NCBI RefSeq assembly: GCF_024400215.1
Contig: NZ_CP053748.1
Location: 2,046,001 to 2,110,000, forward strand
Direction: 5' to 3'
Source of the DNA: Massilia sp. erpn
Lineage (GTDB): Bacteria; Pseudomonadota; Gammaproteobacteria; Burkholderiales; Burkholderiaceae_D
DNA length: 64,000 nt
Positions 1 to 64,000 of the stretch are shown piece by piece. Below the pieces are notes generated by a model that was not told where the DNA came from, did not search any database, and saw nothing but the letters and a program-made list of their open reading frames with translations. How positions within the stretch are numbered: the first letter of the stretch is position 1; every line of letters starts with the position of its first letter. The translations under genes and the position numbers were made by a program.

Positions 1-1707
1 CAGGCCGCCGGCGCTGCCGCCTTCGGCGATCAGGCGGTCCGGGCTGGTCCATTTTTCCTTGACCAGGTAGTCGGCCACGTCGATGAAGTCGGTGAAGGTG
101 TTTTTCTTCTTCATCAGCATGCCGTCGTCGTGCCAGGCTTCGCCCAGCTCGTTGCCGCCGCGGATATAGGCCATCACATACACGGCGCCGCGGTCGACCA
201 GGCTCAGGTTGCGGGCCGAGAAGGTGGCGTTCATGCCCATGCCGTAGGAACCGTAGGCATACAGCAGCAGCGGCGCCTTGCCGTCGCGCGCCACGCCTTT
301 TTTGGCCAGTGTCCACAGCGGTACCTGCACGCCGTCGCGCGCGGTGGCCCACAGCATGCGGGTTTCGTATTTGCCGGCCTCATAGCCCGGCACGACCTTG
401 CGCCAGATTTCGCGGCGCTGACCGCTGGCCATGTCGATGCCCAGCAGGGTGGGCGGGGCCACCGGCGATTCATAGCGGAGCACCAGTTCGCGCGAATTGA
501 AGTCGGGCGGGACGCTGCCTGGCGCGGAGCCCAGGGTGGCGGCGGCGTAGACCTCGTCCGGGAACTGCACGGTTTTCCAGTCGCGCGCGGCGAAATCATA
601 GATGCGGGTGCGCGGCAGGGCGCGGCTCTTTTCCTGCACCACCAGGAAGTTCTGGTACAGCGAGAAGCCCTGCAGCAGCACATCCTTGTCGTGCGCCACC
701 ACTTCGGTCCAATGCTGTGGCTGTGGCGTGGCCAGCGGCGCGCTCACGATGCGGAAGTTCTTCGCCTCCTTATTCGTCATCAGGTAGGCCTGGCCGTCGC
801 GCATGTCGGCGAAATAGCGGTGGCCTTTTTCGCGCGGCAGCAGTACCTTGAACTCGCCCTTGGGCTGGTCGGCCGGCAACAGGCGCGTTTCATTGGTGTC
901 CGTGCTGTGCGCGCCGAGCAGCAGATACTTGCCATCCGAACTCGTCTCGATGCCAATGTTGTACAGCTCGTCCGCTTCATGGCGGAGCTGGGTCGGCTTA
1001 CCGCCCAGCGGCAGGCGGAACAGGCGGTCCGAGCGTTTGGTGGTGGCGTCTTCCTGCACCACGAACAGGGTCTTGTTGTCGCTGGCCCAGGCCAGCGAGG
1101 TGACGCGCGGCATGGTGGTGCTGAGCAGCTTGCCGGTTTTCAGGTCCTTGATATGCAGCTGGTATTGGCGAAAGCCGGTGGTGTCGGTGGTGTAAGCCAG
1201 CAGGCGCGAGTCGGGGCTGACGGCAAAGCCTTCCACCGCAAAGAATTTCTTGCCCTTGGCCAGTTTGTTGTTGTCGAGCAGCAGCTCTTCCGGCGCCTTC
1301 GGGTCATAGGCATGGTCGGCGCCGGCGCGGCGGCGGTAGTTGGAGCGGTACTGCTGGCCCGCTTCGATGCGCGAGTAGTAGTAATAGCCTTTGCTGCGCA
1401 GCGGCGCGCTCTGCTCAGCTTCCTGCATGCGGCCCTTCATCTCGGCGAAGACCTTGTCGGCCAGCGGCTTGAGATTGGCGGTCATCGCCTCGGTATAGGC
1501 GTTTTCCGCTTTCAGATAGTCGATGACGGCGGGCGTGCTTTTTTCGCGCAGCCAGTAATAATCGTCCGTTACGACTTCGCCGTGGCGGGTTTCCTGCCAG
1601 GCGCGCTTGGCCGCGACCGGGGCGTCGAGCGCCAGGGCCGGGGCTGCCATAATGGCACAGGCCGAGGCCAGGGCGGGGGCGAGGGTACTTGCTTTCACTA
1701 TCTTCAC
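1..1707 (-). CDS. Oligopeptidase B-like S9 prolyl oligopeptidase family protein (3' end cut by window)
   Basis: Serine peptidase of family S9A that would cleave short peptides after basic residues. The 569 visible residues begin with a GTG behind AAGGGAG and an N-terminal hydrophobic stretch ending in an AxA-type site (about residue 26), so export to the periplasm is likely. The beta-propeller region contains segments typical of oligopeptidase B (YYYYSR, LLLDNN, FAVSPD). The last visible residues are GGSAGGL, the nucleophile elbow with the catalytic serine; the Asp and His of the triad and roughly the last 130 residues lie outside the window. Assignment to oligopeptidase B rather than generic prolyl oligopeptidase rests on these remembered segments. 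It is divergent from the MFS gene, 64 bases away. Confidence 0.88.
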   Translation of the reverse strand, partial: MKIVKASTLAPALASACAIMAAPALALDAPVAAKRAWQETRHGEVVTDDYYWLREKSTPAVIDYLKAENAYTEAMTANLKPLADKVFAEMKGRMQEAEQSAPLRSKGYYYYSRIEAGQQYRSNYRRRAGADHAYDPKAPEELLLDNNKLAKGKKFFAVEGFAVSPDSRLLAYTTDTTGFRQYQLHIKDLKTGKLLSTTMPRVTSLAWASDNKTLFVVQEDATTKRSDRLFRLPLGGKPTQLRHEADELYNIGIETSSDGKYLLLGAHSTDTNETRLLPADQPKGEFKVLLPREKGHRYFADMRDGQAYLMTNKEAKNFRIVSAPLATPQPQHWTEVVAHDKDVLLQGFSLYQNFLVVQEKSRALPRTRIYDFAARDWKTVQFPDEVYAAATLGSAPGSVPPDFNSRELVLRYESPVAPPTLLGIDMASGQRREIWRKVVPGYEAGKYETRMLWATARDGVQVPLWTLAKKGVARDGKAPLLLYAYGSYGMGMNATFSARNLSLVDRGAVYVMAYIRGGNELGEAWHDDGMLMKKKNTFTDFIDVADYLVKEKWTSPDRLIAEGGSAGGL

Positions 1708-1771
1708 TGCGACTCCCTTGGGTTATTTTTTGTGCAATGATAATACATTGAAAAATAGGAAAGTGATACAG

Positions 1772-3064
1772 ATGGGAAACAATTCCGGGGAGACGCCGCA
1801 GGACGACGCGCTGTACGGCCGCATCGGGCGGCGCCTGGTGCCGTTCCTGTTCCTGTGCTACGTGGTGGCCTATCTCGACCGCGTAAACGTCGGCTTCGCC
1901 AAATTGCAGATGCAGGCCGATCTGGCGCTGTCGGATACCGTGTACGGCCTGGGCGCGGGCATTTTCTTCCTCGGTTACTTTCTGTTCGAGCTGCCGTCCA
2001 ATCTGCTGTTGGCCCGCGTCGGTGCGCGGCGCTGGATCGCGCGCATCATGCTCAGCTGGGGCCTGGTGTCGGCCGCCACCATGTTCGCCGCCGGGCCGGC
2101 CAGCTTTTACCTGCTGCGCTTTCTGCTGGGCGTGGCGGAAGCGGGCTTCTTCCCCGGCATCATCCTGTATCTGACCTACTGGTATCCCGCGCGCCGCCGC
2201 GCCCGCATTGTGGCCCTGTTCATGAGCGGGGTGGCGGTGGCCGGTGTGCTCGGTGGGCCATTGTCGGGCTGGATCATGCAAGCCTTGGCCGGTGCGGGCG
2301 GCCTGCATGGCTGGCAGTGGCTGTTCTTGCTGGAAGCCCTGCCCGCCATTGTGCTGGGCTTGTGGACGCTGGTCTATCTGGACGATGGCCCGGCGGCGGC
2401 GCGCTGGCTGTCGGACGCGGACAAAGCCGCCGTGCTGGCTGCGCTGGCGGCCGACGACGGACGGCGCGAACAGATGCCGCTGCTGGCAGTGCTGTCCAGC
2501 GCGCGGGTCTGGCTGCTGGCGCTGATCTACTTCCTGTTCGTGATGGGGCTGTATGGGGTGGGCTTCTGGCTGCCGCAGCTGATCCGCAATACCGGCGTCA
2601 GCGATGTGTTCGAGATCGGCCTGCTGACGGCGATTCCGTATGCCGTGGCGGCGCTGGTGATGATCGTGGCGGCGCGCCATTCCGACCGCACGGGCGAGCG
2701 GCGCTGGCATGCGGCGCTGGCCGCCTTCGCCGGCGCGGCGGGCTTGCTGGCATCGGTCCATTACGGCCACCACACGGCGCTGGCGATGGCGGCGCTGAGC
2801 CTGGCCACGGCCGGCATTCTGAGCACCTTTCCGATTTTCTGGAGCCTGCCCACGGCCATGCTGGGCGGCACGGCCGCCGCCGCCGGGATTGCGATGATCA
2901 ATTCGATCGGCAATCTGGCCGGTTTCCTCAGTCCCTATCTGGTGGGCGTCATCAAGGACGCCACCACCAGCACCGCCAACGGCATGCTGATGCTGGCCGT
3001 GAGCCTGCTGCTGGGCGGCGTGCTGGTGCTGCTGTCCACCACGTCGAGCGGAGAAATGCGATGA
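1772..3064 (+). CDS. MFS transporter, anion:cation symporter (tartrate/phthalate permease-like)
   Basis: A 430-residue inner-membrane transporter with about 12 hydrophobic segments. The N-terminal signature VAYLDRVNVGFA is typical of the anion:cation symporter branch (TtuB tartrate, phthalate and glucarate permeases), followed by a central hydrophilic loop near residue 210 and a conserved second half. The ATG chosen follows AGGA; an in-frame upstream extension would run into the divergent peptidase gene and lacks hydrophobic or conserved character. Its stop overlaps the next start (ATGA), so it is translationally coupled to a glycerate 2-kinase. Import of a sugar acid or tartrate-derived compound is therefore the best guess; the substrate cannot be read from the sequence. 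Confidence 0.87.
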   Translation: MGNNSGETPQDDALYGRIGRRLVPFLFLCYVVAYLDRVNVGFAKLQMQADLALSDTVYGLGAGIFFLGYFLFELPSNLLLARVGARRWIARIMLSWGLVSAATMFAAGPASFYLLRFLLGVAEAGFFPGIILYLTYWYPARRRARIVALFMSGVAVAGVLGGPLSGWIMQALAGAGGLHGWQWLFLLEALPAIVLGLWTLVYLDDGPAAARWLSDADKAAVLAALAADDGRREQMPLLAVLSSARVWLLALIYFLFVMGLYGVGFWLPQLIRNTGVSDVFEIGLLTAIPYAVAALVMIVAARHSDRTGERRWHAALAAFAGAAGLLASVHYGHHTALAMAALSLATAGILSTFPIFWSLPTAMLGGTAAAAGIAMINSIGNLAGFLSPYLVGVIKDATTSTANGMLMLAVSLLLGGVLVLLSTTSSGEMR

Positions 3065-4350
3065 CCAGCGCACACCACGCCACGGCGGGCGGCGAACGCG
3101 CGCTGCTGCAGCGGCTGTTCGAGGCGGCGGTGCAGGCGGTCGACCCCTTGCATATCATCGCCGGCCATCTGCCGCCCGCGCCCAAGGGCCGTACCATCGT
3201 CATCGGCGCGGGCAAGGCGGCGGCGCGCATGGCCCAGGGCGTGGAGCAGCATTGGCCGGGTGCGCTCAGCGGCCTGGTCGTCACGCGCTACGGCCATGGC
3301 GCGCCGACGCGCCGGATCGACGTGGTGGAAGCGGGCCATCCGGTGCCGGACGATGCGGCCCACGCCGCCGCCCTGCGCATGCTGGATCTGGTGCGCGGCC
3401 TGACGGCGGACGATCTGGTGCTATGCCTGATGTCGGGCGGTGGCTCGGCCCTGTTGTCGCTGCCCGCGCCCGGCCTGAGCGTGCAGGAGAAGCGCGAGGT
3501 GCACCGCGCCTTGCTGAAATGCGGCGCGCCCATCGACGAGATGAACTGCGTGCGCAAACACCTGTCGGCCATCAAGGGCGGGCGGCTGGCGCTGGCCTGT
3601 GCGCCGGCGCGCGTGTTCACCCTGGTGCTGTCCGACGTGCCGGGCGACGATCCCGCCGTGGTGGCTTCCGGCCCCACCTTGGCCGACGCCAGCACGGCGG
3701 CCGATGCGCTGCGCATCCTGCAGAAATACGCGATCCCGATCTCGCCCGCCGTGCAAGCCCTGCTCGGCGACCCGTCCCAGGAAACGCCCAAACCCGGCGA
3801 TGCGCGCCTGGCCGGCCATGGCGCCGTGGTGATCGCCACCGCCCAGCAGGCGTTGGAAGCGGCGGCGCAGACGGCGCGCGCGGCAGGCTATGCGCCGCTC
3901 ATCCTCAGCAACAGCATGGAAGGCGAGGCGCGCGACGTGGCCATCGTCCACGCCAGCCTGGCGCGCCAGGCGCGGCAGCACGGCCAGCCGATCGCGCCGC
4001 CCTGCGTCATCCTGTCCGGCGGCGAAACCAGCGTCACCGTGCGCGGCCAAGGCCGGGGCGGGCGCAATGCCGAATTCCTGCTGGCGCTGGCGATTGCGCT
4101 GAAAGGACTGCCCGGCGTGCACGCCATCGCCTGCGACACGGACGGCATCGACGGCACCGAAGACAATGCCGGTGCCCTGCTTGCGCCCGACACCCTGGCG
4201 CGCGCCTTGGCGCTCGGCCTCGATCCCGCCGCCCTGCTGGCCGACAATGACGGCTACCGTTTCTTCGCCGCGCTGGGCGACCTGCTGGTGAGCGGTCCCA
4301 CCCGCACCAATGTCAACGACTTCCGCGCCATCCTGGTCAATGCGCCATGA
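3061..4350 (+). CDS. Glycerate 2-kinase (MOFRL family, TtuD/GckA-like)
   Basis: Phosphorylates D-glycerate to 2-phosphoglycerate, feeding tartrate, hydroxypyruvate or glyoxylate carbon into glycolysis. The 429-residue length fits the family. Visible features are an N-terminal DUF4147-type domain with VIGAGKAA near residue 45, the SGGGSALL loop near residue 125, and a C-terminal MOFRL domain with SGGETSVTV and the GRGGRNAEF segment. It starts on the ATGA overlap with the transporter and ends in another ATGA overlap with the next gene, so the three genes are one coupled unit. Older annotations call this family hydroxypyruvate reductase. Pairing with a TtuB-like transporter supports a tartrate or glycerate role. 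Confidence 0.88.
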   Translation: MTSAHHATAGGERALLQRLFEAAVQAVDPLHIIAGHLPPAPKGRTIVIGAGKAAARMAQGVEQHWPGALSGLVVTRYGHGAPTRRIDVVEAGHPVPDDAAHAAALRMLDLVRGLTADDLVLCLMSGGGSALLSLPAPGLSVQEKREVHRALLKCGAPIDEMNCVRKHLSAIKGGRLALACAPARVFTLVLSDVPGDDPAVVASGPTLADASTAADALRILQKYAIPISPAVQALLGDPSQETPKPGDARLAGHGAVVIATAQQALEAAAQTARAAGYAPLILSNSMEGEARDVAIVHASLARQARQHGQPIAPPCVILSGGETSVTVRGQGRGGRNAEFLLALAIALKGLPGVHAIACDTDGIDGTEDNAGALLAPDTLARALALGLDPAALLADNDGYRFFAALGDLLVSGPTRTNVNDFRAILVNAP

Positions 4351-4778
4351 ACAATTACCTGAGTGTTGCCAAGTCGAAGAACGAGGACGTGCTGCTGACG
4401 GTCATCCTTGTGCTGGATGGCCAGCGGCACGAGGTGACGCTCTGGGGCGATGACGATACCCTGCCGTGCTTTGCCCACACCCTGGGCAAAATCGTGCACC
4501 AAGGCGCGGCACTGGCCAGCCAGCTCGGCCACTTCGGGGCCGACTTTGCCGGCGGCGCCGCGAACCTGGCATTCAGCCATGTTGCGCCCAATCAGCTGAG
4601 CATCGAAGCCACGCTCCTGGCCGAAGAAGACAAAGGCCGCGTGCCGCCCCGGCAGTTCAAAGTCCGCTGCGCGGACCATTCCGCCGCTACCTTCCTACAA
4701 GCCCTGACCCAGCTCGACGGCAAAGACCACGGCACGGCGCACCTCAGTCTGCAGACCCCAAACCCCACCACCCTTTGA
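4347..4778 (+). CDS. Conserved-looking hypothetical protein in glycerate kinase operon
   Basis: A 143-residue soluble protein that I do not recognise. It has no signal peptide or membrane segment; the N-terminal half alternates short hydrophobic strands (LLTVILVLDG) with charged residues, and the rest is mildly acidic. It begins in an ATGA overlap with the glycerate 2-kinase stop, which argues for real translation by coupling, and shares the high GC and codon bias of its neighbours. No function is proposed; co-transcription with a sugar-acid transporter and kinase is the only clue. Confidence 0.7.
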   Translation: MNNYLSVAKSKNEDVLLTVILVLDGQRHEVTLWGDDDTLPCFAHTLGKIVHQGAALASQLGHFGADFAGGAANLAFSHVAPNQLSIEATLLAEEDKGRVPPRQFKVRCADHSAATFLQALTQLDGKDHGTAHLSLQTPNPTTL

Positions 4779-4790
4779 TCTAAATCTAAA

Positions 4791-4886
4791 AATGTCCAAC
4801 CCTGGTGTCAGGCACCAAGGTCGGACATTTGCTGATCTAAATCAAAGAATGTCCTACTCCGGTGCCTGACACCAGGGTCGGACATT
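4791..4886. repeat. Inverted pair of 39-nt palindromes (copy A, BIME-like)
   Basis: Two near-perfect palindromes (4791-4829 and 4848-4886) bounded by AATGTCC and GGACATT, with cores GGTGTCAGGCACC and GGTGCCTGACACC, so the second is inverted relative to the first. They are separated by an 18-nt spacer containing GATCTAAATC. The same pair in the same order recurs near 16252 and 58364. It lies just downstream of an operon end and upstream of the SnoaL-like gene; in RNA it would form strong hairpins. Confidence 0.9.
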
Positions 4887-4996
4887 TGTTGATGTAGATC
4901 AGATGGCGATGATTACCTGGGAGGTAATCGCTGTCATACGGCTTTTTCCGGAGAATGGTTTCTGTCGATTGCGACATTAACCAACCGGAGATCATC

Positions 4997-5356
4997 ATGA
5001 ACAAGGCTTTTGAAATCGCTGAGCAGTACCTGGCTGTCTGGAATGAGCGCGATGCCGTCGCGCGCCGCAGTAAAGTGGCGTCCACCTTTACGCTGGATGC
5101 GGATTATGCCGATCCGATGATGAAAGGCGCTGGCCACGCCGGCATCGATGCGCTGATCGCCGGGGCGCAAGGCCATTTCCCCGGCCACCGCTTTGCGCTC
5201 TCGGGCACGCCGGATGGACATAACGATGTGGTGCGTTTTTCCTGGGCGTTGAACGGCCCGGAAGGCCAGCAGGTGGCCCATGGCACCGATGTCGCTGTGG
5301 TCGCTGCCGATGGGCGCTTGAGCCGCGTCACCGGCTTTTTGAACAGCGTGGCATGA
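4997..5356 (+). CDS. NTF2-like / SnoaL-type small protein
   Basis: A 119-residue cytoplasmic protein with the look of the nuclear transport factor 2 / SnoaL alpha+beta fold: an N-terminal helix pair (AEQYLAVWNERD), a tryptophan-rich first turn, then DADYADPM and a GHAGIDALI segment before the beta-sheet (VRFSWALNGPEGQQVAHGTDVAVV). These proteins form small cone-shaped pockets and may be isomerases, hydratases or simple ligand binders, so no reaction is assigned. The ATG sits behind CCGGAG. The following gene, 62 bases downstream in the same direction, is an XRE regulator, so the two may be linked. Confidence 0.75.
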   Translation: MNKAFEIAEQYLAVWNERDAVARRSKVASTFTLDADYADPMMKGAGHAGIDALIAGAQGHFPGHRFALSGTPDGHNDVVRFSWALNGPEGQQVAHGTDVAVVAADGRLSRVTGFLNSVA

Positions 5357-5417
5357 GCCGCTTGAGTCGAGCGCCGATACACGCTAGATTGTGCCATCCG
5401 ATCTGAACGAGGCGAGC

Positions 5418-6260
5418 ATGAATACCGCAGCATCCGGCGTGCCGGACCAGTACTTCAGCGATTTCCCGGCGTCCCTGCGCTATTGGCGCGGCAAGCGCGG
5501 CTACAGCCAGCTGCGCCTGTCCACCGACAGCGGCATCTCGCAGCGCCATATCAGCTTTCTGGAGAGCGGACGCTCGCAGCCGAGCCGGGAGCTGATCCTG
5601 AAGCTGGGCATGGTGCTGGATATCCCGCTGCGCCAGCGCAATGTGATGCTGCTGGCGGCCGGCTATGCGCCGGCCTATCAGGAGCGCAATCTGTCCGATC
5701 CGGAAATGCAGGCGGTGAAACAGGCGCTGGATTTCATGCTGGCGCAGCAGGCGCCCTATCCGGCGCTGGTGGTGGACCGTCTGTGGAATCTGGTGATGTG
5801 CAACGAGCCGGCCGGCGCCATGGTGCGCTGGCTGCTGGATATGCCGCCGCATGCACCGATGCCGCGCGACGGTTCGGTGAACGTTCTGAAGCTGATGCTG
5901 GACCCGAATGCCATGCGCAAGCATATCGTCAACTGGGAAGAGGTCTGCGCCGACCAGCTGCTGTGGATCCAGCGCGAGGCGATGAGCGATGGCCCCGGCA
6001 GCGAGGCGGGCGCGCTGCTGGCGGAGCTGGGCGCCTATCCCGGCATCGGCATGGCGGCGCAGGCGCCCAACCTGGACCGGCGTGCCTTGCCCTTCCTGCC
6101 GGTCACGCTGCGCAAGGACGGTGTGGAGCTGAACCTGTTCACCACCATCACCACGCTCGGCACGCCGCATGATGTGACGGTGCATGAGCTGCGGCTGGAA
6201 GCCTTCTTCCCGGCCGATGAGGCCAGCGCCGCCTGGTTCAAGGCGCGCCACCAGGGCTGA
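5418..6260 (+). CDS. XRE-family transcriptional regulator with MmyB-like ligand-binding domain
   Basis: A 280-residue DNA-binding regulator. Residues about 15-70 form a helix-turn-helix of the XRE type (LRYWRGKRGYSQLRLSTDSGISQRHISFLESGRSQP in split form: GYSQL, ISQRHISFLE, GRSQPS). The C-terminal part from about residue 95 matches MmyB-type PAS-like ligand-binding domains (PALVVDRLWNLVMCNEPA, then a long alpha/beta region). Start chosen at the ATG behind ACGAGG; an upstream in-frame start adds nine poorly conserved residues. Target genes are unknown; the SnoaL-like gene upstream and the binding protein downstream on the other strand are candidates. Confidence 0.87.
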   Translation: MNTAASGVPDQYFSDFPASLRYWRGKRGYSQLRLSTDSGISQRHISFLESGRSQPSRELILKLGMVLDIPLRQRNVMLLAAGYAPAYQERNLSDPEMQAVKQALDFMLAQQAPYPALVVDRLWNLVMCNEPAGAMVRWLLDMPPHAPMPRDGSVNVLKLMLDPNAMRKHIVNWEEVCADQLLWIQREAMSDGPGSEAGALLAELGAYPGIGMAAQAPNLDRRALPFLPVTLRKDGVELNLFTTITTLGTPHDVTVHELRLEAFFPADEASAAWFKARHQG

Positions 6261-6275
6261 AGGCCAGCGGCGCGC

Positions 6276-7115
6276 TTACTGCTGCCGCGCGTAGAAATCG
6301 ACAATTTCGCGCATGCCGCCCGCATACAGGCGGCGCGTGGCGGCTGCGCCGATATTGCGTTCGTAGATGCGCAGGATGGTGCCGTCCTCCAGCATGGCGC
6401 GGATGGTCTGGGCGTAGGCATTGCGCACATCGGAGGAGAGATTGTGCTGGGATAGATACAGGCCAGCCAGCTGGCGCGGCGATTCGGGCACGGTCAGCGT
6501 GCGCACCTGGGCGGCGATGCCGAGCCGGCCCAGATGCCACATATAGATGACCGGCGGCGCCAGCGTGCCATCGGCGCGGCTGGCGGCGATCTTGCGGAAC
6601 ACCACGTCGAAGTCGGGCACGTATTCGATGCGGCCCGCCTGCGCCAGCTTGTCGAGCAGCGCGGCGACGTCGGCGCTGTAGACCATGCCGCGCACCACGT
6701 TCAGGCGCGCATCGCTGCGTTCGACAAAGTCGCTCAGGCTGGTGAAACTGCCCGCCACCCGCGTCGACAGCAGCAGCTCGAACTGGGTGTAGACATAGGG
6801 GACGAACTGACCGGTGCGGTCGCGCTCGGACGAGCGCACCGAGCTGACGGTCATGTCGATACGGTCGTTTTCCAGCTGGGCAAACAGGCGGCTGCGCGGA
6901 AACCAGGCGAACTTCATGCTGCAGCGGGTGCGGCGGCCGACTTCGCGCATTACTTCCACGCCCGCGCCGCGCAATTCGCCGTTCTGCTGGTAGGAGGAAT
7001 AGCCTAGATCGCTGATGCCGACCACCGTGCGTTCGGGGCAAAGAACGGGGGCCGCGCCTGCGGTGCAGGCGATGCTGGCAGCCAGTAATCCGGTGAGGAA
7101 GGAACGCAAGCCCAT
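6276..7115 (-). CDS. Periplasmic substrate-binding protein, solute-binding family 3-like
   Basis: A 279-residue exported protein. A typical signal peptide (hydrophobic run then CTAGAA, cleavage near residue 22) is followed by a bilobal type II binding-protein pattern: GAGVEVMREVGRRT near residue 48, DMTVSSVRSSERD near residue 85 and a C-terminal LEDGTILRIYER segment. The start is the ATG directly before the signal peptide. No permease or ATPase gene is adjacent, so it may work as an orphan receptor or signal sensor rather than an ABC importer part. A polar amino acid or related small molecule is possible but not shown. Confidence 0.8.
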   Translation of the reverse strand: MGLRSFLTGLLAASIACTAGAAPVLCPERTVVGISDLGYSSYQQNGELRGAGVEVMREVGRRTRCSMKFAWFPRSRLFAQLENDRIDMTVSSVRSSERDRTGQFVPYVYTQFELLLSTRVAGSFTSLSDFVERSDARLNVVRGMVYSADVAALLDKLAQAGRIEYVPDFDVVFRKIAASRADGTLAPPVIYMWHLGRLGIAAQVRTLTVPESPRQLAGLYLSQHNLSSDVRNAYAQTIRAMLEDGTILRIYERNIGAAATRRLYAGGMREIVDFYARQQ

Positions 7116-7197
7116 GTAACGGAAGTCGGTGGTCGAAACGCTGCGCGCAGTGTACCACCGCCTTCCGCGCCGGGCTAGCGGCTTGGGAGTGAGGCGT

Positions 7198-8958
7198 TTA
7201 GAACTCCTCCCATTCGTCGTTGGCCGTGCTGGCGGGAGCCTTGGCCGGCTTGGCCGCTGCGGCCGCGCGCGCCGGCGCCGCGGCGGCATCCCTGGCTGGC
7301 GCGGGTTTGGCGGCCGCCGGGCGCGCGCTGCGGCCGGGCAGGCTGACCGGCTTGACGGCGGGGCGTATCAGCGGCCGGTCCATGGCGCGCTGCACGGGCG
7401 CGATGGTGCGGCTGTCGCTGAGGCGGAAGACCGCTACCGCTTCCGACAGGCGCACCGCCTGTTCCTGCATGCTGCCTGCCGCCGCTGCCGCCTGTTCCAC
7501 CAGGGCGGCGTTCTGCTGGGTGGTGGTGTCCATCTCGGTGATGGCGACGTTGACTTGTTCGATGCCCTGGCTTTGCTCCTGGCTGGCCATGGTGATCTCG
7601 TTCATGATGTCGGCCACCTGCTGTACCGAATTGACGATCTGCTGCATGGTGGCGCCGGCATCGTCCACCAGGCGGCCGCCCGCATCCACCTTCTGCACCG
7701 AGTCGTCGATCAGCGCCTTGATTTCCTTGGCGGCGCTGGCCGAGCGCTGCGCCAGGTTGCGCACCTCGGACGCCACGACGGCGAAACCGCGCCCCTGTTC
7801 GCCGGCGCGCGCCGCTTCCACTGCCGCGTTCAAGGCCAGGATATTGGTCTGGAAGGCGATGCCGTCGATGACGCCGATAATGTCCACGATCTTGCTGGAG
7901 CTTTCCTTGATCGACCCCATGGTGCTGACCACTTCGCCCACCACCTGGCCGCCGCGCTGGGCGAATTCGGCGGCGGACACCACCAGCTGGTTGGCCTGGC
8001 GCGCATTGTCGGCATTCTGCTTGACGGTCGAGGTCAGCTCTTCCATCGAGGAGGCGGTTTCCTCCAGGCTGGAGGCCTGCTGTTCGGTGCGCGAGGACAG
8101 GTCCAGGTTGCCGGCCGCGATTTCGGCCGAGGCGGTGGTGATGGTGTCGCTGCTGTTGCGTACCGCGCCCACGGTGCGGGTCAGGGCATCAACCATCTCT
8201 TTCAGAGCGCTGAGCAGGCGGCCCGTTTCATCCTTGCGGTTGACGGAAATATGCGTGCTCAGATCGCCGCGCGCCACGGTTTCGGCCAGGTCCACCGCTT
8301 CGTTGATCGGCACCGTCACCGAGCGCGTGATCAGATAGCCGCCGACCGCCGAGAGCAGGGTGGCCAGCACCAGCATGCTGATCATCATGACGGTGGCGTC
8401 ATGGGCCGCCGCTGCCGCCGCCTGGCCGTCTTCCGTCATCAGCTGGCTTTGATACTTGAGGATGGCGTCCAGGCGCTGGAAATACGCCGTCTGCGCCGGA
8501 ATCACTTCCTTGAACAGATACTGGATGGCGCCATCGCGGTTGCCGTCCATATGCAGCTTGGTCGCCTGGTCGCGTTTTTCCGCATACAGGGCGTAGTCGG
8601 CGCGCTGCTCCGCGAACAGCTTCTTGGCCTCCGGCCGCACCAGGATTTTCTCCAGCTTGTTGGCGGCCTCCGCGCCGACACGCTCGGCCTCGGCCATGCT
8701 GTCGAGGAAGCTGCGCGAGCTGCCGTTATCGTGGGCCAGCATGGCGTTGCGCAGCGACTGCGCGCCGCGGTTCGAATAGCTGCGCATATCGTTAGTCAGC
8801 GTGACCTTGACGTAGCGGTCGTTGACGATGCGGTCGGTGAGCGAACTGGTATGGTAGATGCTGGTAAGCCCGCTGAAGGACATGATCAGCATGATCACGA
8901 TGGTCAGCGCGAAGCCGATTGCGAGGCGGGCGCCGATTTTCATATTGGACAGGTTCAC
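7198..8958 (-). CDS. Methyl-accepting chemotaxis protein
   Basis: A 586-residue inner-membrane chemoreceptor. An N-terminal membrane helix (about residues 8-30), a periplasmic four-helix-bundle sensor domain (about 31-190), a second membrane helix (about 191-212), a HAMP domain beginning [15 protein letters not shown], and a long coiled-coil signalling domain with the hairpin tip [20 protein letters not shown] (split: [22 protein letters not shown]). An alanine/proline-rich linker ends in EWEEF, which resembles the C-terminal pentapeptide that tethers CheR and CheB. Start is GTG behind GGGAGG. Ligand unknown. No che genes are nearby. Confidence 0.93.
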
Positions 8959-8985
8959 AAAACCTCCCGTTTGCAGTGGTGGGTA

Positions 8986-10074
8986 TTAAAAACTGTGACG
9001 GATGCCGGTTGCTGCACTGGTTTCGCGCGGCTTGCCGCTGACCCGGTCGGTCATGGCCAGCACATACAGCTCGCTGCGTTTCGAGGCTGGATACAGATAG
9101 CCCAGGGTGGCCGTGGCGCGTGTGCGTTCAGGCCCAAACAGGCTGCCCTCGCGCCGCGTATTGGCATAGCCGAACAGCACCGATCCCGGTCCCTGGCGCG
9201 AACTCAGGCCGACGCTGGCGACGCGGTCGTTCATGTGCAGGCCGGTGGGTGTATCGTTGAAGGTGCGCTGGAACGTGGCGTACAGCTTGACGGCCGTGAA
9301 GTCGTAGGCAATGCCGCCGAAATAGGCGCGCTGGTTGTCGACGGCTGCGTAGTTGATGGGTGCGCGCATGGCGTCGATGATGGGATTGCCCTGGTTCGGA
9401 TTGCTCTCCCGCACGCGGTGCACGAAGGCCGTCAGGGCCAGCGGTCCGCGCGCATAAAAGACATTGGCTGCGATATTGTTCATGCCCGCCAGGCCCTGGC
9501 GCTCGCCGGGCTGGAAATGCACGCTGGCCTTCAGGCCATTCACTTCCGGCGTGGTGTAGGCGACCTGATTGCTCCAGCCGCTGTCGCCGGCGCTGCTGGG
9601 CGTCCAGTTGCGCGCGCCCACCGGGCCGGAGGGAATGTAGGAGTGCAGCATCAACGGCGAAAACGTGAAGGAATTGCCGAAGGGGTTGAACTGCACATTG
9701 GACAGGAAGTTGGGCGCGGCGGCGCGGCCGAACATCAGGCGGCCGAACGGCCCGGCCAGGGCCACATTGGCGTCGCGCGAAAACATGGGATCGCCCGCGA
9801 AGCGTCCCGAGGCGCCGGTATCGACCAGGAAGGAACCGGTCAGCGCGAACTCGGCGCGCAGGCCGCCGCCCAGGTCTTCACGGCCCTTGAAGCCGAAGTA
9901 GGACGTCGTCATGCCACCGCTGCCGACCACGTTGCGGCGCGCGGCGTCGCCGCTGTTGCGCAGCGTGCCGACATACGCATCGATCACACCCATCACCGAT
10001 ACCTGGGTCTGGCCCAGCGCGGGAACAGCGAGGGCGCAAAACGAGCATACGGCCAGCAGGGGAAGACGCGTCAT
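8986..10074 (-). CDS. Gram-negative general porin (betaproteobacterial type)
   Basis: A 362-residue outer-membrane beta-barrel that should form a passive diffusion channel. It has a signal peptide ending ALG/Q near residue 21 and starts its mature part with QVSVMGVIDAYV, the usual first strand of Burkholderiales porins. The segment SYFGFKGREDLGGGL and a final strand ATGIRHSF ending in phenylalanine are family hallmarks needed for barrel assembly. The ATG follows GGAG. It is divergent from dinB; a 16-nt palindrome lies between them and could be an operator for either gene. Confidence 0.92.
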   Translation of the reverse strand: MTRLPLLAVCSFCALAVPALGQTQVSVMGVIDAYVGTLRNSGDAARRNVVGSGGMTTSYFGFKGREDLGGGLRAEFALTGSFLVDTGASGRFAGDPMFSRDANVALAGPFGRLMFGRAAAPNFLSNVQFNPFGNSFTFSPLMLHSYIPSGPVGARNWTPSSAGDSGWSNQVAYTTPEVNGLKASVHFQPGERQGLAGMNNIAANVFYARGPLALTAFVHRVRESNPNQGNPIIDAMRAPINYAAVDNQRAYFGGIAYDFTAVKLYATFQRTFNDTPTGLHMNDRVASVGLSSRQGPGSVLFGYANTRREGSLFGPERTRATATLGYLYPASKRSELYVLAMTDRVSGKPRETSAATGIRHSF

Positions 10075-10150
10075 AGCTGCTCCGGGAGGCGTGGGCGAGC
10101 TACGATAGTAACTCTGTTTGCCGCCGAGTCGACGGCAAAACTGGCGCTTG

Positions 10151-10166
10151 TTGCACAAATGTGCAA
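10151..10166. promoter_or_regulatory. 16-nt palindrome in porin-dinB divergent region
   Basis: TTGCACAAATGTGCAA has 7-bp arms around a 2-nt centre, 77 bases upstream of the porin start and 21 bases upstream of the LexA box. Such a dyad suits a dimeric regulator, but none is identified. Confidence 0.4.
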
Positions 10167-10186
10167 TCGGCCACATCCTTGATATA

Positions 10187-10202
10187 CTGTATGCATTCAC
10201 AG
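10187..10202. promoter_or_regulatory. LexA box upstream of dinB
   Basis: The sequence CTGTATGCATTCACAG has the CTG-N10-CAG form of the proteobacterial SOS box, flanked by TA and TG. It lies 22 bases upstream of the dinB start, where LexA binding would block the promoter. A second box in this window sits between uvrA and ssb, which supports a functional SOS regulon with this consensus. Confidence 0.85.
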
Positions 10203-10224
10203 TGTCCGAATTTCGCCTTTGACC

Positions 10225-11379
10225 ATGCCAGCCGCGCGCCGCATTGCCCACCTCGACATGGATGCGTTCTACGCGTCGGTGGAGCTGTTGCGCTATCCCG
10301 AGCTGCGTGGCCGGCCTGTGGTGATCGGCGGCAGCGCCGCCGCGCAGCCGCGCCAGCTGGCCGACGGCACACGCCAATTCGCCCTGCTGCGCGACTATGT
10401 GGGACGCGGCGTGGTCACCACCTCGACCTACGAGGCGCGCGCCCTCGGCGTGTTTTCCGCCATGGGCATGATGAAGGCGGCGGCGCTGGCGCCCGAGGCG
10501 GTGCTGCTGCCCACCGACTTCGATTCCTACCGCCGCCTGTCGCGCCAGTTCAAGGCGGCCGTGGCCGATATCGCGCCGCAGATGGAAGACCGCGGCATCG
10601 ACGAAATCTATCTCGATCTGAGCGAGGTGGCGGGCGAAACGCGCGCGCTGGCGCAGCGCATCAAGCAGGCGGTGAAGGAGGCCACCGGCCTGTCCTGCTC
10701 GATCGGCATCGCACCCAACAAGCTGCTGGCGAAAATCTGCTCGGACCTGGAAAAGCCGAACGGGCTGACCATCGTTTCGCATGAGGATGTGCCGGCCCGC
10801 ATCTGGCCTCTGCCGGTGCGCAAGATCAATGGCATCGGTCCCAAGGCCACGGAAAGACTGGCCACGCTCGGCATCGAGACCGTGGCCCAGCTGGCCGCCG
10901 CCGAAGCGCATCTGCTGCAGGAACACTTCGGCCTGAATTATACCGAGTGGCTGCGGCGCGTCGCCCATGGGCTGGATGAGCGTCCGGTCGTCACCAGTTC
11001 CGAGCCGAAGACCATCAGCCGCGAAACCACCTTTGAACGCGACCTGCATGCCAAGCAGGACCGCGCCGCGCTGTCCGGGATTTTCACCGCCCTGTGCACG
11101 CGGCTGGCCGCGGACCTGCTGCGCAAGCGCTGCCTCGGCCGCACGGTGGGCATCAAGCTGCGCTACGCCGATTTCCGCACCGTGACGCGCGATGTGACGC
11201 TGCCGCATGCCACCGCCGACGCCGCCGCGATCCGGCGCGCCGCCGGTGAGTGCCTGCGCCGCGTGCCGCTGGAGCAGCGCCTGCGTTTGCTGGGCGTGCG
11301 CGTGAGCGCCTTGAGCAGCATGGACCAGGCGCCGGCGCAGCATGCCGCCGTGCAGGGCGAGCTGTTCGCCAGCCGGTAA
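10225..11379 (+). CDS. dinB: DNA polymerase IV (Y-family translesion polymerase)
   Basis: A 384-residue Y-family polymerase that copies past damaged bases. The palm motif HLDMDAFYASVE (residues about 8-19) holds the first metal ligands and the steric gate region; GIDEIYLDLS near residue 128 holds the second acidic pair; a helix-hairpin-helix thumb (INGIGPKATERL) and a little-finger domain follow. The C-terminal QGELF fits a beta-clamp-binding motif. The ATG chosen is the first residue that leaves the conserved IAHLDMD at the usual distance. SOS induction is indicated by the LexA box just upstream. Confidence 0.95.
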   Translation: MPAARRIAHLDMDAFYASVELLRYPELRGRPVVIGGSAAAQPRQLADGTRQFALLRDYVGRGVVTTSTYEARALGVFSAMGMMKAAALAPEAVLLPTDFDSYRRLSRQFKAAVADIAPQMEDRGIDEIYLDLSEVAGETRALAQRIKQAVKEATGLSCSIGIAPNKLLAKICSDLEKPNGLTIVSHEDVPARIWPLPVRKINGIGPKATERLATLGIETVAQLAAAEAHLLQEHFGLNYTEWLRRVAHGLDERPVVTSSEPKTISRETTFERDLHAKQDRAALSGIFTALCTRLAADLLRKRCLGRTVGIKLRYADFRTVTRDVTLPHATADAAAIRRAAGECLRRVPLEQRLRLLGVRVSALSSMDQAPAQHAAVQGELFASR

Positions 11380-11471
11380 AAACCGGTAACAAATACTTGC
11401 TAATTTTGCTTGCAAATCATGCATAATGCCTGCGCGAGCCGGCGTGGACCGGCTGCACCACGGGAAGACGA

Positions 11472-12143
11472 ATGTACTGGAATACCGACGACGCCAGGGC
11501 TGCGCGGAATTGGCCCTGGCTGGGCGCGATCGCCCTCTTGCACCTCGCCGCCTTGCTGGCCTGGCGCCCCGCCATGCAGTTGCATGCGCCACATGCCATG
11601 ATCTGGGCCCGGCCCTTGAGCATGGGCTTGATGCGGCCGCCGCCTGGTCTCGCCCCCACGCCTGCAGACGCGCCGAAAACGCGTCCCGTTGAATCCAGAG
11701 CGCGGGCAGCGCGGCCGGAGACGGCCGCCAGGCCATCCACCGCCGCCGCGCCAGTCGAAACCGCGCCGCAGGCCATCACCCTGCCGCCGCCGCCGGAGGA
11801 GCGGACGCCGCCTGCGGCGCTGCCCGCCGATCCCTTTGCCCAGCCGGCGGCGCCCGCCGAAACGCTGGCCGAGCGCGCGCGCCGCGCCGCCGCCGGCATC
11901 GACAAGCAGCTGCGCAAGGAAAGCCTGAACGAGGCCGACCGCGCGCTGCCGCAAGAGACGGAATTGGCACGCAAAATCGGCGAGGCCTACAAGGAGCGCA
12001 GCTTCGGCATCGTGTGGGAAAGGCGTTTCCCGAACGGTGAGGTGCTGGCCAAGATCCGCACGCCGATCTACACCTACTGCATCCGCCTCAAGCGACGTTA
12101 CGACGGCACCGAGCAGACATTTATGGTGACGTGTCCAAACTAG
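11472..12143 (+). CDS. Single-span membrane protein with proline-rich linker, unknown
   Basis: A 223-residue protein that I do not recognise by name. Residues about 14-32 form one membrane helix (WLGAIALLHLAALLAW), placing the rest in the periplasm if the N-terminus stays inside. A long Ala/Pro-rich region (about 55-125) resembles the periplasm-spanning linkers of TonB-like proteins, and a compact C-terminal domain (about 150-223) carries basic and aromatic residues and two cysteines (YTYCIRL, VTCPN). GGGAAG precedes the ATG. No TonB C-terminal signature is evident. It lies between dinB and rdgC in the same direction, with no sign of coupling. Confidence 0.72.
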   Translation: MYWNTDDARAARNWPWLGAIALLHLAALLAWRPAMQLHAPHAMIWARPLSMGLMRPPPGLAPTPADAPKTRPVESRARAARPETAARPSTAAAPVETAPQAITLPPPPEERTPPAALPADPFAQPAAPAETLAERARRAAAGIDKQLRKESLNEADRALPQETELARKIGEAYKERSFGIVWERRFPNGEVLAKIRTPIYTYCIRLKRRYDGTEQTFMVTCPN

Positions 12144-12197
12144 GCCATGTAAAATGTCGATCCCCAAGGATTAAGATCAACAAGGCAAGCAAAACTT

Positions 12198-13094
12198 ATG
12201 TGGTTTAAGAATCTACAGATTTATCGTCTGCCCGCTCCGTGGGCTTACACTCCCGAACAACTCGAAGAAGCACTCCGTCCGCATGCATTCACGCCGGCCA
12301 GCAGCAATGAGCTGATGCGCCAGGGCTGGGATACGCCGCGTCCGAATGGTGGCCTGGTTCATGTGGTCAACAAGCAGATGCTGATCCTGCTCGGCACCGA
12401 GAAAAAACTGCTGCCGTCCACCGTGATCAACCAGGTGGCCAAGGCGCGTGCCGCCGAGATGGAAGAACAACAAGGTTTCGCTCCTGGCAAGAAAGCCATG
12501 AAGGAGCTGAAAGAACGCGTGGCCGACGAACTGCTGCCGCGCGCCTTCACCATCCGCAGCAATGTGTGGACCTGGATCGACCCGGTCAACGGTTGGCTGG
12601 TGGTCGATGCCGCCAGCCCGGCCAAGGCCGATGACGTCATCAAGCTGTTGCTGAAAGCCGTCGACCGCATGCCGCTGGAAAGCCTGCGCGTGCAGCGCTC
12701 CCCGGTGGGCGTGATGACCGCCTGGCTGCAGGAAGACGAGGCGCCGGCCGGCTTTACCATCGATATGGATACCGAACTGCGCGCCACCGGCGAGAGCAAG
12801 GCGGCGGTGCGCTATGTGCGCCACTCGCTGGAACCGGAAGAAGTGCGCCGCCACATCGCGGCCGGCAAGCAGTGCACCCGTCTGGCCATGACCTGGGACA
12901 GCAAGATCTCCTTCGTGCTGACCGAGTCGCTGGCGATCAAGGGTATCAAGCCGCTGGACGTCATCAAGGAAAACGAATCGTCCACCCGTAACGACGAGGA
13001 ACGCTTCGATGGCGACTTCATGCTGATGACCGGTGAACTGAGCAAGCTGATGGCCGACGTGGTGGAAGCGCTGGGCGGCGAAGCGACCGCGTAA
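12198..13094 (+). CDS. rdgC: Recombination-associated protein RdgC
   Basis: A 298-residue DNA-binding protein, close to the usual 300. RdgC forms a ring-shaped dimer around duplex DNA and restrains RecA-dependent recombination. The N-terminus [11 protein letters not shown] and the segments [14 protein letters not shown] and RMPLESLRV match the family. It acts in the nucleoid. It shares a bidirectional terminator-like hairpin with the convergent methyltransferase gene. Confidence 0.95.
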
Positions 13095-13117
13095 ATCCGG
13101 CCGCCGCCTTCCCCTGA

Positions 13118-13142
13118 ACAGGCCCGCCATGCGGGCCTGTTT
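13118..13142. terminator. Bidirectional hairpin between rdgC and methyltransferase gene
   Basis: An 11-bp perfect stem (AACAGGCCCGC) with loop CAT lies between two convergent genes, 23 bases past rdgC and 2 bases past the other stop. The T tract is short (TTTG), so termination strength is uncertain. Confidence 0.75.
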
Positions 13143-13144
13143 GC

Positions 13145-14683
13145 TTAGCGGGCCACGCCCAAGGCCTTGAAGATGGGCAGCAGGAACTCGCCGAACTTGC
13201 CCGCGCGCCGTTCCAGCTCCGCCAGCTGCTCCTGGTCGGATTCGGCCGTCCTGCCTTCAATCAGTAGGCGTTGTCCCAGGCTTTGCAGGATGCCGTTGGC
13301 GAAACGCGCCCAGTCTTGCGGCGTGCGCTGGCCCTCCTGGTGCGCCAGCAGGAAAAGCTGATGGAAGCGGTCGGCTGTGACGCCGCCGCCCGTGACCGGC
13401 GAAGCCAGGGCGCCCTGTTCCAGGCCTTCCGCCGCCAACTGGCAGAGTTTGCGGTTCAGCTTATCGGTCAGCGGCTGGGCGCGGGCGATGCTGTCCTCGT
13501 CCTGCACCGGCTGCACCTGCAAGGTACCGGACAGAATGAACAGCGCCTGGATGACTTCAGCCAGCGTCACGCCCTGCGCTTCGCAGGCGCGCGCGATCTG
13601 CTCCACGCTCTTGGGCTGATAGTCGGCCAGGCAATCGATTACCGGACGGTAGACGCGTTCGTGCAGATCGACCTCGCCGCGCGCGGTGTTGGCCTTGAGC
13701 GACAGCAGGTGGCGCGGAATGGCCAGGATCATGCGTTGCGCCAGCCATTTTTCGCGGCGCGCCTGCTGGCTGAGCTGGCGCGCGCCATGCACCCAGTAGT
13801 CGCGGCGGAAGGACTGGTTGACCAGAAAATCGCGCACGGTCTGGCGCAGCGCGGGGTCCTCGATTTCGTCCAGAATCCTGGACTGCTCGGGGCTGAAATT
13901 GGCGACGTCGATATGGTCCAGATAGTGGGCGGAGCAGGCGAAATTCAGCTTGGCCGGTTCCAGCCATTTCGTCATCGACGAGAAGGACATGGGCAGCCAG
14001 TCGCGGTTGAAATATTCATGCGCCAGATAGCTGCGGTCCAGCTTTTTCATGCTTTCGATCCTGGCCGCGATTTGCGGATTGGCGGCGAGGAAACCCGGTC
14101 CGCTGGCCAGCAGGCGCTCGGCAAACTGCAGCGCATCGTTGATGCGCGGCGCAATGCCCTTGCCAGGTGCCCCCATTACCTGGCTGTACTCGGTCAGCAG
14201 GTCGCGCATGGGCACCATGGCGGCCCAGCCGGGCTGGGTGTTGTAGCTGATGTAGAGCACCCCACCCAGCTTCAGCTTGCGGCGGATGAAGTCCACGATG
14301 ATGGCGCGGTTCTCGTCCGAGATCCAGCTCCAGATGCCGTGCAGGCCGATGCTGTCGAAGTCGGGCAGGTCGTCGCGGCGGCAGAATTCGGCGAAGGCCT
14401 GGTCGCACAAATGGGCCGGGGCGCCGGAAGCGCTGGCCAGTTCCTGCGCGAAACCGGCCTGGGAGGGATTGAAGTCGGTGCCATACCAGGTATGGCCGGA
14501 ACTGGCGGCATGGATATTGATGCTCATCCCCTGGCCAAAGCCCAGCTCGCAGCAGTTCCGAACTTCAGGAAAGACCAGGCCGGCATGCAGAAAGGCCAGC
14601 CGCGCCCGCATCTGACTCAGTTCGGAATACGTACCATAGGTATACACGATATCGGCGACATAGCCGGCAGACCAATCGGGCAT
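13145..14683 (-). CDS. Class I SAM methyltransferase with C-terminal regulatory domain
   Basis: A 512-residue protein. The first 200 residues form a Rossmann methyltransferase: CCELGFGQG near residue 44 is the SAM-binding loop (motif I), YGTDFNP near 66 carries the acidic residue for the ribose, and FDSIGLHGIWSWI near 109 is motif IV. The remainder resembles the methyltransferase regulatory domain (PF10119) with its internal helical region and NRDWLPMSF segment. Family members are often linked to polysaccharide or flagellin modification, but nothing nearby confirms a substrate. AGGAG precedes the ATG. Confidence 0.83.
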   Translation of the reverse strand: MPDWSAGYVADIVYTYGTYSELSQMRARLAFLHAGLVFPEVRNCCELGFGQGMSINIHAASSGHTWYGTDFNPSQAGFAQELASASGAPAHLCDQAFAEFCRRDDLPDFDSIGLHGIWSWISDENRAIIVDFIRRKLKLGGVLYISYNTQPGWAAMVPMRDLLTEYSQVMGAPGKGIAPRINDALQFAERLLASGPGFLAANPQIAARIESMKKLDRSYLAHEYFNRDWLPMSFSSMTKWLEPAKLNFACSAHYLDHIDVANFSPEQSRILDEIEDPALRQTVRDFLVNQSFRRDYWVHGARQLSQQARREKWLAQRMILAIPRHLLSLKANTARGEVDLHERVYRPVIDCLADYQPKSVEQIARACEAQGVTLAEVIQALFILSGTLQVQPVQDEDSIARAQPLTDKLNRKLCQLAAEGLEQGALASPVTGGGVTADRFHQLFLLAHQEGQRTPQDWARFANGILQSLGQRLLIEGRTAESDQEQLAELERRAGKFGEFLLPIFKALGVAR

Positions 14684-14779
14684 GACAACTCCTGTTGAAA
14701 GTGGTTGATGCGAAGACCAGCACTTGATTCGGGTTGTCGAATATATATCGGATTGGCAGGCGCCGACGTACGGTAGGCG

Positions 14780-14814
14780 AAAAAAAACACCGACTGCGCG
14801 CTGGCGGCCGGTGT
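14780..14814 (-). terminator. Rho-independent terminator after asparaginase-like gene
   Basis: On the minus strand a stem ACACCG/CGGTGT enclosing a GC-rich loop is followed directly by eight T residues, 20 bases beyond the stop of the asparaginase-like gene. Confidence 0.8.
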
Positions 14815-14833
14815 CTGCTGGCTTGCTAGTGTC

Positions 14834-15319
14834 TTACAGCGGCTGGAATACGCCGGCCGCCTTGTTCTTCTGCACATTGTCCCAGGCGAAGATCTGGCCG
14901 TTCATCGCCACATACACGCCGGCCGGCAGGGTTTGCGCCACGGCGCAGGCAAAGCCCAGATTGAAGAAGGCATCCGAGTTGTCGATCTCGTAGGGGATCA
15001 TGGCGCCGGTCAGCACGATGGTCTTGCCTAGGTCGGCCGGGCCGAGCACGGCGGCGGTTTCCTTCATGGTGTCGGTGCCGTGCACGATGACGATGGCCTT
15101 TTCGGTGGCGGCGCGGCAGGAGGCCAGCACGCGTGCGCGGTCGCCGTCCTGCATATCGAGCGAATCGAGCAGGGGCAGCTGCTCCAGCTGCACGCCGACG
15201 GTGATGCGCGCGCGCGCGATGGCGGCGGGCAGGTGGCTGTCGGAGAAGCCCAGGGTGCCGTTCAGTTCATTGTAATGCTTGTCGAAAGTGCCGCCGGTGG
15301 CGATGATGCGCAAGGTCAT
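14834..15319 (-). CDS. Short asparaginase-domain protein
   Basis: A 161-residue protein equal to only the N-terminal domain of type I/II L-asparaginases, which are about twice this length. The two catalytic threonine loops are present: ATGGTFDK near residue 7 (first triad Thr) and HGTDTM near residue 76 (Thr-Asp pair), and GAMIPYE near residue 103 fits the asparaginase fold. It may be a single-domain amidohydrolase; complete loss of the C-terminal domain leaves catalytic competence open. A proper terminator follows the stop, so it is not a decayed fragment by context. A weak ribosome binding site precedes the ATG. Confidence 0.82.
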   Translation of the reverse strand: MTLRIIATGGTFDKHYNELNGTLGFSDSHLPAAIARARITVGVQLEQLPLLDSLDMQDGDRARVLASCRAATEKAIVIVHGTDTMKETAAVLGPADLGKTIVLTGAMIPYEIDNSDAFFNLGFACAVAQTLPAGVYVAMNGQIFAWDNVQKNKAAGVFQPL

Positions 15320-15471
15320 GGTTCTGTCATCTAAAGGTTGCAAAATAGGACAATGATAACGTGAAGCCCGCCGCCTGTGCGGCTGGGCCGCCGCAAAAAA
15401 ACTTTGCCGCCATGCTCTGGCAAAGTGAGGCATCGTTGAGTACACTGGATTTTTTGCCAAGCTCCCGTCCC

Positions 15472-16224
15472 ATGAAAGCGCTCGCACCCGGCACCGTGAT
15501 CTTCCACCGCCATCGCGGTTATGGCGTGATCACGGCCGTCAATCTGCTGACCGGCTGGATCGCCGCCCGCTTCGGCAGCGAGTCGCGCACGCTCGACCTC
15601 AATCTGTCCACCGACGAAGTGCAATTCGCCGACGGCGAAGCGATCCTGTTCCGGCGCGCGCCGCCCGACCGCATGCCGCATGCGCGGCTGATGGCCATGG
15701 TGCGCGAACTGCACCGCGCCGGCTATCAAAAGCTTTACCTGTACTCCTGGCCCAAGCCCTCCGGCCTGCACTGGCGCTGGCATCTGTTCAGCGGCCCGCG
15801 CGACTGGATGCAGCGCTCCTGGCGCGAAGGCTGGTACGGTTCCGGCGCCGACTACAACGTCAACCCTGTGATGGGCTGGGGCGACAAGCCCGGCGCCAGC
15901 GCGCATGAGCTGATCGACGCCCTGGCGCGCTTCGACCCGCAAGGCCTGGCCCAAGCCCTCGGCCGTGACGAAGACCACAGCGCCTGGTTCGAGCAAGTAT
16001 GCGACGCCCTGCTGCCCGGCTATATGTACAGCCTCGACATGCAGCGCCCGGAAGGCGGTCCCTTGCAGGATGCGCCTGCCGTGCCCGTGATCCCCGTGCG
16101 CGCCACGCTGCCGCCGTACAGCGGCCCCGACATCGGTTGGCCGCCCGGCTGGCAAGGCCTATGGAGCAAAGTCCACGTCCTGCCCGCCCGCCGCCCCGAC
16201 TTCAGCGGCATCCCCGACAGCTGA
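15472..16224 (+). CDS. Hypothetical protein with short CarD-like N-terminal beta motif
   Basis: A 250-residue soluble protein, not assignable to a known family by me. The first 40 residues (PGTVIFHRHRGYGVITAV then IAARFGSESRTLDL) resemble the small beta-barrel motif G-x-x-V-x-H-x-x-x-G-x-G-x-V shared by CarD N-termini and UvrD/Mfd interaction domains. The remaining 200 residues are rich in Trp, His and Pro and look globular (LYLYSWPKPSG, NPVMGWGDKPGASAHELIDAL). The ATG is chosen because the CarD-like motif starts right after it; the ribosome binding site is weak. It ends in front of palindrome pair B. Confidence 0.65.
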   Translation: MKALAPGTVIFHRHRGYGVITAVNLLTGWIAARFGSESRTLDLNLSTDEVQFADGEAILFRRAPPDRMPHARLMAMVRELHRAGYQKLYLYSWPKPSGLHWRWHLFSGPRDWMQRSWREGWYGSGADYNVNPVMGWGDKPGASAHELIDALARFDPQGLAQALGRDEDHSAWFEQVCDALLPGYMYSLDMQRPEGGPLQDAPAVPVIPVRATLPPYSGPDIGWPPGWQGLWSKVHVLPARRPDFSGIPDS

Positions 16225-16251
16225 GCGCAGCACCTTTGATCTTCCTCAACA

Positions 16252-16360
16252 AATGTCCCACCCTGGTGTCAGGCACTAAGGTTGGACATTCTTTGATCTA
16301 TATCAGTAAATGTCCGACCTTGGTGCCTCGGCGGCCCCGCCTGACACCAGGGTGGACATT
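16252..16360. repeat. Inverted pair of palindromes (copy B, one with a loop insertion)
   Basis: The first palindrome (16252-16290) is the standard 39 nt. The second (16309-16360) has an extra segment of about 14 nt (CTCGGCGGCCCCGC) at the loop and lacks one base of the right arm. Order and orientation are as in copies A and C. It lies between two convergent genes, where the hairpins could end transcription from both sides. Confidence 0.9.
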
Positions 16361-16372
16361 GTTTGCGCTGGA

Positions 16373-17368
16373 TCAAACCGGTGGGCGGTGGTAGCCGGGG
16401 TTGAGGATGGTTTGGCAGCGGCCTTCGCTGAAATCGAGCAGGTTTTGGAAGGCGTGCTGGAAGTACAGCTCGTAACTGTCCTTTTCGACATAGCCGAGGT
16501 GGGGCGTGGCGAGCACGTTGGGCATGCGCAGCAGCGGCGCGTCGGGCGGCAGCGGTTCGGTGGTGAAGACGTCGAGCGCGGCGGCGCCGGGATGGCCGGC
16601 TAGCAGGGCGGCTTCGAGCGCATCGTCGGCCACCAGCTCGGCGCGGCTGGTGTTGACGAACAGGGCGTCGGCTTTCATCAGCGCCAGGTCGGCGGCGGTG
16701 ACGATGCCGCGCGTGGCCTCGTTCAGGCGCAGGTGCAGGGTCAGCACGTCGGCTTCGGCGAAGAAGGCTTCGCGCGTGGCGGCGGCGCGCTGGCCATCGG
16801 CGACGGCGGCTTGGCGGCTGCCCTCGCTGCCCCAGACCAGCACGTCCATGCCGAAGGCGCGCGCATAGCCGGCGATCAGCTTGCCGATCTTGCCGTAGCC
16901 CCAGATCGCCAGGGTGCGCCCCTTGAGCACGGTGCCGATGGTGTTGAAACGCTCATTGGTGGAGACGGTCTGCCACTGGCCTTCCTTGAGCCGCGCGGCA
17001 TACGGTACCAGCTTGCGCTGGGCGGCCATGATCAAGGCCCAGGTCAGCTCGGCCGGGGCGGTGGGCGAGCCGATGCCTTCGGCAATGGCGATGCCCAGCT
17101 CGGTGGCGGCGTCGACGTCGATGTGGCCGCTGACCTTGCCGGTCTGGGAGATCAGTTTCAGGTTGGGCAGCTTGCTCAGCAGGGCGCGGTTGAAGCTGCT
17201 GCGCTCGCGGATCAGGACCAGGGCGTCGAACGGGGCGAGGCGGGCGGCCAGCTGGCCCAGGCCGCGGCTGGAGTTGGTGAAGACTTTGACGTCGTGTCCG
17301 TTTAACAACTGAAAACAGTCGAGTTTCCGAACGGAATCTTGATAATCGTCAAGTATCGCAATTTTCAT
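16373..17368 (-). CDS. D-2-hydroxyacid dehydrogenase family protein (NAD-dependent)
   Basis: A 331-residue oxidoreductase of the D-isomer-specific 2-hydroxyacid dehydrogenase family, which interconverts 2-oxoacids and D-2-hydroxyacids. The nucleotide-binding loop is GYGKIGKLIAGYARAFGMDVLVWG (split: GYGKIG at about residue 157). Catalytic residues are visible as Arg in NTSRAEL, Glu in DVFTTEPLP and His in ATPHLGY. Substrate is not predictable; the family also includes phosphoglycerate and formate dehydrogenases. Start is ATG with a poor ribosome binding site. The gene stands alone. Confidence 0.87.
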   Translation of the reverse strand: MKIAILDDYQDSVRKLDCFQLLNGHDVKVFTNSSRGLGQLAARLAPFDALVLIRERSSFNRALLSKLPNLKLISQTGKVSGHIDVDAATELGIAIAEGIGSPTAPAELTWALIMAAQRKLVPYAARLKEGQWQTVSTNERFNTIGTVLKGRTLAIWGYGKIGKLIAGYARAFGMDVLVWGSEGSRQAAVADGQRAAATREAFFAEADVLTLHLRLNEATRGIVTAADLALMKADALFVNTSRAELVADDALEAALLAGHPGAAALDVFTTEPLPPDAPLLRMPNVLATPHLGYVEKDSYELYFQHAFQNLLDFSEGRCQTILNPGYHRPPV

Positions 17369-17719
17369 GGTTTTTAGCGCTTTTTCAGGGGCGGGAAGTA
17401 GGGAATTAACGGGTTTGTCAAAAACAGGAATAGCCTACTACTTTGGTCAACAATTATTCCTACATTTTTGTCTGTGCGGGCCATGGACGGGTGTACAATC
17501 GGCCCACCCTTGGAGCTCAGCATTGGGCTCCCGCAACAGATGTTCCATCAGCCCGGCTATCCTGACCGGGTTGCGCGCCCTCGAGAAATCGGGCGCTATC
17601 GACATGACCGCCGTATCGCCGAAGCATTTCGAATGACTTTCCGAGCGCAAGCTATCAGCTGACGACGATCCTGCCGTGCCGGGACAAGACCAGAATTCTT
17701 TATTGGCATTGGAGGTACT
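17369..17719. other. Intergenic region upstream of pckG
   Basis: 351 bases without a convincing gene. A TACAAT hexamer near 17499 could be a -10 element for pckG, with no good -35 at standard spacing. A 5-bp-arm GGAGC/GCTCC dyad follows near 17512. The short reading frames here lack family features and start signals. Confidence 0.5.
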
Positions 17720-19582
17720 ATGAATCAGCCCGTTATGGGAGGCGTTGCAACAGTGAACGCGCCAGCTTACATCAAACAGCAAAAGCTGATCAATTGGGTC
17801 GCGGAAATCGCCGCCCTGACCAAACCGGACCGCATCTACTGGTGCGACGGTTCGCAGGAAGAGTACGACCGCCTGTGCGGCGAAATGGTGGCCGCCGGCA
17901 CCATGAAAAAGCTGAACCAGGAAAAGCGTCCGAATTCCTATCTGGCCTGCTCCGATCCGACCGATGTGGCGCGCGTGGAAGACCGCACCTTCATCTGCTC
18001 GAAAACCAAAGAGGAAGCCGGTCCAACCAATAACTGGATGGACCCGACCGAAATGCGCGGCACCCTGAACGGCCTGTTCGACGGCTGCATGGCCGGCCGC
18101 ACCATGTATGTGGTGCCGTTCTCAATGGGCCCTCTGGGTTCGCCGATCGCCCACATCGGCGTGGAATTGTCCGACTCCCCCTACGTGGCCGTGAACATGC
18201 GCACCATGACCCGCATGGGCAAGGCTGTGTACGACGTGCTGGGCACCGATGGCGAGTTCGTGCCTTGCGTGCATACCGTGGGCGTGCCGCTGCAAGCCGG
18301 CCAGAAGGACGTGGCATGGCCATGCAATCCGACCAAGTACATCGTGCATTATCCTGAAACGCGCGAAATCTGGTCCTTCGGTTCCGGCTACGGCGGCAAT
18401 GCGCTGCTGGGCAAGAAGTGCTTCGCGCTGCGCATCGCTTCGAATATGGGCCACCAGGACGCGCAGAACGGCGGCGCCGGCTGGCTGGCCGAGCACATGC
18501 TGATCCTGGGCGTGGAATCGCCGGAAGGCAAAAAGCACTACGTCGCAGCGGCCTTCCCATCGGCCTGCGGCAAAACCAACTTCGCCATGCTGATTCCGCC
18601 CGCATCGTTCAAGGGCTGGAAAGTCACCACCATCGGCGACGACATCGCCTGGATCAAGCCGGGCAAGGATGGCCGTCTGTACGCCATCAATCCGGAAGCG
18701 GGCTACTTCGGCGTGGCACCGGGCACCAACACCAAGACCAACTCGAACTGCATGTCCTGCCTGGGCGAGAACACCATCTTCACCAACGTTGCGCTGACCG
18801 ACGATGGCGACGTGTGGTGGGAAGGCCTGACCAAGGAAGTGCCTGAGCACCTGATCGACTGGCAAGGCAAGGACTGGACGCCAGCTTCCGGCACCAAGGC
18901 AGCGCACCCGAACGCGCGCTTCACCGTGGCCGCGACCCAGAATCCGGTGATCGATCCGGCCTGGGACGATCCAGCCGGCGTGCCGATCTCCGCCTTCATC
19001 TTCGGCGGCCGCCGCTCCACCACCGTGCCGCTCGTCACCGAAGCGCGCAACTGGGTGGAAGGCGTGTACATGGCTGCGACCATGGGTTCCGAAACCACCG
19101 CCGCCGCTGCCGGCCAGATGGGCGTGGTGCGCCGCGATCCGTTCGCCATGCTGCCTTTCATCGGCTACAACATGAGCGACTACTTCCAGCACTGGCTCAA
19201 CCTGGGCAAGAAGCTGGGCGATGCCGGCGCCAAGCTGCCGCAGATCTTCTGCGTCAACTGGTTCCGCACCGACGAAAACGGCCACTTCGTCTGGCCAGGC
19301 TTCGGCGACAATATGCGCGTGCTGAAGTGGATGCTGGAACGCGTGGAAGGCCAGGCTGGCGGCGTGGAAAACGTCTTCGGCACCACCCCGCGCTACGGCG
19401 ACCTGAATTGGGATGGCATCCCGTTCACCGCGGAAGAATTCGAAACCATCACCTCGATCGACAAGGATGCATGGCGCGAAGAACTGAAGCTGCACGCCGA
19501 ATTGTTCGAGAAGCTGGCTTACCACCTGCCGCAGGAACTGAAGGACACCAAGGCCGCCATCGAGCAGCGCCTGAACGCCTGA
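17720..19582 (+). CDS. pckG: Phosphoenolpyruvate carboxykinase (GTP)
   Basis: A 620-residue enzyme that converts oxaloacetate plus GTP to phosphoenolpyruvate, CO2 and GDP, the first committed step of gluconeogenesis from TCA intermediates. The GTP-class fingerprint FPSACGKTN near residue 280 holds the hyperreactive cysteine and P-loop; further family segments are [33 protein letters not shown] and [13 protein letters not shown]. Length matches the class. The ATG follows GGAGG. A strong terminator follows, so it is monocistronic. Confidence 0.97.
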
Positions 19583-19609
19583 TTCCGCAAGCCGTCCCGG
19601 TTTGATGAG

Positions 19610-19639
19610 ATGCCCCGCCATGTGCGGGGCATTTTTTTT
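19610..19639 (+). terminator. Rho-independent terminator of pckG
   Basis: A 9-bp perfect stem ATGCCCCGC/GCGGGGCAT with loop CATGT is followed by a run of eight T residues, 28 bases past the stop. Confidence 0.92.
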
Positions 19640-19688
19640 GGGGCCGTTGTAGAATTCTTCGGGTGAAAATTCTTCTGAAGAGGTCAGC

Positions 19689-20489
19689 ATGGCTGACCTG
19701 ACACTCGACCGAGCCCTGGTCGACACCTCCGATGGCCCGCTCCTGTTTGTCGCAGCAGGTCGCGCCCCGGACACCGAGTTTGCCCAGGGACCGCACCAGC
19801 ATTCGCGCGGCCAGCTTTTCGGCTCGCTGCAGGGCTTGCTGTCGGTCGGCATCGAGAGCGGGGTTTGGGTGGTGCCGGCCATTCATGCCGTGTGGCTGCC
19901 GCCCCATCATGTGCATTCGGTGCGCTCGCACGGACCCTTCAACGGCTGGAGTGTCTTCATCGCCGAAGCGGCCTGCGAAACCCTGCCCAAGCATCCCTGC
20001 ACCCTGCGCGTATCCGGTCTGCTGCGCGAAGCGGTGTTGCGCGCCGGTACCTGGCCATACGAGGAGCTGGATGGCGCGCGTGAGCATGTAGCCGCCGTCA
20101 TCCTTGATGAAATCCGCCACCTGCCGGCCGAGACCTTCGGCCTGCCGCTGCCGAAGGATGCGCGCCTGCTGCGTATTGCGCGCGCCTTGATCGACAATCC
20201 CGCCGACGAGCGCGATCGGGAGCAGTGGGCAAGCTGGGGCGCCGTCAGCACGCGCACGTTGAGCCGCCGCTTCGTCGACGAGACGGGCTTCAGTTTCACG
20301 GCCTGGCGCCAGCGCGCCCGACTGATGCGCGCGCTCGAACTACTGGCGGCCGGCGAGCCGGTGACGCGCATCGCCATCGACCTTGGTTATTCCTCGGCTA
20401 CGGCCTTCATTACCTTGTTCCGGCGCACATTCGGGGCAACGCCCGCCGTCTATCGGGAGCGTCTGCAGCGCGGCGCTTCCAGCGATTGA
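19689..20489 (+). CDS. AraC-family transcriptional regulator
   Basis: A 266-residue regulator: an N-terminal cupin-like sensor half (HQHSRGQLFGS near residue 37, with VWLPPHHVHSV near residue 75) and a C-terminal double helix-turn-helix from about residue 165 to 258 containing WASWGAVSTRTLSRRF and AIDLGYSSATAFITLFRRTFG. The last segment is the diagnostic AraC signature. The effector and targets are unknown. A start at the ATG behind GAAGAGG is supported by the usual family length. Confidence 0.9.
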   Translation: MADLTLDRALVDTSDGPLLFVAAGRAPDTEFAQGPHQHSRGQLFGSLQGLLSVGIESGVWVVPAIHAVWLPPHHVHSVRSHGPFNGWSVFIAEAACETLPKHPCTLRVSGLLREAVLRAGTWPYEELDGAREHVAAVILDEIRHLPAETFGLPLPKDARLLRIARALIDNPADERDREQWASWGAVSTRTLSRRFVDETGFSFTAWRQRARLMRALELLAAGEPVTRIAIDLGYSSATAFITLFRRTFGATPAVYRERLQRGASSD

Positions 20490-20501
20490 GCGCCGCATCG
20501 T

Positions 20502-20882
20502 TCACTGGTCCCCGGCCAGCAATTCCCTGCCTTGCTGGATGGCCTGCTCTTCGCTGGCCGCGAATTTCACCGCGAAGCCGAAAGCCTTGCTGGCCGTTGC
20601 CGCCACCAAGCGCATCGCTGCCGGAATAGGCTTCTCTCCTTCGACGACAATCATCCCGCGGCATAGCTGCCGCATGCGCTCCTTGACCTTCTTGAAGAAG
20701 AGCGCCTTCTCCTTGCGTTCCTCGGCCGTTTCATCCTGACGATCATCGTGCCGGTGATTGGTGATCAGGACGAAGGGCTGGTCTTGCGCGAGGAGTTGCT
20801 GGATTTGCTCCGTAACGGGGATGCTGGATTCCACCTCTTCCCTGATGTAGACGAATGGCGCTTGCGAGATATCGATGAACAT
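20502..20882 (-). CDS. Hypothetical small alpha/beta protein
   Basis: A 126-residue cytoplasmic protein that I do not recognise. It alternates hydrophobic strands and charged helices: PFVYIREEV, PFVLITNHR, then a Lys/Glu-rich helix (about 60-85, EERKEKALFFKKVKER) and RGMIVVEGE. The pattern resembles STAS or similar small domains only superficially. The ATG follows AGGAAG at good spacing; longer in-frame starts upstream lack a ribosome binding site. It is convergent with the AraC gene (12 bases) and divergent from the rtcB transcript. Confidence 0.7.
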   Translation of the reverse strand: MFIDISQAPFVYIREEVESSIPVTEQIQQLLAQDQPFVLITNHRHDDRQDETAEERKEKALFFKKVKERMRQLCRGMIVVEGEKPIPAAMRLVAATASKAFGFAVKFAASEEQAIQQGRELLAGDQ

Positions 20883-21040
20883 GCTGACTTCCTGGTAAAA
20901 GAGAACGTTTGAAAAAGGCACGCAAGGCCGGCTTGCGCACCATTGCCAGCATGTCGTTTATGCGAATCCGGCGCTCACGCGGATGCGCCAATGCGTAGCG
21001 CGCAGCTGCCATTCCGTGCACGCGGTGATCAAAAAAACGC

Positions 21041-21070
21041 TTGACAGCGGATTCGGGACGGGTGCAGAAT
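21041..21070 (+). promoter_or_regulatory. Sigma-70 type promoter for the rtcB leader
   Basis: TTGACA (21041-21046) and CAGAAT (21065-21070) are separated by 18 bases, predicting a start near 21077, just upstream of the structured leader. No -24/-12 sigma-54 element was recognised, unlike the RtcR-controlled enterobacterial rtc operon. Confidence 0.65.
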
Positions 21071-21117
21071 CCGCTCCACTGATTTTTGTTCAACCCCAAT
21101 TCTTAGAAAGGACGACC

Positions 21118-21156
21118 ATGCCACGTACGGCTATCACATCGCAGCACACTCGATAG
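21118..21156 (+). CDS. Possible 12-residue leader peptide
   Basis: An ATG preceded by AAAGGA at 5 bases spacing opens a 12-codon frame (MPRTAITSQHTR) inside the structured leader. The Shine-Dalgarno lies in the 5' strand of the closing stem, so translation and folding would compete. It may be a chance frame; only its good initiation signal and place in an attenuator-like leader speak for it. Confidence 0.35.
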   Translation: MPRTAITSQHTR

Positions 21157-21220
21157 CCCTGAGCAGCGTGCTCGGGGCCAGGCAATATTGCCGCCCTGAG
21201 CCGGTCGTTCTTCTGACATG

Positions 21221-21252
21221 AACCCCGGTGAGGAAACTTGCTGGGGTTTTTT
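21221..21252 (+). terminator. Intrinsic terminator in rtcB leader
   Basis: AACCCC pairs with GGGGTT, extended inward by G-T and G-C pairs to about 11 bp around loop GGAAAC, followed by TTTTTT. It lies 34 bases upstream of the rtcB start, so some mechanism of read-through is needed, or rtcB has another promoter. Confidence 0.75.
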
Positions 21253-21269
21253 GTTTTCCAGAACCCCGG
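21241..21269 (+). promoter_or_regulatory. Competing (antiterminator-like) hairpin
   Basis: The terminator's 3' strand CTGGGGTT (21241-21248) can pair equally well with a second copy of AACCCCGG at 21262-21269. The two pairings exclude each other, as in classical attenuators. A further hairpin, GGCGTAACG/CGTTATGCC (21268-21290), encloses the rtcB ATG. Confidence 0.55.
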
Positions 21270-21285
21270 CGTAACGAAAGACGTT

Positions 21286-22494
21286 ATGCCAATCAAACAA
21301 AGCCTGCACAAAGGCCTGGTGCCTGTGCACATCTATACGGATGACATCGATCATTCGGCCATCCAGCAACTGCTGAATATTTCGAACCTGCCCATCGTGC
21401 ATCCGCACGTGGCGGCCATGCCCGACGTCCATGCCGGCATCGGCGCAACCGTCGGCAGCGTGATCCCGACGCGTGGCGCCATTATTCCGGCCGCCGTCGG
21501 CGTCGACATCGGCTGCGGCATGAATGCCGTGCGCACCACGCTGAGCGCGAGCCAGCTGCCCGACAACCTGGCCCGCGTGCGCAGCGCGATTGAAACGCTG
21601 ATACCGGTCGGTTTCGAGCAGCATGCTTTCGACAAGGTGCGCGGCTCGGCACATGCCCGCGTCGGCCGTCCGCTCAACGACCGCCTGGACCGCATCGTGG
21701 CGCGCCACAAAGGCATCATGAAGATGCAGCACAAGTTCGCGCAGACCTGGATCTGCCAGCTTGGCACGCTGGGCGGCGGCAACCACTTCATCGAGTTGTG
21801 TATCGATGAGGAGCAGCGCGTCTGGATCATGCTGCATTCGGGCTCGCGCGGCATCGGCAATGTCATCGGCCGCTACTTCATTTCCGCCGCGCGCAAGGAG
21901 ATGATGCGGCACAAGGTGAACCTGCCGGACCGCGACCTGTCCTACTTCAGCGAAGGTTCGGAACTGTTCGACGACTATGTGGAAGCGGTGGACTGGGCCC
22001 AGGATTACGCCATGCTGAACCGGCGCGAAATGATGCGTCGCGTGGTGGCCGCACTGGAGCCGCATGTCCCGCCGTTCAAGCTCGATGGCGAGGCGATCAA
22101 CTGCCACCACAACTACGTGGCGCAGGAAGCGCACTTCGGCCACAAGCTGTACGTCACCCGCAAGGGCGCGATTTCGGCGCGCGAAGGCGAGCTGGGAATC
22201 ATCCCCGGCAGCATGGGCGCCCGCAGCTACATCGTGCGCGGCAAGGGCAACGAGGAATCGTTCTGCTCCTGCTCGCACGGCGCGGGCCGCCGCATGAGCC
22301 GCAGCGAGGCGAAACGCAAATTCAACCGTTTCGACCTGGCGCAACAGACCCAGGGCATCGAATGCCGCAAGGATGGCGGCGTGGTGGACGAAATCCCCGC
22401 CGCCTATAAAGACATCGACCAGGTCATGGCGCACCAGTCCGACCTCGTCGAAATCGTGCACACGCTGAAGCAAGTCGTGTGCGTGAAAGGATAA
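21286..22494 (+). CDS. rtcB: RNA-splicing ligase RtcB
   Basis: A 402-residue GTP- and Mn-dependent ligase that joins RNA 2',3'-cyclic phosphate (3'-phosphate) ends to 5'-OH ends, repairing cleaved tRNA or rRNA. Family blocks are all present: MPDVHAG near residue 46, GVDIGCGMNAVRT near 76 with the metal-binding cysteine, GTLGGGNHFIE near 163, HSGSRGIGN near 187, and the C-terminal CSHGAGRRMSR with the histidine that is guanylylated. Length matches E. coli RtcB (408). The ATG chosen aligns with the family N-terminus; it has no good Shine-Dalgarno and sits in a hairpin, suggesting translational control. It heads a four-gene operon. Confidence 0.95.
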   Translation: MPIKQSLHKGLVPVHIYTDDIDHSAIQQLLNISNLPIVHPHVAAMPDVHAGIGATVGSVIPTRGAIIPAAVGVDIGCGMNAVRTTLSASQLPDNLARVRSAIETLIPVGFEQHAFDKVRGSAHARVGRPLNDRLDRIVARHKGIMKMQHKFAQTWICQLGTLGGGNHFIELCIDEEQRVWIMLHSGSRGIGNVIGRYFISAARKEMMRHKVNLPDRDLSYFSEGSELFDDYVEAVDWAQDYAMLNRREMMRRVVAALEPHVPPFKLDGEAINCHHNYVAQEAHFGHKLYVTRKGAISAREGELGIIPGSMGARSYIVRGKGNEESFCSCSHGAGRRMSRSEAKRKFNRFDLAQQTQGIECRKDGGVVDEIPAAYKDIDQVMAHQSDLVEIVHTLKQVVCVKG

Positions 22495-22497
22495 GCA

Positions 22498-22644
22498 ATG
22501 AAGGTAACGATTAAATTGCCGAAGCCGCGCAATCCGCTGGCCGTGCTGGCACGCCAGCGCAAGGCCGGTGGTCACCAGCGCAGCGAACAATCGCGGCGTG
22601 AATTGAAACAGCAACTGCGCCGCCAGCTGGCGCGAGAGGAATAA
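22498..22644 (+). CDS. 48-residue basic small protein in rtcB operon
   Basis: A short gene that starts 3 bases after the rtcB stop and ends 4 bases before the MoxR gene, with the same strand and codon bias. The product is very basic, with a beta-like start (MKVTIKLPKPRNPLA) and a Gln/Arg/Glu helix (about residues 26-48, SEQSRRELKQQLRRQL). Such a peptide could bind RNA or a partner ATPase. Tight packing on both sides argues that it is real. I do not know a family for it. Confidence 0.65.
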   Translation: MKVTIKLPKPRNPLAVLARQRKAGGHQRSEQSRRELKQQLRRQLAREE

Positions 22645-22648
22645 GTAA

Positions 22649-23722
22649 ATGCAATCTGCAATCATGTTGAACCAGGAGCAGGCGATCGACTTCCTGCTGC
22701 ACGTGGCGATCGCGCGTCCGGTATTCATGTGGGGTCCGCCGGGCATCGGCAAGAGCGCGCTGGTGCGCCGCTTCGCCGATGCGGTGGGCATGGAGTGCGT
22801 CTCCCTGCTGGGCAGCCAGCTGGCGCCGGAAGACCTGCTGGGCATCCCGCAGATCGACGGCAAGTGCTCGCGCTTTTTCCCGCCGGCGAACATCGTGCGC
22901 GACGAACCGTTCGTGCTGTTCCTGGACGAGCTGAATGCGTCCTCGCATGAGATCCAGAAGGCGTTCTATTCGCTGATCCTGGACCAGCGCATCGGCGAGT
23001 ACAGCCTGCCGCAAGGGACGGTCGTGATCGGCGCGGGCAACCGCGCCAAGGATGCGGCCATCGTCAAGCTCATGCCGTCGGCGCTGGTGAACCGCCTGGT
23101 GCACATCCATCTGCGCGCGGACCATCGCCAATGGCTGGAATGGGCGGCTGCAGAGGGCAGCATCCATCCATGGGTGCTGGAGTACATCCAGCTGCGTCCC
23201 GACCACCTGTGGAGCGAGCCGCCGAAGCATGAGGAGCCGTTCTCCACGCCGCGCAGCTGGCATATGCTGTCCGATGCGCTGCATTCCTTCGGCGAGGAGA
23301 CCAGCGACGATATGCTGGACGCACTCGCCTACGGCCTGCTGTCGCCGACCCATGCCGGCAACTTCAAAGGCTTCCTCAAGCAGCTGCGCCACAAGCACGG
23401 CCTGCACGCCATCCTGAAAGGCGAGCAGCACTGGCCTGACGCGCCGAGCGACCGTGACGTGCTGTACTTCCTGGCGCAATCCTTCCGCGCGCATCTGTTG
23501 AAGGAATTGCCGGAGGAAGAAGCGTCGGTGCGCAGCGCCCACCATGCCTTGTCGATCCGTGCCAAGGACATGCTGCGCGACCTGGCGCGCATCAGCGTCG
23601 AAATCGCGCAATCGATCCTGGGCGAGGATGGGCAAGGCCGCCGCCTGCCGGCCTGGTTCCTGGTCGAAGTGGCGCGCGACCTGCCACGCCTGGCTGGCCG
23701 CGGCCAGAAAGAGAGCGCATGA
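22649..23722 (+). CDS. MoxR-type AAA+ ATPase
   Basis: A 357-residue AAA+ ATPase. Walker A is GPPGIGKS (about residue 30), Walker B is LFLDELN (about 90), sensor 1 is VIGAGNRAKD (about 130), and an arginine finger lies in ALVNRLVH. This matches MoxR-like ATPases, which act as chaperones that load or remodel VWA-domain partners. The next gene, overlapping by ATGA, encodes a VWA protein, fitting the MoxR-VWA partnership. Linkage to rtcB suggests that the pair remodels an RNP such as a ribosome or damaged RNA complex, which is inference. Confidence 0.88.
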   Translation: MQSAIMLNQEQAIDFLLHVAIARPVFMWGPPGIGKSALVRRFADAVGMECVSLLGSQLAPEDLLGIPQIDGKCSRFFPPANIVRDEPFVLFLDELNASSHEIQKAFYSLILDQRIGEYSLPQGTVVIGAGNRAKDAAIVKLMPSALVNRLVHIHLRADHRQWLEWAAAEGSIHPWVLEYIQLRPDHLWSEPPKHEEPFSTPRSWHMLSDALHSFGEETSDDMLDALAYGLLSPTHAGNFKGFLKQLRHKHGLHAILKGEQHWPDAPSDRDVLYFLAQSFRAHLLKELPEEEASVRSAHHALSIRAKDMLRDLARISVEIAQSILGEDGQGRRLPAWFLVEVARDLPRLAGRGQKESA

Positions 23723-25518
23723 GCAAGGACAAGAGGCAGGATTCAGCGGCGCTTGCGCGCCAGGCCGGGATCGAGCAGGTACGCGCTCACCTTGTGCTGG
23801 GCGCTGTCGCAAAGGGCGGCCGGCTTTACGTCGACGAGCAGCAGCGTTTCGTGCCGGCCAAAGCCTGGCTCGCCGTTGCGCCTGATGGCAATGTATGGCT
23901 GCATCCAAAGCGGCGCGCGCAGCCGGAGGAATGGGCACGTGTCATTGGCATCGTTCTTTCCTGCCTCGGTCTTGGGCTGGTGCGCCAGCGCGAACCCGCC
24001 GTGCTGTGGGAAGTTGCCAGCCTGGTGACTGCCATGCGCTTTTGCGCGGAACTGAAGCTGGGCGAGTTGCCGGAAGAATGGCGCCTGCCCGAATGCGAAG
24101 ACGCCAGCGCGGAAAGCCTGTTCCAGCGCTTCTGCATCGATGGGTGTCCGGAACCGCTGCAGGCATGGCATGCGGACATCACGGGAGGCGGGCAGCTGTT
24201 TGTTGCGCTCGATGGGAAGCTACCGCCATGGCAGCGCAAGACGCTCTGGCACGAACTGCTGGCGGACGGCATTGCGCGTGGTGTGGGCAGGGCGCTTGCC
24301 ATCGCAGGCGGCGCGCCGTTGGAGCAGGCAAGCAAGCCGCATAGCCGCGAGCACCGCGCGCGCCGCCGCATGATGGATTGCTATCCCCTGCTCGGCGCGC
24401 TGGCGGCCAGTTTCGACCTGGAGAATGATATTCGCATCTGCCAGCAATACGATATCCGTGTCGCCGCCATCGACGTTGGTGCGCGCCGCATCTGGATCAA
24501 TCCGGCGGCTGGCCTGGACGACGATGAAACATTGTTCGTACTTGCCCATGAGTTGCTGCATGCGGGGCTGAACCATGCTTCGCGGCGGCGCGGACGCGAT
24601 CCCGTGCTGTGGAACGTCGCCTGCGATTTTGCGATCAACAGCTGGCTGATCGAGATGCAGGTCGGCGCGCCACCCGCCATCGGCCTGCTGTACGACGCCG
24701 CGCTGGCGGGACAGTCCTCGGACGAAATCTATGACGGCCTGGCATCCGATATCCGCCGCGCGCGCAAGCTGGCCACCATGCGCGGTGCCGGCCAGCCCGA
24801 TCTTCTTGGTGAGGACAGCGGCAGCCAGTTCACCGATGCCGAGGAATACTGCCGCCGGGCGCTGGCGCAAGGCATGGACCGCTGGGAGCACGATGGCCGC
24901 CGCGGTACGGTGCCGGCCGGCTTGCTGGAAGAGATACGCAGCCTGGCGCAGCCGCCGATTCCCTGGGATGCCAGGCTGGCGCACTGGTTCGACGAGCGTT
25001 TTCCACCGCTCGAAATGCGCCGCAGCTATGCGCGGCCATCGCGCCGGCAGGGCGCAACGCCGGATATCCCGCGCCCATCGCTGTGCAAGCCTCCCGAGGA
25101 GGAGCGCAAGAGCCGCGTCTTCGCCGTGCTGCTCGATACGTCCGGCTCGATGGAGCCGGCGATGCTGGGCAAGGCACTGGGCGCGATCGCCAGCTACGCC
25201 ATGGCGCGCGACGTCATTGCCGTGCGCCTGGTGTGCTGCGATGCGATGGCCTATGACTGCGGCTGGGTCGAACCGGAAAACCTGCTGCATCGCTTCACTT
25301 TGCGCGGACGCGGAGGCACTGTGCTGCAACCGGGCTTCGACCATCTGCAGGATCTGGCACAGCAAGGTGAAATGCCGGCGCATGGACCGGTGCTGGTGGT
25401 CACGGACGGCTGGTGCGAGGACAAGCTTGAAACCCGCATGGACCACGCCTACCTGATGGCCGACGGGCGCCGCCTGCCATTCACCCCGCGCGGCGAAATT
25501 TTCCACGTCACATCGTAA
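23719..25518 (+). CDS. VWA-domain protein with HExxH metallopeptidase-like domain (DUF2201 type)
   Basis: A 599-residue cytoplasmic protein. The middle part has LAHELLHAGLNHASRR near residue 275, an HExxH zinc motif with a third histidine, typical of the putative metallopeptidase domain DUF2201_N. The C-terminal part (about 470-590) is a VWA-like domain with the MIDAS motif DTSGSM and VVTDGWCEDK. The first 200 residues look like an additional uncharacterised domain (LYVDEQQRFVPAKAWLAVAPDG). It overlaps the MoxR gene by ATGA. The usual model is that MoxR drives the VWA protein to act on a target; here the target may be an RNA-repair substrate. Confidence 0.85.
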   Translation: MSKDKRQDSAALARQAGIEQVRAHLVLGAVAKGGRLYVDEQQRFVPAKAWLAVAPDGNVWLHPKRRAQPEEWARVIGIVLSCLGLGLVRQREPAVLWEVASLVTAMRFCAELKLGELPEEWRLPECEDASAESLFQRFCIDGCPEPLQAWHADITGGGQLFVALDGKLPPWQRKTLWHELLADGIARGVGRALAIAGGAPLEQASKPHSREHRARRRMMDCYPLLGALAASFDLENDIRICQQYDIRVAAIDVGARRIWINPAAGLDDDETLFVLAHELLHAGLNHASRRRGRDPVLWNVACDFAINSWLIEMQVGAPPAIGLLYDAALAGQSSDEIYDGLASDIRRARKLATMRGAGQPDLLGEDSGSQFTDAEEYCRRALAQGMDRWEHDGRRGTVPAGLLEEIRSLAQPPIPWDARLAHWFDERFPPLEMRRSYARPSRRQGATPDIPRPSLCKPPEEERKSRVFAVLLDTSGSMEPAMLGKALGAIASYAMARDVIAVRLVCCDAMAYDCGWVEPENLLHRFTLRGRGGTVLQPGFDHLQDLAQQGEMPAHGPVLVVTDGWCEDKLETRMDHAYLMADGRRLPFTPRGEIFHVTS

Positions 25519-25672
25519 CCAACTGAGTCCGCCGGATGGCCGTCGCGTCCACCTCGGTGCCTGGCATTCATCTGCCGTCGAACGGCTTATTGCGCTGGCT
25601 TGTGAGAAAGGGTGCATTTTTCTGTGCCGCGCTGCGGCTATGATACGGAGCTTTGATAAGCGACCTGTCCCC

Positions 25673-26500
25673 ATGCTGAAATCCGTTCCCGTCTTGCTGG
25701 CCTGCCTGGCCCTCGCTCCCCATGCATCGGTATACGCCGGTGCCAACTGGCCGGTCTTGCCTTTGAGCGTGGAGGAAACAGCGGCCATTGGTCAGGCACA
25801 GGAACTGGGCCGGGAAATCTTCCTGCATGATCAGGCCGCCGCCTTGGTTTCCGATGAGGTAGTCAAACTGACGGCCGCCGGAGAGCCGCGCGGCATGCAA
25901 GGATGGGTCACGCAGCGTCATGGCCAGCAATTGGCGGTCACGTTTATTGCCACAGCCGCCGATGGCGGTTTGGCAGCGCTCTATCGTGGCATGGTGGCCG
26001 ATGGCCGTCTGCTCGACAAAGTGGTGGAGTTGGCGCCGCCCCAGCCTTTGAGTGAATTTGAAGCCGCCGCCCTGGCGGCACGCAAGACGGCCAGTGCCTC
26101 CGGCTTCGCGCGCTGCGCACCGCGTTACAACACCGTGGTTTTGCCTGGCATGGCCGGTGGAGAGCGTAAATGGTCGGTCTATCTGCTGCCCGGTACTACG
26201 CGCAAGGATCTGGTGCCGCTGGGTGGCAGCTATCGTGTGGAGACTGATTTCAGCGGAACAAAGCTGATCGCCATCCACCCCTATACGCGTAGCTGCCTGC
26301 ATCTGCAGCGGGAGCCGTCCGCGGTGGCCATGATGACTACCCATCTGCTCCATCCCGTGCCGACCGATGTGCATGTGTATTGGCAGCTCTGGTCGCGTAT
26401 GCCTCTTATCGTTGCTACCCAGCCGGAGGCGGTGTGGGCGCTCGCGGACGGCAAGATTACCCTGATGAAACGAGGCGACAGCGCCCAGCAGACAAAGTAG
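25673..26500 (+). CDS. Exported hypothetical protein
   Basis: A 275-residue protein with a signal peptide (LKSVPVLLACLALAPHASVYA, split at ACLALA; cleavage near residue 21). The mature part alternates short beta-like segments (QQLAVTFIATAADGG, WSVYLLPGTT, YRVETDFSGTKLIAIHPYTRSCLHL in pieces) and has two cysteines that could form a disulfide. No family is recognised. An alternative ATG 33 bases upstream would give a longer, more basic N-terminus; neither has a clear ribosome binding site. Confidence 0.68.
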   Translation: MLKSVPVLLACLALAPHASVYAGANWPVLPLSVEETAAIGQAQELGREIFLHDQAAALVSDEVVKLTAAGEPRGMQGWVTQRHGQQLAVTFIATAADGGLAALYRGMVADGRLLDKVVELAPPQPLSEFEAAALAARKTASASGFARCAPRYNTVVLPGMAGGERKWSVYLLPGTTRKDLVPLGGSYRVETDFSGTKLIAIHPYTRSCLHLQREPSAVAMMTTHLLHPVPTDVHVYWQLWSRMPLIVATQPEAVWALADGKITLMKRGDSAQQTK

Positions 26501-26546
26501 CGCCTTCCATAGCTGGTTTGCCTGCTTTAAAAGAAAGCTTTGGCAT

Positions 26547-26568
26547 ATTTCGCACACCTGTGCTAAAG
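26547..26568. promoter_or_regulatory. TetR operator 1
   Basis: An imperfect dyad with ATTTCGCACA on the left and TGTGCTAAAG on the right, ending 8 bases before the TetR-family start. It matches operator 2 at 27239 at most positions, implying autoregulation. Confidence 0.7.
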
Positions 26569-26576
26569 TGAGCTGC

Positions 26577-27197
26577 ATGGATGCCCTGACCGCAAAAAGT
26601 GAAGCCACATATACCGCCATCATTGCCGCCGGCTGTGAAATGGCGGCGGCCGAGGGCATCGGCAAGCTGTCGCTGGGGGAGATCGCCAAGCGCACCGGCA
26701 TCAGCAAAAGCGGGGTGTTTTCCCGCGTCGGCTCGCTGGAAGCCTTGCAGATCGCGGTGCTGGACGAGTACGACCGCCGCTTTGCCGAGCAGGTCTTCCT
26801 GCCCACGCTGCAGCTGCCGCGCGGCTTGCCGCGCCTGACGGCCCAGGTCAGCAACTGGATCCGGCGCGCCTGCGACGAGGCGCTGAGCAGCGCCTGCCTC
26901 TACACGGCGGGCGCCTTCGAGTTCGACGACCAGGACGGCGGCGTGCTGCGCGACCGTTTGCAGGACGGCGCTCTGCGCTGGCGCGCTTCCATGCGCAAGA
27001 CCATCCTGCAGGCGATGGAAGCTGGCCAGTTGCGTCCCGATACCGAGCCGGAACAGCTGGTGTTCGAGATTTACAGCCTGATCGTGGGCCTGGTACACGA
27101 TGTGCGCTTCCTGCGCGACGCGGATGCCCCGCGCCATATGCAGCGCGCCTTCAACCGTTTGATTTCGACGTACAAAAGCTTTAACGATATGGAGTAA
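26577..27197 (+). CDS. TetR/AcrR-family transcriptional regulator
   Basis: A 206-residue repressor. Residues about 8-55 form the TetR helix-turn-helix (AAAEGIGKLSLGEIAKRTGIS, with SKSGVFSRVGSLEAL as recognition helix and following turn). The C-terminal ligand-binding half belongs to the YsiA-like type, with FEIYSLIVGLVHDVRFLRD near the end. The ATG is preferred to a GTG three codons upstream because the GTG overlaps operator 1. Matching palindromes lie directly upstream of this gene and between it and the microprotein/isomerase genes, so it probably represses itself and them. Confidence 0.88.
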   Translation: MDALTAKSEATYTAIIAAGCEMAAAEGIGKLSLGEIAKRTGISKSGVFSRVGSLEALQIAVLDEYDRRFAEQVFLPTLQLPRGLPRLTAQVSNWIRRACDEALSSACLYTAGAFEFDDQDGGVLRDRLQDGALRWRASMRKTILQAMEAGQLRPDTEPEQLVFEIYSLIVGLVHDVRFLRDADAPRHMQRAFNRLISTYKSFNDME

Positions 27198-27204
27198 GAA
27201 GGCG

Positions 27205-27229
27205 GCCGCGGCCTGTTTGCGGCTTTTTC
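27205..27229 (+). terminator. Probable terminator after TetR gene
   Basis: A 5-bp GCCGC/GCGGC stem with a 9-nt loop followed by TTTTTCTTT, 8 bases after the stop. Confidence 0.55.
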
Positions 27230-27238
27230 TTTAATTAA

Positions 27239-27260
27239 ATTTCGCACGCATGTGCGAAAT
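27239..27260. promoter_or_regulatory. TetR operator 2
   Basis: A dyad with perfect 9-bp arms ATTTCGCAC and GTGCGAAAT around GCAT, 11 bases before the microprotein start. It shares the TTTCGCAC-N4-GTGC core with operator 1 upstream of the TetR gene. Confidence 0.75.
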
Positions 27261-27271
27261 GGAGATTGAAA

Positions 27272-27382
27272 ATGAGCATCCTGCTGCTGTTAGTCCCCCT
27301 GGCCCTGTACCTGGTCTATCCGCGCGGCCTGATTTCCGTGCTGCGCTCCCTCCCCAACAGTAACGAAGACTTCGTTTTATGA
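27272..27382 (+). CDS. 36-residue membrane microprotein
   Basis: A short gene with GGAG at good spacing, starting directly after operator 2. The product begins with a hydrophobic helix (MSILLLLVPLALYLVY) and ends with a soluble tail (SLPNSNEDFVL), so it is probably a single-span inner-membrane peptide. Its stop lies 8 bases before the isomerase start, suggesting one transcript controlled by the TetR repressor. No family is known to me. Confidence 0.6.
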   Translation: MSILLLLVPLALYLVYPRGLISVLRSLPNSNEDFVL

Positions 27383-27390
27383 GGACCGCC

Positions 27391-28002
27391 ATGCAAGAAC
27401 CCATCGACTTTTACTTCGACTTCATTTCGCCCTACGCCTACCTGGCCACCACCCGCATCGACCAGCTGGCGGCGGCGCATGGCCGCAAGGTGCGCTGGCA
27501 CCCCGTGCTGCTGGTGACGCTGTTCCAGGCCATGGGCAACCAGCCCACGCCGCTGGTGCCGCTGAAATGGCGCTATGTGCAGCATGATCTGGAGCGCAGC
27601 GCGCGCGCCGCCGGCATTCCTTACCGCCTGCCGCCCGGCTTTCCCAAGCTGATGGTCGATCCTGGCCGTGCCATGCTGTGGATCGAAGAGCATTACGGCA
27701 GCGATAAGGCAGCGGCCTTCGCCCGCAACTGCATGCGGGCGTCCTTCGCCGACGGCGTCGACATCGACGACAAGGAAGTCCTGACCGGCATTGCCGCCGC
27801 GTTGGGCGTGGAGCGCGCGGCGCTGCTGGCGGGCATGGGCGAGAGCGCCGTCAAGGAACGCTTCAAGCAGGCGAGCGGGCTGGCGATGGAGCAGGGCGTC
27901 TGCGGCGTCCCCTTCGTGATTGCCGATGGCGAACCGTTCTGGGGCAACGACCGCTTCGACCAGCTGGAAGCCTGGCTGGCCGCACAGCGCCAGGCGGCGT
28001 AA
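27391..28002 (+). CDS. 2-hydroxychromene-2-carboxylate isomerase-like DsbA-family protein
   Basis: A 203-residue thioredoxin-fold protein of the DsbA / kappa-class GST group. It starts IDFYFDFISPYAYLA, the hallmark of HCCA isomerases with the Ser that replaces the redox cysteine, continues with a helical insert (KLMVDPGRAMLW) and ends with the cis-Pro loop GVPFVIADGEPFWGNDR. HCCA isomerase acts with glutathione in naphthalene breakdown, but many homologues serve other aromatic or unknown substrates; no naphthalene genes are near. The ATG behind GAGGAC is chosen over one 12 bases upstream. Probably repressed by the TetR protein. Confidence 0.87.
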   Translation: MQEPIDFYFDFISPYAYLATTRIDQLAAAHGRKVRWHPVLLVTLFQAMGNQPTPLVPLKWRYVQHDLERSARAAGIPYRLPPGFPKLMVDPGRAMLWIEEHYGSDKAAAFARNCMRASFADGVDIDDKEVLTGIAAALGVERAALLAGMGESAVKERFKQASGLAMEQGVCGVPFVIADGEPFWGNDRFDQLEAWLAAQRQAA

Positions 28003-28010
28003 GGCTTGCT

Positions 28011-28931
28011 TCAGCGCGTGGCGAGGGCGAGCAGTTGCGTGCGCATCCAGGCATGCGCCGTCGTGCCGCTGTGGCGCATATGGTGGTAGACCTTGAGCGT
28101 GTAGGGCGGCAGCTCGAAAGGCGCCGGATAGATGGCCACCGGCGCCGCTGCTTGCAAGGTCTGCGCCGCGTGGCGCGGCACCGTCATGATCAGCGCTGAG
28201 CGCGCAATGATGAAGGGCGCGGCCAGCACCGATGGCAGCTGCACCGCCACGTCGCGCTGCAGGCCTTGGCGCTGCAAGGTCTTGTCGATGGTGCCGCTGG
28301 CATCGTTCCATGGCGTGACCACCACATGGCGCGCCGCCAGATACTGGCTTAAATCCAGGCTGCCCTGGATCGTGGGATGCTCGCGGCAGGCGATCACCAC
28401 GTATTCGTCGCTGAGCCAGTCGAAGCTTTCGATGCCGGGCAGGGGCTGCATCGGGTCGTTCTCGTAGCCGAGCGCAAAGTCGATGCGGCCCGCCGCCAGA
28501 TCCTCGGCCGGTTCGCCGCCACGCGAGTACACCACCTTGATGCGCAAGCGCGGCGCGACCTGCTGCACGGCCGCGAGCAGCTGCGGCAGGATGGCGAAGG
28601 CCGTGTAGTCGGTGGCGGCAAAGACGAAGGTACGCTCGCTGCTGGCGGCATCGAAGGAGGAAGCATCGGCCAGGCCGCGTGCCAGCAATTCCAGTGCCGC
28701 CGCCAGCGGTTCGGCCATGCGCTCGGCGAAGGCCGTGGCCTGCATGCCGCTGCCTGCGCGCACCAGCAGCTCGTCGCCCAGCGCGGCGCGCAGCCGCGCC
28801 AGCGCATGGCTCAGGGCCGATGGACTCATCGCCAGCTCGTCGGCCGCCGCGCTCACCGAGCGGTGGCGCAGCAGGGCATCGAAGGCCAGCAGTAGATTGA
28901 GGTCGAGGCGGCGCAGGATGGGGTGCTGCAT
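28011..28931 (-). CDS. LysR-family transcriptional regulator
   Basis: A 306-residue regulator. The N-terminal winged helix-turn-helix is typical (LDLNLLLAFDALLRHRSVSAAADEL, split as LLLAFDALL and SVSAAADELAMSPSALSHALARLR). The C-terminal periplasmic-binding-protein-like domain senses an effector (FVFAATDYTAF, RIDFALGYENDP). The family usually regulates the divergent gene, here a GNAT acetyltransferase 94 bases away. A start 13 codons further upstream is also open; I chose the one that gives the normal short N-terminus, as neither has a good ribosome binding site. Confidence 0.87.
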   Translation of the reverse strand: MQHPILRRLDLNLLLAFDALLRHRSVSAAADELAMSPSALSHALARLRAALGDELLVRAGSGMQATAFAERMAEPLAAALELLARGLADASSFDAASSERTFVFAATDYTAFAILPQLLAAVQQVAPRLRIKVVYSRGGEPAEDLAAGRIDFALGYENDPMQPLPGIESFDWLSDEYVVIACREHPTIQGSLDLSQYLAARHVVVTPWNDASGTIDKTLQRQGLQRDVAVQLPSVLAAPFIIARSALIMTVPRHAAQTLQAAAPVAIYPAPFELPPYTLKVYHHMRHSGTTAHAWMRTQLLALATR

Positions 28932-29025
28932 GGTGTTCACTATTGGCTGAAATAAATGCAGCGTGTGCATGGTTGGAATGCCCTAGTATAGGCACTTTCA
29001 GTCCAAGAGTTAAAGAGCCCAGAGC

Positions 29026-29511
29026 ATGACTATCCATATCCGCGCCGCCATCGAACAAGATGCCGCCCTGATCCTGCGTTTCATCACCGAGCTGGCCGTC
29101 TACGAAAAAGCCGGCGACCAGGTGGCCGCCACCGTCGACACCATCCGTTCCAGCCTGTTCGGCGCCGACAGCCCGGCGCGCGCCCTGATCTGCGAAGTCG
29201 ATGGTGAAGCCGTCGGCTATGCCGTCTACTTCTTCAGCTATTCGACCTGGCAGGCGAAGAAGGGACTGTACCTGGAAGACCTGTATATCTCACCCGCCGC
29301 GCGCGGCTTGGGCGCGGGCAAGGGCATGTTGCGCCATCTGGCGCAAGTGGCGGTGCAGCAGGGTTGTGGACGTTTCGAATGGAGTGTGCTCGACTGGAAC
29401 CAGCCGGCCATCGATTTCTACCTGTCGATCGGCGCGCAGCCGCAGGCGGAGTGGGTGCGCTACCGGATGGCCGATAGCGCCCTGCGTGATTTCGCCGCCC
29501 AGGCCGCATAA
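29026..29511 (+). CDS. GNAT family N-acetyltransferase
   Basis: A 161-residue acetyl-CoA-dependent acetyltransferase. The order of elements fits the spermidine/spermine or thialysine acetyltransferase subgroup: ITELAVYEKAGDQV near residue 22, YAVYFFSYSTWQAKKGLYLEDLYI near 65-88, and the acetyl-CoA loop RGLGAGKGMLRHL near 94, followed by WSVLDWNQPAIDFYLSIGA. The likely acceptor is an amine, perhaps a polyamine or amino acid. It is divergent from a LysR regulator that may control it. Confidence 0.88.
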   Translation: MTIHIRAAIEQDAALILRFITELAVYEKAGDQVAATVDTIRSSLFGADSPARALICEVDGEAVGYAVYFFSYSTWQAKKGLYLEDLYISPAARGLGAGKGMLRHLAQVAVQQGCGRFEWSVLDWNQPAIDFYLSIGAQPQAEWVRYRMADSALRDFAAQAA

Positions 29512-29574
29512 ACCGACTACGGCCGGGCAGGAAATGCTGCGCGCCACCGACGGCGGTGGCGCGCAGCGCAGGTC

Positions 29575-31566
29575 TTATTGACCCGAAACGATACGGGCGA
29601 TGGTGTTATCCACCGTAGGCTGGAAGCTGACCGGATCGGTTGCCGCGTTCACCTGCTTGAGCATGTCGCGTGCTTTCTGGGCGGCGACCATATTGCTGTA
29701 GGCATTGATTTCGTTGGCGAAGTTCAGCGAAGTCGTGAAGTTGGTGGAGACGGTGGCCTTTTTGTTCACCGTGACGCCATCCGCGTTTGGCATGCCGCCA
29801 GCCATGATGGACAGCGCCGCCCGGCCGCGCGTCAGATTGCCGTTATTCAGCGCGCCGACCCAGAAGCTCAGGCCGCCTGGATCGGGAGCGCGGTTGAACA
29901 GATTGTTGTAGATCGCGGTGACGAAAGCCGTATTGTCGCCGCCATACAGCGCATTGGATTCGGCGCTGTTACCGAAACTGTCAATCAGCGTCTTCACGGC
30001 GGCGTTGCTGGGATACGCCGCGTTCAGGGCCGTGATCTCGTTCGGCGCACCGGCATTCTTCAATGCTTCCGCAAAGGCGTACAGACCGCCGGGATCGGCC
30101 GGCCGGCCAAAGTAAGCCAAGTACACTTGCTGGGTCGTATAGCGGTAGGCGGCGTTCGGCAGCACGCCGTCAAGTGCGGCCAGCAGGTCCAGGCGCGGTT
30201 TCGCCAGTCCATTCCGGCCGTCGACGATGGTTTTGCCGCTGCTCAGGAGGCGGTTTACGGTCTGGTCGGCACTCTCGTTCGGCGCGGCATTGCTGCCGCG
30301 CAAAACCGCCACGGCGCCAGCCACGTGCGGCGCCGCTTGCGAGGTACCGGACTGCGTCACGTTGGCGGCGACAATCTCCGCGCCCGGCGCCAGAATCGAC
30401 AGCGGCGCGCCGCTGTTCGAGAAGCAGGTGATCTGGTCGGCGGCGGACGTATAGTCGGTGCATGAGGCCGCCGGATAGTGCCTCCCTCCAATATTGGCGT
30501 CGTACACCGCGCCGACCGAGACCGCGCCGGCCGCACAGGCCGGGTAGGCAATGCCGTCGCTATAGCTGGAATTGCCGGCTGCCACGACGGGCACCACGCG
30601 CGCTGCCCGCAGCCGCGTGAACAGATCGCTGAACACCGCACCCAGGCCGGCGCCGTTACATGTCGTGTTGGACTTGCCCAGGGCGCGGAACTCGAGGCTG
30701 AGGTTGACCGACGTAATGTTCTGCGCGGCCTGGTTGTTGATGACCCAGTTGAGCGCATTGATCACCATATCGGAGGTGCCAGCGCGGCCATCGTTGGGGA
30801 AGACATCCAGCGCTGCGATGCGTGCACCGGCCGCCGTGCCGGCGATGACGCCTGCCACGTTGCTGCCATGGCTGTTGCCGATGAGGGAGTAGGCATCGCC
30901 GGCAAAGGAAATGGCGGAAGAAATGCGGCAGTTTGCCGGCACGCCGGGCGAGGTGCAGGAGCCGAAGGCCGCATCGGAGTAGTTGGCGCCTTCGTCGATG
31001 ACGGCGACGGTGGTGCCGGCGCCATCGCGGCCTGTGGTTTTCGACAGCGGCTGGTTAATCAGGGCCAGGCTTTCGGTCAGCGTGTGAGAGATTTTGGCAT
31101 TTTCCGCCACGATTTTAACGCGGGGCTGGTTCAGGAGCTTAACCAGGGCCGCGCGGCTTTTTACGCGCACCAAAGCGGTCGGCAGTGCGGAGTGTTCGGT
31201 AATATATTCAATCCCGTCCGCGCCGACGGCGGCTTTCACCTGCTGGCGGGTAGCCTGGAATGCGGGTTTTTGCAGGGCGAGTTTTTCGCTTGAATTCTGG
31301 CTGACGGCGGCGCGTGCTGGCGATTCATCATTAAATAATACGATCAGCTCGGTGCTTTCGCTTTCCAGGATGCGGTCAAGCTCTTTGGCGTCGACCTTGC
31401 TCACGGCAGTGGCGCTGAGCGCACTGCGTGCCTGCGCCTTGCTGAGGCTTGCCGCCGCAGCGGACTTTTGCTGGCCGAATGGGCTGACGAGGGAGGATTG
31501 GGCTTGTGCCGCTTGCATGGCAAGCAGAGCGGTGATGGTTGCAGAGAACGCGTATTTTAATTTCAT
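29575..31566 (-). CDS. Secreted S8 subtilisin-like protease with DUF4214-type C-terminal domain
   Basis: A 663-residue protein: signal peptide (cleavage near residue 22, AQA), a propeptide region (about 50-150), the S8 catalytic domain (about 170-440) with Asp in VAVIDEGANYSD, His in GNSHGSNVAGVIAG and Ser in GTSQAAPHVAGAV, then a C-terminal region of about 190 residues with YLAYFGRPADPGGLYAF and NNLFNRAPDPGGLSFW, typical of DUF4214. The same C-terminal module ends the M4 protease at 48419. Extracellular protein degradation is likely. Start is ATG behind AAGG. Confidence 0.9.
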   Translation of the reverse strand: MKLKYAFSATITALLAMQAAQAQSSLVSPFGQQKSAAAASLSKAQARSALSATAVSKVDAKELDRILESESTELIVLFNDESPARAAVSQNSSEKLALQKPAFQATRQQVKAAVGADGIEYITEHSALPTALVRVKSRAALVKLLNQPRVKIVAENAKISHTLTESLALINQPLSKTTGRDGAGTTVAVIDEGANYSDAAFGSCTSPGVPANCRISSAISFAGDAYSLIGNSHGSNVAGVIAGTAAGARIAALDVFPNDGRAGTSDMVINALNWVINNQAAQNITSVNLSLEFRALGKSNTTCNGAGLGAVFSDLFTRLRAARVVPVVAAGNSSYSDGIAYPACAAGAVSVGAVYDANIGGRHYPAASCTDYTSAADQITCFSNSGAPLSILAPGAEIVAANVTQSGTSQAAPHVAGAVAVLRGSNAAPNESADQTVNRLLSSGKTIVDGRNGLAKPRLDLLAALDGVLPNAAYRYTTQQVYLAYFGRPADPGGLYAFAEALKNAGAPNEITALNAAYPSNAAVKTLIDSFGNSAESNALYGGDNTAFVTAIYNNLFNRAPDPGGLSFWVGALNNGNLTRGRAALSIMAGGMPNADGVTVNKKATVSTNFTTSLNFANEINAYSNMVAAQKARDMLKQVNAATDPVSFQPTVDNTIARIVSGQ

Positions 31567-31740
31567 ATATGCCTTGGTTATAAAACTGCGAAAACAGGGA
31601 TAAAAACTTCCAGCAGGTAAAAATAAAAGAAGCGAGGAAATTATATTTGCCTTCAATTCTTTGGATGGTTTTTTAAATAAAAATAAAAGTTTGCGGCATA
31701 TAGGTGTTTTTGACTGCTTTATTGTTATTTTTCAAAATAA
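31567..31740. other. AT-rich upstream region of the subtilase gene
   Basis: 174 bases of markedly AT-rich DNA upstream of the subtilase, likely carrying its promoter. No gene or clear factor site is seen. Confidence 0.5.
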
Positions 31741-31774
31741 AAAACGGCGCATCTCTCGATGCGCCGTTTTTTCA
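31741..31774 (-). terminator. Rho-independent terminator of uvrA
   Basis: AAAACGGCGCATC and GATGCGCCGTTTT form a 13-bp stem with loop TCTC; T runs flank both sides, so it can work in both directions. It lies 21 bases beyond the uvrA stop. Confidence 0.9.
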
Positions 31775-31794
31775 TAAGCAGACTATTAAAGGAT

Positions 31795-34647
31795 TTACTT
31801 TTTCTTTAAAAGTGGGCCGAGATACTTGCCGGTGACGCTGGCGGGATTGGCCGCCACGTCCTCCGGCGAACCGGCGGCGATGATCTGGCCGCCGCCCGCG
31901 CCGCCTTCCGGACCCAGGTCGACGATCCAGTCGGCCGTTTTGATCACGTCCAGATTGTGCTCGATGATGACCAGGGTATTGCCCTGGTCGCGCAGGCGGT
32001 GGATCACCTTCAGCAGCAGGTCGATGTCGTGGAAGTGCAGACCGGTGGTCGGCTCGTCCAGGATATACAGGGTGCGGCCCGTGTCGCGCTTGGACAGTTC
32101 CAGCGACAGCTTGACGCGCTGCGCCTCGCCGCCCGACAGCGTGGTGGCGCTCTGTCCCAGCTTGATATAGCCCAGGCCCACGTCGAGCAGGGTTTGCAGC
32201 TTGCGCGCGATGACCGGCACCGGCTTGAAGAATTCGTGCGCGTCTTCCACCGTCATGTCCAGCACTTCGGTGATGCTCTTGCCCTTGTAATGCACTTCCA
32301 GGGTTTCGCGGTTATAGCGCTTGCCGTGGCAGACGTCGCAAGGCACGTACACGTCCGGCAGGAAGTGCATCTCCACTTTCAGCACGCCGTCGCCCTGGCA
32401 GGCTTCGCAGCGGCCGCCCTTGACATTGAAGGAGAAACGGCCGGCGCTGTAGCCGCGTTCCTTGGCCGCCGGTACGGTGGCGAACAGGTCGCGGATCGGC
32501 GTGAACAGGCCGGTGTAGGTGGCCGGATTGGAGCGCGGCGTGCGGCCGATCGGCGCCTGGTCGACCGAGATCACCTTGTCGAAGTGTTCCAGGCCGCTGA
32601 TGCTGTCGTGCGGCGCCGGCTCCGTCTGCGAGCCGTACAGGTGGCGCGACAGGGCAGGGTAGAGCGTATCGTTGACCAGGGTCGATTTGCCGGAGCCGGA
32701 AACGCCGGTGACGCAGGTCAGCAGGCCGACCGGCAGGTCCAGCGAGACCTTCTTCAGATTATTGCCGGTGGCGCCGCTGATGCTCAGCTGGCGATCCGGG
32801 TCGGGCTGATGGCGCTTCTTCGGCACTTCGATTTTCAGGGCGCCGCTCAGGTACTGGGCCGTCAGCGATTGCTTGTTCTTCAGGATGTCCTTCAGCGAGC
32901 CGGAGGCGATCACGTCGCCGCCATGCACGCCCGCGCCCTTGCCCATATCGACGATGTAGTCGGCGGTGCGGATCGCATCCTCGTCGTGCTCCACCACCAG
33001 CACGCTGTTGCCGATATCGCGCAGATGGCGCAGGGTGTCGATCAGGCGGTCGTTGTCGCGCTGGTGCAGGCCGATGGATGGTTCGTCCAGCACGTACATC
33101 ACGCCGGTCAGGCCGGAACCGATCTGCGACGCCAGGCGGATGCGCTGCGCCTCGCCGCCCGACAGAGTGTCGGCGCTGCGGTCGAGCGACAGGTAGTCCA
33201 GGCCCACATTATTCAGGAAGGTCAGGCGCGAGACGATCTCCTTGATCACGCGGTCGGCGATATCCTTCTTGGCGCCTTTCAGCTTGAGCTGCTCGAAGAA
33301 GCTCAAGGTATCGCGCAGCGGCTTCTCGGCGATCTCGTAGATGGCCTTTTCCTGCTTGCCGCTGCCGACCTTCACGTAGCGCGCTTCCACGCGCAGGCGC
33401 GCGCCGTCGCAGGACGGACATTTCTTCTCGTTGATGAACTTCGCCAGTTCCTCTTTCACCGCCATCGAATCCGTTTCGCGGTAGCGGCGCTGCAGATTGT
33501 TTACCACGCCCTCGAAGGTATGCTCCTTGATGACGGTCTTGCCGCGCTCATTCACATACGAGAATGGAATCGCGTTCTTGCCCGAACCGTGCAGCACCAC
33601 GCTCTGCGCATTGGCCGGCAGCTTCTCGAAAGGCTCGTCGATATCGAAGCCATAGTGATCGGCCAGGCTGGTCAGCATCTGGAAGTAGAACTGGTTGCGG
33701 CGGTCCCAACCCTTTACCGCGCCGGAAGCCAGCGACAGATTGGGGAAGGCGACGATGCGCTTGGGATCGAAGAACTCGATATGGCCCAGGCCATCGCACT
33801 CCGGGCAGGCGCCCATCGGATTATTGAAGGAGAACAGGCGCGGTTCCAGCTCCTGCAGCGAATAGCCGCAGGTGTTGCAGGCGAATTTATTGGAATACAC
33901 ATGCTCCACGCCGGTATCCATCTCATAGGCCATGGCGCGGCCGTCGGCTAGGCGCAGCGCGGTCTCGAAGCTTTCGGCCAGGCGCTGTTTCAGCTCGGCG
34001 TTGACCTTGATGCGGTCGATCACCACGTCGATGGTGTGCTTCTCGGTTTTCTTCAGCTTGGGCAGCTCGTCCACTTCATAGATCTTGGCATCGTGGGTGC
34101 CGCTCTGCACGCGGAAGCGCACGAAGCCCTGGGCCTGCATCTGCTCGAACAGGTCGACGTGCTCGCCCTTGCGGTTGGCCACCACCGGCGCCATGATCAT
34201 CAGCTTGGTGCCTTCCGGCATGGACAGCACGGCGTCCACCATCTGCGACACCGATTGCGCCGCCAGTGGATTGTCCGGATGGTCGGGGCAGTAAGGCGTG
34301 CCCACGCGCGCATACAGCAGACGCAGATAATCGTGGATCTCAGTCACGGTGCCGACGGTTGAACGCGGATTGTGCGAGGTGGCTTTCTGCTCGATCGAGA
34401 TGGCGGGCGACAGGCCCTCGATCAGGTCCACGTCCGGCTTTTCCATCAGCTGCAGGAACTGGCGGGCATAGGCCGACAGCGACTCCACATAGCGGCGCTG
34501 GCCTTCGGCATACAGGGTGTCGAAAGCCAGCGAGGATTTGCCCGAACCCGACAAGCCGGTGATGACGATCAGCTTGTTGCGGGGGAGGTCGAGATTGATG
34601 TTTTTCAGGTTATGCGTGCGCGCGCCGCGGATGCGGATCTGTTCCAT
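31795..34647 (-). CDS. uvrA: Excinuclease ABC subunit A
   Basis: A 950-residue damage-recognition ATPase of nucleotide excision repair, acting with UvrB. Two ABC modules are visible, with Walker [10 protein letters not shown] (about residue 31) and GVSGSGKST (about 645), signatures LSGGEAQR (twice), and zinc fingers with CNTCGY..CPECDG (about 255-285) and [14 protein letters not shown] (about 740-765). Length and order are those of E. coli UvrA. It is divergent from ssb with one LexA box between, as in enterobacteria. Confidence 0.98.
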
Positions 34648-34760
34648 TGTCTGTGCCTTGGTAGCGGTGGGCCAAAAACGGTGAACCTTGTACTATAGCC
34701 GGGTTTGCGAAACGACGCTGTGGGCAGCTTTGCGCTGCATCAGCTGGCGCCCGGCAAATA

Positions 34761-34776
34761 CTGTATATAATACCAG
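34761..34776. promoter_or_regulatory. LexA box between uvrA and ssb
   Basis: CTGTATATAATACCAG fits CTG-N10-CAG with an AT-rich centre and flanking TA on both sides. It lies in the divergent promoter region and could repress both genes. Confidence 0.88.
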
Positions 34777-34879
34777 TATTCAAAACCACACGCTGGCGTT
34801 CGCCTCAAATTTTCCGCAGGCCGGCCAGCGGCGCTGGCATATAATCCTTGTTTGCTTAATTTCACCGCAGGAGTAATAC

Positions 34880-35377
34880 ATGGCATCTGTCAACAAAGTC
34901 ATCATCGTCGGCAATCTGGGCCGTGACCCGGAGATTCGCTACATGCCTAGCGGTGATGCCATCGCCAATATCGCCGTCGCCACCTCCTACAAGAGCAAGG
35001 ACCGCAACACCGGTGAGCAGAAAGAGCTGACCGAATGGCACCGCATTTCCTTCTTCGGCCGCCTGGCTGAAATCGTGGGCCAGTACCTGAAAAAAGGCTC
35101 CTCCGTCTACGTCGAAGGCCGCCTGCAAACCCGCAAGTACACCGACAAGGATGGCGTCGAGAAATACGCGACCGACATCATCGCTGAAAACATGCAGATG
35201 CTGGGTGGCCGCCAAGGCATGGGCGGTGGCGACTCGATGGATGACGGCATGGGCTACGACGCCGCGCCGGTGAGCCGTCCAGCACCGCGTCCGGCGCCAG
35301 CTCCGGCCCCGGCGCCACGTCCGGCCGCGCGTCCAGCGCCGAACTTCTCGGATATGGATGACGATATTCCCTTCTAA
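34880..35377 (+). CDS. ssb: Single-stranded DNA-binding protein
   Basis: A 165-residue protein that coats single-stranded DNA in replication and repair. Residues 1-110 form the OB fold ([18 protein letters not shown], split; [26 protein letters not shown]). An Ala/Pro-rich linker leads to the acidic tip DDDIPF that recruits partner enzymes. GGAG precedes the ATG. SOS control through the shared LexA box is likely. A terminator follows. Confidence 0.98.
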
Positions 35378-35406
35378 GGTACACCTCAGAGCACGTTGTA
35401 AACAAA

Positions 35407-35440
35407 GCCTCATAACTTGTTGAAGTTATGGGGCTTTTTT
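35407..35440 (+). terminator. Rho-independent terminator of ssb
   Basis: GCCTCATAACTT and AAGTTATGGGGC form a 12-bp stem (with one G-T pair) around GTTG, followed by TTTTTT. The accessory island begins shortly after it. Confidence 0.9.
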
Positions 35441-35510
35441 GCGATTGGAGCATCCTCAGCGTAAACGACAAAATGGTGTCCTCAGAAGTGGTGTATGAGA
35501 TGTGATTCTC

Positions 35511-36298
35511 AAGGGGCTGGGTCCCCGATCAGTTAATCACGGCAGAGAGCCCGTGCGGATTGATTGCCGCTCAAGCTCTGTAATCCTTCAAGTTGCATGT
35601 AACGCCGCTGTAGCGACCATTCATCGTTCTGCTCTAACATCATGGCACCAACCAGGCGCACGACGGCACGGTCATCGGGAAAGATGCCAACCACGTTGGT
35701 ACGGCGCTTGATCTCTGCGTTCAAGCGCTCCAAAGGATTGGTACTGTGAATTTGGGTTCGATGCGCGTGCGGGAAGCCCATGAAGGTCAGAGCCTCGCTT
35801 TCGGCGTCGTCCATTATTGCGGCCAGCTTCGGAAACTTGGCGCGCAACTGGTCTGCTACGTTGCGCCACTGGCTTGCGGCTGCCTCCGCCGTTTCCTGTA
35901 CAAAGATCGTGTTGATCATCGCCAGCATCGCCTGGCGCTGCCCTTTGCCAGCGTGGGCCAGGGCATTACGAATGAAATGAACGCGGCATCGCTGCCAGCT
36001 TGTCTTTAAAACCTTGGTGGCGGCCGCCTTGAGCCCTGCATGGGCATCCGAAATGACCAGCTTTACGCCACGCAGGCCACGGCGGGTCAAACTGCGCAAG
36101 AAATTGGTCCACAAGGTTTCAGCCTCGGATGCGCCGGTGGCAACGCCAAGAATCTCGCGTACCCCATTGGTGTTGACCGCAACCGCGGTTATCACGGCCG
36201 CTGAAACAACACGACGCCTTTGCGGGATTTGACGTAAGTGGCATTGATCCAGAGATAAGGCCAGTCACCTTCGATGGGGCGATTCAGGAAGGCGTGGA
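35511..36298 (-). pseudogene. IS256-family transposase, C-terminal part, frameshifted and truncated
   Basis: The readable frame (35533-36195) gives the C-terminal 220 residues of an IS256-type DDE transposase: VISDAHAGLKAA holds a catalytic Asp region, followed by RCRVHFIRN and the NPLERLNAEIKRRT segment with the catalytic Glu. Upstream the frame shifts by one base near 36222; the other frame reads LNRPIEGDWPYLW and INATYVKSRKG, the family sequence that precedes it. The N-terminal part is missing because the IS3 element abuts here. A TGTGATTCT end sequence at 35511 matches, inverted, one at 45863. Non-functional. Confidence 0.88.
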
Positions 36299-36326
36299 TG
36301 TAATGACCTAGCAGTTCCTGCTCAAC

Positions 36327-37148
36327 TCAAGCCGCTAAAGCAAATGCCTCAGCGGGTGTTTTCATGCCCAGTGCCTGATGCGGGCGCTGGTTGTTGTAGA
36401 ACCCGATCCAGTCGCTAATAACCCGGCTGGCATGTTGCAGGGTCTCAAGGCGGTGACGATGCACGCATTGCTCTTTCAGCGTCCGAATCACACGCTCCAC
36501 CATGCCGTTTTGCTCCGGGCAGTGCGGCGTGATGAATTCCTGGCGCAAGCCGTAGCTGCGTACCAGCGCGGTGTAGCTGCGGCTAGTGAAGACCAAGCCG
36601 TTATCCGATCGCAGCAAGAAGGATGCTGTTACGCGGCCCAGCGTGCCATAGCGGGCAATGAGCGCTTGCTCCAAGGCTGCTTCCGCCGTTTTGGCTTTGC
36701 CAGAGCGCGACAAATGCCAACCAAGCAGTTCGCGGGTGTGGCAGTCGATCACCAAGGCCAGTACGAGCCAGCCATCGCGCCCACCCCAAACGCGGCACAG
36801 GTCCGTCGCCCAGCGTTGGTTCTGCGCCATCGCCACGGAAGGCAAAGCCTGGACACGCGGCCGGAATCCAATTGGTCGCTTCTTCACTTGCCAGCCGCGT
36901 AGCTGAAAGATCCGCTGCACGGTGTTCTTGTTGAAGCCAAGCAGGGCCGCGACGGTGCGATAGCCGAACGATGGCTCCTCGTTGATCATGGCCTTGATCG
37001 GATCGGCAAAGCGCGGCTGCACCTTGGGCGCCGCCTTGACGGACTTGTAGTACACCGTCCGGCGCGGCATATCGAACCACTGGAACAGCTTGTTGATCGA
37101 AACCTTGAATCCGTCTTCTGCTAGTCCCTGGCGGATCGTTTCGATCAC
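36327..37148 (-). CDS. IS3-family transposase OrfB
   Basis: A 273-residue integrase-fold protein. An N-terminal HTH_21-like region (FADPIKAMINEEPSFGYR) precedes the rve catalytic core with Asp in WATDLCRVW, Asp in LRSDNGLVFTS and Glu in NGMVERVIRTLKEQC, the DDE triad. The C-terminus GFYNNQRPHQALG is standard. It overlaps orfA by ATGA, so it may be made by coupling or by frameshifting to an OrfAB fusion. All catalytic residues are intact. Confidence 0.93.
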   Translation of the reverse strand: MIETIRQGLAEDGFKVSINKLFQWFDMPRRTVYYKSVKAAPKVQPRFADPIKAMINEEPSFGYRTVAALLGFNKNTVQRIFQLRGWQVKKRPIGFRPRVQALPSVAMAQNQRWATDLCRVWGGRDGWLVLALVIDCHTRELLGWHLSRSGKAKTAEAALEQALIARYGTLGRVTASFLLRSDNGLVFTSRSYTALVRSYGLRQEFITPHCPEQNGMVERVIRTLKEQCVHRHRLETLQHASRVISDWIGFYNNQRPHQALGMKTPAEAFALAA

Positions 37149-37459
37149 TTGTCTTCCTCGCCCAGCAGGGACGCCAGCTTTTTTCGAGCACGCAGTTCAA
37201 GCATCGCTTCACCGTATGCTTCCTGAAGCTCCTTGATCTGGCGCTCATACTGCTCGCGCACGTCCAGCGGCTTGGCACGCAAGGCGTTCTCCATGCCACG
37301 CTTCGCCTCATCGACCCATTCTTCGATCTCAGACGGCGGCATATCGAAGGCCCGGCTGGCCTCGGCTACCGTCGTTTTTCCTTGAATGATTTCTGTGACC
37401 AGCGCCGCTTTGCGCTTCGCGGTCCAGCGTTTAACTTCCTCTTCCATAACCATGCTCAT
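37145..37459 (-). CDS. IS3-family transposase OrfA
   Basis: A 104-residue DNA-binding protein with the helix-turn-helix KRWTAKRKAALVTEIIQGKTTVAEASRAFDMPPSEIEEW (in pieces: RKAALVTEII, TVAEASRAFDM) followed by a leucine-zipper-like coiled coil (about 60-100). AAAGGA precedes the chosen ATG; a GTG eight codons upstream is less likely. Confidence 0.9.
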   Translation of the reverse strand: MSMVMEEEVKRWTAKRKAALVTEIIQGKTTVAEASRAFDMPPSEIEEWVDEAKRGMENALRAKPLDVREQYERQIKELQEAYGEAMLELRARKKLASLLGEEDK

Positions 37460-37511
37460 GTGATGTCCTTTCAGTATTATCACCTGAGCAGGAATTCACT
37501 GGGTTATTACA

Positions 37512-38036
37512 AGCATCCACTGCCCTGTCATGAGCCTAGTAACCTTCTTACATCCCCGCCGCAATGAAGCGTCTAGGCGGCGCTGCACCTTTCGGCCAAA
37601 GATGTGTAGGCAGAAATGAGATGGCATGTGCGCGGAGCTTCCGCCTAGCACGTTATGAGCCAATGAAACTTCTAGCCTACAGGCGGAAAGTGAGCATTCA
37701 TGCGGAGAGACGGCATCTGCTCAGCTGGACGTAGGTGGAAATGAGATCGATGGGGGCTGCGCTGGAACGCATCGACAGCAATGGCCACTACGCTTCCCAA
37801 CCTACAGCAAGGAATGCTAAAGCGATCGTGGAGCTCAGGCGGAATGGATTAGATGTAAAAGCCAGTATTGGGGGATATGAAAGGCCCGCAGACGTCGTCA
37901 TTTACGAACGCAACCAAGTATTCAACTTAGACACGAGAAATCAATAGCAAGAAAAATAAAAATCAAATGGTTATGATAGATGGACTCATGGCTGTTGACT
38001 ACATTTACACCATGAGCGGATTGCAGTTATTGCAAG
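37512..38036. other. Gene-free stretch with short repeats
   Basis: 525 bases between the IS3 element and the mcrC-like gene. It contains two copies of a 17-mer GTAGG(C/T)(A/G)GAAATGAGAT (37606-37622 and 37731-37747), several GGCGGAA boxes in both directions, and a possible HNH gene remnant. It looks like rearranged debris at an island junction. Confidence 0.5.
37735..37947 (+). pseudogene. Possible remnant of an HNH nuclease gene
   Basis: A short frame reads GAALERIDSNGHYAS, strikingly like ASLDRIDSSGHYEQ in the active-site region of the HNH protein at 40900. The similarity stops after about 14 residues, and no start or upstream domain is present. It may mark a duplication or recombination end point. 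Confidence 0.3.
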
Positions 38037-39398
38037 CTACAAAATTAATTCCACCACCGTGTCAATCCATTTTTTCTCTTCCTCATCCATATTATTTGCA
38101 GCCAAATCGAAATTATATTGGTAAACTGCAATATCGCCAACTCGCCCAAGATAATTAATTCCTGCTATAGTTTCTTTATGGTACGGCATAACTATTAACG
38201 CTGTATCTACCCCATAAAGCGCAGCATACGTCACCACTTGGTTAATTTCCGCCCGGCCAGCGCTAGGGGACGCGATTTTGTATTTTGCATCTATAACTAG
38301 ACGTGGCGTCTTTTTGCCTTCAATGGTTTTTATTATCAGAATATCTGGAGTCGCATTAACATTGCCGCCTAAGCGCGCCTGACCATCTTCCTCAAAGAGT
38401 TTCCGACGCCCACCTCCAGCATCCTCGCCTAAATTTCCGTCCACGGCGGTTGCATTTACGGTATGCACGCCGCGAATAAGAACATTTCTTACATACCCTT
38501 CAAATACCTCCCCCATGTCTATGATAAGTGAAGAAAGAGAAAATTCACTACCTGCATTTGAGAAAGATACTCCTTTATTGCCCAATATAGCCTTACTGAC
38601 ACCCAAAGCTTCAGCGTAGTATTTCCGTAGACTTGGAATTTTTTCAGGATATTGGATCAATTTATCCTTTAAAAATGAGCCATAATGATCTAGTGCAACC
38701 CCACTAAACACGCTAGCTGCAATGTTTATTTGTCGCAACCGACTAAGTGCTCCTCGTTGCGTAGAGATGCGCGCATATTTTTTTGAGAGCGATTCGAGCG
38801 CTGCTAAGATACAGCGATTAAGCGCGTTATCAATCGTCCTTTCGTACCACGAGCAATCTACCTTGCTGAGTACCTTACCCAAATCTTCTTGTTGAGAATA
38901 TTTAAACAGATTTAACCTTCCTTTAGGATGAAAGGAAGATTCGTTTCTCTGTTTATATTCCTTATATAGACCAAAATGTCGAATTTTTTCAATAGATGAA
39001 ATTAACGAATCAGCAAAAAAATCCAATAAAGAATCGAAAGACTCATCATGCGAGTTGAACCACTGAGAAAAGCCCGCAAGTGCCTTTAGCGAAGATCCGG
39101 ATTTAATAAGGATTCTTTCCAAATTCCTTAATGGAACTCTAGGCTTTACATCAATGGTAATCTTGTTATTGATTGGAATTATTCCAATATACCTTCCGGC
39201 TTTAAAAACGAATCCTTTTTTTGAGTTAAACCTAAATTCAAAAATATCATGCTTTAGTATCTCTGGAAATACCTGCAGCACTCCATCTTTCAACAAAAAT
39301 TCAAGCGGAATAGCTATTTCAGCATGCTCCTCACCCGAGTATGTGTGTAGGGAGAGGAAATCCATGTTCGTGCCTTCAGGCACACCTTCATTTGGCAT
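38037..39398 (-). CDS. McrC-family nuclease subunit
   Basis: A 453-residue partner of the McrB-like ATPase upstream. The N-terminal 130 residues fit the McrC/5-methylcytosine restriction family beta-rich domain (RYIGIIPINNKITIDVKPRV in pieces). The C-terminal half carries a PD-(D/E)xK nuclease: ATPDILI near residue 345, then LVIDAKYK near 363, with Asp, Asp and Lys in the right order, and QVVTYAALYG after it. In type IV systems McrC stimulates McrB GTP hydrolysis and cuts DNA with modified cytosines. Codon use is AT-rich, unlike the flanking chromosome. Confidence 0.87.
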   Translation of the reverse strand: MPNEGVPEGTNMDFLSLHTYSGEEHAEIAIPLEFLLKDGVLQVFPEILKHDIFEFRFNSKKGFVFKAGRYIGIIPINNKITIDVKPRVPLRNLERILIKSGSSLKALAGFSQWFNSHDESFDSLLDFFADSLISSIEKIRHFGLYKEYKQRNESSFHPKGRLNLFKYSQQEDLGKVLSKVDCSWYERTIDNALNRCILAALESLSKKYARISTQRGALSRLRQINIAASVFSGVALDHYGSFLKDKLIQYPEKIPSLRKYYAEALGVSKAILGNKGVSFSNAGSEFSLSSLIIDMGEVFEGYVRNVLIRGVHTVNATAVDGNLGEDAGGGRRKLFEEDGQARLGGNVNATPDILIIKTIEGKKTPRLVIDAKYKIASPSAGRAEINQVVTYAALYGVDTALIVMPYHKETIAGINYLGRVGDIAVYQYNFDLAANNMDEEEKKWIDTVVELIL

Positions 39399-39477
39399 TT
39401 TTAATTGTTTGAAAAAATTAAATTTAGACTACAACAAAAAATTTATATCGTTGAACAGTAAATTTCAAGAGCTCAAT

Positions 39478-40548
39478 TCAAGTTTTAAAATTTTTATTCC
39501 AGATTTCCTTTAATTTTTCATACGATTGCATATCTAAGCGAAATGCCTTTTCGAAATGAAAACTAAGTTGATGATCCCAAAGACGAATAATTGAATTCTC
39601 ATCCGTCACACCACTAAAATATGCATGGCCAATGCGTGCAAGTGGATTCTCATGTTTCTTCACAACATTAAAGAATGCAACCACTTTTTCTTGTAATGCT
39701 GCTTCAACCTTGTTTTTGTCCAAAACAATTTTAAGTAGATCCAGATCGGGCTCCAGAGAAATGCGAGCAAATCTTCGCTCCAAAGCGGCATCAAGCTCGT
39801 CCACGCCACGGTCCCATGGGTTCATGGTAGCCAATATAATTATATTGGCAGGAATCAAAACCTCTCGACCTGAAGCCAATTTAAATGGCACACCTCTCTT
39901 GCCTTTTTCCAAATAGGTTAAGGCTTCCCCAAAGACCCGGCCGACGTCGCATCGACTAAATTCATCAATAACAAGGACACAATTTTCATCAGGGTAATCT
40001 TTAGATGCTTTTTTGCACAAATCTAAAAATACTTTTTCCGTTAATTGAAATTTTCCATTTTTACCCGGAGCGTACCCTTCTATAAAATCTTCATACTGAT
40101 ATGCGGGGTGAAATTGTATAAAGCTAACGCGTTTATTTTTGCCATCGACAAGGTGAGCGGCTATTTGCCTGGCGTACCATGTTTTGCTCGTTCCGGGTGG
40201 TCCGAATAAAATAACGCCGGCAAACCCATCCGATAGTAATGTTCTTGTTTTAAGTAAAATTGGATCGTTCTCAGCAATTTCTGATATAAGATCTTTTTCC
40301 TCGATTTTCGATGAAGCGCTTTTCATTATGGGCACTTTTCTGGTAAGAGTTATCTTCCTCTTATTTTCGTCTTTCGCGCCTGCTCCATGTGTACGTCTTA
40401 AATGGTCAAGCAATTTATCCTTATCATCTTTATTCAAAGGAGCACTAACAGACGCCTTCACTACTCCAGCTGCACTTAGCTGTGACAATAATAAATCAGC
40501 GGGCATTTTCAACTCAGTTGCGAACTGAGCCACAGTATTACTTGGCAT
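39478..40548 (-). CDS. McrB-like AAA+ NTPase with an N-terminal IF-2 domain
   Basis: A 356-residue protein. Residues 1-70 ([50 protein letters not shown]) read like the extreme N-terminus of betaproteobacterial translation initiation factor IF-2. Residues about 105-300 are an McrB-type AAA+ domain: Walker A GPPGTSKT, Walker [10 protein letters not shown], the GTP-specificity motif ATMNPWD, and arginines in LERRFARI. The McrB DNA-binding domain (DUF3578) is absent. Start ATG behind GGAGG aligns with the IF-2 start. The McrC partner is 80 bases downstream. The IF-2 part may bind nucleic acid, a translation target or a phage factor. Confidence 0.85.
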
Positions 40549-40899
40549 TCCCACTTACCTCCATTTTTCAAATTCAATTTTTCTGCTAATACTAATATAT
40601 ATACTTAACTCTAATGCCAATCCAAGGCGAATTGATATGATACCTGCAGGTGTTCTTAATTTCAATTTCTACACAATTATAATTATACCGCCGCAAGAAA
40701 CTTGGTACTATAAATTAATCAGTAGACAACTGTAGCAGGTAGGTAAGAAGCGTTTGTACCTTTTGACCTCCCCACGCAAAGGCAGCGTTTACGCGCTTCT
40801 CGCGGCTGTGGCGTAATTCTGTAGTAAAAAATGCGGTAGTTGGCAAGCGGCCTCAGCAGTCTGCTAGAGTAGGTGTTTAGCAACTTTTACCGATACGAC
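40549..40899. other. Intergenic region between mcrB-like and HNH genes
   Basis: 351 bases, AT-rich on the left side, serving as divergent promoter region. No gene, strong dyad or repeat was found. Confidence 0.5.
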
Positions 40900-41616
40900 A
40901 TGTTTAGCTTCGAAAGCTGGATGCAGCAACAAGGATTGTCTGAATCGTCTGTGAAGAAGTACGGCAGCGCAGTCAGCGGCCCGCTTACGGCATGGGCGAA
41001 TGCAAACTCCGTCTTGAGTGGTTCGCTTACCGATATCGGGGACTTATCAGCATTTGAGTCAATCTCATCTGCGGTGCGGAAACTCCCTATCTTCATAGAA
41101 CGGGACAGTACAGGGCACGGGATGTACAGTGCTGCACTGGCCAAATTCGCAGAATATTTGCGACTCGACAGGCCCAACGCTGCTATCGGCTCGCTCGACG
41201 TCCTTGGCGACACATGGGTACAGACAGCGCGTCGTATGGTCAAGACCGCTCAACAAACTGCGAACTCGTCTAATGGTCAAGAGGTGCTACAAACGATCAA
41301 GAATAAGAACAATGCGTTTGGATCACCAGAACAGTTCAGCCAATATGTGGCGGATATGATCAAACGCCAGAACTATCGTTGCGCCATTAGCGGCTTGTTG
41401 ATTCAACCTGATGGCCTACAAAGCAGTGATGACGAAATGAAAGCATCTCTAGACCGTATCGATAGCAGTGGTCACTATGAACAAGGCAATCTACAAGTAG
41501 TATGCAGGTTCATCAATCGCTGGAAAAGCTCAGATCCTAATGCACAATTCCTACGCTTGATGGACGCCCTACGAGAACACTGGCATTTAGAAAAACAGAG
41601 TAAACAATATAAATGA
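40900..41616 (+). CDS. HNH endonuclease-type protein
   Basis: A 238-residue protein. The N-terminal 110 residues are helical, with a pattern seen in integrase SAM-like or DNA-binding N-domains (MFSFESWMQQQGLSESSVKKYGSAV, in pieces). The C-terminal part carries an HNH-type active site: NYRCAISGLL near residue 165 then SLDRIDSSGHYEQGNLQVVC near 188-207, with the Asp-Arg-Ile-Asp and Asn-Leu-Gln-Val-Val-Cys arrangement found in type II restriction-like HNH proteins. It is divergent from the McrBC-like pair. A role as an accessory restriction nuclease is inference. Confidence 0.82.
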   Translation: MFSFESWMQQQGLSESSVKKYGSAVSGPLTAWANANSVLSGSLTDIGDLSAFESISSAVRKLPIFIERDSTGHGMYSAALAKFAEYLRLDRPNAAIGSLDVLGDTWVQTARRMVKTAQQTANSSNGQEVLQTIKNKNNAFGSPEQFSQYVADMIKRQNYRCAISGLLIQPDGLQSSDDEMKASLDRIDSSGHYEQGNLQVVCRFINRWKSSDPNAQFLRLMDALREHWHLEKQSKQYK

Positions 41617-41879
41617 TTTATTTCATTTCGCCGTAAAAAATCGCATATATTTCTCGCCGCGCGGCTATTAAAGCTTCTAACGTAGCGCCGGCAACCCCGT
41701 ATCCATGCGGGTCTTAGGCGAATACACTTGTGGGTGTGATGGGAACTGTGGTGGTTGCTCAGCGAAAATGTCGTAAAAGTCGAAGTGACTATCACTGCCA
41801 TACGGCATGCTAACTCGCCGTTGCCTAGTCGTGGAAAACTCTTGATGGTAAAGGCTTCTTAACCAAACGAGCTAACATC

Positions 41880-42278
41880 ATGAACGTAAAGACTACTGCG
41901 ATCGATCTGCCCAAGGCAACGACCGATCAGAAATCGGCAGCACCTGCCACCACGACCACGCCGCCAACTGTTGCGCCTGCATCGCCAAGCGGATCTGGAC
42001 CGATTAAAAACGCCGCTACGCCGATTTCATCGACGCCGATGGCGGATACGACGGCGAATGAAGGAAAAAACGACTTAAGCGGCTCTCAAGCAATCAAGGC
42101 CGAGAAAAAACCGAAGGCACCAACGAAGATGGAAATTGCCTCTGCGATCTACTTGCGTATGTCCAAGCAAAAAGACGTGACCCGCAAGCAGATCGTGGAA
42201 CAGTTCGTTGTAGAGGCAAAACTGAGTGCGGCTGGTGCAAGCACGTACTACCAACTCATCAAAGCCAAGCTGGGTTGA
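41880..42278 (+). CDS. Small protein with disordered N-terminus and conserved C-terminal domain
   Basis: A 132-residue protein. The first 80 residues are low-complexity (Thr, Ala, Pro, Ser), the rest is a compact basic helical domain: KMEIASAIYLRMSKQKDV, RKQIVEQFVVEAKLS and AGASTYYQLIKAKLG. Such C-terminal domains recur in plasmid and island proteins and may bind DNA. No named family is claimed. GAGC precedes the ATG at some distance. Confidence 0.65.
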   Translation: MNVKTTAIDLPKATTDQKSAAPATTTTPPTVAPASPSGSGPIKNAATPISSTPMADTTANEGKNDLSGSQAIKAEKKPKAPTKMEIASAIYLRMSKQKDVTRKQIVEQFVVEAKLSAAGASTYYQLIKAKLG

Positions 42279-42305
42279 CCAAAAGATCTTCGGGCGAGCA
42301 AAATG

Positions 42306-43220
42306 CTAGACAAGGTCAAGGCCGCTTTCAAAATACTGCTTGAACGTCATGCCATTATCGAGCTTCCAGTTGTCTCGCCCGTTGATAGAGTATCCCGTGA
42401 CTATTCCGGCCGCTTGTGATGCGGTTTTGAACATATGGTCTCGTTTGAATACCATCTTTTCGTTCGAGTTTGCAAGCACCCCAGAGGCAATCAGCGTGTG
42501 TCTCAATGCGACAGCACCACCGGTAAGACTCGAAGCAGGTGTTAGGGCTGCATCTGAGCCTTCAAACACCACCATGCCTTCATCGGTCCAGACAGCTCGG
42601 GCATGTAGGCCGCTTACCCGAAGATGAAAAACAGAAGACGGCTCAAGAACCTTGGCTGCAGGCGTGGGAATGTTGCTGATCAAGGCGGCAATTCCAGGGG
42701 CGATGGAGTTTTCACGAACGACAAGCGGGTCTAACAGGCGATGTCCCAATACCCCCAATAGGGTCTTGGCAAAAGCTAAGAACTCCTCCATTGCATCTCG
42801 ATCCGCTCTAGGTAAAGACGGGAGTGCCGGTGCCACGCTGTTTTCAAGCTGATAGCGTTTTGCATCACCCGCCATCGACACCAAACGTGCCTCCAAATAG
42901 CGCACGTGGGCCTTTGTAAGGTTTTCGTCCTTGCTACTGAAACTAACCAAGTCGGACCAGAACGCCTTCCCAGACAGATGATTGTGTAAGCGATCAGCGA
43001 GCACTTCAGCTTCGCCGATATATGCAGTCTCCGTCCCGGTTTCATCATTCACCCCAAACAGTATATAAACGCCAGGACGCTGGACCTCAGGCCACTCGCG
43101 CAACTCGTTGAAAAGCGAACGCGGGCAGGCAAGCGCCTGCCCAGTCCAATTTGCTATCTCGGCATGGCGAATGCCGGCTACTGTTTCATTAGGCAGATAG
43201 ATCCTTATGCTCTTACCCAT
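42306..43220 (-). CDS. GIY-YIG nuclease family protein with DUF4357-like C-terminus
   Basis: A 304-residue protein. Residues about 48-130 form a GIY-YIG domain: GVYILFG (first motif), AYIGEAEVLADRL (second motif, with Tyr-Ile-Gly), and HVRYLEARLV with the catalytic Glu. The C-terminal part (VFHLRVSGLHARAVWTDEGMVV and following) matches DUF4357, frequent in such standalone nucleases of defence islands. Substrate and partner are unknown; it is encoded alone on the minus strand. Confidence 0.88.
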   Translation of the reverse strand: MGKSIRIYLPNETVAGIRHAEIANWTGQALACPRSLFNELREWPEVQRPGVYILFGVNDETGTETAYIGEAEVLADRLHNHLSGKAFWSDLVSFSSKDENLTKAHVRYLEARLVSMAGDAKRYQLENSVAPALPSLPRADRDAMEEFLAFAKTLLGVLGHRLLDPLVVRENSIAPGIAALISNIPTPAAKVLEPSSVFHLRVSGLHARAVWTDEGMVVFEGSDAALTPASSLTGGAVALRHTLIASGVLANSNEKMVFKRDHMFKTASQAAGIVTGYSINGRDNWKLDNGMTFKQYFESGLDLV

Positions 43221-43329
43221 TTTTCATACTCTGGCTTGTAATACCAGAACAATAGCAGAACAGTGTGGGGCGATTGCTAAATGCCATCGCTTGGTTTGAG
43301 GATACACGCCCTCCAATAACAGGGCGGTA

Positions 43330-43743
43330 CTAAATGACCGTTGTTTTCTGTTCCGGCTGCGACTGTTCGCGCCCATCGTCAATCATCTTAGTCAACCATT
43401 GGCTGAGGAAGCTGTTCAACTCTGCTTTGACCAATGGGCTGAATGCCATCAGTTCGGGGCAAAACACTTTCCGCGAACCGAAGCAATCGGTGTACGTCAG
43501 CGCGCCTACCGTCTCCGCCGCCAAGAACACTTCAACGGTCATATCGGGATCGGGGATAGCCGAGCCATGCAACCGTTCCAGATAGTGGCTCATGCGAAGC
43601 ACCAGACGATGTTTGTGTCGCTCGATCACATCGATATTGACATCGCTGTAGCCGAGCGCTGTGAGCCTGGCAGGCCCGTTAATGTCATGCAAAACGGGCA
43701 AAAGTTGAAGCAGCTTGCGATAGTTTTCTTTGTAAAGATCCAT
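43330..43743 (-). CDS. DUF1249-family (YqiB-like) protein
   Basis: A 137-residue protein similar in plan to E. coli YqiB: YRKLLQLLP near residue 8, ERHKHRLVLRMSHYLE near 41-56, IPDPDMTVEVFLAAE near 63 and the C-terminal LNSFLSQWLTKMIDDG. The function of the family is not known. It usually sits in the chromosome near nudF, so its presence in a defence-like island is unusual. The ATG overlaps no other gene. Confidence 0.75.
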   Translation of the reverse strand: MDLYKENYRKLLQLLPVLHDINGPARLTALGYSDVNIDVIERHKHRLVLRMSHYLERLHGSAIPDPDMTVEVFLAAETVGALTYTDCFGSRKVFCPELMAFSPLVKAELNSFLSQWLTKMIDDGREQSQPEQKTTVI

Positions 43744-43999
43744 GCCGGGTCCTCATTGATTTCAATGCAGACACCGTCTCTAAAAAAAAAAGGACAGACA
43801 ACGCAGTCAGCTAAAAAAGAGACCATGTGAGAATGTGTGTATTTTCCGCTAAGCAAAAGTGGTATCTTTCAATGTTGACCAAATTTTTTGCAGCGAAAAA
43901 AATTATATAACATACCAAAAATGCAATAACCCCTGGGTTTGAGTCGTTGCATTTGAATGATTGAAAATATCTCATTTAGATAAAGCCTCAAGAAAAATT

Positions 44000-44830
44000 A
44001 TGAATGAAAAAAAGACTCTTGATATTGTTGTACGCTACGATGGTAGCACTGCTGATAGCGGACAATTAAATTTGTTTCAGGCTGCGGAGTCGTTGGACGG
44101 CATTGCGCGTGTGGTAAATGTAGTAGTTCATGCATTCGCCAATGATGGTGATATACGAGAACGCTTGACTACCCCAGAAGGCGCAGAGACTTATCTTTCA
44201 GCCGCAAAGAAAGGGTGCTTTGAAGAAACAGTCACAGTTGTATTTGATGCTTCCACTGTAGAAAAAATAAAACCAACAGTTTTAATCGGAAATTTTTGGG
44301 ACTTCTTGACGGCTAGCATTTCTGCTGCGATTGGGAGAGATTACGATCCTGATACCCCTATGGTAAAGAAGATTATGGATAAGAACGAGACCTTTTTTGA
44401 AGAGGTAGCCGAAGAGTTAGAAAATTCTCTTCTTCGTTTACATCGGCCTATCAAATCAAAGGGTGCTGAAACAATTACATTTTATCGTCCAAAGGTTGGA
44501 GATGCGGTGCAATTAGATCGTGCCTCTTTGGTTTACGTCAGTGTTCGGGATCAGGAGCCAGAATTGAGTTATTGGATAGGCAACGTTACCAAATACAATT
44601 CCTTAACAGGATATGGAAGAGCTTACCTTGATCAATTTGGAATTACGATTCCCTTTAAAATCGATCGATTCAAGGAAAACATATCTGCTAGACGCGCTGC
44701 AACAGCATCTATGAATGAGAGGGAGCATGAAGAAGGCGGAAAGCGCAGAATCGGTGCTTATGCTGTTAGAAATTCCTTAGGTAATTTGAAGCGTATCACG
44801 ATATCTGAATTCGCAAAAATAAATGAATGA
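44000..44830 (+). CDS. Unknown protein, first gene of a two-gene unit
   Basis: A 276-residue soluble protein that I do not recognise. It starts with a beta strand (TLDIVVRYDGSTADSG) and a helix (NLFQAAESLDGIARVVNVVVHA), followed by KKGCFEETVTVVFD and an amphipathic or weakly hydrophobic stretch (VLIGNFWDFLTASISAAIG). The C-terminal half has beta-rich segments (SLVYVSVRDQEPELSYWIGNV). The 8-base overlap with the next gene, encoding a membrane protein, marks a coupled pair. Base composition is AT-rich. A defence function is possible by location only. Confidence 0.68.
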   Translation: MNEKKTLDIVVRYDGSTADSGQLNLFQAAESLDGIARVVNVVVHAFANDGDIRERLTTPEGAETYLSAAKKGCFEETVTVVFDASTVEKIKPTVLIGNFWDFLTASISAAIGRDYDPDTPMVKKIMDKNETFFEEVAEELENSLLRLHRPIKSKGAETITFYRPKVGDAVQLDRASLVYVSVRDQEPELSYWIGNVTKYNSLTGYGRAYLDQFGITIPFKIDRFKENISARRAATASMNEREHEEGGKRRIGAYAVRNSLGNLKRITISEFAKINE

Positions 44831-45392
44831 GCCAGCATACTACTGTTTGCTAGGTACAACCACATGCCGAACCATGGCAGAATGGGGCGTTTATTGGCAA
44901 TCCTTGGGAACAGCATTCACGCTAATAGCGGGAATAATAGGCCTTTACAAAGTATATCGGGAACTACAACGCCTTACGGACCAGAAAGCCAATGAGTTAG
45001 AGAGCAAAAATACCGCGATGAAATTAAAGCGGACAGAATTCTTCCTTAACCAGCACAGAAGGCTTTTCGACAATTCCGAGTTATATTCTGTTCTTTGCCT
45101 GATAGACGACGATAGTAATAAATTAACCGAGCCAGGAATGGCTGATAAAAAGCGTAAATTTCTCACATTTCTGGAGGAAATAGCATTACTTGTAAAATCT
45201 GATCAGATTGACCCAGAAGTGGCATATTATATGTTTGGATATTATTCCATTTGCGTCTTATCAGGACAAAATTTCGCACATGGAATAGATACCTCCCGAA
45301 AATACTGGGGTTTGCTATACGAGTTCACAAAAAGCTCAAAAGTTTACTTGGATGAAAATCCAGATGGCCCACCAAAAAACATGAGCTTATAA
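44823..45392 (+). CDS. Single-span membrane protein, second gene of a two-gene unit
   Basis: A 189-residue protein with one hydrophobic segment (about residues 26-43, SLGTAFTLIAGIIGLYKVY), then a coiled-coil-prone stretch (RELQRLTDQKANELESKNTA in pieces) and a helical cytoplasmic domain (FLTFLEEIALLVKSDQID, AYYMFGYYSICVL). The plan resembles membrane-anchored effectors or sensors of two-gene defence units, but no family is recognised. It overlaps the previous gene by 8 bases. Confidence 0.68.
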   Translation: MNEPAYYCLLGTTTCRTMAEWGVYWQSLGTAFTLIAGIIGLYKVYRELQRLTDQKANELESKNTAMKLKRTEFFLNQHRRLFDNSELYSVLCLIDDDSNKLTEPGMADKKRKFLTFLEEIALLVKSDQIDPEVAYYMFGYYSICVLSGQNFAHGIDTSRKYWGLLYEFTKSSKVYLDENPDGPPKNMSL

Positions 45393-45539
45393 AAATTTTC
45401 ATTTTTATATTCTATGCGCATGCCCACTACCATATCAGAAGCTTTTTCGACTAGATGTGAGGTCGAATCTGTGATCGCGGATAACTTGTTGATTAAGGTG
45501 GAGTTTTTGTGTGATCGCATATTCATGCGTTTGAAACGC

Positions 45540-45803
45540 GCATGAACAGTGGCGTTTAGCGAGGAGGCGGGGCTTGGGAATCTTCAGGCCGACTTTCCCG
45601 GCACGAGTCTCGTACGCCCGGTCGCGGTAGCCGTTACGGCTGTTGATTCGCTCGTCGGTACGTTCACCGTAAGCGGCCTGGCAAAGCGCTTCGGCATTCA
45701 TCTCCATCAAGCGTTGCAGGGCATGCTGCAATGTCTGGCGAATGAAATTTGCGTCTGCTCCCTTTTCGGCGAGCTCAGAAAATGCGATAGTGGCTGTGGT
45801 CAT
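45540..45803 (-). pseudogene. IS256-family transposase, N-terminal fragment
   Basis: The first 80 residues match the IS256-type N-terminus: LQHALQRLMEMNAEALCQAAYGERTDERINSRNGYRDR in pieces, then AGKVGLKIPKPR. The match stops abruptly near 45560 and the frame continues into unrelated sequence. It lies on the same strand as, and would precede, the C-terminal fragment at 35511-36298, with about 70-90 residues missing from the middle. A TGTGATTCT end repeat lies outside it at 45863. Most likely the two are parts of one broken copy. Confidence 0.82.
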
Positions 45804-46151
45804 TGTGGCTTCCTATTGGTTGAGTTGAGTCTTCGCAAACCAAAATTTACCTTAAGAATCACAATGGCCGCCCCTTCAGGCAGCCTTCCTAAACGCCGAT
45901 CCCGGCGCAGTCGTCATACACCACTTTCTGGGACGCCATCAAGGCGATGGCGACACACTTTGATCAAGCAAACAGCGACAGCGTGCTCGACTTCAAAATG
46001 TAGGAGATCCGGATTGTTTATGGTACTGCTATGAGAAGGTCGCATTGGTGGAAATAATCAGATGACGGCTTGAGTCGCTAGCGTATTGAGCAGTGTTCAC
46101 GGGGCTTCGGTCACTCCAGATTGTTAGATTTTTTTTGAGGATTTAAGATCA
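45804..46151. other. Island right junction, no intact gene
   Basis: 348 bases. It holds the IS256 end (45850-45863) and a possible gene tail on the plus strand ending in a TAG at 46001-46003 (reading TTFWDAIKAMATHFDQANSD and DFKM). Nothing else is recognisable. Confidence 0.45.
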
Positions 46152-47345
46152 ATGCAGGAAGATTTTGATTGCCTGTACTGTGGTAAGGCCAAAGAAGGTA
46201 AGGAGTCGAGCTTAGAGCACGCCATTCCCCAATTCATGGGCGGTGATTCGGCCCCGCAGCACTTTCACTTGTCCAATGTATGTGCGACTTGTAACAACCG
46301 TCTAGGACTATTCGTCGATGCTTCGTATGCAAAGTCGTGGTTCCTCACGAACACGTTTGCTATGGCGGCAAGGTCGCTCTGCACTCAAGTTGCTGACCCC
46401 GGCATCCCGCTGACTTACATTGGACCGGTGGATATTCCTAACTTGGAGATTCCGGAGGAGCATATCGCAGAAAGCTGGATTGGGCCTTCGGGCGAAACCG
46501 TTATCTGGATACGCAAGCACGATGAGCGGATGAACTCGTATGCGGGTGGGAATCCAATCTCGGCTAAGAAGGCAGCATCGGTTGCGTACTTCTTCCCTGT
46601 TACGAATGAAGAGTTAGGGTTCAGGCTTGGATGGAAGAGCTTCCAACGTGCTTTTGCCAAGCGCTCGGCTCGAAAGATCATTGGTGCTCAATTGGTTGGC
46701 TCAGGAGATGATTCTGGCGCAGACCTAGCTTATTTGATGTTCGACGAGCCAGGCGACGTCGACACAAGGAACGTTTTGGCAATTCGCACCGCGATAGGGG
46801 GCGGGTTCCCTGGCAAGATCCCTATGAATCTGAAGTTCAGCCAACGCTTCATGTGCAAGATGGCGCTTGCCGTAGGTTATGGCTTGTTCGGGGGCGATTT
46901 TCTTTTGGATAACGTGGCTCTGGAAGCCAGGAAGGGACTATGGCCCAATGAGGAAGCGGGCGTTTCCACTATACGAGGCACGGATCCGCTTCGCATGATG
47001 AACATGCCGAACGCTGCTCTTCTTGGTTACCCAGGTGCTGTAGTGGTTCTCGTTATGAATGTGGGCAATAAGTGGTGCTTAACAGTGTCGGTCGATGAAA
47101 AGATGCCTTTTAATATAGAACTTGGGAGCGACGCACTGGCGAGCCCTCATGTGAGTCGCGAAGAGGGATACGTGCTGATGCTGTTCCCATATTTAGATAA
47201 GGCTTTCGAGATGACGCTCGCAGAGCTCTTGGTACATCGTCTTGGCGTGATACCGAATGCTCAGCTTCAAGAGATCGATAATCGTAGGCAGGCATCTGTG
47301 GCATTCTGGGAGGATTTGTCGAAAGTCACTCCCGAGTCTACTTGA
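46152..47345 (+). CDS. HNH endonuclease domain-containing protein
   Basis: A 397-residue protein. The first 55 residues form an HNH-type zinc module: CLYCGKAKEG, then LEHAIPQFMGGDSAP, then NVCATCNNRLG, with two CxxC pairs binding zinc and His as general base, as in HNH_5 proteins. The remaining 340 residues are uncharacterised, with a mixed alpha/beta pattern. Codon use is intermediate, lower GC than the flanks. Likely a DNA-targeting nuclease in the defence island. Confidence 0.83.
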   Translation: MQEDFDCLYCGKAKEGKESSLEHAIPQFMGGDSAPQHFHLSNVCATCNNRLGLFVDASYAKSWFLTNTFAMAARSLCTQVADPGIPLTYIGPVDIPNLEIPEEHIAESWIGPSGETVIWIRKHDERMNSYAGGNPISAKKAASVAYFFPVTNEELGFRLGWKSFQRAFAKRSARKIIGAQLVGSGDDSGADLAYLMFDEPGDVDTRNVLAIRTAIGGGFPGKIPMNLKFSQRFMCKMALAVGYGLFGGDFLLDNVALEARKGLWPNEEAGVSTIRGTDPLRMMNMPNAALLGYPGAVVVLVMNVGNKWCLTVSVDEKMPFNIELGSDALASPHVSREEGYVLMLFPYLDKAFEMTLAELLVHRLGVIPNAQLQEIDNRRQASVAFWEDLSKVTPEST

Positions 47346-47673
47346 TCTTCTGTATTCTCCGAGAAGAAGCCTAGAGTATGGCAAGAAGGCAAGTTGGCCG
47401 GAGCAAGCCGGCCAGCAACGATCAAGGAAGTCAGTACTAAGCGTCAAAAAAGGGATCAACAACACCAGTCTCGTTCACTCATTGTTGCTTCCCACTTAGA
47501 TAGCTAAGCAATAGTACCCGGTGGCGTGGGCTGTTGAAATTTGGTGGAATTTGGTAGGAACAGGGTGACGTAAGAAGTCCATGGTTGCAGGCCTCTCGAG
47601 GTTGTTTATGTAGTAGTTTACGTGCCAAGGTATGCATAACCCGATTAATACCTGGTAGCCGAGAGTCGTGAAC
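47346..47673. other. Intergenic region, nothing recognised
   Basis: 328 bases between the HNH gene and the terminator next to ccdB. Short open frames exist but lack start signals or family likeness. Confidence 0.5.
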
Positions 47674-47714
47674 AACGCCGCGCAAGCCATTGGCTTGCGC
47701 GGCGTTCTTTTTTT
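47674..47714. terminator. Strong terminator downstream of ccdAB
   Basis: A perfect 15-bp stem (AACGCCGCGCAAGCC) with loop ATT and a TTCTTTTTTT tract on the plus side. It lies 7 bases beyond the ccdB stop and can stop transcription entering from the HNH gene side. Confidence 0.88.
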
Positions 47715-47720
47715 GCTTTC

Positions 47721-48038
47721 TCAGTATGCTCCGAAGAGCCGATCCAGGGCGCCTTGAGTTTCAAACTGATACGCGCGGGCCGACGCGACATTGATTTTGA
47801 GCTCGCTTAAGGGGATGGCACCAAGCTGTGGGGTGTCCATGACATGATCCTCACCGTTGACTGCGATGATGGGAAACAGGTCTGGCGGAAGCGTCACCGA
47901 TGGAAACGCCGATAAGGGACGGAGCGGAACAACAATTCTCGTTGCCAAGCCACTGATCACATTGCTTTGCACATCGACGAGGTAAGGGATATTGCGGTGG
48001 TTCTTGCCCGGATTGGCGAAAATGTCGAAGCGGCTCAT
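47721..48038 (-). CDS. ccdB: CcdB-family toxin
   Basis: A 105-residue toxin of the CcdB fold, which poisons DNA gyrase. Family features are FDIFANPGK near the start, IPYLVDVQSNVI near residue 19, RIVVPLRPLSA near 36 and LFPIIAVNGEDHVMDTPQLGAIP near 55-77. The C-terminal residues in CcdB that contact GyrA (Trp-Gly-Ile in F plasmid) are here FGAY. The start overlaps the antitoxin stop in TGATG, typical of coupled toxin-antitoxin genes. Confidence 0.88.
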   Translation of the reverse strand: MSRFDIFANPGKNHRNIPYLVDVQSNVISGLATRIVVPLRPLSAFPSVTLPPDLFPIIAVNGEDHVMDTPQLGAIPLSELKINVASARAYQFETQGALDRLFGAY

Positions 48039-48289
48039 CAGAAAGATCGCCACTCTTCAAGTGCCAGACCTTCCTCCTCCACCCGCCGGTTGTAGGCCGC
48101 CAGAAAGTCAGCATGCTCTTCATTCCATTGCCGCTCCTGACGTAATTGAATCTCCTCGCGTAAGCGTTGCTCGCAGACTTGTGAGATGTTAATGCCAAGA
48201 CTCTTCGCAGCTTGGTATACATCCAGTGAGAGCGTGATATTGGTTGCTTTTTTTGCAGGCAGTTTTGATGGAGGCGGAGAAATTTTCAT
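48038..48289 (-). CDS. ccdA: CcdA-family antitoxin
   Basis: An 83-residue antitoxin. The N-terminal half has a ribbon-helix-helix pattern (NITLSLDVYQAAKSLGINIS) for DNA binding and autorepression; the C-terminal half is an acidic, flexible toxin-binding helix (WNEEHADFLAAYNRRVEEEGLALEEWRSF in pieces), matching CcdA. The ATG is chosen because upstream residues do not fit the family. The operator is expected just upstream, near 48290-48350. Confidence 0.88.
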   Translation of the reverse strand: MKISPPPSKLPAKKATNITLSLDVYQAAKSLGINISQVCEQRLREEIQLRQERQWNEEHADFLAAYNRRVEEEGLALEEWRSF

Positions 48290-48369
48290 GATGATCCAAT
48301 GCGCATCAGGAATGTGGAAATGCAATGCGTATTGTAGCTTTCCTGGGAATAAAGAGTACTCTCGGGTGA

Positions 48370-48408
48370 AAAAACTCCCGGTAAGCATCTGATTTGCCGG
48401 GAGTTTTT
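48370..48408. terminator. Bidirectional terminator
   Basis: A 12-bp perfect stem AAAAACTCCCGG / CCGGGAGTTTTT around a 15-nt loop, with A and T runs on both sides, between ccdA and the M4 protease stop. It terminates the protease transcript, 10 bases past its stop. Confidence 0.88.
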
Positions 48409-48418
48409 GTCTTCGCGC

Positions 48419-50500
48419 TTAGTGCTTGGCGACGATGTCGGCGATCGCAGCGTCGATGGCCGGAACGAAGTCCTGCACCTGCGTGGCAGAGTTGACCGTC
48501 TTCAGCATATTGCGCGCTTTGCTATTGGCCAAGGGTGTGCTGTAGGCGGCGATCTCCGCCGGCTCGTTGACGTTGGCCGTGAAGCGCAGGGACACGCTGA
48601 CTTTTTTCCCGGCTGCCAGCACATCGTTTTTGCGGTTGGCATTCCGGCTGGTCAAGGCGTCGGACAGGATCTGGATCGGCACCAGATTGCGGCTGCTTTG
48701 TCCGCTTTGCAGCTTGCCCGACCAGATCGCGTTATTGGCGGCGTCGACCGGGCGGCCAAATGCGTTCTGGAACACCGCAGTAATTAAGCCATCGTAGCTG
48801 CCTGCCGGCTCGGAGGGATACAAGGCCAGGCTTTCGGGACTCTGGGCAAAGTGGTCAACGATGGCCTTGACGCCTGGATTCGAGCTATACGCTTCAATGA
48901 ATTGAGCCAGCTTTTTGGGTGCGGCGGCAGCCTGCAGATGCTCGATCCAGCGACTGATGCCAGCCGGTTCGCCAGGCCGGCCGGTATAGGCCAGATACAA
49001 CTGCTCAACCAGCCATTGATAGTTGTCGCAATTGACGCCGACAGCATTGAATGCCGTGCTCACTTGGCTGGCGTTATATCCACGATTGCCGGCGGCCTGC
49101 TCCACGCCGCATGCGCCTTCATTAAAGGTGCTTGATGGCGTCCAGTACAGGCGGTTTGCGTCGACCATGACCTCGAATGCCTTGCGGGTATTCCATCCCG
49201 GCGAAGTGGCGAGCAGATGAAATGCCTTGTTATAGATGCCGCTGATGTAGTGCACGCTATCGCTTGGCAACATATCCGAGACATGGATTTTGGAGCGCCC
49301 ATCCAGCGGCGGATTGTACATATAGCGCAAGGCGTCGGCGGTTTTCGTGATGCTGGCGCCAACCTTGAAGTCATTGCTATCCGTCAGATAATATTCCAGT
49401 GCCTCGCCGGCCATATCGGAAAATGCTTCATTCATTCCACCTGCCTGTGAAAGGTAGAGCAGCTTGGCGTTTTGCGCTGTAAAGCCATGGCTGATCTCAT
49501 GCGCGAGAACGTCGGCGGATACCAGGGGATAGAACCTGTTATAGCCATCGCCAATAATGATGGAACCGCCAGTCCATGCCGCCCCCTCAAAACCTTGGGC
49601 ATAGTGCACCCGCATCACCAGTTGCTGCGGAAGCGGCGACAGGCCAAACCAATCGCCATACATTTTGATCGTGGCATTGCCGAAGAAATGCGCATCGTTT
49701 AAAGGTGAGTAGGCGCCGTTGACTGGCTTAAACGTGTTGCGGGGGCAAGCGAATTGAAAAGCAGTGTCCAAATCATCCGTGCTGTTATTTTGATTGACGG
49801 TTTTAACGCTGCCATTATCCATCGCGCAGTTACTGCTGACATCCAGGGCAGCGTACTTGACACCGAATTCGTATTGGCCAACCTTGGTATTGCCGCCGGG
49901 GCCGCCAGCTTTGGCACGAGCCAAACCATCCCATTGCTGCAATACTTCGCCGGTATTGGCATCCATCAAAAAGAACGGCCTGTTTGGCTGATTGCCATTG
50001 GGCATGAAGAATGACACCAGATACACCAGGCGCGCGGATTGGCCGTCGTACAGATGCACATACAGCTGAACCTGTTCTTCCTCCCATTGCGCTTTCGCTA
50101 CCTTGCTTTTGGCCAGATTCAGGATGGCTGCGGAGGAGAGTTGCGGCGTTGCGGCCCGTACGTCGCTGGCGATGTCCTGGATGAATGTGCCGCTCAGGGA
50201 AGGCGCCGCCTTGCTGTTTTCCCGGTGCTCCACCACATTGCTGTTCAACACCGGAATGCCGCGGTACAGCTGTTGATATTTGGTAATAATTTTTCCATTT
50301 GGAAGAGTCTGGCTATGAATGGCTTTTAAATCGCCATTATTCAGTCCCAGCTTTTCAGCGGTGGTTGGCATCCCCTTGGCCAGCATGGCGTCATATTTTG
50401 AAACAATCGTATCGATATCAATACGGCTTGCTGCTTGTACTCCAGTAGTACCAAATGCGAACGCCGCCCATACCGCTCCCTTTTTTAAAGTCGCTTGCAT
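48419..50500 (-). CDS. Secreted M4 (thermolysin-like) metalloprotease with DUF4214-like C-terminus
   Basis: A 693-residue protein: signal peptide (cleavage near residue 24, VQA), FTP/PepSY propeptide (about 30-195, with LVYLVSFFMPNG), M4 catalytic domain (about 200-500) with VLAHEISHGF zinc histidines, GGMNEAFSDMAGEA with the third ligand Glu, and VHYISGIYNKAFHL with a further conserved histidine. The last 190 residues share the DUF4214-like module of the subtilase at 29575 (EQLYLAYTGRPGEPAG). Divergent from a metzincin gene. Extracellular protein digestion is likely. The ATG chosen follows GGGGAC. Confidence 0.9.
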   Translation of the reverse strand: MQATLKKGAVWAAFAFGTTGVQAASRIDIDTIVSKYDAMLAKGMPTTAEKLGLNNGDLKAIHSQTLPNGKIITKYQQLYRGIPVLNSNVVEHRENSKAAPSLSGTFIQDIASDVRAATPQLSSAAILNLAKSKVAKAQWEEEQVQLYVHLYDGQSARLVYLVSFFMPNGNQPNRPFFLMDANTGEVLQQWDGLARAKAGGPGGNTKVGQYEFGVKYAALDVSSNCAMDNGSVKTVNQNNSTDDLDTAFQFACPRNTFKPVNGAYSPLNDAHFFGNATIKMYGDWFGLSPLPQQLVMRVHYAQGFEGAAWTGGSIIIGDGYNRFYPLVSADVLAHEISHGFTAQNAKLLYLSQAGGMNEAFSDMAGEALEYYLTDSNDFKVGASITKTADALRYMYNPPLDGRSKIHVSDMLPSDSVHYISGIYNKAFHLLATSPGWNTRKAFEVMVDANRLYWTPSSTFNEGACGVEQAAGNRGYNASQVSTAFNAVGVNCDNYQWLVEQLYLAYTGRPGEPAGISRWIEHLQAAAAPKKLAQFIEAYSSNPGVKAIVDHFAQSPESLALYPSEPAGSYDGLITAVFQNAFGRPVDAANNAIWSGKLQSGQSSRNLVPIQILSDALTSRNANRKNDVLAAGKKVSVSLRFTANVNEPAEIAAYSTPLANSKARNMLKTVNSATQVQDFVPAIDAAIADIVAKH

Positions 50501-50868
50501 GAAAGTCCCCATAAGTGATTACTGTTGCCTGGCGCAGGTTCTGCCAGGGAAGATGAATTATTCATTTTCCAATTAACTTTATCATGGAGTTATTTTCATC
50601 TGATTCAACTGTTGTATCGCATATGGAAATATTGAGTGTTGTGTAAATTGGCGAGAATCGCACCAACCCCGATGGGCCAGAATGGCATGGCCAGGTCATG
50701 CAAAAAACAGATAATTATGAGATAAAAACTCATTAAGCGGAACTGGCGAATCAAAAGTACCTACGCGTCCACGCAATTTAAGAGAGGTTGCGGTTTCGTG
50801 CTTGTGCACGGCCGCACCGTTAAACCGCACACTTCGCGGTCAACTAAGTTGTACAGATAAAGGACTTT
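50501..50868. other. Divergent promoter region between two protease genes
   Basis: 368 bases. A long hairpin with GCGGTTT/AAACCGC arms and an inner GTGC..GCAC region lies at 50791-50829, 40 bases before the metzincin start, a possible regulatory site. No gene is visible. Confidence 0.5.
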
Positions 50869-52632
50869 ATGATGAAGGGTTTAAGTGCTTTTGTATCGCA
50901 ATTTACGCTGGCCAGTGCCTTGCTTGTCCCCGCAGCCGGATGGGCGCAAAGCGTGGATTTCTTCACTCCCTTGAGTTCCGGCCAGCTCGGCAAGATGGAT
51001 GCGGTCCAATCCCAGCATCTGAGCAAGATCCAGGGCCGCGCCACCACCAAGGAAGTGACGCTGATCCGCCTGAACGCTGCAGCGTTCCAGGCCAGCAGCC
51101 TGCGCATGGCCATGCCAGGTAGCAAGCCCTTAGACTTCAACAAGACCCAGCTGGAAACCCGCAGCCCCACCGAGGCCACCTGGTATGGCAAGCTGTCCGG
51201 CATTCCCGGTACGGCGATTCTGGTCATCCGTGATGGCAATGTGACGGGCAGCGTACGCGACAACGGCAATCTGTACAGCATCGAACCGCTGGGACAAGGC
51301 GTGCATGCCCTGATCAAGGTCGACCAGAGCAAATTCCCCGAGGATGAGCCGCCTTCGTTCCGGGAAAAGCAAAGCCAAAACCCGGCGCCGCTACCGGAGG
51401 CAAAGCAGTCCGCCTCCCAGGCTGACGGGCCGACCGTCATTAATGTACTGGTGGCGTACACGGCGGCCGCGCGCTCGGCCGTCGGCGATATCGCCGCCAC
51501 CATCGACCTGGCGGTGGCCGAGGCCAACCAGTCCTACATCAACAGCAATATCAATATCCGCCTGGCCAAGGTCAATACCTTCGAGGTTGGCTATTCCGAA
51601 AGCGGCAAGAGTTACGGGCAGATCGTGCAGGACTTCAAAGGCATGAACGATGTGGTGAATAACCGCAATATCACCGCAGCGGATATGTCGGTCCTGATCG
51701 TCAACCAGACCGATTACTGCGGCATGGCCGATGCGATCATGGCCAACGCCTCCAGCGCCTTCGCGGCGGTGCATATCGGCTGCGCAACGGGTTACTACTC
51801 CTTCGCCCATGAGCTGGGCCATCTGCAGGGCGCGCGCCACGACATCGCCAACGATCCGACCCAGCAGCCCTTCCCGTATGGGCATGGCTTCCAGCACACG
51901 TCGCCGACACCGGCATGGCGCACCATCATGGCTTATAACTGCGTCGGCAATTGCGATCGCCTGCAGTACTGGTCGAATCCATCGGTGACGTACAACGGCT
52001 ACGCGATGGGCAATGTCGGCGCGGCGAATAATGCGCGCGTGCTCAACGAGACAGCGGCTACCGTCGCCGGCTTCCGCAACAGCCAGGCGTATACGCGCTG
52101 CGCCGACGAGCACCAGACCTGCACGGTGAGCGGCACGCGCAATATCGCTTACGGCGCCAATGGCAAATTCGTGTACCGCACCGTGACGGGCAGCTTTGTC
52201 TGCGATAACAGCACTTTTGGCGACCCGCTTCCTGGCACGCCGAAAGCCTGCTATGCCGGCAAGATCGGCTATGCCTACTGCACAGCCGAGCATCAGAACT
52301 GCACCTTCGCCGGCACGCAGTCGATCACCTATGGCGCGGGCACCAAGTTCGCGCACAAGCTGGTTGCCAATAGCGTCATGTGCGATAACGGCAGCTTCGG
52401 CGATCCGAATCCCGGCGTGGTGAAAGCCTGCTATTCCGGCCCGGCTGGTTATGCCTACTGTTCCGCTCAGAATGGCCAATGCGCCGTTAACGGCACGCAG
52501 ACTGTGGCCTATGGCGCCAACGGCCAGTTCTTCTATCGCACCGTGAGCGGACCGATCGCCTGCACCGATGCGGCCTTTGGCGATCCGGCCTACGGCATCG
52601 GGAAGGCCTGCTTCGTCGGCCCGGCGCTGTAA
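50869..52632 (+). CDS. Secreted M12-like metzincin protease with three C-terminal repeats
   Basis: A 587-residue protein: signal peptide (cleavage near residue 27, AQS), propeptide (about 30-185), and a catalytic domain (about 190-400) with the metzincin motif HELGHLQGARH (three zinc histidines and Glu) and the Met-turn IMAYNC. Three tandem modules of about 55-60 residues follow (about 405-587), each with a leading cysteine, an xxYGAxxxFxxxxV core, and FGDPxPG..KACY. The modules may bind a surface polymer. It is divergent from the M4 protease, so both may be co-regulated. Confidence 0.9.
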   Translation: MMKGLSAFVSQFTLASALLVPAAGWAQSVDFFTPLSSGQLGKMDAVQSQHLSKIQGRATTKEVTLIRLNAAAFQASSLRMAMPGSKPLDFNKTQLETRSPTEATWYGKLSGIPGTAILVIRDGNVTGSVRDNGNLYSIEPLGQGVHALIKVDQSKFPEDEPPSFREKQSQNPAPLPEAKQSASQADGPTVINVLVAYTAAARSAVGDIAATIDLAVAEANQSYINSNINIRLAKVNTFEVGYSESGKSYGQIVQDFKGMNDVVNNRNITAADMSVLIVNQTDYCGMADAIMANASSAFAAVHIGCATGYYSFAHELGHLQGARHDIANDPTQQPFPYGHGFQHTSPTPAWRTIMAYNCVGNCDRLQYWSNPSVTYNGYAMGNVGAANNARVLNETAATVAGFRNSQAYTRCADEHQTCTVSGTRNIAYGANGKFVYRTVTGSFVCDNSTFGDPLPGTPKACYAGKIGYAYCTAEHQNCTFAGTQSITYGAGTKFAHKLVANSVMCDNGSFGDPNPGVVKACYSGPAGYAYCSAQNGQCAVNGTQTVAYGANGQFFYRTVSGPIACTDAAFGDPAYGIGKACFVGPAL

Positions 52633-52670
52633 ATATGGAAGGCGTCCGCTAGCGATGCCATAGCATCTGA

Positions 52671-52708
52671 AAAATCCGCAGCTGCCTGCCGGCGCTGCGG
52701 ATTTTTTT
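52671..52708. terminator. Bidirectional terminator between convergent genes
   Basis: A 12-bp perfect stem AAAATCCGCAGC / GCTGCGGATTTT with an 11-nt loop and T run on the plus side, between the metzincin gene and the RING-domain gene. Confidence 0.9.
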
Positions 52709-52712
52709 CGCG

Positions 52713-55310
52713 TCAGGAAATCAGATCGCTGGCGGCCATGGTGGCCGCTGTTTCGCCAGGCTGCAGCACATAGGCTGGGCTTCCGGGCGGTAGGGCCAGA
52801 TCGCCTTTCAGCAAGGCGGCGAAGACGGGTGCGGCGCTGCCCTCGCCCGTGACTGCGGCCGCACCGTCGCCTGCCCGCAGCCGCGCCAGGAAGTCCGCGT
52901 TGGACTCGCCTGCAAGCCGCGTGACGACGCAATCTTCATCGCCGCGCAGCCTGACCCGCTGGCCGCGCGCGGCCGCATGCAGCAGGGCCAGCTCATACAT
53001 GGAGGGCCGCACGCCGCTGGCGAAATACGCCATCAGCGCCGGACAGATCGCTGTGATGGCCGCATGCGAGGACTCGGCATTATTGAATTCGAACTCGCCT
53101 TTGGAGTAGACGTCGAGCCAATGCAGGCGCTGCTGCTCCAGATCGAGCACCAGGGGCAGGAAAATGCCGTTCTCGCCCTGCAGGTCGAATTTCAGCTGTA
53201 CCGTGCGCGGATCAAAGTGCGCGCCATGCTTATCGTCGCGCAGCATCAGGCCGGCGAAGGCATGCTCCAGCTCTTCAAAAGGCATGCCGCCATAATTGTT
53301 CACCACGGCGACGGCGTAGCGGATGCCTTCCTGGCGCGCCTGGCCGCACTCGATATCGACAAATTCGGTGGCGCCGTCCGGATGCCGCGCGCTGCGTAGG
53401 TCGCCCGCGCTGCTGGCAATGAGGTCGCCGTCCTTGCCGGTCAGCTTCAACTGGTAATAGGAGCAGACCCCCATATACGTCCAGGCCTCATCGTAAAAGG
53501 CGACCGACAGGTCAAGGTCGGTGGTGCGGCCGCCGCGCTGCGGCTCGCACCAGTGCAGGAACAGGCGCAGCGTTTTCGGGAATTCGAGATCGAGATCGAT
53601 GGCCGAACCGCGCGGCAGCTGGATCGCCGAACGGCTGGCCGTTCTTTCGTTGAACGGTGCCATGACCGCATCCAGCGTCTGGTCGATGATGAAATCGCGG
53701 TAATGCTCTTTTTGCGCGAAGCGGCGTAGCAGTTCGCCCTCCACCTGCGCCAGGGCGCGGCCGATCGTCGCCGGCGCCAGGGCGGGCCGCTGATCCGGGC
53801 CGAACACGCCCATGGCAGCTTTGCCCTTGGGCCAGTAGACGCGCGCGGCCGCCGGTGCTCCGCGTGTCGGCAGCAGCGCCGCCAGCGTCAGCAGCACAGG
53901 CGTCGCAAAGCGTTCCACCAAGCGCGCGAAGGTGGTCAGCAGCTGTTCTTCCGCACCGGCATCGCCGCTGGCGACGCGCAGGGCATGGTCGAAGCGGCGC
54001 GCCAGTTCGCCGGGGCGTTGCGACAACAGGCGCAGCATGCCGCTGGCGTCCTTTTGCTGGGTGCTTTGCTCCAGGCGCGCGTAGTAGCTGCGGAAGCGCG
54101 GCGCAGGCGTGCCGTCAGGGGCTTTTTTGCGCACGATGGCGAACGATTGCGCCACGCCGGGATAGCGCTTCTGGTATTCGTGCGGATGCAGGAATTCTCC
54201 CAGCCATACCCAATAGGAGCGGTGGCGCTGCATGTCTTCGGTGCGCGATTCGGCGGACAGGCTTTCCAGATAGGCGAGCAGGGCGCGCCGCAGCGGGCGG
54301 CCAAGCTTGGCCAGCTTGAAGCGCTTGACCTGATGCGCCACCGGCATGGTCGGGCGCTGCAGCCAGTAAGAGCCCGTGGTGAAGAAGGCCTGGTACTTGG
54401 CGATGGTGCGCAGCGTTGCGGTATCTCTTTCGAGGAAAATCGTCTGGCCCTGCAATGCGGGGTCCGCGCCGGAATAGGCTGCCAGCAGGCGCAGGATATC
54501 GGTGGCGCTGTTGAAATAGGGCGCTGCCGCCGCCATCACATGATCGGGTGCGAGGTGCTGCAGCAGGCTGCCGAACAGCAGGGCCACGTTTTCGCGCACT
54601 GGGATGGCGGATGGCACCCAATCGAGGATGGCGGCGCCGCGCTCGCGTATCAAGGCCTGGAAATCATCCTTGTCCACCGGCGACAAGGCTTGCTTGCGCT
54701 CGCAGAAGGAGACGAAGAGCGCCTGCGCGCTGGCCTCCAGCGATTCGCCCAGCGTCAGCAGCTTGAGCGGCGTGGCCACCACCTGCGGCGCCGTGGCGCG
54801 CGCCGGGGCGGGCAGGAAGAAGGGCGAGCCGGGATCGACCTGCCGCTCGCACACCGGGCAGGCCGAGTAATTGCTGCCGTCGAAACAGGCGCTGCACACC
54901 ACATGGCGGCAGGGGTTCAGCACATGCGTGGTATGGATTTGGCCGCAATGCAGGCAGGCTTGGTCTTCGGCCTGCATGAAGTGGCTCAGCACCTTGCGGC
55001 ACCACAGGTCGAAGGTATTGTCCGGCACGTCCTCAGGGAAGCGGCGGAACAGGGGCTGGTGGCGGCGCTGGCCGCCGACCGCGGTCTGCAGCGTGGCCAG
55101 TATATGCTGCTGCAAGGCGCCCAGCTGCGCTGCCGTGCCGGTGCTCAGGCGCGCGCGCAGCTGCGTCGAGATGGCGTAGCCGATCTGCGCCAGGTTGATT
55201 TCAAATGCCTCCAGATGCGAGTCTGGCAGACGGCCGTTCCCCGCCGCGGCGAAGACCTGGGCCTGGCGGCGTAGCAGTATCGCTGCGCTGGCGGGAAAGT
55301 TTGCTTGCAT
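52713..55310 (-). CDS. RING-finger protein with TerD-like C-terminal region (MXAN_6230/SCO0854-type)
   Basis: An 865-residue cytoplasmic protein. Residues about 120-165 contain a full C3HC4 RING pattern: C-x2-C (CLHC), then C-x-H-x2-C-x2-C (CRHVVCSAC), then C-x2-C (CPVC). The C-terminal half contains a TerD-like beta-sandwich segment (AIDLDLEF, RTTDLDLSVAFYDEAW, YAVAVVNNYGGMPFEEL). NCBI uses the name MXAN_6230/SCO0854 family RING domain-containing protein for bacterial proteins like this, as I recall it. RING fingers recruit ubiquitin-conjugating enzymes in eukaryotes; no such genes are seen here. Start chosen at an ATG that removes an atypical leader. Confidence 0.78.
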   Translation of the reverse strand: MQANFPASAAILLRRQAQVFAAAGNGRLPDSHLEAFEINLAQIGYAISTQLRARLSTGTAAQLGALQQHILATLQTAVGGQRRHQPLFRRFPEDVPDNTFDLWCRKVLSHFMQAEDQACLHCGQIHTTHVLNPCRHVVCSACFDGSNYSACPVCERQVDPGSPFFLPAPARATAPQVVATPLKLLTLGESLEASAQALFVSFCERKQALSPVDKDDFQALIRERGAAILDWVPSAIPVRENVALLFGSLLQHLAPDHVMAAAAPYFNSATDILRLLAAYSGADPALQGQTIFLERDTATLRTIAKYQAFFTTGSYWLQRPTMPVAHQVKRFKLAKLGRPLRRALLAYLESLSAESRTEDMQRHRSYWVWLGEFLHPHEYQKRYPGVAQSFAIVRKKAPDGTPAPRFRSYYARLEQSTQQKDASGMLRLLSQRPGELARRFDHALRVASGDAGAEEQLLTTFARLVERFATPVLLTLAALLPTRGAPAAARVYWPKGKAAMGVFGPDQRPALAPATIGRALAQVEGELLRRFAQKEHYRDFIIDQTLDAVMAPFNERTASRSAIQLPRGSAIDLDLEFPKTLRLFLHWCEPQRGGRTTDLDLSVAFYDEAWTYMGVCSYYQLKLTGKDGDLIASSAGDLRSARHPDGATEFVDIECGQARQEGIRYAVAVVNNYGGMPFEELEHAFAGLMLRDDKHGAHFDPRTVQLKFDLQGENGIFLPLVLDLEQQRLHWLDVYSKGEFEFNNAESSHAAITAICPALMAYFASGVRPSMYELALLHAAARGQRVRLRGDEDCVVTRLAGESNADFLARLRAGDGAAAVTGEGSAAPVFAALLKGDLALPPGSPAYVLQPGETAATMAASDLIS

Positions 55311-55615
55311 GGGGTCATCCTGGCTGGGCAAAAAGAAAAGCGGAGGATGGCATAGCCATCGTCCGCGCATGAGGTGAGAAGGAAAGCGGCCAGACTGAAT
55401 TGGAGTAGAAGGAAGTCCGGCCTAAGCCTTCTCGGATGCAATCGTAACCCATCTTGCCTGCATCGCTCAAGCCGTTTTCATTATTTGGCAAGTACTTTTA
55501 TGTAGATGAGATGCCGACAATTTAGCGACAAACTCGCCGCTAGCGCGACCTATATTGGTTGGGCGCCTCGGTTCCAAGCCAGGGGCGCGAAGATCCACTT
55601 AAAAAAGGAAGGCCT
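55311..55615. other. Intergenic region before protease cluster
   Basis: 305 bases with no recognised gene. A promoter for the four-gene cluster is expected here; a TATATTGG string near 55551 is a weak -10 candidate. Confidence 0.45.
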
Positions 55616-55885
55616 ATGCAGATCGTCGTGCAGCTCGAAGCAGGGACGGCGCGTCGTTTCCAGCAGCAAAGGGGCGAGGCGGCGGCAAGCGAGCTGGCGC
55701 AGGTGCTGGCCCAATCGGGCCTGACCCTGCAAGCGCTGCATCCGGGCAGCAGCGACCCTGTGCTTTCAGGCTTCTTCCACATTGATGTTCAGGATCAGGA
55801 TAGCGCCACGCGCGTGATCGAACGCCTCTTGCAGATAAGGGGCGTGGAGGCAGCGTACCTCAAGCCGCGCGACGAGGCGCCCTGA
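55616..55885 (+). CDS. Small propeptide/inhibitor I9-like protein
   Basis: An 89-residue protein, first of a four-gene cluster. Its last 40 residues (FFHIDVQDQDSATRVIERLL then GVEAAYLKPRDEAP) resemble the propeptide of the protease that follows, which has MVSAAYVKPPAELA at the same place. In subtilases this domain inhibits and folds the enzyme. A free-standing copy may act in trans as chaperone or inhibitor. AAGGAAGG precedes the ATG. No signal peptide. Confidence 0.68.
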   Translation: MQIVVQLEAGTARRFQQQRGEAAASELAQVLAQSGLTLQALHPGSSDPVLSGFFHIDVQDQDSATRVIERLLQIRGVEAAYLKPRDEAP

Positions 55886-55921
55886 AAGAAACCGCAGCAA
55901 GCAATCCAAGGAGGATGTGCG

Positions 55922-57712
55922 ATGCAAAAGAACCGTGTTTTTCCCGCCGGGCAGCGTCCTGCCGGGCAGCGGCCGGGCGATCCGCCCGGCGGCGACGGCG
56001 CTTTCCCGCCGGGACCGAGCAGCGAATGGGAGTTGATCGTGGTGGCGGAGCCGGGCTACGGCCTGCGCTCGAAGCGCGATGGTGTCGAGTCGGCGTCGGG
56101 GGCCGACGTGGCGCCGCTGGCGCGTCTGCTGGAAGCGGAGCAGATCGTGCTGGAGCCGCTGTTCGGCAATGAGGACCGGCTGCGCCGCGAGAAGCAGGCG
56201 GCGCCGGCTGTCGATGGCGCCGAACTGCCGGACCTGTCGGTGTTCTATCGCGTGGAAGCGGCGCCCGATCGCATGGCGGAACTGGCCAGGCAGCTGGCGC
56301 AGCAGCCCATGGTCAGCGCCGCGTATGTGAAGCCACCAGCCGAGCTGGCGCACGCGGCGCGCGACGTGGAGTGGGAGGCGCTGAACTCCATGACGCCCGA
56401 TATCCAGGATGCGCCGCCCGTCACCGCCGACTTCACCAGCCGCCAGGGTTATCTGGATGCGGCGCCCGGCGGCATCGACGCGCGCTATGCCTGGACCCAG
56501 GGCGGCGGCGGTGGCAGCGGCGTGCGCGTCATCGATCTGGAATGGGGCTGGCGCTTCAGCCATGAAGACCTGATCCAGAACCAGGGCGGCATCGTCGGCG
56601 GCACCGGCTCCAGCGACACCAACCACGGCACCGCCGTGCTGGGCGAGATCAGCGGCGACCGCAACGGCATCGGCATCACCGGCATCGCGCCGGAGGCCGT
56701 GATCAGCGCCGTGGCCTTCTCCATGCCGACGGCAACGGCCATCCGTGACGCGGCCGACCGCCTGCGTCCGGGCGACATCATGCTGCTGGAAATCCACCGG
56801 CCCGGCCCGCGCTACGCCTTCGCTGGCCGCGCCGATCAGCTGGGCTATATCGCCGTCGAATGGTGGCCCGACGATTTCGCCGCGATCCGCTATGCCAGCA
56901 GCAAGGGCATCATCGTGGTGGAGGCGGCGGGCAACGGCGCCGAGAATCTGGACGATGGCTTGTACAACACGCGCCCCGCCGGCTTCCCCGCCACCTGGAC
57001 CAATCCCTTCAACCGCGCCAATCCGCAGTGCGGCGCCGTGGTGGTGGGGGCGGGCGCGCCGCCGCCGGGCACGCATGGCAACGACCATGGGCCGGACCGC
57101 TCGCGCCTGGGCTTCTCCAACTTCGGCGCCTGCATCGACGCCCAGGGCTGGGGCCGTGAAGTGACCACCACCGGTTATGGCGACCTGCAGGGCGGTGCCA
57201 ATGCAGACCTGTGGTACACCGACCATTTCAGTGGCACCTCAAGCGCATCGCCCATCGTGGTGGGTGCGCTGGCCTGCACCCAGGGCGTGCTGCGCGCGCG
57301 CGGCCGCATTCCGCTGTCGCCGGCGCGGGCGCGCGATGTGCTGCGCAGCACCGGCTCGCCGCAGCAGGACGCGCCGGGCCGTCCGGCTACCCAGCGCATC
57401 GGCAACCGTCCCAATCTGCGCCAGATCCTGGCGGCCGTCACGGCGCCCGTTGCACCCTGGGTCGGCGTGCAGTTCCGCGGCAATGTGCCGGCGGGTGCCA
57501 GCCGCCGCTGGTTCACCTACAACTGGCCGGCGCACTGGCATGTGCTGTGGACGGTGATCCCGACCACGCCGCGTCCCGGCGCACCGCAGATCAAGTGGCA
57601 GGTGCAGGTGGAGCGCGCCTCCGATGCTTACATCACCTATTGGATCACCATCACCAATGTCAGCGCCGCGCCCTGCGATATCGAAGCGCGCTACGCGGTA
57701 CTGGGCTGGTAA
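55922..57712 (+). CDS. S8 subtilisin-like protease without signal peptide
   Basis: A 596-residue protease. A Gly/Pro-rich N-terminus (PAGQRPGDPPGGDG) lacks a signal peptide. A propeptide-like region with VEAAPDRMAELARQLAQQPMV and AAYVKPPAE lies near 110-140. The S8 catalytic domain (about 165-500) has Asp in VRVIDLEWGW, His in NHGTAVLGE and Ser in SGTSSASPIVVGA; the Asn of the oxyanion hole is in EAAGNGAEN. The last 82 residues form a module (GVQFRGNVPAGASRRWFTY) repeated by the next gene. Export may use a leaderless route, or it acts inside the cell. AGGAGG precedes the ATG. Confidence 0.87.
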   Translation: MQKNRVFPAGQRPAGQRPGDPPGGDGAFPPGPSSEWELIVVAEPGYGLRSKRDGVESASGADVAPLARLLEAEQIVLEPLFGNEDRLRREKQAAPAVDGAELPDLSVFYRVEAAPDRMAELARQLAQQPMVSAAYVKPPAELAHAARDVEWEALNSMTPDIQDAPPVTADFTSRQGYLDAAPGGIDARYAWTQGGGGGSGVRVIDLEWGWRFSHEDLIQNQGGIVGGTGSSDTNHGTAVLGEISGDRNGIGITGIAPEAVISAVAFSMPTATAIRDAADRLRPGDIMLLEIHRPGPRYAFAGRADQLGYIAVEWWPDDFAAIRYASSKGIIVVEAAGNGAENLDDGLYNTRPAGFPATWTNPFNRANPQCGAVVVGAGAPPPGTHGNDHGPDRSRLGFSNFGACIDAQGWGREVTTTGYGDLQGGANADLWYTDHFSGTSSASPIVVGALACTQGVLRARGRIPLSPARARDVLRSTGSPQQDAPGRPATQRIGNRPNLRQILAAVTAPVAPWVGVQFRGNVPAGASRRWFTYNWPAHWHVLWTVIPTTPRPGAPQIKWQVQVERASDAYITYWITITNVSAAPCDIEARYAVLGW

Positions 57713-57732
57713 AACGTCAAGGAGAACAGATC

Positions 57733-57987
57733 ATGAGAGTTGGAGTGCAATTTACCGGTTCGGTCCCCGCTGGCGCCACGCGCCGTTGGTTCACTTTTAA
57801 CTGGCCGCAGGGCTGGCATGTGGCGTGGAATGTGGTGTCCACTTCGCCGCGTCCCGGTTCACCGCAGATCGACTGGGATGTGGAGGTTGAGCGGGCCGAC
57901 GCCAACAACCTGACGTACTGGATCAGCGTGCGCAACGTCACGCCTGATGCGGTGAATATCGAAGCGCGTTACGCGGTACTGAACTGA
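57733..57987 (+). CDS. Stand-alone copy of the subtilase C-terminal module
   Basis: An 84-residue protein highly similar over its full length to the C-terminal 82 residues of the preceding protease: GVQFTGSVPAGATRRWFTF against GVQFRGNVPAGASRRWFTY, and ending IEARYAVLN against IEARYAVLGW. It is a beta-rich module, possibly for oligomerisation or binding. AAGGAG precedes the ATG, which starts 20 bases after the protease stop. Arose by tandem duplication. Confidence 0.8.
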   Translation: MRVGVQFTGSVPAGATRRWFTFNWPQGWHVAWNVVSTSPRPGSPQIDWDVEVERADANNLTYWISVRNVTPDAVNIEARYAVLN

Positions 57988-57998
57988 AAGGGGGAGAT

Positions 57999-58331
57999 AT
58001 GCGTATCGTGATCGAGACCGACGAACAGTCCGGCGCTGCCGGCAGCCGCGCCGCGTCGCGCGTGGTGACGGACGACGCTGCCGTCCAGGGTGCCGCCGGC
58101 AACGAGCCAGGGCGTGGCGCAACGGCCACCGATGCCGGTCCGCCATCGGCCCAGCTGCTGCAGGCGATTGGCGAAGCGGGCGCCTTGCCGCTGGCGCAGG
58201 GCGGTGGGCGCGACGGCGTGGATGGCGGCGGCCCGCCGCTGGAGCTGGTGCAAGCCTTGCGCCGCGTGCCGTCCGACGCCAGCAGCAGGACGCCGGAGGG
58301 CGACGGCAACGGCGGCGGCGCGCCGCAGTAA
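57999..58331 (+). CDS. Disordered small protein closing the protease cluster
   Basis: A 110-residue low-complexity protein rich in Gly, Ala, Asp and Arg, starting MRIVIETDEQSG, with one short hydrophobic helix (about 52-65, AQLLQAIGEAGALPL). GGGGGAG precedes its ATG, 11 bases after the previous stop, so it is probably translated. The fold cannot be predicted and no family is known to me; it may be a protease substrate or regulator. Confidence 0.6.
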   Translation: MRIVIETDEQSGAAGSRAASRVVTDDAAVQGAAGNEPGRGATATDAGPPSAQLLQAIGEAGALPLAQGGGRDGVDGGGPPLELVQALRRVPSDASSRTPEGDGNGGGAPQ

Positions 58332-58363
58332 GACTTGCACGCCCGGTTTGCGCCAAATCAAAC

Positions 58364-58459
58364 AATGTCCCACCCTGGTGTCAGGCACCAGAACCGGACA
58401 TTCTTTGAGATTGATCAAGAAATGTCCCACCGTGGTGCCTGACACTAGGGTGGGACATT
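58364..58459. repeat. Inverted pair of 39-nt palindromes (copy C)
   Basis: Palindromes at 58364-58402 and 58421-58459, same order and orientation as copies A (4791) and B (16252), separated by 18 bases containing TTGATCAA. It lies 32 bases after the protease cluster, where it may act as a transcript end. Confidence 0.9.
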
Positions 58460-58587
58460 TTTTGCGTTAGGTCAAACGGGGACGGGGGGGAAACGCGAGT
58501 AGTGGAGTGGGAAAAGTGGGATGGGATGGCTTTGCCCTTCCTGGCAGCTTACTCCAGCAGGGTGGCCTTGGATGCGAGTTTTCGGAC

Positions 58588-58633
58588 TGAGTAATTGCTC
58601 ATATTATTTGCACTCAATCTGAGCGATAGCTCA
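58588..58633. promoter_or_regulatory. Twin operator-like palindromes upstream of RND genes
   Basis: TGAGTAATTGCTCA (58588-58601) and TGAGCGATAGCTCA (58620-58633) share the form TGAGYRATWGCTCA-like, are 32 bp centre to centre (about three helical turns) and end 25 bases before the adaptor start. This fits a dimeric repressor, as is common for RND operons; the regulator gene is not in the window. Confidence 0.6.
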
Positions 58634-58658
58634 CATTTACTCGTCCGAGGGAAATCCA

Positions 58659-59834
58659 ATGTTCAAAGAGAGAATTGCCGTGTCGGCAGCGCTGCTACCG
58701 TTGGCGGCCTTGCTGACGGCTTGTGTGCCGGCGGGGAATGCCGCGTCCGGTCCGCCGCCGCTGCCCGTGGTGGGCGTGGCCCATCCAGCGAGCGCGCTGG
58801 TGGGCGAGCGTCTGGAATACACCGGCCGTATCGAGCCGGCGCAGCGCGTGGAAGTGCGTTCGCGCGTGGCGGGCTATCTGGCGGCCATCAAATTTCGTGA
58901 TGGCCAGGTGGTGAAACAGGGTGATCCCCTGTTCGTCATCGATCAGCGGCCGTTTTTGGCGGCGCGCGACCGCACGCGGGCCGGTCTGGCCCAGGCCAAG
59001 GCACGCCAGACCCTGGCGGCGGCCCAGTTGCAGCGCCTGATGCGTACCCATGAAACCGGGGCCAGCAGCGCGGAGGAACTGGACCGCGCGCGCGCCGAGG
59101 CGGAGGGCGCGCAGGCGGCGGTCATGATGGCGCAGGCCGAATTGCGCAATGCGGAGCTGGAGCTGGAGTTCAGCACCATCACGGCGCCCATCAGCGGCAA
59201 GCTGTCCGACCGCCGCGCCGATGTGGGGAATTATGTCGCGGGCGGCGCGGCCCAGGGCGGAGCGCTGACCACCATCGTCTCGCTCAGCCCCGTGCGCGTG
59301 ACGGTGGACATCACCGAGGCCGACTTCCAGCGTTTGCGTCGCCAGCCGCGCCTGCCGGAGCAGGTGCAGCTGCAGTTCGATGGTGCGTCCGCGCCGCTGC
59401 GCGCCGATATCGACTTTATCGACAATGAGGCGAGCAGCAAATCGGGCACGGTGCGCGTGCGCGCCAGCCTGCCGAATCTCGATCATGCACTGTTGCCCGG
59501 CTATTTCGCGCGCGTCAGCATTGCAGCGACCGAGCCGCAGCCTAGGCTGACCGTGCCCGACGCGGCGATCCAGAGCGAGCCGTTGCGCAAGCTGGTGCTG
59601 GTGGTCGATGCCGAGGGCAAGGTGGCGCCGCGCGCCGTGCAGCTGGGTGGGCTGGTCGGCGCGCAGCGCGTGGTGCTGGCCGGACTCAGTGCGCAGGATC
59701 AGGTGATCGTCAGCGGCGCGCAGCGCGTCAAGCCGGGTGAGCGGGTGCAACTGGCGCCGGCAGCTGGTGCGAAGCCGGCGCCGGCCGGCGGCGCCGGCGT
59801 CAGCGCGGCGGCCGCGCGCGGCAAGGGAGCATAG
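58659..59834 (+). CDS. RND efflux periplasmic adaptor (AcrA/MexE-like lipoprotein)
   Basis: A 391-residue periplasmic adaptor that links the RND pump with the outer-membrane channel. The N-terminus has a lipobox (LLTACV, lipidated Cys near residue 22). The biotinyl-lipoyl-like part (VRSRVAGYLAAIKFRDGQVVKQGDPLFVID in pieces) is followed by a coiled-coil hairpin (about 95-165), beta-barrel and membrane-proximal domains (GARVQLAP-type end). First gene of a three-gene operon; AGGGAAATCC precedes the ATG. Two operator-like palindromes lie upstream. Confidence 0.93.
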   Translation: MFKERIAVSAALLPLAALLTACVPAGNAASGPPPLPVVGVAHPASALVGERLEYTGRIEPAQRVEVRSRVAGYLAAIKFRDGQVVKQGDPLFVIDQRPFLAARDRTRAGLAQAKARQTLAAAQLQRLMRTHETGASSAEELDRARAEAEGAQAAVMMAQAELRNAELELEFSTITAPISGKLSDRRADVGNYVAGGAAQGGALTTIVSLSPVRVTVDITEADFQRLRRQPRLPEQVQLQFDGASAPLRADIDFIDNEASSKSGTVRVRASLPNLDHALLPGYFARVSIAATEPQPRLTVPDAAIQSEPLRKLVLVVDAEGKVAPRAVQLGGLVGAQRVVLAGLSAQDQVIVSGAQRVKPGERVQLAPAAGAKPAPAGGAGVSAAAARGKGA

Positions 59835-59838
59835 GCAG

Positions 59839-62800
59839 ATGCGCTTCTCCCATTTCTTTATCCAGCGTCCCGTCTTCGCGGCGGTGCTGTCGATTCTGCT
59901 GACGCTGATCGGCGCGGTGGCGGCCTTCAAGCTGCCGATTTCGGAGTTCCCCGAAATCGTGCCGCCCACCGTCACCATCAAGGCCACTTATCCGGGCGCT
60001 TCGGCGCAGGAGATTGCCGATACCGTGGCCGCTCCCATCGAGCAGGAATTGAACGGGGTGGATGGCATGCTGTATCTGTCCTCGCAGTCGGTGGGCGACG
60101 GCAAGCTGGCCATCAGTGCCGTTTTCCGACCCGGCACCAATGTGGACGAGGCCCAATCCCTGGTGCAGAACCGGGTGGCGATCGCCGAGCCGCATCTGCC
60201 GGAGGAGGTCCGGCGCCTTGGCGTGGCGGTGAAAAAATCCTCGCCCGACCTGATGATGGTGGTGTACTTCGTCTCGCCCAAGGGCACGCACGACCAGCAG
60301 TTCATCTCCAACTATGTGAGCGCGAACGTGAAGGACACGCTGGCGCGGCTGGATGGCATTGGCGACTTGTACACCCGCGGCGCGCGCGATTTCTCGATGC
60401 GCGTCTGGCTCGATCCGGCCAAGGTGGCGGCGGTCGGCATGACCGCGCCGGAAGTGGTGGCGGCCATCCGCCGCGCCAATGTGCAGGTGGCGGCGGGCGT
60501 GCTGAACCAGCCGCCCGGCACCGGCGAAGGCGCTTACCAGATGCAGGTGCAGACCCAGGGTCGCCTGCGCAGCGTGGAGGAGTTCCAGTCCATCGTCATC
60601 GCGCCCAGCGCCAATGGCGGCGGCGTGGTGCGCCTGCGTGACGTGGCGCGGGTGGAGGCTGGAGCGCTCGACTATACCGAGAACGGCTTTGTCGACGACC
60701 AGACCGCGGTCGCCATCGGCGTCAGCCAGAAGCCCGGTTCCAACGCGCTGGCCACGGCCGACCGCGTGATCGCCCAGCTGGAACAGCTCAAGCAGAAGTT
60801 CCCGGAAGACTTCAGCTACCACGCTTACTACAACCCGACAAAATTCATCCGCGCCTCCATCGAGAAAGTGCGCGACACCATTTTCGAAGCCGTGCTGCTG
60901 GTCTGCCTGGCCGTGCTGCTCTTCCTCGGTTCCTGGCGCGCGGCGCTGATCCCGATTCTCGCCATCCCGGTTTCGCTGGTCGGCACCTTCGCGCTGATGG
61001 CAGGCATGGGCTATACCCTCAACACCCTCTCATTATTCGGGCTGGTGCTGGCCATCGGCATTGTGGTCGACGATGCCATCGTGGTGGTGGAAAACGTGGA
61101 GCGCCATATCGAACATGGCCTCTCGCCATTCGAGGCGGCGCGGCGCAGCATGAACGAGGTGGGCTTCGCCCTGATCGCCATTGCGCTGGTGCTGGTGGCG
61201 GTGTTCGTGCCGACCGCCTTCATCAACGGCATCTCGGGCATGTTCTACCGCCAGTTCGCGGTGACGATTGCTGCTTCCACCGTGATCTCGGCGCTGGTGT
61301 CGCTGACCTTGTCGCCGGCGCTGGCCGCCGTGCTGCTCAAGCCGCGTGACGCGGCCTATGCGGCCAGCCTGGCGGGACGCTGGATGGCGGGCTTCGACCG
61401 CGTCTTCGGCCGACTCTCGGCCGGTTATGAAAGCCTGACCGGTTTCACCCTGTCGCGCCGCTGGCTGATGCTGCCGCTGTACCTGCTGCTGGTGGCGTTG
61501 ACGGTGTGGCGCTTTGGCGCGACGCCGACCGGTTTCGTGCCGCAGCTGGACCGCGGTTATGCCATCGTATCGATCCAGTTGCCGCCGGGCTCCACGCTGA
61601 CGCGCACCACCGAAGTGGTGCATGACGCGGCGCAGCGTCTGCTCAAGCAGCCGGGCATCGCGCATACCTCGGCCTTCGCCGGCACCGATGGCGCCACCTT
61701 CACCTCGGCGCCGAATGCGGCTGTGATCTTTGCCGTGTTCAAGGAGTTCGACGAGCGTGGCCGCGAGCATCTGGACGGTCCCGCCATGCTGGCTGCCATG
61801 CGCAAGACGCTGGCGCCGATCAGTAGCGCGCGCGTGCAGGTGATTCCGCCGCCGGCCGTGCCGGGCATCGGCACCGGCGGCGGCTTCAAGCTGCTGATCC
61901 GCGACGTCAACGGCCAGGGACCGCAAGCCTTGCAGGCCGTGGCGCGCGAGATGGTGGGGGCCGCCTCCAAGCTGCCTTCGGTGGCGAACGCCTTCACGCC
62001 GTATAACGCGTTGACGCCGCAGCTGAAAGTCGATGTGGACCGCACCCGCGCCGAGATGCTGGGGCTGACCATGGACCGCATCAACGAAACCATGCAGAGC
62101 TATCTGGGTTCGGTCTTTGTCAACGATATGAATCTGATGGGCCGCGTGTGGCGCGTGACGGCGCAGGCCGACGCGCCTTACCGCCGCACGCCGCAAGACC
62201 TGGCGGCGCTCAAGACGCGGGCCTCGAACGGGGCCATGGTGCCGCTGGGCAGCGTGGCCAGCTTCAGCGAAAGCACGGCGCCGTTCCGCGTGCCGCGCTA
62301 CAACCTGCATCCGGTGGCGGAAATCCAGGGCGCGACCAAGCCGGGCTTCTCCTCGGGCCAGACGATTGCCGCGATGGAGGAGCTGATGCAGGCGCGCCTG
62401 CCGGCCGGCTTCGATTACGAATGGACCGAGCTGGCCTTGCAGGAGAAGGAAGCGGGCGGCTCCACCCTGGTGGCGCTGGCCTTGGCCGTGGTCTTCGTCT
62501 ACCTGCTGCTGGCAGCCCTGTTCGAAAGCTGGCTGCTGCCGCTGTCGGTGGTGCTGATCGTGCCGATGTGCGTGCTGGCGGCGCTGCTGGGCGTGTCCTG
62601 GCGCGGGCTGGACAACAATGTGCTGACCCAGATCGGCATCGTGGTGCTGATCGGCCTCGCGGCCAAGAACGCCATCCTGATCGTGGAGTTCGCGCGCCAG
62701 GCCCATGCCGACGGCGCCAGCGCGGCGCAGGCGGCGGTCATGGCGGCGCGCACCCGTCTGCGGCCGATCCTGATGACGTCCCTGGCCTTCCTGATGGGCG

Positions 62801-62988
62801 TCTTGCCGCTGGTGTTTTCCAGCGGGCCGGGCGCCGAGATGCGTCAGTCCATGGGCACGGCGGTCTTCGCCGGGATGATTGGCGTGACCGTCTTCGGACT
62901 GGCATTCACGCCGCTCTTCTTTACCCTGCTGGCGCGCCGCCGGCGCGAGCGGAACGCGGTGCCGCAGATGATGGGAGAACAAGCATGA
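59839..62988 (+). CDS. RND efflux inner-membrane transporter (MexF/AcrB-like)
   Basis: A 1049-residue proton-driven multidrug transporter with the usual twelve helices and two large periplasmic loops. The first helix starts FIQRPVFAAVLSILLTLIG; the proton relay is seen in VVDDAIVVVENVER (two Asp in helix 4) and LIGLAAKNAILIVEFA (Lys in helix 10). Length and order match the hydrophobe/amphiphile efflux-1 family (MexF, AcrB). The ATG is chosen at the FSHFFIQRP start with a GGGAGC site; it starts 4 bases after the adaptor stop. Confidence 0.95.
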   Translation: MRFSHFFIQRPVFAAVLSILLTLIGAVAAFKLPISEFPEIVPPTVTIKATYPGASAQEIADTVAAPIEQELNGVDGMLYLSSQSVGDGKLAISAVFRPGTNVDEAQSLVQNRVAIAEPHLPEEVRRLGVAVKKSSPDLMMVVYFVSPKGTHDQQFISNYVSANVKDTLARLDGIGDLYTRGARDFSMRVWLDPAKVAAVGMTAPEVVAAIRRANVQVAAGVLNQPPGTGEGAYQMQVQTQGRLRSVEEFQSIVIAPSANGGGVVRLRDVARVEAGALDYTENGFVDDQTAVAIGVSQKPGSNALATADRVIAQLEQLKQKFPEDFSYHAYYNPTKFIRASIEKVRDTIFEAVLLVCLAVLLFLGSWRAALIPILAIPVSLVGTFALMAGMGYTLNTLSLFGLVLAIGIVVDDAIVVVENVERHIEHGLSPFEAARRSMNEVGFALIAIALVLVAVFVPTAFINGISGMFYRQFAVTIAASTVISALVSLTLSPALAAVLLKPRDAAYAASLAGRWMAGFDRVFGRLSAGYESLTGFTLSRRWLMLPLYLLLVALTVWRFGATPTGFVPQLDRGYAIVSIQLPPGSTLTRTTEVVHDAAQRLLKQPGIAHTSAFAGTDGATFTSAPNAAVIFAVFKEFDERGREHLDGPAMLAAMRKTLAPISSARVQVIPPPAVPGIGTGGGFKLLIRDVNGQGPQALQAVAREMVGAASKLPSVANAFTPYNALTPQLKVDVDRTRAEMLGLTMDRINETMQSYLGSVFVNDMNLMGRVWRVTAQADAPYRRTPQDLAALKTRASNGAMVPLGSVASFSESTAPFRVPRYNLHPVAEIQGATKPGFSSGQTIAAMEELMQARLPAGFDYEWTELALQEKEAGGSTLVALALAVVFVYLLLAALFESWLLPLSVVLIVPMCVLAALLGVSWRGLDNNVLTQIGIVVLIGLAAKNAILIVEFARQAHADGASAAQAAVMAARTRLRPILMTSLAFLMGVLPLVFSSGPGAEMRQSMGTAVFAGMIGVTVFGLAFTPLFFTLLARRRRERNAVPQMMGEQA

Positions 62989-64000
62989 AGAAATGGTTAT
63001 TGCGCGCGAGCGCGGCCGCTTGCGCGGCGGCGGGACTGGCCGCTTGCGCGGCGGCGGGACTGGCCGCTTGCGCCGTGGGGCCGGACTACCGCAAGCCGGA
63101 GGCTGCGGCATTGCCCGAGCGCCTGCCCTCGGCCGTGGCAGCAGCCGACCAGGGCTTGCGCGAAGGCTTGCCGCAAGCTTTGTGGTGGCGCGAGTTCGGC
63201 GATGTCCGGCTGGAGACGCTGGTGCAGCAGGCCTGGCAAGGCAATTACGACTTGCGCATTGCGCTGGCGCGGGTGCAGGTCGCATCCGAGCAGGCCAACG
63301 TGGCGCGGGCCGCGCGCTGGCCCGGCGCTAATCTGGAAGGCGCGGCCAGCCATGCGCGCCTGAATGCAGGCGAAAGCCCGGACGGCGTGGCGCGCATCGC
63401 CAATCCCGTGCAGTCTGCGCTGGTCTTCGGCTGGGAACTGGACCTGTTTGGCCGCGTGCGGCGCGGCGTGGAAGCGGCGCAGGCTTCGCAGGAAGAGCGC
63501 GAAGCCTGGCGCGAGGATATGCGGCGCCTGATCCTGGCCCAGGTGGTGGAAAGCTATCTGGAGCTGCGCGGCGCGCAGATGCTGGAATTGTGCCTCCAGG
63601 CCCAGATCGACAATGAGCAGCAGACCTTTGGCCTGATACGCGAACGCGTCGCCGCCGGCCGCGCCGCGCGCGCCGAGCAGTTGCGCTATGAAGCGCAACT
63701 GAGTCTGCTGGCGGCGCGTTTGCCGCTCTACCGCGCCCAGACCCGCGCCGCGCGCAACCGTCTTGCCACCTTGAGCGGTTTGCGCCTTGACGCGGCGCCG
63801 CTGGCAGCCCTCGACCAGCCGCAGGCCTGGCGCCTGCCGGACAGCCTGCTGCTCGATGCGCCGGCCGCGCTGCTGGGACGCCGTCCCGACGTGCGCGCCG
63901 CCGAAAGGGCATTGGCGGCGGCCACGGCGCGCGTTGGCGTGGCCAAGGCCAACCGCTTCCCGCGCGTCAGCCTTGCGGCCCTGCTGGGCGGCAGTGGCGT
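62985..64000 (+). CDS. RND outer-membrane channel lipoprotein (OprM/NodT-type), 3' end cut by window
   Basis: The 338 visible residues of a TolC-like factor, overlapping the pump gene by ATGA. After the lipoprotein signal come CAVGPDYRKPEA, LWWREFGD, a long coiled-coil barrel pair and the ELDLFGRVRRGVEAA repeat signature; LGRRPDVRAAE starts the second half. The signal peptide carries a tandem duplication of 24 bases, giving two copies of AAGLAAC/CAAAGLAAC, so there are repeated lipobox-like cysteines (about residues 13, 21 and 29); the last fits best before the mature part. Confidence 0.93.
   Translation, partial: MKKWLLRASAAACAAAGLAACAAAGLAACAVGPDYRKPEAAALPERLPSAVAAADQGLREGLPQALWWREFGDVRLETLVQQAWQGNYDLRIALARVQVASEQANVARAARWPGANLEGAASHARLNAGESPDGVARIANPVQSALVFGWELDLFGRVRRGVEAAQASQEEREAWREDMRRLILAQVVESYLELRGAQMLELCLQAQIDNEQQTFGLIRERVAAGRAARAEQLRYEAQLSLLAARLPLYRAQTRAARNRLATLSGLRLDAAPLAALDQPQAWRLPDSLLLDAPAALLGRRPDVRAAERALAAATARVGVAKANRFPRVSLAALLGGSG

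Follow-up and report, generated by a model that had tools for sequence, protein, structure and literature searches.

A probable ribosome-mediated transcription attenuator in the leader of an rtcB RNA-repair operon of Massilia sp. erpn

What does the DNA between a promoter and the start codon of an RNA ligase gene, rtcB, contribute to the expression of that gene? The question is raised by a locus of Massilia sp. erpn (assembly GCF_024400215.1), in which we analysed a stretch of 64,000 nt (NZ_CP053748.1, positions 2,046,001 to 2,110,000, forward strand), referred to here as the window. A preliminary description of this DNA had recognized an attenuator layout ahead of rtcB, and had proposed that the leader RNA senses cleavage or ligation or, alternatively, that it is an independent small RNA. 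Our analysis indicates that the interval is probably the 5' leader of the rtcB operon, acting as a ribosome-mediated transcription attenuator. Its features, and those of the genes that follow, are given with the source of each assignment.

21041..21070, + strand: sigma-70-like promoter, TTGACA-N18-CAGAAT (motif scan)
21107..21112, + strand: Shine-Dalgarno sequence (SD) AAAGGA of the leader ORF (AAGG lies 6-8 nt 5' of the start codon in 80/80 copies)
21110..21117, + strand: arm S1, GGACGACC, predicted to sequester the SD by pairing with 21203-21210 (S1:S8 permutations; helices 1-2 of the alignment)
21118..21156, + strand: leader ORF MPRTAITSQHTR, stop codon TAG (ORF present in 80/80 copies)
21129..21135, + strand: arm A (GGCTATC), pairs with 21152-21158 (helix 4 of the alignment)
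21152..21164, + strand: arm B, GATAGCCCTGAGC, overlaps the leader stop codon; partner A or C
21170..21177, + strand: arm C, GCTCGGGG, the hub; possible partners B, D or E (helix 5 of the alignment)
21194..21204, + strand: arm D, CCCTGAGCCGG; partner C, or GCCGG of D with the terminator 5' arm
21203..21214, + strand: arm S8, GGTCGTTCTTCT; partner the leader SD region (fold, permutations, alignment)
21220..21252, + strand: intrinsic terminator E:F with T-tract (motif scan; helix 6 of the alignment)
21262..21269, + strand: second copy of AACCCCGG, able to pair with the terminator 3' arm F
21268..21290, + strand: hairpin GGCGTAACG-AAAGA-CGTTATGCC around the rtcB start codon (predicted fold)
21286..22494, + strand: rtcB, RNA ligase, 402 aa, clade 1 (PF01139, E 7.8e-131)
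22498..22644, + strand: small basic ORF, 48 aa, MKVTIKLPKPRNPL..., separated from rtcB by 3 nt
22649..23722, + strand: MoxR-type AAA ATPase gene, probable operon member (Pfam)
23719..25518, + strand: DUF2201 metallopeptidase-like/VWA protein gene, probable operon member (Pfam)

The sigma-70 promoter named in the preliminary description was recovered at 21041-21070 as the single such site in a scan of 20000-22500, where 0.7 would be expected by chance; taken alone, one site in 2.5 kb is not significant. A like site (TTGACN-N16-19-.A...T) stands ahead of 70 of the 80 copies of the element that we collected, compared with a mean of 0.8 and a maximum of 4 in 100 shuffles. The intrinsic terminator described before rtcB was likewise confirmed, with arms GAACCCCGG (21220-21228, 5', E) and GCTGGGGTT (21240-21248, 3', F) followed by a T-tract. 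Five terminator-like sites were found in 20000-22500 (2.6 expected), and the one between the leader and rtcB has the most pairs; across the 80 copies, 99.7% of the cells of this helix (helix 6) are paired, and a T run of at least 4 is present in every one. The T-tract is separated from rtcB by 33 nt in the window, and because the scan found no further promoter in that gap, expression of rtcB should need readthrough of the terminator. Rfam 15 gave no match above the gathering score anywhere in the 64-kb window, the best sub-threshold match being His_leader (20.2 bits, gathering 49, E 0.34), ARAGORN called no tRNA or tmRNA there, and a blastn search of a plasmid collection gave no match. Upstream of the leader, on the - strand, lies a divergent ORF of 129 aa (20505-20891), for which neither Pfam nor NCBIfam gave a match at E <= 0.001.

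The interval 21076-21254 is predicted to fold with -73.8 kcal/mol (z = -5.8), and none of 200 shuffles was as good. Of the 105-nt domain described previously, the closing stem, GGACGACC (21110-21117) with GGTCGTTC (21203-21210), was borne out, and the three internal hairpins were not, as the minimum-energy fold has two branches inside that stem. In an alignment of the 80 copies, 96.7% of cells pair, falling to 46.7-56.6% when partners are slid by one column. Both-side changes occur at 11 pairs (shuffles 4.1) and in 90 cells (shuffles 33.9), with 0 of 500 shuffles as high by either count; these figures lean toward structure, because the model structure guided the alignment and the shuffle and permutation controls, which take no account of phylogeny, keep shared ancestry in. 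The first 17 copies alone contain no pairs with both-side changes. When the alignment was left unused, the SD-hiding helix S1:S8 still covaried (0/2000 permutations as good), and B:C and C:D covaried weakly (33/2000 and 199/2000). Neither D:E, a short pairing of about 5 pairs, nor C:E gave a covariation signal (1442/2000 and 1037/2000 permutations as good); several of the conserved arms hardly vary and are hence little informative. In the helix formed by arm A (helix 4), one column pair comes as UA, GC, AU and GU types. The conservation and covariation upstream of homologous rtcB genes, whose absence the preliminary description had named as a refutation, are present, and the attenuator layout is supported.

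The same domain, called cloverleaf-like in the preliminary description, is no free-standing RNA: it contains a 12-codon ORF (MPRTAITSQHTR*, 21118-21156) with its own SD, which that description overlooked. The leader ORF is present in 80/80 copies, beginning with ATG in 79 and GTG in 1, and its start-to-stop distances of 27, 33, 36, 39 or 48 nt differ by whole codons. A structural TAG, embedded in TAGCYCYG or near variants, is the first in-frame stop in 78/80; in copy L096 another TAG precedes it by two codons, with the structural TAG remaining in frame, and in copy L098 the stop is TAA. The spacing from this TAG to CTCGGGG (arm C), by contrast, leaves each of the three possible remainders on division by 3 (in 13, 43 and 24 of the 80 copies), and is not a multiple of 3 in 67/80. 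The peptide itself differs strongly from genus to genus, as the examples MPRTAINNSNNR, MFEQAGSKLYYH and MPRNTANNNQNNI illustrate. This is the pattern expected of a translated leader, and it is from the conservation of the frame that we infer translation.

The element is found in a minority of the relatives of Massilia sp. erpn. A 220-base query located it in 11/74 genomes of the same genus, and a covariance model built from 17 copies and run on 392 sampled genomes of the host family located it in 73 (79 places, at >=55 bits); 97 genomes matched at E <= 0.001, and the matches that were dropped score <=36 bits. The 79 places, together with one copy from genome G057, make up the 80 copies. A pattern scan of named genomes yielded 66 stretches, 26 of which were re-scored with the model and 9 of these 26 proved to be full elements; the scan places carriers, confirmed by the model among those re-scored, in Pseudoduganella, Duganella, Massilia, Telluria, Janthinobacterium, Collimonas, Undibacterium, Noviherbaspirillum and Paucimonas. 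Model searches across the order (399 genomes) and the class (321) gave no match above 42.9 bits outside the family, and none that was convincing. Outside the family, full elements with rtcB were seen only in two MAGs labelled Rhodoferax (L150 and L174), which may reflect misbinning or transfer. The best match from elsewhere (L176, <=42.9 bits), from another family of the order, does not have the ORF-TAG-CCCCG architecture and was rejected as a copy. At that locus (G623:C1:3086097-3086216), a short ORF and a terminator lie immediately upstream of a gene that, judged by eye from its opening residues, is elongation-factor-G-like. A tblastn search of 11 weak-match loci (L176-L184, L187 and L193, among which L183, L184 and L193 come from the host family itself) found none that encodes RtcB.

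The RtcB of the window aligns with solved RtcB chains in the motifs around its Cys and His residues, which we take to be catalytic. An RtcB search of the 392 genomes gave matches in 164, and all 46 of the clade-1 genes (>=74% identity) among the matches listed lie 32-362 nt behind the element on the same strand (one of these 46 matches covers residues 48-402 and one 1-324). The other listed matches, at about 56-62% identity, form clade 2, and 8 of the 8 clade-2 genes that were read have no leader, either by eye or by model search at E <= 1. The window's genome carries a second rtcB (L212, G000:C1:2177592-2178779) with 59% identity and no leader. In 27 of the 73 genomes with the element there is no clade-1 rtcB among the matches listed, and one of these, G373, has a fragment. 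Fragments of rtcB remain behind the leader in L070, L085 and L094. Partial rtcB matches behind an intact leader were noted in L070, L085, L088, L094 and L105, suggesting that these genes are truncated or decayed. As far as sequences can tell, then, the element combines a conserved ORF and frame, a terminator and main helices that covary with linkage to one rtcB clade.

Downstream, a basic ORF of 47-60 residues occurs in 63/80 loci. It lies >=400 nt away, behind rtcB, in 38 of them and <400 nt from the leader in 25, and where rtcB is missing an ORF of 56-60 aa is usually next. The member in the window has a KPRNPL...AG.H motif, and 13 positions are invariant in 11 members that were aligned. The product has no Pfam match and no PADLOC family, its two NCBIfam matches are far below the cut-off (E 0.09), and the named relatives among the matches listed are hypothetical or uncharacterized proteins and, once, an alpha-galactosidase. 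AlphaFold2 predicts two helices with low confidence (mean pLDDT 72.7, pTM 0.31). With spacings of 3, 4 and -4 nt between rtcB, the small ORF, the MoxR gene and the DUF2201-VWA gene, these four probably form an operon in the window, judged by layout; elsewhere, rtcB was seen to be followed by the MoxR and VWA genes at some loci only. Six genomes have, 3-6 kb downstream of the leader copy at rtcB, a second one (L019-L024) that precedes a GNAT gene, and in G057 a GNAT-preceding copy (L025) is the only one found. The similarity of the GNAT gene to RimI is below the cut-off.

The second AACCCCGG that had been pointed out at 21262-21269 is indeed present, and it runs on into an inverted repeat around the rtcB start (21268-21290). 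The hairpin formed by this repeat is, with the leader ORF, what the preliminary description missed. Of the 49 loci screened, among them L061, which has no rtcB there, 39 have a perfect inverted arm of >=5 bases before the start codon, compared with a maximum of 6 in 200 shuffles. The window's own hairpin contains a G-U pair and so is among the 10 loci missed by this perfect-arm test. How well the terminator 3' arm can pair with the next 90 bases was compared with 100 shuffles, and the real sequence ranks in the best 5% at 25/47 rtcB loci, 2/7 GNAT loci and 6/26 others. Antitermination may plausibly be coupled to release of the start codon.

We propose that these arms operate as follows, and infer rather than observe that the leader is translated, that the arms switch, what stalls the ribosome and how the second AACCCCGG acts. 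RNA polymerase would start at about 21077, and a ribosome would load on the leader ORF (21118-21156). A ribosome that reaches the TAG would cover arm B, leaving C to pair with D and the E:F terminator to form; a terminated RNA of about 175 nt, the expected OFF product, would be released and rtcB would remain silent. After release, S8 would pair with the leader SD and close the leader ORF. A ribosome stalled inside the ORF would instead hold S1 (and A) open, so that B could take C, and with C occupied, D would be free to hold the terminator 5' arm E. The terminator thus blocked, polymerase would enter rtcB, the small basic ORF, the MoxR ATPase gene and the VWA gene. The free F arm could then pair with the second AACCCCGG, which would also loosen the hairpin over the rtcB start codon.

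Folding with the ribosome footprint masked was in keeping with this scheme on average. Before F is made, mean pairing of E in the 80 copies reaches 0.53-0.54 when codons 6-7 occupy the A site, then declines to 0.48, 0.41 and 0.39 at codons 8, 9 and 10, and to 0.34 at codon 11 or the stop; it is 0.35 without a ribosome. In eight example copies the partner gained by E is mainly D. The effect varies among copies: in the window's own sequence E pairing is raised only at codons 2-4 (0.59-0.80) and from codon 5 onward equals the no-ribosome value of about 0.33, and among the eight examples it is clear at codon 9 in L058 and L063 only, and at codon 11 in none. With B and C masked, mimicking a trapped B:C hairpin, a ribosome at codon 10 gives a mean of 0.53 vs 0.34 at the stop; under the same mask, but with the ribosome moved to codon 9 or 11, the window, L099, L100 and L105 are flat. 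In folds that include F, the terminator is present in the minimum-energy state. The competing arms are present, and the masked folds shift in the expected direction, weakly and on average; that direction fits a classical attenuator, but the energy calculations stop short of proving that a stalled ribosome prevails over the terminator.

If the leader is an attenuator, what would stall the ribosome? We see an even chance that it is a general sensor of slow translation, of the kind proposed for the PA5471.1 leader of armZ in P. aeruginosa and responding, for example, to ribosome-targeting antibiotics or damaged ribosomes, in which the identity of the leader codons matters little. Such a sensor would fit the strong divergence of the peptide among genera and the second copies before a GNAT gene that has no evident role in tRNA metabolism. 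It would also fit the similar layout before armZ, an RtcB-like gene whose expression rises under ribosome-targeting drugs or when Cca is lost; in armZ itself, however, codons 3 and 4 of the leader matter for the Cca response. Nor does a general sensor predict the codon bias that we observed, which is specific to the reading frame. In the variable part of 59 distinct leaders, NAY codons (Asn, His, Tyr, Asp) account for 137/351 in frame, vs 16/292 and 37/292 in the other two frames and 13% in seven genes of the window. Shuffles gave 70.4 +- 7.2, and 0/3000 were as high as 137.

This frame-specific excess is an argument for an attenuator tuned to particular tRNAs, with Asn and His (and Tyr, Asp or Gln in some clades) as control codons: an anticodon nuclease would remove these tRNAs, the ribosome would stall, and the ligase able to mend them would be made. 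Since the leader codons favour Asn and His, damage to specific tRNAs may be the signal. From clade to clade, Asn, His, Tyr and Asp replace one another in the leaders, and colicin E5 cuts the tRNAs for Tyr, His, Asn and Asp (PMC9223846). We nevertheless regard this tuned form as somewhat unlikely. Among 17 cluster representatives the excess is modest (29/100 vs 20.0 +- 3.9, with 50/3000 shuffles as high); Asn (16 vs 8.1), Gln (12 vs 6.0) and His (9 vs 5.0) are raised, but Tyr (3 vs 4.1) and Asp (1 vs 2.9) are not. A single NAY codon (CAC) occurs in the variable part of the leader of the window, and a bias toward polar residues in general would look alike. A uniform preference for all four queuosine tRNAs was rejected, as it was unsupported after clustering. 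The NAY bias is a lead toward tRNA-specific sensing, and no demonstration of it. The fullest version of the proposal, in which the leader peptide gauges the supply of the tRNAs that anticodon nucleases cut (those for Asn, His and related ones) and thereby switches on the ligase and its partners without a protein sensor, the basic protein of 47-60 aa being a core repair partner, strikes us as unlikely.

It is quite improbable that the interval is instead the independent sRNA gene of about 175 nt that the preliminary description had allowed, one that happens to lie before rtcB and acts in trans, perhaps through the second AACCCCGG. The element has its own promoter and terminator, is kept in the 27/73 genomes without clade-1 rtcB among the matches listed, and also stands before the GNAT gene, all of which an sRNA would accommodate. 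It would not account for the conserved leader ORF, for the promoterless gap of 33 nt before rtcB, or for the presence of the element at 46/46 clade-1 rtcB genes among the matches listed. Moreover, because 25 loci without intact rtcB have the small ORF <400 nt downstream, the element still heads a gene there. Least probable is that the leader RNA is its own sensor of cleavage or ligation, as a substrate of RtcB or of a ribotoxin: a stable fold ahead of an RNA ligase invites the idea, but no feature that we found points to the RNA as sensor, GNAT and small-ORF genes are preceded by the element too, the conserved frame and SD would be left unexplained, and an ORF with an SD makes ribosome-mediated sensing far more likely. 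A Y RNA/Ro60 (Yrl) reading was rejected, as a search for TROVE genes gave 0 matches in the window's genome (G000) and was positive in the control, Deinobacterium chartae.

If the attenuator works as we read it, rtcB would probably be made only when a ribosome stalls on the leader, tying RNA repair to damage in translation. Coupling of rtcB transcription to stalling is a testable signal, and the make-up of the leader codons hints at the substrate. The analysis also singles out an uncharacterised small basic protein, whose gene persists downstream of the leader at loci that lack rtcB.

Attenuators of the his and trp amino-acid operons combine a leader ORF with mutually exclusive hairpins. The rtcB leader resembles them in its ORF, its candidate exclusive hairpins A:B, B:C, C:D and D:E, and its terminator E:F. 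Unlike them, it precedes an operon that is not for amino-acid biosynthesis, has no long run of a single amino acid, and adds an SD-hiding helix as well as a hairpin that encloses the start codon of the following gene.

The closest precedent that our literature searches showed is PA5471.1, the leader of armZ (PA5471) in P. aeruginosa, for which a 13-residue peptide and a terminator before an RtcB-family gene have been described, and transcription attenuation with ribosome stalling as the signal has been proposed (PMC3516279, PMC12057347, PMC13041342). Common to both are a short leader ORF (13 residues there, 12 here), a terminator and an RtcB-family gene; the likeness is one of layout rather than of compared leader sequences. 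The armZ gene encodes an RtcB-like anti-repressor beside a predicted release-factor gene, with the leader about 250 bp upstream, whereas the rtcB of the window belongs to another RtcB group and is followed by the small basic ORF and the MoxR and VWA genes. The window's RtcB scores 153.5 bits against TIGR03073 (release_rtcB), below the cut-off of 271.8, and no prfH (release-factor) neighbour was found among the seven proteins scanned by Pfam and the small ORF. In a related context, RtcB2-PrfH is reported to protect E. coli from colicin E3 and not from E5 or D (PMC9223846).

A different solution is known from the Salmonella rsr-yrlBA-rtcBA operon, which answers to tRNA fragments via RtcR, an activator with a CARF domain that binds them (PMC7790460). 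Both systems would tie expression of RtcB to broken tRNA, a candidate signal here, through a sensor protein in Salmonella and through the leader RNA in Massilia; in contrast to the rsr operon, the window's genome has no TROVE gene, and the promoter found is of sigma-70 type. Among the papers listed by literature searches for an attenuator or related RNA in an rtcB leader, the armZ precedent was the only one, and none dealt with the present leader. On sequence evidence, we therefore describe what appears to be a conserved leader-peptide attenuator of an RNA-repair operon, confined almost entirely to one family, new in its details and known in kind. Together with PA5471.1 and armZ, it suggests that leader-peptide attenuation may recur as a mode of control of RtcB-family genes, besides the RtcR sensor.
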